Source: an uncultured bacterium
GTDB taxonomy: Bacteria > Cyanobacteriota > Vampirovibrionia > Gastranaerophilales > Gastranaerophilaceae
Length of the DNA stretch: 13,641 nt
NCBI GenBank assembly: GCA_948742005.1
Contig: CAPYQR010000021.1
Coordinates: 1-13,641 of the forward strand
Reading direction: 5' to 3'
Part shown: positions 1-13,641 of the stretch, piece after piece
Layout of the letters: each line of letters opens with the position of its first letter
How positions within the stretch are numbered: the stretch's first letter is position 1
Program-made: the position numbers and the translations under genes
The notes under the pieces: generated by a model
What the model saw: the letters and a program-made list of their open reading frames with translations, nothing else
The model's database searches: none
Told to the model about the DNA's origin: nothing

Positions 1-1
1 A

Positions 2-73
2 CAAAAAGCAGTAGCAGACGCACGAATTCCGCAAGCCCAGCTCGACAGCCTCATAAAAAATAATATACCATAA
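2..73 (+). CDS. C-terminal tail of an unidentified protein, cut by the window start
   Basis: The frame starting at base 2 is open and ends with TAA at 71-73. It gives 23 residues, beginning QKAVADARIPQAQLDSL and ending in NNIP. The composition is protein-like (alternating hydrophobic and charged residues, probably a helix), whereas frame 1 gives an implausible serine- and arginine-rich peptide. It converges on the minus-strand gene that begins 24 bases further on. Too little is visible to name a family, and it could still be non-coding. Confidence 0.45.
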   Translation, partial: QKAVADARIPQAQLDSLIKNNIP

Positions 74-97
74 TTTAATTTTTATAGACGAAAAACA

Positions 98-619
98 TCA
101 AGGATTTGTTCCTGAAATTTTAATTCCTGAAATAGAATAATGTGCTTCGCTTTTTTTCATTAAATTATTATTTACCCAGGTTTCTATAAGAAAATAGTCG
201 CTTCCTGTAAAAGTATCTCCTAAAAGTAAAAATTCAACTGTTTCTTTGTAGACTGTTTTTTTGTTTTCATTTTCAACAATCTTTTCTCTGGAAAATTTTA
301 AAGTGTCTTTTTCTTTGTTTTTATTTTTAATAATAACTTCTGATTTTGCCCCGCTCAATTTGTTTTCAAGAATTAAAACATTTCCCTGTCCTGATAAAAC
401 CCAGATATCTTTGCTGTGTTCGTTAAAAACTTCAGGGTTGTTTGAACTTTTTAATTTTGAAACAACTCCCCATGTTCCATAAAAGCCTTTTGGGATGATT
501 TCATGATTAACTGTGCCTTTGAGCGAAAAGCCTTGTGCTTTTTCATCCAGAGGAGTTGAAACCGTTAAAAGAAACAACAGGGCGCAAATAAACAGGTAAG
601 AGATTTTTTTAATTTTCAT
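98..619 (-). CDS. Exported protein of unknown function, beta-rich
   Basis: This is a 173-residue protein. Its N-terminus is a typical signal peptide: a basic MKIKK start, then a hydrophobic stretch at about residues 8-21, so export is likely. The mature part contains GFYGTWGVVSKL, KDIWVLSGQGNVLILEN and further short alternating strands, suggesting a small beta-sheet or lipocalin-like fold; this is inference only. I do not recognise a named family. The start is supported by AAAAAGGA seven bases upstream of the ATG (read on the minus strand). Two copies of TTCCTGAAAT (109-118 and 124-133, 15-base period) encode a repeated 'ISG' at the C-terminus. The gene diverges from the TPR-like exported protein at 737 and shares a 117-base intergenic region with it, so the two may be co-regulated. 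Confidence 0.8.
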   Translation of the reverse strand: MKIKKISYLFICALLFLLTVSTPLDEKAQGFSLKGTVNHEIIPKGFYGTWGVVSKLKSSNNPEVFNEHSKDIWVLSGQGNVLILENKLSGAKSEVIIKNKNKEKDTLKFSREKIVENENKKTVYKETVEFLLLGDTFTGSDYFLIETWVNNNLMKKSEAHYSISGIKISGTNP

Positions 620-736
620 ATTTTATCCTTTTTATTGATTTTAAATATAAAATTTAAAAAAATTCAACCGCAAGATTGAGGAATTTTTCAAAAATCATTG
701 TAAGATATTATTGGAGAGGTTTTATTTTACTAAATC
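620..736. promoter_or_regulatory. Divergent intergenic region with weak promoter candidates
   Basis: This AT-rich spacer lies between two divergent exported-protein genes. On the + strand, TTGAGG (676-681) and TAAGAT (701-706) are 19 bases apart and could be -35 and -10 boxes. On the minus strand, TTGCGG (673 to 668) and TATATT (649 to 644) are 18 bases apart. All four match the consensus only partly, so these are tentative. The + strand Shine-Dalgarno-like GGAGAGG lies at 713-719, unusually far (17 bases) from the ATG at 737. Confidence 0.35.
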
Positions 737-1213
737 ATGAAGCAGATAATAACTTTTTTATCTTTAATAATAATCATGCTAGCGCTAATCTTAAACCAGA
801 TGCTTCCGGCTGATGCTGCAAAAGGAAATACTAAATCCTCAAAGAAAAAAGGCGTTTCGCAAGAATTAATTACAGATTTGACAACAAAAATAGATAATTT
901 AACTAAAAAAATATACGAAAGAGAACTATACACGCCTGAAGATTCCAAACAATTAATCGAAGCAAAATTACAGCTTGATGAACAAATGGATATTTTATCC
1001 GAGGCAAGTTTTGCTCCTTTGTATTATAAAATCGGAAATATTTACCGCATGCGCGGAGCAGAAAAAGATGCAATTATTTGTTATCAAACAATACTTGAAA
1101 ATTTTTCCCAAACGGCATACGGACCTAAGGCAAGAGATATTTTAACCGAAATGGGTGTTGAGATTAAAATTCCTGTTGATAATGAAGACGAAGAAGATTT
1201 TTTGGAAGAATAA
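737..1213 (+). CDS. Small exported TPR-like protein
   Basis: This is a 158-residue protein. The N-terminus (MKQ followed by about 20 hydrophobic residues and then LPADAAKG) looks like a cleavable signal peptide or a membrane anchor, placing the rest outside the cytoplasmic membrane. After a lysine-rich linker come helical segments. Residues of about 93-130 (FAPLYYKIGNIYRMRGAEKDAI and on) have the spacing of a tetratricopeptide repeat, a helix-pair protein-binding motif. The C-terminus is strongly acidic (DNEDEEDFLEE). An in-frame TAA at 731-733 rules out an earlier start. No enzyme motif is visible, so a scaffold or envelope-assembly role is only a guess. The riboswitch-like RNA begins about 13 bases after its stop codon. 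Confidence 0.82.
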   Translation: MKQIITFLSLIIIMLALILNQMLPADAAKGNTKSSKKKGVSQELITDLTTKIDNLTKKIYERELYTPEDSKQLIEAKLQLDEQMDILSEASFAPLYYKIGNIYRMRGAEKDAIICYQTILENFSQTAYGPKARDILTEMGVEIKIPVDNEDEEDFLEE

Positions 1214-1225
1214 TTTATTTAAAAA

Positions 1226-1340
1226 ATATCAGGTTAGAATTTTTATGTTAAAATAAATAAAAACAGGAAATTAAGGTGAAATTCCTTAAGCCGGGCCGCG
1301 GCCGTATAGCCGGAAGACTGAAATAAGAGCGTTATTTTGC
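1226..1340 (+). ncRNA. Candidate cobalamin riboswitch (short, class II-like)
   Basis: This is a GC-rich island in an AT-rich spacer with the layout of a cobalamin aptamer. An AGGTT element at 1231 is followed by AAAACAGGAA, then the hairpin TTAAGG / CCTTAA (1271-1276 with 1284-1289) enclosing TGAAATT, which matches the conserved GGTGAAATTCC core. Next comes CCGGGCCGCGGCCGTA, resembling the CCCGC...CTGTA segment, with a short hairpin CGGC / GCCG (1299-1302 with 1309-1312). AGCCGGAAGACTG (1308-1320) resembles the B12 box, e.g. the AGCCCGAAGACCTG form I recall from btuB leaders. ATATCAG (1226-1232) can pair with CTGAAAT (1318-1324), six of seven, as a closing stem. The large peripheral arm of class I is absent, as in the short class II type. 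The match is by eye, without a covariance model. Confidence 0.62.
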
Positions 1341-1467
1341 GTGAATCCAAAAAACGTTTAATTTATTTATAAAATTGTTTTTTCAATTTTATTTGGTCTT
1401 TGTGCGGTTTTTATTTAAACGGTTTAAAATTTTACTTTAATTGAAAAATTATCAAAAAAGGAAAAAT
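1321..1467 (+). promoter_or_regulatory. Possible expression platform of the riboswitch
   Basis: This is the leader between the structured core and the start codon at 1468. AAATAA / TTATTT (1321-1326 with 1332-1337) can form a hairpin that competes with the closing stem of the aptamer. A nine-pair hairpin made almost only of A-U pairs lies at 1369-1377 with 1384-1392. CGTTTAA (1354-1360) is complementary to TTAAACG further down (about 1415-1421), bracketing that hairpin. No GC-rich stem followed by a U-run is seen, so control through translation or an alternative fold is more likely than a classic terminator. The folding itself is inference. Confidence 0.35.
1456..1462 (+). promoter_or_regulatory. 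Ribosome binding site selecting a TTG start at 1468
   Basis: AAAAGGA lies five bases upstream of TTG at 1468. The longer alternative, TTG at 1441, sits directly after an in-frame TAA (1438-1440) and has no Shine-Dalgarno-like sequence. ATG at 1558 would remove the CPHG...CPIC motif. The TTG at 1468 is therefore preferred. Confidence 0.6.
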
Positions 1468-2076
1468 TTGAAACCTTTAGTTCAACAATCTCAAATAAAT
1501 AAATGTCCGCATGGTTTTGTTGTCGGAACTTGCCCTATTTGTTCGGGAAAAGGAAGCATGGCAAGTTCTGACAGAAATAAACCCCGAAAAAAAGGCGAGA
1601 TGAGCTATAATGAATGTTTGGCGCAATGGAACAGAATAAAAGCATTAAAACAAAGCAGATTAAACGAGCAAAAACAATTAAATTTTCAAAAATTCAATCA
1701 GGATTTTAAAAAAAATACTTTTTTAAAAAATATTCTGCAAAATGTTACAAAACTGATGGATTTTAAAGGATTTAAAAACAGTTTAATTTCAAAAAGTTTT
1801 AATTTTGTTTTAAATAATTCGGCAAATATTTTCAAAGGTGTTTTTAACAAATTTTCTCAAATGTTCAAATCGTTGAATTTATTTCAAAATTCAATACAAA
1901 ATTTTTTCGCTTCCGCTTTTCAAAAAAGCTCTCAATTTTTAAATTCGATAATTGAAAAATTAAGCTCTTTTTTAGGGCAGGAGAAAAATTTTAAAGATGA
2001 AAAACAGGAAAAAACGCGCAAAAGACAAACAGGAATGATTAAATCAAGGAAGATAAAAGATGATTTTGGCAAATAA
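1468..2076 (+). CDS. Unrecognised protein with an N-terminal CxHx6CxxC motif and a Phe-rich body
   Basis: From the TTG at 1468 the protein is 202 residues. Near the N-terminus is CPHGFVVGTCPIC, with Cys13, His15, Cys22 and Cys25, a spacing that could bind zinc. A basic segment follows (RNKPRKKGEMSYNECLAQWNR). Residues of about 70-180 are extraordinarily rich in Phe, Asn, Lys, Gln and Ser, with Phe every three to four residues, consistent with long amphipathic helices that could lie on a membrane. The C-terminus is basic. The last 17 bases overlap the next gene, which encodes a membrane protein, so the two are probably translated together and may form a complex. Both lie downstream of the cobalamin-riboswitch-like RNA. 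I do not recognise a family and assign no function. Translation could also begin at TTG 1441, adding nine residues. Confidence 0.72.
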   Translation: MKPLVQQSQINKCPHGFVVGTCPICSGKGSMASSDRNKPRKKGEMSYNECLAQWNRIKALKQSRLNEQKQLNFQKFNQDFKKNTFLKNILQNVTKLMDFKGFKNSLISKSFNFVLNNSANIFKGVFNKFSQMFKSLNLFQNSIQNFFASAFQKSSQFLNSIIEKLSSFLGQEKNFKDEKQEKTRKRQTGMIKSRKIKDDFGK

Positions 2077-3523
2077 AAAAATTGAATCGGAAAGTTTAAA
2101 AGGATTTTTGCTTCAAAATAAGATTAAAAAAGATAAAACAGACGAAATTTTAAAAAGTATTGATGAATTTTCGTCAAATTTGATGGTTTTGGAAAACGAT
2201 TTTCTGGATAAAAAAGGCAATAATCCCGATTTTGAAAAATCTGATTTAAGGGAAGATTTTGATTCTAAAAAAATTTTAAAACCTATAGCCGTTCTCAGCC
2301 TTGCTTTGATTTTAGGAAGTGCAGCATTGAGTTTTTTAATCAAGGGTTATTCAAAAAATTTGTTAAAAAAAACAGATTTAATCCAGCCCGAGGATTTGGC
2401 GCGGAATATGAATATTGTTGAAGAGCCTGAGTTTGCTATGTTTCGGCTGTTAAGAGAACCTATGGGAAAAAATATTTTAGGTTTTTTGAGTGTTTGTTTG
2501 ATGTCAGGCATTGGTTTGGGTGCGAAAAATTTTGTAGACGGCTATAAGGAAGTTTGGATTAACAAGCAAAACTGTGAAATTAATCATAATCTTCAAAAAA
2601 ATTTGATAGATATTGAAGTCCATGCTTTTTCAGGAAAACTTGATGTTGTAAATGATTTATTGAAAAATACGACAAAATATTTTAAAGATACTTTTTCTAA
2701 AACTTCCTTTACAGGTTCAAATTTTAAAGATGATAAACATATCAACAAAAAAGAGAAAGATGAAGAAAAATTTATTGATAAAATAAAGAAAAAACTTCCC
2801 CTTGCTGTTTTTGCGTTTTTGACGACTATATTTTTAAGTTTTTTAATGTTTAAAAATCTTCAAAAGGCAGCAGGAAATTTTGATTTTTATCAAAAAAAAC
2901 TTGAAAAAAAATTGCTTGATTTTGATAAGCAGGAAATTTTTGAACTTCCTGACAAACAAAAAGCAATTAAAAGATTAAAAGAGGTTTTAATCGCCACAAA
3001 AGCATCGGATGTGGTAATTAAAGACGATGTTCAAAAAATTAAAGGAATAACACAAGACGAAATTAAAGAATTTATTGATGAAATGAACGGGTTGAATATT
3101 TATACTAATGCCGATAAGGCAATTTATGGAACATCGGGCAAAATCCAGTACTATTGCTATATAAACGATAATCGGGGACATTTATATAATTGGATTCTCA
3201 ATCCTGATAATAAATTTAATAAATACCTTTTTCTTGCTTTCACAATGATGAGTTCTGTTTCTTATGTTGTAAAAAGCGCTGTGGATGCTGTTAAAAAAAC
3301 AACAGTTGCAAGAGAAAATTCAAAAGCGGAATTAAATTTGAAAAAGAAGCTTTCTGATGTTGAAATTGCAAATTTTAAAGCTAAAAAATTAAGTGCAATT
3401 AATCCTTTGATTGCAGATTTTAAATTAAAGCTTGAAAAAGGAGCTTCAAAAGAAGAGCTTTTAATTTTGGCGCAGAATATTCTCCTTGAAATCAAAAACG
3501 GTCCGCCTTATGTTTATGCTTAA
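2060..3523 (+). CDS. Unrecognised four-helix membrane protein
   Basis: This is a 487-residue protein whose start is supported by AAGGAAG (about 2046-2052), seven bases before the ATG. Four hydrophobic segments stand out: about residues 73-94 (ending in LILGSAALSFLI), 137-155 (containing CLMSGIGLGA), 246-264 (PLAVFAFLTTIFLSFLMF) and 389-404. They are separated by long lysine-rich soluble regions: an N-terminal helical domain, a loop at about 156-245, a larger one at about 265-388, and a C-terminal helical tail ending in NGPPYVYA. No transporter, enzyme or ATP-binding motif is visible. It overlaps the CxH...CxxC protein by 17 bases, indicating one operon. The riboswitch-like leader hints at a cofactor-linked role, perhaps in uptake or in the envelope, but this is inference. 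It converges on the GIY-YIG gene with a two-base gap and no visible terminator. Confidence 0.75.
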   Translation: MILANKKIESESLKGFLLQNKIKKDKTDEILKSIDEFSSNLMVLENDFLDKKGNNPDFEKSDLREDFDSKKILKPIAVLSLALILGSAALSFLIKGYSKNLLKKTDLIQPEDLARNMNIVEEPEFAMFRLLREPMGKNILGFLSVCLMSGIGLGAKNFVDGYKEVWINKQNCEINHNLQKNLIDIEVHAFSGKLDVVNDLLKNTTKYFKDTFSKTSFTGSNFKDDKHINKKEKDEEKFIDKIKKKLPLAVFAFLTTIFLSFLMFKNLQKAAGNFDFYQKKLEKKLLDFDKQEIFELPDKQKAIKRLKEVLIATKASDVVIKDDVQKIKGITQDEIKEFIDEMNGLNIYTNADKAIYGTSGKIQYYCYINDNRGHLYNWILNPDNKFNKYLFLAFTMMSSVSYVVKSAVDAVKKTTVARENSKAELNLKKKLSDVEIANFKAKKLSAINPLIADFKLKLEKGASKEELLILAQNILLEIKNGPPYVYA

Positions 3524-3525
3524 AG

Positions 3526-3813
3526 CTAAAATCCTGCTTCAAGGAGAAGTTTTTGTGTTTTTTCTTTATTTTTTTCAATAAGTTCCAGTTTTTCTTTTCT
3601 TGAAAGGGTTTTTTTAATTTTATATTCAGCGCTTGATGCTTGTGATTTATCTTCAAAAATATCTAAATATACAATTTTATCAGGCGGGTGTGAAATTGTA
3701 TATTTTGCGCCTTTTTTCTCTTTGTGCTGGTTGAATCTTTTTTTAATATCAAGCGCAATTCCTGTGTAGAGCGTATTATCAAGAGTTTTTAGAATGTAGA
3801 GATAATATTTCAT
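3526..3813 (-). CDS. GIY-YIG (URI-type) endonuclease domain protein
   Basis: This 95-residue protein is about the size of stand-alone YhbQ/UPF0213-like members. The GIY-YIG fold signature is visible: YYLYILKT at the start, then LYTGIA, with the catalytic-type residues Tyr6, Tyr16, Arg26 (KKRFNQH) and metal-binding Glu63 (SSAEYKIKK) all kept. GAKYT (residues 35-39) is typical of this subgroup. Members cut DNA or RNA with a metal ion, but the substrate of the stand-alone bacterial forms is poorly defined. AAAGG lies six bases before the ATG on the minus strand. The start lies within the 3' end of the dihydrouridine synthase gene (35-base overlap), so the two are co-transcribed and probably translationally coupled. 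Confidence 0.88.
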   Translation of the reverse strand: MKYYLYILKTLDNTLYTGIALDIKKRFNQHKEKKGAKYTISHPPDKIVYLDIFEDKSQASSAEYKIKKTLSRKEKLELIEKNKEKTQKLLLEAGF

Positions 3814-4750
3814 CTAAAACCTTTAAAATTTCTTTCTGTGTTTCAATTGTAACCAAAACATTACGGTATTTTGAAGCGTTGCGTTCGCTTGAAATATAAT
3901 AACCGTAAAACTTGCGCATAAATTTTACCCCGTTTTTTTCTCCCATAAATTCAACTTCGCGCGCAAGGTGTTCTTTTAACATTTCGATTTTTTCTTCAAA
4001 GTTTGGCGGGGGGATTATTTTGCCTGTTGTTAAAAATTCTTCAATTCGATAAGGAAGAGTAAAATCGCCCATTATTCCTCTGCCTGTTGAAACCCCGTCA
4101 CAGGAGGAGATTTCAAGGCATTTTCGGACATCTTCAAGCGTTTTTATATCTCCGTTTGCAAAAACAGGAATTTTCAATTCTTTTTTTAAAAGTCCGATTT
4201 TTTCCCAATCAGCACTTCCTTGATATAATTGCGCGCGGGTTCTTGAGTGCAGCGTTACAAAATCAGCGCCTGCTGATTCTACAACTTTACCAAATTCTAT
4301 GAAATTTTCTTCATTATTTGTCCAGCCAAGGCGGAATTTAACGCTTATGGGTAAATCAACCGCTTGTTTTATTGATTGGATGATTTCAAAAATAAGCTCC
4401 GGGGTTTTCATCATTGCGCTGCCGTCACCTGATACGGTAACTTTTTTAACGGGACAGCCGCAGTTGATATCAATCATACTGGCGTATGGTGCAACGATTT
4501 TTGCAGCTTTTGTCATTTTATCAATTTTATGTCCGACAAGCTGAAAAGCGAGAGGGTATTCAAAATTTTCAAATTGAATAATTTTAGGATTCGGGTTATT
4601 GCAAAGCATCTCGGATGAAATCATTTCTGTTACCATGAGGCATTTTGAATGATATTTTCTTATAAGTCCGCGAAAAACCTTGTCGCTGACGCCTGCCAGT
4701 GGTGCTTGGATTACTTTTATTTTTTTAATATCGGTAATTTTTTTGTTCAT
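3779..4750 (-). CDS. dus: tRNA-dihydrouridine synthase, DusB/NifR3 type
   Basis: This 323-residue protein is of usual family length. It reduces uridine to dihydrouridine in the D-loop region of tRNA using FMN and NAD(P)H. The TIM-barrel motifs appear in order: APLAGVSDKVFRGLIRK (16-32), TEM (41-43), QLVGHK (70-75), the active-site DINCGCPVKKV with catalytic Cys99, VKFRLGW, then HSRTRAQLYQGSADW and the phosphate-binding VFANGDI and STGRGIMG. The HSRTRAQ form is nearest to DusB. The active site has CGC, so Cys97 is an extra cysteine beside Cys99. No Shine-Dalgarno sequence precedes the ATG; TATAAT lies seven bases upstream, suggesting a leaderless transcript. The downstream GIY-YIG gene overlaps its end. 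The exact Dus subtype is less certain than the family. Confidence 0.93.
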   Translation of the reverse strand: MNKKITDIKKIKVIQAPLAGVSDKVFRGLIRKYHSKCLMVTEMISSEMLCNNPNPKIIQFENFEYPLAFQLVGHKIDKMTKAAKIVAPYASMIDINCGCPVKKVTVSGDGSAMMKTPELIFEIIQSIKQAVDLPISVKFRLGWTNNEENFIEFGKVVESAGADFVTLHSRTRAQLYQGSADWEKIGLLKKELKIPVFANGDIKTLEDVRKCLEISSCDGVSTGRGIMGDFTLPYRIEEFLTTGKIIPPPNFEEKIEMLKEHLAREVEFMGEKNGVKFMRKFYGYYISSERNASKYRNVLVTIETQKEILKVLDEILSLHSKNS

Positions 4751-4757
4751 TGAAATA

Positions 4758-4787
4758 ATTATACAAAAAACATTGCCTTTTTGAAAA
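4758..4787 (-). promoter_or_regulatory. Promoter of dus, probably giving a leaderless mRNA
   Basis: Read on the minus strand, a perfect TATAAT (4763 to 4758) ends seven bases before the ATG at 4750. TTTTCA, 18 bases further upstream inside the terminator loop, is a partial -35. Transcription would be expected to start at or next to the A of the start codon. The -10 box abuts the U-tract of the terminator of the upstream gene. Confidence 0.5.
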
Positions 4788-4805
4788 ATTCGGGCAATGT
4801 TTTTT
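4765..4805 (-). terminator. Rho-independent terminator of the 4829-5179 gene
   Basis: A perfect 13-base inverted repeat lies at 4765-4777 (AAAAAACATTGCC on the + strand) and 4793-4805 (GGCAATGTTTTTT), with a 15-base loop. In the minus direction the stem ends in a run of six T, as expected for intrinsic termination 24 bases after the stop of the upstream minus-strand gene. It separates that gene from dus. Confidence 0.8.
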
Positions 4806-4828
4806 GATTTTTTGAATTTTGATATTTT

Positions 4829-5179
4829 TTAAAACGGTTTTGTCTGGGATAATCTGTTTCTTAATTCTCTGAATTTAATAATGTCTTCCTGTGCTTTTGA
4901 GCTTTCTTTAAATAAAGCTTGCGATGCCGGGTGCATGATTATTATTGAATCAATATGAATTTCTAAAAAGTCATATCTTCTTGGAGCAGAATTTGAACCC
5001 TGGACGACTAATTCCGCGTTTGTGACTGCTAAAAATCTTCTTTCTTTATCATTTAAAAGTTCTGTTAATTCACGGTTGGATTTTGTGAATTTTGAAACAT
5101 AAACCGTTCCTTTAATTTCGTGGTCTTTTGTAATTATACAAACCTCAACAGGCGTGGTATCTGATGGTTGTTTGCTCAT
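4829..5179 (-). CDS. Small conserved-type protein, possibly the DUF6812 family
   Basis: This is a 116-residue soluble protein with no signal peptide. The core runs as beta strands: VEVCIITKDHEIKGTVYVS, then a helix RELTELLNDKERRFLAVTNAELVV, then YDFLEIHIDSIIIMHPAS. A charged helical tail follows (residues of about 88-116). The 'strand, GTVYV, LTELLN, RRFLAVTNA' pattern resembles DUF6812-type small proteins from memory, which is unconfirmed; the role of that family is unknown. GGAGT lies 11 bases before the ATG on the minus strand. It has its own strong promoter (TTGCCA, 17 bases, TATAAT) and its own terminator, so it is a single-gene transcription unit, which suggests steady expression. Confidence 0.8.
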   Translation of the reverse strand: MSKQPSDTTPVEVCIITKDHEIKGTVYVSKFTKSNRELTELLNDKERRFLAVTNAELVVQGSNSAPRRYDFLEIHIDSIIIMHPASQALFKESSKAQEDIIKFRELRNRLSQTKPF

Positions 5180-5206
5180 TAATTTTTTACTCCTTTTTAT
5201 AAAATA

Positions 5207-5235
5207 ATTATATCTTATTTTTTATTTTATGGCAA
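5207..5235 (-). promoter_or_regulatory. Strong sigma70-type promoter of the 4829-5179 gene
   Basis: On the minus strand TTGCCA (5235 to 5230, five of six to consensus) and a perfect TATAAT (5212 to 5207) are separated by the ideal 17 bases. The expected transcript start near 5200 leaves a leader of about 20 bases carrying GGAGT. Confidence 0.75.
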
Positions 5236-5240
5236 AATTT

Positions 5241-5270
5241 TTGCATTATTTATAGCATTAATAGTATAAT
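5241..5270 (+). promoter_or_regulatory. Promoter of the nhaC-like gene
   Basis: A perfect TATAAT lies at 5265-5270. TTGCAT (5241-5246), 18 bases upstream, is a weak -35. The ATG at 5300 follows about 30 bases later, preceded by AAAAGG (5286-5291). This promoter lies back-to-back with the minus-strand promoter, their -35 boxes only five bases apart. Confidence 0.6.
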
Positions 5271-5299
5271 TAAAAAAGTTTATATAAAAGGCGCACCAC

Positions 5300-6616
5300 A
5301 TGACACAGAATAAAGAAGAATACCCGCAATGGAGAGAATCAAGTTTCAAGGCTTTGATTCCTTTTGTTGTTTTTGTTTTGTTTTATTTCGGCTTCTGTGC
5401 TTTTACAAGAGATTTTTCAAAAGTCCCGATGACGGTTGCTTTTATAATTTCTTCTTCTGCTGCGTTGATTTTAAATCATAAAGAAAAACTGGGCAAAAAA
5501 ATCGAAATTTTTGCGCTTGGAATGGGTAACAAAGATATAATGATTATGTGTCTGATTTTTATTCTGGCTGGCGCTTTCTCGCAGACTGCCGTGACAATTG
5601 GCGGGGTAGAGAGTGCAGTTAGGATTGCGCAGTATTTTATTCCTTTAAAATTTATGATTTCAGGTCTGTTTGTGATTTCTGCCTTGATTTCTCTTTCAAT
5701 CGGAACTTCCTGCGGAACAATTGCATCTTTGACCCCGATTGCTGTCGGTTTATCGCAGGAAATCGGGTTTAATCCTGCGGTTATTGTGGGGGCTGTTGTG
5801 GGCGGCGCTATGTTTGGGGATAATTTATCTTTAATTTCAGATACGACAATCGCTTCAACCAGAACACAAAATGTTGATATGAGAGATAAAATGCTCTATA
5901 ACCTTAGAATCGTTATAATTCCTGCGGTAATTTGCGTTTTGTTGTATACTCTGCCTTGTTTTTCATCTTCCGGAGTTTATAATTTTAATGCTTCTGTTGA
6001 TATTGAATCTTTAGTTAAAATTTTTCCTTATATTTTTCTTTTGATTCTGGGGGTTGCAGGCGTTAATGTTATGTTTTTGCTTTTAATCGGGATGATTTTA
6101 AACACAATTATCGGGATTTATTACGGTGCTTTTGATATTTTCGGGGCTTTTGCCTGTATCGGCGATGGTACGGTTAATATGGCGACAACTTTAATTGTTG
6201 CAATGCTTGCAGGGGGGTTATTGCGTATGGTTCGATATAACGGCGGGATAACTTTTATTATTAAATCTGCCGAAAGATTTATTAAAAATAAAAAAACCTG
6301 CGAGTTTGGAATTTGTGTACTTGCGGGTGTTATAAATCTTTTTACTGCGAACAATACCGTTGCAATTATAACATCAGGACCTATTGCAAAAGAATTATCA
6401 AAAAAATATGATGTATGTCCTAAAAAAACAGCAAGTTTATTAGATACGACTTCTTGCTGTGTTCAGGGGATGATTCCTTATGGAGCGCAGATTTTAATTG
6501 CCGTTTCTTTGGCAAGTTCAATTTCTTTGAGCTCTTATGCTGTTTTAAAAGGGTTATTTTATCCTCTGGTGATGTTTTGCGGGCTTATGATTTATCTTGT
6601 ACTTTCAAGAGATTAA
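5300..6616 (+). CDS. nhaC: NhaC-family Na+/H+ antiporter
   Basis: This 438-residue integral membrane protein has about 11-12 hydrophobic segments, close to the usual length of NhaC-family antiporters. Members of this family exchange sodium for protons, and some relatives carry organic acids or amino acids instead. Diagnostic stretches are SIGTSCGTIASLTPIAVGLS (the GTS-type motif) and VVGGAMFGDNLSLISDTTIA followed by STRTQN, in which the charged and polar residues in the membrane are typical of NhaC. Later segments include FTANNTVAIITSGPIAKEL and LLDTTSCCVQGMIPYGAQ. AAAAGG lies eight bases before the ATG. It stands as its own unit after a TATAAT promoter, with a 47-base gap and a new promoter candidate before the fixC-like gene. 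The exact substrate cannot be read from sequence. Confidence 0.9.
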   Translation: MTQNKEEYPQWRESSFKALIPFVVFVLFYFGFCAFTRDFSKVPMTVAFIISSSAALILNHKEKLGKKIEIFALGMGNKDIMIMCLIFILAGAFSQTAVTIGGVESAVRIAQYFIPLKFMISGLFVISALISLSIGTSCGTIASLTPIAVGLSQEIGFNPAVIVGAVVGGAMFGDNLSLISDTTIASTRTQNVDMRDKMLYNLRIVIIPAVICVLLYTLPCFSSSGVYNFNASVDIESLVKIFPYIFLLILGVAGVNVMFLLLIGMILNTIIGIYYGAFDIFGAFACIGDGTVNMATTLIVAMLAGGLLRMVRYNGGITFIIKSAERFIKNKKTCEFGICVLAGVINLFTANNTVAIITSGPIAKELSKKYDVCPKKTASLLDTTSCCVQGMIPYGAQILIAVSLASSISLSSYAVLKGLFYPLVMFCGLMIYLVLSRD

Positions 6617-6628
6617 CCTGTTATTGTA

Positions 6629-6657
6629 TTGTTTTTTATAGAATAAACTTGTATTAT
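6629..6657 (+). promoter_or_regulatory. Promoter of the fixCX block, probably leaderless
   Basis: TTGTTT (6629-6634) and TATTAT (6652-6657) are 17 bases apart. The ATG at 6664 follows the -10 box after only six bases, and no Shine-Dalgarno sequence is present. A transcript would start at or very near the start codon. TTGTATTAT here resembles TTGTATAAT before dus. Confidence 0.45.
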
Positions 6658-6663
6658 TAAATT

Positions 6664-8010
6664 ATGGAAATTGTTTATAATTCTGATGTTATTGTAATAG
6701 GTGCAGGTCCTGCGGGAATTGCTGCGGCAATCAGTGTTGCGCGCGGCGGGAGGAAAGTTGTTTTGATTGATAAAAATCAATACGCAGGCTGTAAAAACAT
6801 GTATGGCGGGGCGGTTTTCGATTGTGCATTAAGGGAAATTGCAGGAGATGAAATAGACAATCTTCCTTATGAAAGAATAATAAATTCCCACACCTGGGCA
6901 TTTTTGACTCCTGAAACATCTTTTGAATTGACTTATAAAAATAAATCCGCACAAAATTCCTATGCCGTTAAAAGATTTAATCTTGAAAAATGGCTTGTGG
7001 AATTAGCCAAAAAAGAGGGTGTTTATTATGCTCCAAATACTCTTGTAAAAGATTTAGCCGAAAAGGACGGCAGGATAATCGGAATTAAAACCGAACTTGA
7101 AGAATTTTATGCTCCGATTATAATAATCGCCGAGGGTGTTAATTCGCTTTTGACTAAAAAACTGGGTTTAAGAAAAGATTTTAAACCTAAAGATATGCTT
7201 TTAACAATAAAAGAAACAATTAAACTTGATAAAAAAACAATAGAATCAAGATTTAATCTGCAACCGTCAACATCAGGCGCTGCTAAGATGTATTTCGGCG
7301 GGGTCAGAGATTATAAAGATTTGTTTATGATGACTTTTTTATACACATTTAAAGATACGGTTATGCTCGGTTTGGGCGTAAATATGGTTGATTTGGATAA
7401 AAACAAGATAAATATTAACACTCTTTTAGATGAAATAAAACAACATCCTGATATTTCGCCTTTAATTGAGGATGGCAAAACAATTGAATACAGCGCGCAT
7501 TTGATTCCTGAAACAGGATATAAAAAAATGCCTGAAGCTGCTAAAGCGAATGTAATGCTTGCGGGAGATTGCGCAGGGTTTATTAATAATGTTCATTTTG
7601 AGGGAACAAATTTTGCTCTGATAAGCGGAAAACTTGCAGGGCAAACAGCACTTGAAGCGCTTGATAAAGCGGGATTTAACAGTATGAACGGGTGTGCTGA
7701 TGAAGCAAAAATTGATAAAGAAATTAAAAATTATAAGAAAAAATTAAAAAAATCATTTATTTTAAAAGACCTTTATTCTTATAGAAACGTTATAGAGAAA
7801 CTTTATTCAAGACGTGAGTCGCTTTCTTATTATTATCCTGAAAGAATTAAGGAATTTTTTGAAATTGTAACAAGTGCAAATTGTGTTTCAAAAAGTTCGC
7901 AATTTAGAAAATTTGCATTTAATTTTATTGAAAAAAGAGCAATAAAAGAGCTGTTTAAAGATATTTTTGCTTTTTCAAAGTGTGCGTTTGATGTATTTTT
8001 TGGGAAATAA
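6664..8010 (+). CDS. fixC: FixC-like electron-transfer flavoprotein:quinone oxidoreductase
   Basis: This is a 448-residue protein; E. coli FixC is of similar size. It binds FAD and would pass electrons from an electron-transfer flavoprotein (FixAB/ETF) towards quinone at the membrane face. The N-terminal Rossmann motif is clear: DVIVIGAGPAGIAAAIS with GxGxxG at residues 13-18 and the acidic residue Asp36 (LIDK). KNMYGGAVFD (about 44-56) corresponds to the 'GGxx' segment of ETF-quinone oxidoreductases. The second FAD motif is NVMLAGDCAGFINN with Asp302, followed by HFEGTNFALISGKLAGQTA. The long C-terminal helical region lacks cysteines for an iron-sulphur cluster, which is supplied by the adjacent FixX two bases downstream. 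No fixA or fixB is seen nearby. No ribosome binding site precedes the start. Confidence 0.88.
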   Translation: MEIVYNSDVIVIGAGPAGIAAAISVARGGRKVVLIDKNQYAGCKNMYGGAVFDCALREIAGDEIDNLPYERIINSHTWAFLTPETSFELTYKNKSAQNSYAVKRFNLEKWLVELAKKEGVYYAPNTLVKDLAEKDGRIIGIKTELEEFYAPIIIIAEGVNSLLTKKLGLRKDFKPKDMLLTIKETIKLDKKTIESRFNLQPSTSGAAKMYFGGVRDYKDLFMMTFLYTFKDTVMLGLGVNMVDLDKNKININTLLDEIKQHPDISPLIEDGKTIEYSAHLIPETGYKKMPEAAKANVMLAGDCAGFINNVHFEGTNFALISGKLAGQTALEALDKAGFNSMNGCADEAKIDKEIKNYKKKLKKSFILKDLYSYRNVIEKLYSRRESLSYYYPERIKEFFEIVTSANCVSKSSQFRKFAFNFIEKRAIKELFKDIFAFSKCAFDVFFGK

Positions 8011-8012
8011 AA

Positions 8013-8312
8013 ATGGACAATAAAAAAGACAATAAAAAATCAATACAAGACAAATTAAGTACAATCAAGTATAATTGTTCTTGTGAATCACATTTAAAAG
8101 TTAATCAGGAAATTTGCGCAATATGTGATGAAAAAACCTGTACTTTTATTTGTCCGGCTGATGTATACAGCATTGACCCTGACACAGATGAAATAATAAT
8201 ACAATATGAAAACTGCCTTGAATGCGGCGCATGTAAAATTGCATGTAAATTAAAATCATTGGAATGGGAATATCCAAAACAAGGCTATGGCGTAATTTAT
8301 AAAAACAGTTAA
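8013..8312 (+). CDS. fixX: FixX-like ferredoxin, cysteine-rich
   Basis: This 99-residue protein is of usual FixX length. It is the iron-sulphur partner of FixC, the equivalent of the C-terminal cluster domain of ETF-quinone oxidoreductase. The family signature is present: ICPADVYSI (Cys47-Pro), YENCLECGACKIAC (Cys68, Cys71, Cys74, Cys78) and the closing LEWEYPKQGYGVIYK, which aligns with the E. coli FixX ending. Cys47, 68, 71 and 74 can hold one [4Fe-4S] cluster. Unusually, Cys35, Cys38 and Cys43 precede Cys47 and Cys78 follows, giving a CxxCx4CxxxCP plus CxxCxxCxxxC pattern that could hold a second cluster. Cys22 and Cys24 are additional. It starts two bases after fixC, with only a weak GGGAAA, so translation is probably coupled. 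Confidence 0.88.
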   Translation: MDNKKDNKKSIQDKLSTIKYNCSCESHLKVNQEICAICDEKTCTFICPADVYSIDPDTDEIIIQYENCLECGACKIACKLKSLEWEYPKQGYGVIYKNS

Positions 8313-8335
8313 ACTAAAGGAGTTAATAAGTAAAA

Positions 8336-8788
8336 ATGGAAAATCAATATTTTTCAAGATGGTATGATAAAGACCCTGTTTTATCAATGTCGATGAGAAC
8401 CCTTGCAAATTCTTCCGATGAAAGGCAAATCGCCGTTGCGCTTAATTTAATTAAAGTTATTATTGAACACAATATTCAAGATAACAAATATGAAAATGTC
8501 GAAGACATCATGGCAGCGGTTGAAGACGGCAGAATACAAAGAGGATATTCGCGCTGGTATGATATTGATACAACAGTCAGAACAGCGATTCAAATGCTTG
8601 AAAAATGTACGCCTGAAACAAAGAAAAAAGTAGCGCTTGATATGGCTCAATTGGTAATTGAAAAAATTATTCAAGACGAAGATAAAGATGAACTGGAAAA
8701 AGAAGAAAGACAAGAAGTTACTTTGAAATTTGACGGCAAAGTTATTGATTTGGATTTAGATAAATTATTAAATAAAGAAGATGAATGA
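8336..8788 (+). CDS. Protein of two tandem 'SRWYD' repeats, function unknown
   Basis: This is a 150-residue soluble protein. Residues 7-49 and 72-114 align without a gap at an offset of 65: both begin SRWYDxD and end with a helix finishing in I-Q-D. I count roughly 15 identities in 43 positions, including Ser-Arg-Trp-Tyr-Asp, a conserved Leu, VAL and EK/EH...IQD. Each unit looks like a pair of helices. An acidic tail contains TLKFDGKVIDLDLDKLL, which resembles a short strand-turn-helix element. AAAGGAG (8316-8322) precedes the ATG by 13 bases, and an in-frame stop just upstream excludes a longer start. It lies between fixX and a TPR gene that it overlaps by eight bases, so it belongs to the same operon. 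I do not know its function. Confidence 0.82.
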   Translation: MENQYFSRWYDKDPVLSMSMRTLANSSDERQIAVALNLIKVIIEHNIQDNKYENVEDIMAAVEDGRIQRGYSRWYDIDTTVRTAIQMLEKCTPETKKKVALDMAQLVIEKIIQDEDKDELEKEERQEVTLKFDGKVIDLDLDKLLNKEDE

Positions 8789-9698
8789 TATTGAAAGATT
8801 TGACAATCTTCAAACGACAATAAAACTCAACCCTAAGAATTTTCAAGCGCGAAGAGAGCTTATTATGCTTTGTTTGGATTTAGGGTTTGAATCTGTTGCG
8901 CTGTCGCATATTAAATATCTGCTTGAAATTTTTCCTGATGATGCGAATTTATATTTTAACACGGGGATTTGCTGGGAAAAATTGAAAAATTTTGATAATG
9001 CCCTTATTGCTTATCAAAAAGCTGTTGAAATAAAGCCTGAAGAGCCTGATTTTTTGTATAATCTTGCACTTGTTTATGAAATCAAGGGCGAGCTTGATAA
9101 AGCGATTCAGAATTTTAAAAAAGTGATTTATTATAAAAACGAAGATTCAAACGCTTTTTTTTCAATAGGGATAATTTATTCAAAACTTAATGAACCAAAA
9201 ACCGCTATAAAATGTTTTAAAAAAGCAATTGAATATAATTACAGCGATTATTTTGCACATTTTTATTTAGCAGGGGAATATAAAAAAATAAAAGAAATTG
9301 ATTTTGCGCTTGTGGAATATCGAAAAGTTCTGGAATTATCCCCTGATTATTCCTGGGCTTATTTTAACATTGCGCAAATATATTGGGAATTGAATCGAAG
9401 CGAAGATGCGCTTGTAATGCTCAAAAAAACAATCGAAAAAAACCCGAAAGACATTGAAGCACACAAATTAACCGCACAAATTTTAATTAAACAGGCACGG
9501 TCAGATGAGGCAATTGAGTTTTTGATTGAAGCGGAAAAAAACCTTGAAAACGGAGATTTATATTATTTAACCGCAAAAGTTTTTGAGCTTAATGAGGACT
9601 ATGAATCTTATAAAGATTCTCTTGAGCTTGCACTTGAACATAAAGATTCTCTGACATTTAACCTTGAAGCTGTTAAATTAGAATTTGAAAGTATTTAA
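8781..9698 (+). CDS. Tetratricopeptide repeat protein
   Basis: This is a 305-residue protein made almost wholly of TPR units of 34 residues. After an N-terminal helical pair, successive units begin near ANLYFNTGICWEKLKN, PDFLYNLALVYEIKGE, SNAFFSIGIIYSKLNE, YFAHFYLAGEYKKIKE and SWAYFNIAQIYWELNR, then two more divergent units, about seven or eight in all. TPRs form a superhelix that binds peptides or proteins. There is no signal peptide or membrane segment, so it is cytoplasmic. The ATG overlaps the end of the RWYD gene by eight bases, implying coupled translation and perhaps a physical partnership with it. No catalytic domain is fused to it. Confidence 0.9.
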   Translation: MNDIERFDNLQTTIKLNPKNFQARRELIMLCLDLGFESVALSHIKYLLEIFPDDANLYFNTGICWEKLKNFDNALIAYQKAVEIKPEEPDFLYNLALVYEIKGELDKAIQNFKKVIYYKNEDSNAFFSIGIIYSKLNEPKTAIKCFKKAIEYNYSDYFAHFYLAGEYKKIKEIDFALVEYRKVLELSPDYSWAYFNIAQIYWELNRSEDALVMLKKTIEKNPKDIEAHKLTAQILIKQARSDEAIEFLIEAEKNLENGDLYYLTAKVFELNEDYESYKDSLELALEHKDSLTFNLEAVKLEFESI

Positions 9699-9747
9699 TT
9701 AAAATTAAGATAAATTAAAATAAAAATGGAATGACAGTCAATATAAA

Positions 9748-10893
9748 ATGAAAAAAACAAATCAATTAAAAATAAATTTAGATTCAAATAAAGATATGAA
9801 CGAAGAAAAATTAAAATATTACACAGCTTTTAACTATCTTCAAACAAGACCAATTGTCAAAAGCAAGGTTTTTGAATATTTTGATTATGATGTTAAACGT
9901 GCGTTTTTAATTTCAAGCGCGGAATTAACTCAGGTTTGTAATCATTATAATATTTCTATTCCGCGCGATTATATTGCAAGAAGAGAAATAATAGATGTTG
10001 ATGATTGTTATAAAAGAGCGTTTTTAGATGAAGATGTTAAAATTTTAACTTTTGAAGATGAACACTATCCCCCTCTTTTGAAAGAAATTCCTGATTTTCC
10101 TTTGGCTTTATTTTATAAAGGAAATATTGAACTTTTAAACAATAATTATAATCTTGCCGTGATTGGTTCAAGAAATGCTTCAAGTGAAGCTTTGATTGCA
10201 CTTAATAATATTTTATCTCCTTTCAAGGATTCTGATTTAACAATTGTTTCAGGTCTTGCTTATGGAGTTGATGCGCAGGCGCACAAGAGCGCAATTGAAA
10301 ACAATATTAAGACAGTTGCTGTTGTAGGCTGTGGATTGGATACGATATATCCCAATGCTAATAAAAATATATTTTATGATATAATCGAAAAGTCGGGTGT
10401 GGTTTTGAGTGAATATCCTCTTAAAATCAAACCAATGCCTGCTAATTTTCCTCAAAGAAACAGGATTGTTACAGGGATGTGCAAAGGAACACTTGTTGCC
10501 GAGGCAAAATTAAAATCAGGAGCTATGATAAGTGCGAATTTAACCCTTGATTATAACCGCGAGCTTATGTGTATTCCGGGCAATATCATGAATCCCACCA
10601 CAACGGGAATTTACCATTTAATTAAAAACGGCGCGGCGATTGCAACATCAAGCAACGATATTTTAAATGTACTTGATTGGAAATTTGAAGTTGAACAGGT
10701 TAAAACATCGATTCATGAATTAAACGACAAACAAAAAGAAATTCCTGAAATTTTGTCTTTGGAAGCGAAAAATTTTGATGAAATCATGCAAAAAACAACT
10801 ATTGATGTTTCTATTGTTATGGTAATATTGACAGAGTTAGAATTAAAAGGTTTAATAAAACAATCAAACAATAAATATTATAAATGTATGTAG
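9748..10893 (+). CDS. dprA: DNA-protecting protein DprA (Smf)
   Basis: This is a 381-residue protein. DprA binds incoming single-stranded DNA during natural transformation and loads RecA; it is widespread even in species not known to be competent. The Rossmann-like core shows VIGSRNASSEA (from Val138), IVSGLAYGVDAQAH (about Ser168-Gly169), VAVVGCGLDTIYP, ANFPQRNRIVTG (Pro235 to Arg239, the family signature), LVAEAKLKSGAMISA and CIPGNI. The C-terminal 60 residues (from about ELNDKQKEIPEIL) form the winged-helix domain often found in DprA. No clear Shine-Dalgarno sequence is seen before the ATG. topA begins eight bases after its stop; the dprA-topA order is common in bacteria. Confidence 0.95.
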   Translation: MKKTNQLKINLDSNKDMNEEKLKYYTAFNYLQTRPIVKSKVFEYFDYDVKRAFLISSAELTQVCNHYNISIPRDYIARREIIDVDDCYKRAFLDEDVKILTFEDEHYPPLLKEIPDFPLALFYKGNIELLNNNYNLAVIGSRNASSEALIALNNILSPFKDSDLTIVSGLAYGVDAQAHKSAIENNIKTVAVVGCGLDTIYPNANKNIFYDIIEKSGVVLSEYPLKIKPMPANFPQRNRIVTGMCKGTLVAEAKLKSGAMISANLTLDYNRELMCIPGNIMNPTTTGIYHLIKNGAAIATSSNDILNVLDWKFEVEQVKTSIHELNDKQKEIPEILSLEAKNFDEIMQKTTIDVSIVMVILTELELKGLIKQSNNKYYKCM

Positions 10894-10901
10894 GTTGAAT
10901 T

Positions 10902-13232
10902 ATGGCAAATGTAAAAACTAAAAAAGAAGCTGATAAAAAGACATCTAAAGCTGAAAAAGGCGAAAAAACCCTTGTTATCGTTGAATCTCCCGCAAAAAGC
11001 AAAACAATCGGCAAAATTCTGGGAAATAATTATATAATCCAGGCTTCGATGGGTCATGTCCGCGATTTAGCTTCAAAAGGGCTTGGTTTTGACATTGAAA
11101 ATAATTTTAAACCTGTTTTTGAGGTAATCCCTGAAAAGAAAAAAGTCATTACAGAATTAAATAAACTTGCAAAAACCGTTGATAAAATTTACCTCGCATC
11201 AGACCCTGACCGTGAGGGAGAAGCGATTGCATGGCATGTTAAGGAATGCCTTAAATTCCCTGAGGATAAGATTTTTAGAATCGTTTTTAATGAAATCACA
11301 CCCCATGCGATTAAAGAAGCGGTTGCAAATTATCATCAGATTGATATGTTGAAAGTTGAAGCCCAAAAAACAAGACAAATTTTAGATAAACTTGTAGGTT
11401 TTAAAATCAGTCCGATTTTATGGGAAAAAATGAAAAATTATAAGCTTTCAGCCGGTCGTGTTCAATCCGTTGCGCTAAAAATAATCTGCGAGAGAGAAGA
11501 TGAAATCGAAGCGTTCACTCCTGTTGAATATTGGTCGATTGAAGCGCTTTTAAACAAAGCAAAAGCAAAATCCGCGAAAGATAATTTTACATTCAGCGCT
11601 GAATTATCAAGAATCATCAACAACAACGGAAAAGATGAAAAACTTGAACTTCATAACAAAGAAGAAGTTGATGAGGTTTTAAAAAATCTTGAAAAAGCAA
11701 AATATATCGTTTCAAAAATCACCCCGCGCGACAGTGTGAGAAAACCGCAAGCGCCTTTTATAACATCAACCCTGCAAAGGGAAGCAAGCTCTAAATTAGG
11801 CTATGGCGTATCTAAAACCATGCAGGTTGCGCAAAAACTTTATGAAGGTATTGATTTAGGGGATGGTTCGGTTGGTTTAATTACTTATATGAGAACGGAT
11901 TCAACAAGAATTTCAGATGATGCGCAGGTTACAGCCCGTGAATTTATTTTGGATAATTATGGAAGTGAATATTACCCTGAAACACCGAATAATTATGTTA
12001 AAAAGAAACAAAATACGCAAGATGCCCATGAAGCAATCCGTCCGTCTTATGTTGATAAGACACCCGAGAGCATTAAGCAATATTTAACAAGCGAACAATA
12101 TAAACTTTATAAATTAATCTGGGACAGGTTTATGTCATCCCAGATGACCAATGCGAAAGTTAAAAATTTGACGGTTGATATAACTGCAGATAAATATATT
12201 TTCAAAATGGGTTCATCCAAAATTGTTTTTGATGGTTTTACGAAAATTTACAGCGAAAATGAGGAAATTGAACAGGCGAAAAAATCCCCTGACCTTGAAG
12301 TCGGCGATTTATTGGATTTAAACAAATTAAATCCTGAACAACACTTCACCCAGCCCCCTGCAAGATATTCTGAAGCTAGTTTAGTTAAACAATTGGAAGA
12401 ATATGGAATCGGGCGTCCTTCGACTTATGCTCCGATTATTACGAAAATTCAACAAAGAAACTACGTTGAAAAACTTGAATCAAAATCTCTCAAACCGACT
12501 CCTTTAGGGCGTGCTATTTGCAAGCAATTAAATGAACATTTTATAAAAATCATGGATTATAAATTCACCGCACAAATGGAAGCAAGTTTGGATGATATTG
12601 CAGAAGATAAACAAAACAGCGTTGAATTTTTAAATGGTTTTTGGCAACCGTTTTCAAAAACTTTAGATGAAGCGCAAAAAAATATGAAAAGGGTTGATGT
12701 TGAAACAGATAAATTATGCCCGAATTGCGGCAGGAAGATGGTTGTGAAATTATCGCGCTATGGAAAGCAATTCTTGGCATGTTCGGGTTATCCCGAGTGC
12801 AAAACAGCATTGCCAATGGAGGGGGATGGAGAAAAAATCGAAGTTCCCGCGGATGAGGCTACGGATAAAAAATGTGAAAAATGCGGCGGCGATATGGTTA
12901 TTAAAACAGGGCCTTATGGGAAATATTACCAGTGTTTGAATGAAAAATGCAAAAAAAGATTCTCAATCGTGGAATCTTCAGGTGTTAAATGTCCAAAATG
13001 CGCGGAAGAAGGCAGGGATGGCGAATTAGTCAAAAGAAAATCAAGATATGGAACATTTTTCTGGGGATGTTCAAAATATCCCGATTGCTCATTTGCACTC
13101 TGGGCAGAACCGAACGGCGGGGAAAAATGTCCCGATTGCGGAAACCTGCTTGTTAAAAAATATTTAAAAAGAGGAAATAAAATCGCCTGTTCAAACAAAA
13201 ATTGCAAATACGCACGCGACATGGAAGAATAA
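10902..13232 (+). CDS. topA: DNA topoisomerase I (type IA)
   Basis: This 776-residue protein relaxes negative supercoils by transient cleavage of one strand. After a lysine-rich N-terminal extension of about 22 residues comes the Toprim domain, TLVIVESPAKSKTIG with catalytic Glu28, and the metal-binding ASDPDREGEA with Asp101, Asp103 and Glu105. The active-site tyrosine is Tyr329 in GLITYMRTDSTRIS. KLSAGRVQSVALK and YGIGRPSTYAPI are further family signatures. The C-terminus has four Cys4 zinc ribbons: from CPNCGRKM, CEKCGGDM, CPKCAEEG and CPDCGNLL, the usual DNA-binding tail. A weak AGG lies about seven bases before the ATG. It lies directly between dprA and aroE in what looks like one operon. 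Confidence 0.98.
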   Translation: MANVKTKKEADKKTSKAEKGEKTLVIVESPAKSKTIGKILGNNYIIQASMGHVRDLASKGLGFDIENNFKPVFEVIPEKKKVITELNKLAKTVDKIYLASDPDREGEAIAWHVKECLKFPEDKIFRIVFNEITPHAIKEAVANYHQIDMLKVEAQKTRQILDKLVGFKISPILWEKMKNYKLSAGRVQSVALKIICEREDEIEAFTPVEYWSIEALLNKAKAKSAKDNFTFSAELSRIINNNGKDEKLELHNKEEVDEVLKNLEKAKYIVSKITPRDSVRKPQAPFITSTLQREASSKLGYGVSKTMQVAQKLYEGIDLGDGSVGLITYMRTDSTRISDDAQVTAREFILDNYGSEYYPETPNNYVKKKQNTQDAHEAIRPSYVDKTPESIKQYLTSEQYKLYKLIWDRFMSSQMTNAKVKNLTVDITADKYIFKMGSSKIVFDGFTKIYSENEEIEQAKKSPDLEVGDLLDLNKLNPEQHFTQPPARYSEASLVKQLEEYGIGRPSTYAPIITKIQQRNYVEKLESKSLKPTPLGRAICKQLNEHFIKIMDYKFTAQMEASLDDIAEDKQNSVEFLNGFWQPFSKTLDEAQKNMKRVDVETDKLCPNCGRKMVVKLSRYGKQFLACSGYPECKTALPMEGDGEKIEVPADEATDKKCEKCGGDMVIKTGPYGKYYQCLNEKCKKRFSIVESSGVKCPKCAEEGRDGELVKRKSRYGTFFWGCSKYPDCSFALWAEPNGGEKCPDCGNLLVKKYLKRGNKIACSNKNCKYARDMEE

Positions 13233-13248
13233 TTCGGGAGCTATTTCA

Positions 13249-13641
13249 ATGACAAACTACAAACTTGGGCTAATCGGCTATCCTTTGGGACATTCTTTGA
13301 GCCCGATATTATATAAAACCGCTTTTGAACAACTCGGGCTGGAGGGAAGTTATGAACTTTTGCCGACAGAGAGCGAGGATTTGGTTTCGAGGATAAAATA
13401 TTTACGGACAAATAAATTTTACGGTTTTAATGTTACAATTCCGCACAAAGTTCCTGTTTCATTGTTTATTTCAAAGTTTGATGAAAATGTTAACATGGTC
13501 GGCGCTGTAAATTCAGTTAAAATAGAAGAAGATTTGAGTTTATCGGGGTTTAACACCGATGTTGACGGTTTTTGTGAACCATTAAAAAAATACAACCTTA
13601 AAGATAGCGATGCTGCGATTTTAGGCACGGGTGGAGCATCC
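13249..13641 (+). CDS. aroE: Shikimate dehydrogenase, N-terminal part, cut by the window end
   Basis: 131 codons are visible and the frame is open to the last base. The enzyme reduces 3-dehydroshikimate to shikimate with NADPH in aromatic amino-acid synthesis. Visible signatures are GLIGYPLGHSLSP (residues 7-19, with the two serines that bind shikimate), YGFNVTIPHK with catalytic Lys67, GAVNSV (85-90), GFNTDVDGF with Asp104, and the start of the NADPH-binding GTGGAS (126-131). GGGAG (13236-13240) lies eight bases before the ATG. It follows topA by 16 bases. The cut is an artefact of the window, not a truncation of the gene. Confidence 0.96.
   Translation, partial: MTNYKLGLIGYPLGHSLSPILYKTAFEQLGLEGSYELLPTESEDLVSRIKYLRTNKFYGFNVTIPHKVPVSLFISKFDENVNMVGAVNSVKIEEDLSLSGFNTDVDGFCEPLKKYNLKDSDAAILGTGGAS

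What the first reader, a model, noticed from the sequence alone, without database searches (positions are those of the whole stretch)
1226..1467. Cobalamin-riboswitch-like RNA upstream of genes with no known B12 link
The GC-rich element carries the GGTGAAATTCC core, a CCGC...CCGTA segment and an AGCCGGAAGACTG B12-box-like motif, with a short arm as in class II cobalamin riboswitches. The downstream pair (a CxH...CxxC protein and a four-helix membrane protein) is not a recognised B12 gene set. If the element is real, these may be an undescribed B12-regulated system, possibly in cobalamin handling.
Basis: partly seen in the sequence, partly recalled or inferred. Interest (0 to 1): 0.7.

Follow-up and report, generated by a model that had tools for sequence, protein, structure and literature searches.

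The report
B12 riboswitch before unknown membrane pair
A gut cyanobacteria-relative carries an RNA switch of the vitamin B12-sensing type in front of two unknown genes, and most of its relatives keep the same arrangement, which points to an undescribed part of how these bacteria deal with vitamin B12.

Summary
Window 1249-1328 matches Rfam AdoCbl-II (RF01689) with E 2e-4, but at 28.4 bits it lies below the 36.5-bit gathering score. Relatives settle it: in the order of G004 (a Gastranaerophilales genome) 267 of 286 genomes match and 209 exceed the cut-off. A model built here finds the element before 71 of 80 fetched orthologues. P4 and P5 covary, and a downstream hairpin offers an L5-L13-type kissing motif. 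In divergent relatives the operon follows RF00174 matches over the cut-off.

Other copies precede btuBCDF-like uptake operons and class III ribonucleotide reductase, a classical cobalamin regulon; the ligand is likely but untested. The downstream pair (ORF1: CPHG-CPIC protein; ORF2: internally duplicated membrane protein) has no convincing relative in Pfam, NCBIfam or PDB.

My best guess is corrinoid acquisition or handling: 13 of 26 ORF2 genomes in a chosen sample have CobA/BtuR but no BtuC-type permease. Against it, six riboswitch-bearing relatives, including the one nearest the window, lack CobA/BtuR, BtuC, QueG and any full-scoring NrdJ. Function remains open.

The parts
1249..1328 (+). 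Cobalamin-riboswitch aptamer, short (class II / AdoCbl-II) form. P4 1272-1276 with 1284-1288; P5 1292-1293 with 1299-1300 (L5 1294-1298); P6 1302-1304 with 1311-1313; closing stem only 3 pairs here (1264-1266 with 1318-1320)
   Evidence: RF01689 28.4 bits, E 2e-4, below gathering 36.5; model R1 75.5 bits, but R1's alignment includes the window; covariation in relatives
1328..1358 (+). Downstream hairpin (P13-like): stem 1328-1333 with 1353-1358, loop motif UGCG at 1338-1341 facing CGCG (1297-1300) of L5/P5
   Evidence: Sequence and alignment A7; kissing columns 50-53/109-112: 84.8% of cells paired, central pair GC in 53, AU in 2, GU in 1 of 56; the outermost pair fails in 18 of 56
1359..1467 (+). 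Long spacer with a Shine-Dalgarno-like AAGGA at 1458-1462; expression platform not identified in the window itself
   Evidence: SD-sequestering helix not significant in the window (p 0.67) although p<=0.05 in 28 of 58 leaders
1468..2076 (+). ORF1: 202 aa from TTG, N-terminal CPHG-x5-CPIC motif, then helical; no strongly hydrophobic segment; no convincing known family
   Evidence: 45 proteins found, one its own entry; alignments; model pLDDT 75; no Pfam match over its cut-off for the window protein, scattered weak ones in homologues; NCBIfam matches only under cut-off; no PDB fold with E<=0.001; PDB by sequence: one marginal hit, E 0.0095, to a coiled-coil chain
2060..3523 (+). ORF2: 487 aa membrane protein, two strong and one weaker hydrophobic segment, long helices, internally duplicated; no convincing known family
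   Evidence: 223 proteins found, one its own entry, with only part of the candidates scored; N-half vs C-half hhalign probability 97, E 1e-10; model pLDDT 78; Pfam 0 for the window protein, only scattered weak matches in 30 members; NCBIfam 0; no PDB match; in 245 of 272 genomes of the order

Best explanation
The RNA at 1249-1358 is a short-form (class II) cobalamin riboswitch that turns down translation of a two-gene operon when cobalamin is plentiful. The operon (a CPHG/CPIC protein plus an internally duplicated membrane protein) most likely makes a membrane complex for taking up or handling corrinoids in Gastranaerophilales. Steps and my confidence: (1) a real structured cis-regulatory RNA: shown by conservation and covariation, about 0.97; (2) cobalamin is the ligand: inferred from family and from the co-regulated btu and nrd operons, about 0.93; (3) it is an OFF switch acting on translation: inferred from the regulon and from SD-sequestering helices in about half of the tested leaders, about 0.75; (4) ORF1-ORF2 serve corrinoid acquisition or handling: inference, about 0.45.
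For: RF01689 in 267 of 286 genomes, 209 over cut-off. 33 of 39 hit loci have ORF1+ORF2 right downstream; of 91 listed hits in genomes with a listed ORF2, 83 lie 664-948 bp upstream of it on the same strand. Element before 71 of 80 ORF2 loci. Cells paired, cells with two-sided change and covariation score exceed all 500 shuffles. 7 of the 8 fetched RF00174 loci precede ORF1. Other copies precede btu-like and NrdD operons. In five loci the pair stands head to head with a riboswitch match on the opposite strand, which in the one read out (L033) leads a btuBCDF-like operon. 13 of 26 ORF2+ genomes in a chosen sample of 46 have CobA/BtuR but no FecCD permease, so an unrecognised uptake route is needed. 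Of 18 genomes without an RF01689 match among 272, 14 lack ORF2, and only one of those 14 has NrdJ.
Against: The window element is below Rfam's gathering score and its closing stem is weak. Two of the five covariation measures (number of pairs with two-sided change, further pair types) do not exceed shuffles. Six ORF2+ riboswitch+ genomes (G001, G004, G007, G008, G022, G097) have no CobA/BtuR, BtuC or QueG and no NrdJ over the cut-off, and four of them no PF02310 protein, so corrinoid uptake would have no known client there. Seven ORF2- genomes with CobA/BtuR also lack FecCD, so ORF2 cannot be the whole answer to the transport gap. ORF2 and NrdJ associate only weakly (p 0.02, uncorrected for phylogeny). 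No significant fold match. G131, G218 and G234 keep ORF2 without NrdJ or CobA/BtuR.
Confidence: 0.5

Rival explanations
1. The pair is a B12-independent stand-in: it is switched on when cobalamin is scarce to do a job that a cobalamin-dependent protein does otherwise, as NrdD does for NrdJ.
For: NrdD operons in the same order carry the same riboswitch. The pair persists with its riboswitch in genomes without a full-scoring NrdJ.
Against: Genomes with no RF01689 match mostly lack the pair (14 of 18), and 13 of these 14 have no NrdJ; a substitute would be expected to stay. No enzymatic domain recognised.
Confidence: 0.22
2. Cobalamin is only a nutritional cue; ORF1-ORF2 do something unrelated in the envelope (scaffold, channel or surface function).
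For: Long helical ORF2 without a significant fold match; riboswitch kept in genomes without the B12 enzymes tested.
Against: Cobalamin-riboswitch targets were sorted in print into B12 biosynthesis, B12 and precursor transport, cobalt transport, and isozymes (PMC3766115, passages); head-to-head placement with a second riboswitch match in five loci, one read out as a btu operon.
Confidence: 0.23
3. In this clade the RNA has drifted to another ligand or to no ligand.
For: Window score 28.4 and G001 31.8 against 36.5; weak closing stem in the window; the nearest relative lacks both adenosyltransferase families tested.
Against: 22 invariant columns over 56 leaders; relatives without CobA/BtuR score high (G097 54.4, G007 47.3, G022 46.7, G008 45.0 bits). 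Short-form cobalamin riboswitches can prefer non-adenosyl forms (recalled).
Confidence: 0.06
4. Chance resemblance, or a ribosomal-protein leader (RF03142 scored 22.9 bits over the same bases).
For: Only below-threshold scores in the window; single-sequence folding is unremarkable.
Against: Conserved over the order in front of the same operon, with covariation; the downstream frames are not ribosomal proteins by Pfam.
Confidence: 0.01

Closest known systems
Rfam RF01689 AdoCbl-II (AdoCbl-variant) riboswitch
   Same: Length, P4/P5/P6 architecture, conserved core, place in a 5' leader. 209 of 286 genomes have a match over the cut-off, and 83 of 91 checkable ones lie before this operon.
   Different: The window itself scores 28.4 against 36.5. 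The target genes are not a known B12 set. The family was listed as marine (PMC2864571, table passage seen); here many carriers have gut, caecum or rumen isolate names.
Rfam RF00174 cobalamin riboswitch
   Same: Same clan; matches over its cut-off stand before the same operon in divergent relatives (7 of 8 fetched loci).
   Different: In the window RF01689 is the better of the clan; only the best of a clan is shown.
BtuBCDF cobalamin uptake operon
   Same: Same riboswitch class and order; divergent neighbour of the pair in L033.
   Different: ORF1/ORF2 match neither the FecCD, TonB receptor, ATPase nor periplasmic binding protein families.
Cobalamin-repressed isozymes (NrdDG)
   Same: Under the same riboswitch in the same order.
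   Different: No catalytic domain recognised in ORF1/ORF2.

Membership tests
RF01689 AdoCbl-II riboswitch | Covariance-model score at or above Rfam's gathering score (36.5 bits) | tested here: not met
   Window 28.4 bits. Relatives: a match over the cut-off in 209 of 286 genomes. So the window element is called a divergent homologue and is not filed as an RF01689 member by score.
Class II cobalamin riboswitch (works like) | Conserved core with P4, P5 and P6 | tested here: met
   P4 99%, P5 and P6 100% of cells paired, two-sided changes in P4 and P5
Class II cobalamin riboswitch (works like) | Closing stem P1/P3 | tested here: inconclusive
   3 pairs in the window; 68.9% of cells paired over 73 distinct rows, with two-sided changes at 4 of 5 pairs, on an alignment fitted to the structure
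Class II cobalamin riboswitch (works like) | L5-L13 kissing interaction with a downstream hairpin | tested here: met
   CGCR facing YGCG; 84.8% of cells paired, two-sided change at the central pair in L030 and L042. The motif shares two bases with P5, so the exact register is uncertain; the controls cover P4 and P6 too.
Class II cobalamin riboswitch (works like) | Binds a cobalamin and changes expression | not testable with these tools
   Needs in-line probing and a reporter
BtuC/FecCD permease (for ORF2) | PF01032 match | tested here: not met
   0 Pfam families for ORF2 of the window; PF01032 not among the 12 families matched by any of 30 members at E<=0.05
BtuM or ECF-type B12 transporters (for ORF2) | Sequence or fold match | tested here: inconclusive
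   No Pfam or NCBIfam match of the window protein; no significant PDB match; these families were not searched one by one

The most novel reading that the evidence does not exclude
ORF1-ORF2 are a new kind of corrinoid import or capture machine of the gut cyanobacterial sister lineage, standing in for BtuCDF, and some of its owners use corrinoids through enzymes not yet known to be B12-dependent.
Probability: 0.28. Interest if true: 0.85.

Novelty: new variant of a known kind. Interest (0 to 1): 0.66.

Why it matters
The RNA itself extends a known riboswitch class. The protein pair is the commonest cobalamin-riboswitch target among the hits whose context I read in an order of largely gut bacteria, and belongs to no family found here. 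It gives a concrete candidate for how auxotrophs without BtuCDF obtain B12, and it raises a sharp question about genomes that keep a cobalamin switch but none of the cobalamin enzymes tested.

Tried and rejected

Literature: riboswitch+cobalamin+Melainabacteria 1 paper, a cyanobacteria review (listing only); Gastranaerophilales+B12+riboswitch 0; Gastranaerophilales+cobalamin 12, of which PMC4040986 was read in passages; cobalamin riboswitch+transporter+unknown function+cyanobacteria 17, of which PMC3766115 was read in passages; AdoCbl-variant 5, of which PMC2864571 was read in passages; Melainabacteria+B12 35, of which PMC4914512 was read in passages and not used. Nothing on this operon seen in these. 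Subscription papers are mostly not held.

Limits: genome completeness is not stated, and titled carriers are mostly MAGs; the 46-genome sample was chosen by me for contrast, not at random; one search uses only the 150 best-listed hits on each side and drops 59 riboswitch hits in genomes whose ORF2 was not listed; one search used strict filters (G234, no match there, has a 49-bit match with R1); the association tests ignore phylogeny; NrdJ is counted with a match over the cut-off, or split in two halves (G025), and weaker matches in G008, G022 and G229 are not counted; seven of the 27 ORF2-negative genomes were not printed and were worked out from the rows; R1 was built from A3, which contains the window and elements of eight genomes that recur among the 80 loci; the 80 loci are the best of 89. 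In L057 the frame's first Met lies inside the aptamer match; the SD-based start lies after it.

Full report
What is in the window. The window comes from a member of the Gastranaerophilales or close kin. Of the four listed ORF2 homologues with a source name, two are called Gastranaerophilales and two just bacterium. The 80 ORF2 loci kept from species genomes are titled Gastranaerophilales (one Avigastranaerophilus), Melainabacteria, Cyanobacteria or unnamed bacteria.

The RNA. A gathering-level Rfam scan of the window finds nothing. With permissive thresholds the best match is AdoCbl-II, RF01689, at 1249-1328: 28.4 bits, E 2e-4, full length, under the 36.5-bit cut-off. The alignment marks non-standard pairs mainly in the closing stem. 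On its own the element does not fold better than shuffles. Relatives decide the matter. In the order of genome G004, 267 of 286 genomes have an RF01689 match at E<=0.1 and 209 exceed the cut-off. On a plain MAFFT alignment of 39 elements, three P4 pairs have two-sided changes in 16 to 19 sequences. On 56 leaders, three P4 pairs have them in 24, 18 and 13 sequences and one P5 pair in 22 (UA to CG). 95.5% of cells pair, against 22-60% when the partners are slid. Three of five measures (cells paired, cells with two-sided change, covariation score) are reached by 0 of 500 shuffles; the other two (number of such pairs, further pair types) are reached by most shuffles. A model-fitted alignment of 73 distinct rows agrees, including a covarying closing stem, but leans towards its structure by construction.

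The downstream hairpin. Just 3' of the aptamer most leaders show a hairpin of variable stem with a (U)UGCG-like loop motif. It can pair with the CGCR of L5/P5: in 56 leaders the central pair is GC in 53, AU in 2 (L030, L042) and GU in 1; the two neighbours fail in 7 and 9, the outermost in 18. This is the L5-L13 arrangement of cobalamin riboswitches (recalled). The motif overlaps two bases of P5, so the exact register is not fixed.

The expression platform. A start codon was assigned in the 65 leaders given, median 69 bases after the aptamer. A helix that buries the Shine-Dalgarno sequence, often CCUUAC with GUAAGG, beats shuffled upstream sequence at p<=0.05 in 28 of 58 leaders. I infer translational control. 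The window's own leader is longer (139 bases) and shows no such helix (p 0.67), so its platform is unknown.

The target. 33 of 39 fetched riboswitch loci have ORF1 and ORF2 homologues directly downstream. Of 91 listed riboswitch hits in genomes with a listed ORF2, 83 lie 664-948 bp upstream of ORF2 on the same strand; the other eight are five NrdD operons, two btu-like operons and one unclear set. From the protein side, 71 of 80 ORF2 loci have the element upstream. Of the other nine, four start at or near a contig end (L043, L048, L072, L079), four keep the pair without a recognisable element (L019, L020, L038, L049), and in L052 no ORF1 was found. In divergent relatives the long RF00174 model scores over its cut-off: in a 60-genome look 12 genomes do so, and 7 of the 8 loci fetched from it precede ORF1, with ORF2 seen in six. 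So cobalamin riboswitches that fit either Rfam model lead the same operon, which is independent support for the cobalamin link.

The regulon. I read the context of 31 further riboswitch hits, chosen as second copies or outliers and so not a fair sample: 12 precede NrdD (class III ribonucleotide reductase, mostly with NrdG), 6 precede a TonB receptor with a BtuC-like permease, 10 precede ORF1-ORF2, and 3 precede other genes (an OprB porin, a radical SAM protein, an unclear set). Pfam was run on representatives; NrdD positions and permease positions agree with most of the rest; the remainder were read by eye. All eight FecCD permeases found in the 46 genomes lie downstream of a cobalamin riboswitch hit. 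In five loci (L032, L033, L034, L044, L067) a second match lies on the opposite strand (28-35 bits); in L033, the one read out, it leads a TonB receptor, permease, ATPase and BtuF-like binding protein, head to head with the pair. The NCBIfam vitamin B12 models are among the better matches there but none reaches its cut-off. B12 transport genes and isozymes of B12-dependent enzymes are classical contents of cobalamin regulons (PMC3766115, passages seen).

The proteins. ORF1 has an N-terminal CPHG-x5-CPIC motif, a GEMSYNEC block and long helices; the motif looks metal-binding (inference). Its family average shows no strongly hydrophobic segment. ORF2 has two strong and one weaker hydrophobic segment over my threshold, long helices and an internal duplication that profile comparison detects (probability 97, E 1e-10). 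Among its best conserved stretches are EEPxFAxYRALRDPN and QYYCYINExRGHLYNWILNPENKFNKY, which align with each other in the two halves. The window proteins have no Pfam match over a cut-off, no NCBIfam match over a cut-off and no PDB fold match with E<=0.001.

Does the pair serve B12? For: in a chosen sample of 46 genomes, CobA/BtuR occurs in 28, including all 26 with NrdJ. Of the 26 genomes with ORF2, 17 have CobA/BtuR, and 13 of these have no FecCD permease, so they need another way to get corrinoids. In the 272 shared genomes, 14 of the 18 without an RF01689 match also lack ORF2, and only one of those 14 has NrdJ. Part of this is trivial, since losing the locus removes both. Against: ORF2 and NrdJ associate only weakly (159 of 245 against 11 of 27, p 0.02 without phylogenetic correction). 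Six riboswitch-bearing ORF2 genomes (G001, G004, G007, G008, G022, G097) lack CobA/BtuR, BtuC, QueG and any NrdJ match over the cut-off, and four of them also lack any PF02310 protein. G001, from the best-matching fetched locus (L001, 59% identity), is one. Seven ORF2-less genomes with CobA/BtuR lack FecCD too. So either unknown corrinoid enzymes exist there, or the pair does something else. Incomplete genomes may explain single absences but hardly all of them.

Judgement. The riboswitch is real and of a known class, with the window's copy a divergent one. The operon is an undescribed and widespread member of a cobalamin regulon. I favour corrinoid acquisition or handling at about 0.45, ahead of a B12-independent substitute (0.22) and of an unrelated envelope function (0.23). 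Ligand binding and protein function need the bench.

Noticed in passing
L032, L033, L034, L044, L067 (about 4853-4958, minus strand): A second, weaker cobalamin-riboswitch match divergent from the first; in L033 it heads a btuBCDF-like operon.
   Followed up: partly
L132, L133, L135-L139; L181, L182, L188, L189: RF00174 matches over the cut-off in front of the same ORF1-ORF2 operon in divergent relatives (7 of 8 fetched).
   Followed up: yes
L019, L020, L038, L049: The pair is kept without a recognisable riboswitch; L049 is the same contig size and isolate region as G131:C84, a genome without NrdJ and CobA/BtuR.
   Followed up: partly
L036 and L196 (G234): Aptamer match about 20 bases longer than the rest (49 bits), in a genome without NrdJ and CobA/BtuR; its ORF2 match holds one in-frame stop.
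   Followed up: no
L134 (G012:C76): Two divergent cobalamin-riboswitch hits; one side an OprB porin, the other a protein that reads like CobT by eye (not scanned).
   Followed up: no
L173 (G203:C7): A 44-bit RF01689 match before two proteins without Pfam family, then a PTPS-family protein.
   Followed up: partly
L033:7471-7965, L127:7309-7773, L128:2384-2866: A third gene of about 150-165 aa without Pfam family follows ORF2 in several distant relatives, but not in the window.
   Followed up: partly
L061, L069, L074 leaders: Unusually long leaders (184-260 bases); L069 and L074 seem to contain repeated segments, by eye.
   Followed up: no
window 6664-8312: FAD oxidoreductase and ferredoxin-like pair resembling ETF-quinone oxidoreductase (FixC/FixX-like).
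   Followed up: no
window 3526-3813 and 3779-4750: GIY-YIG nuclease-like gene overlapping a Dus-family tRNA dihydrouridine synthase gene on the minus strand.
   Followed up: no
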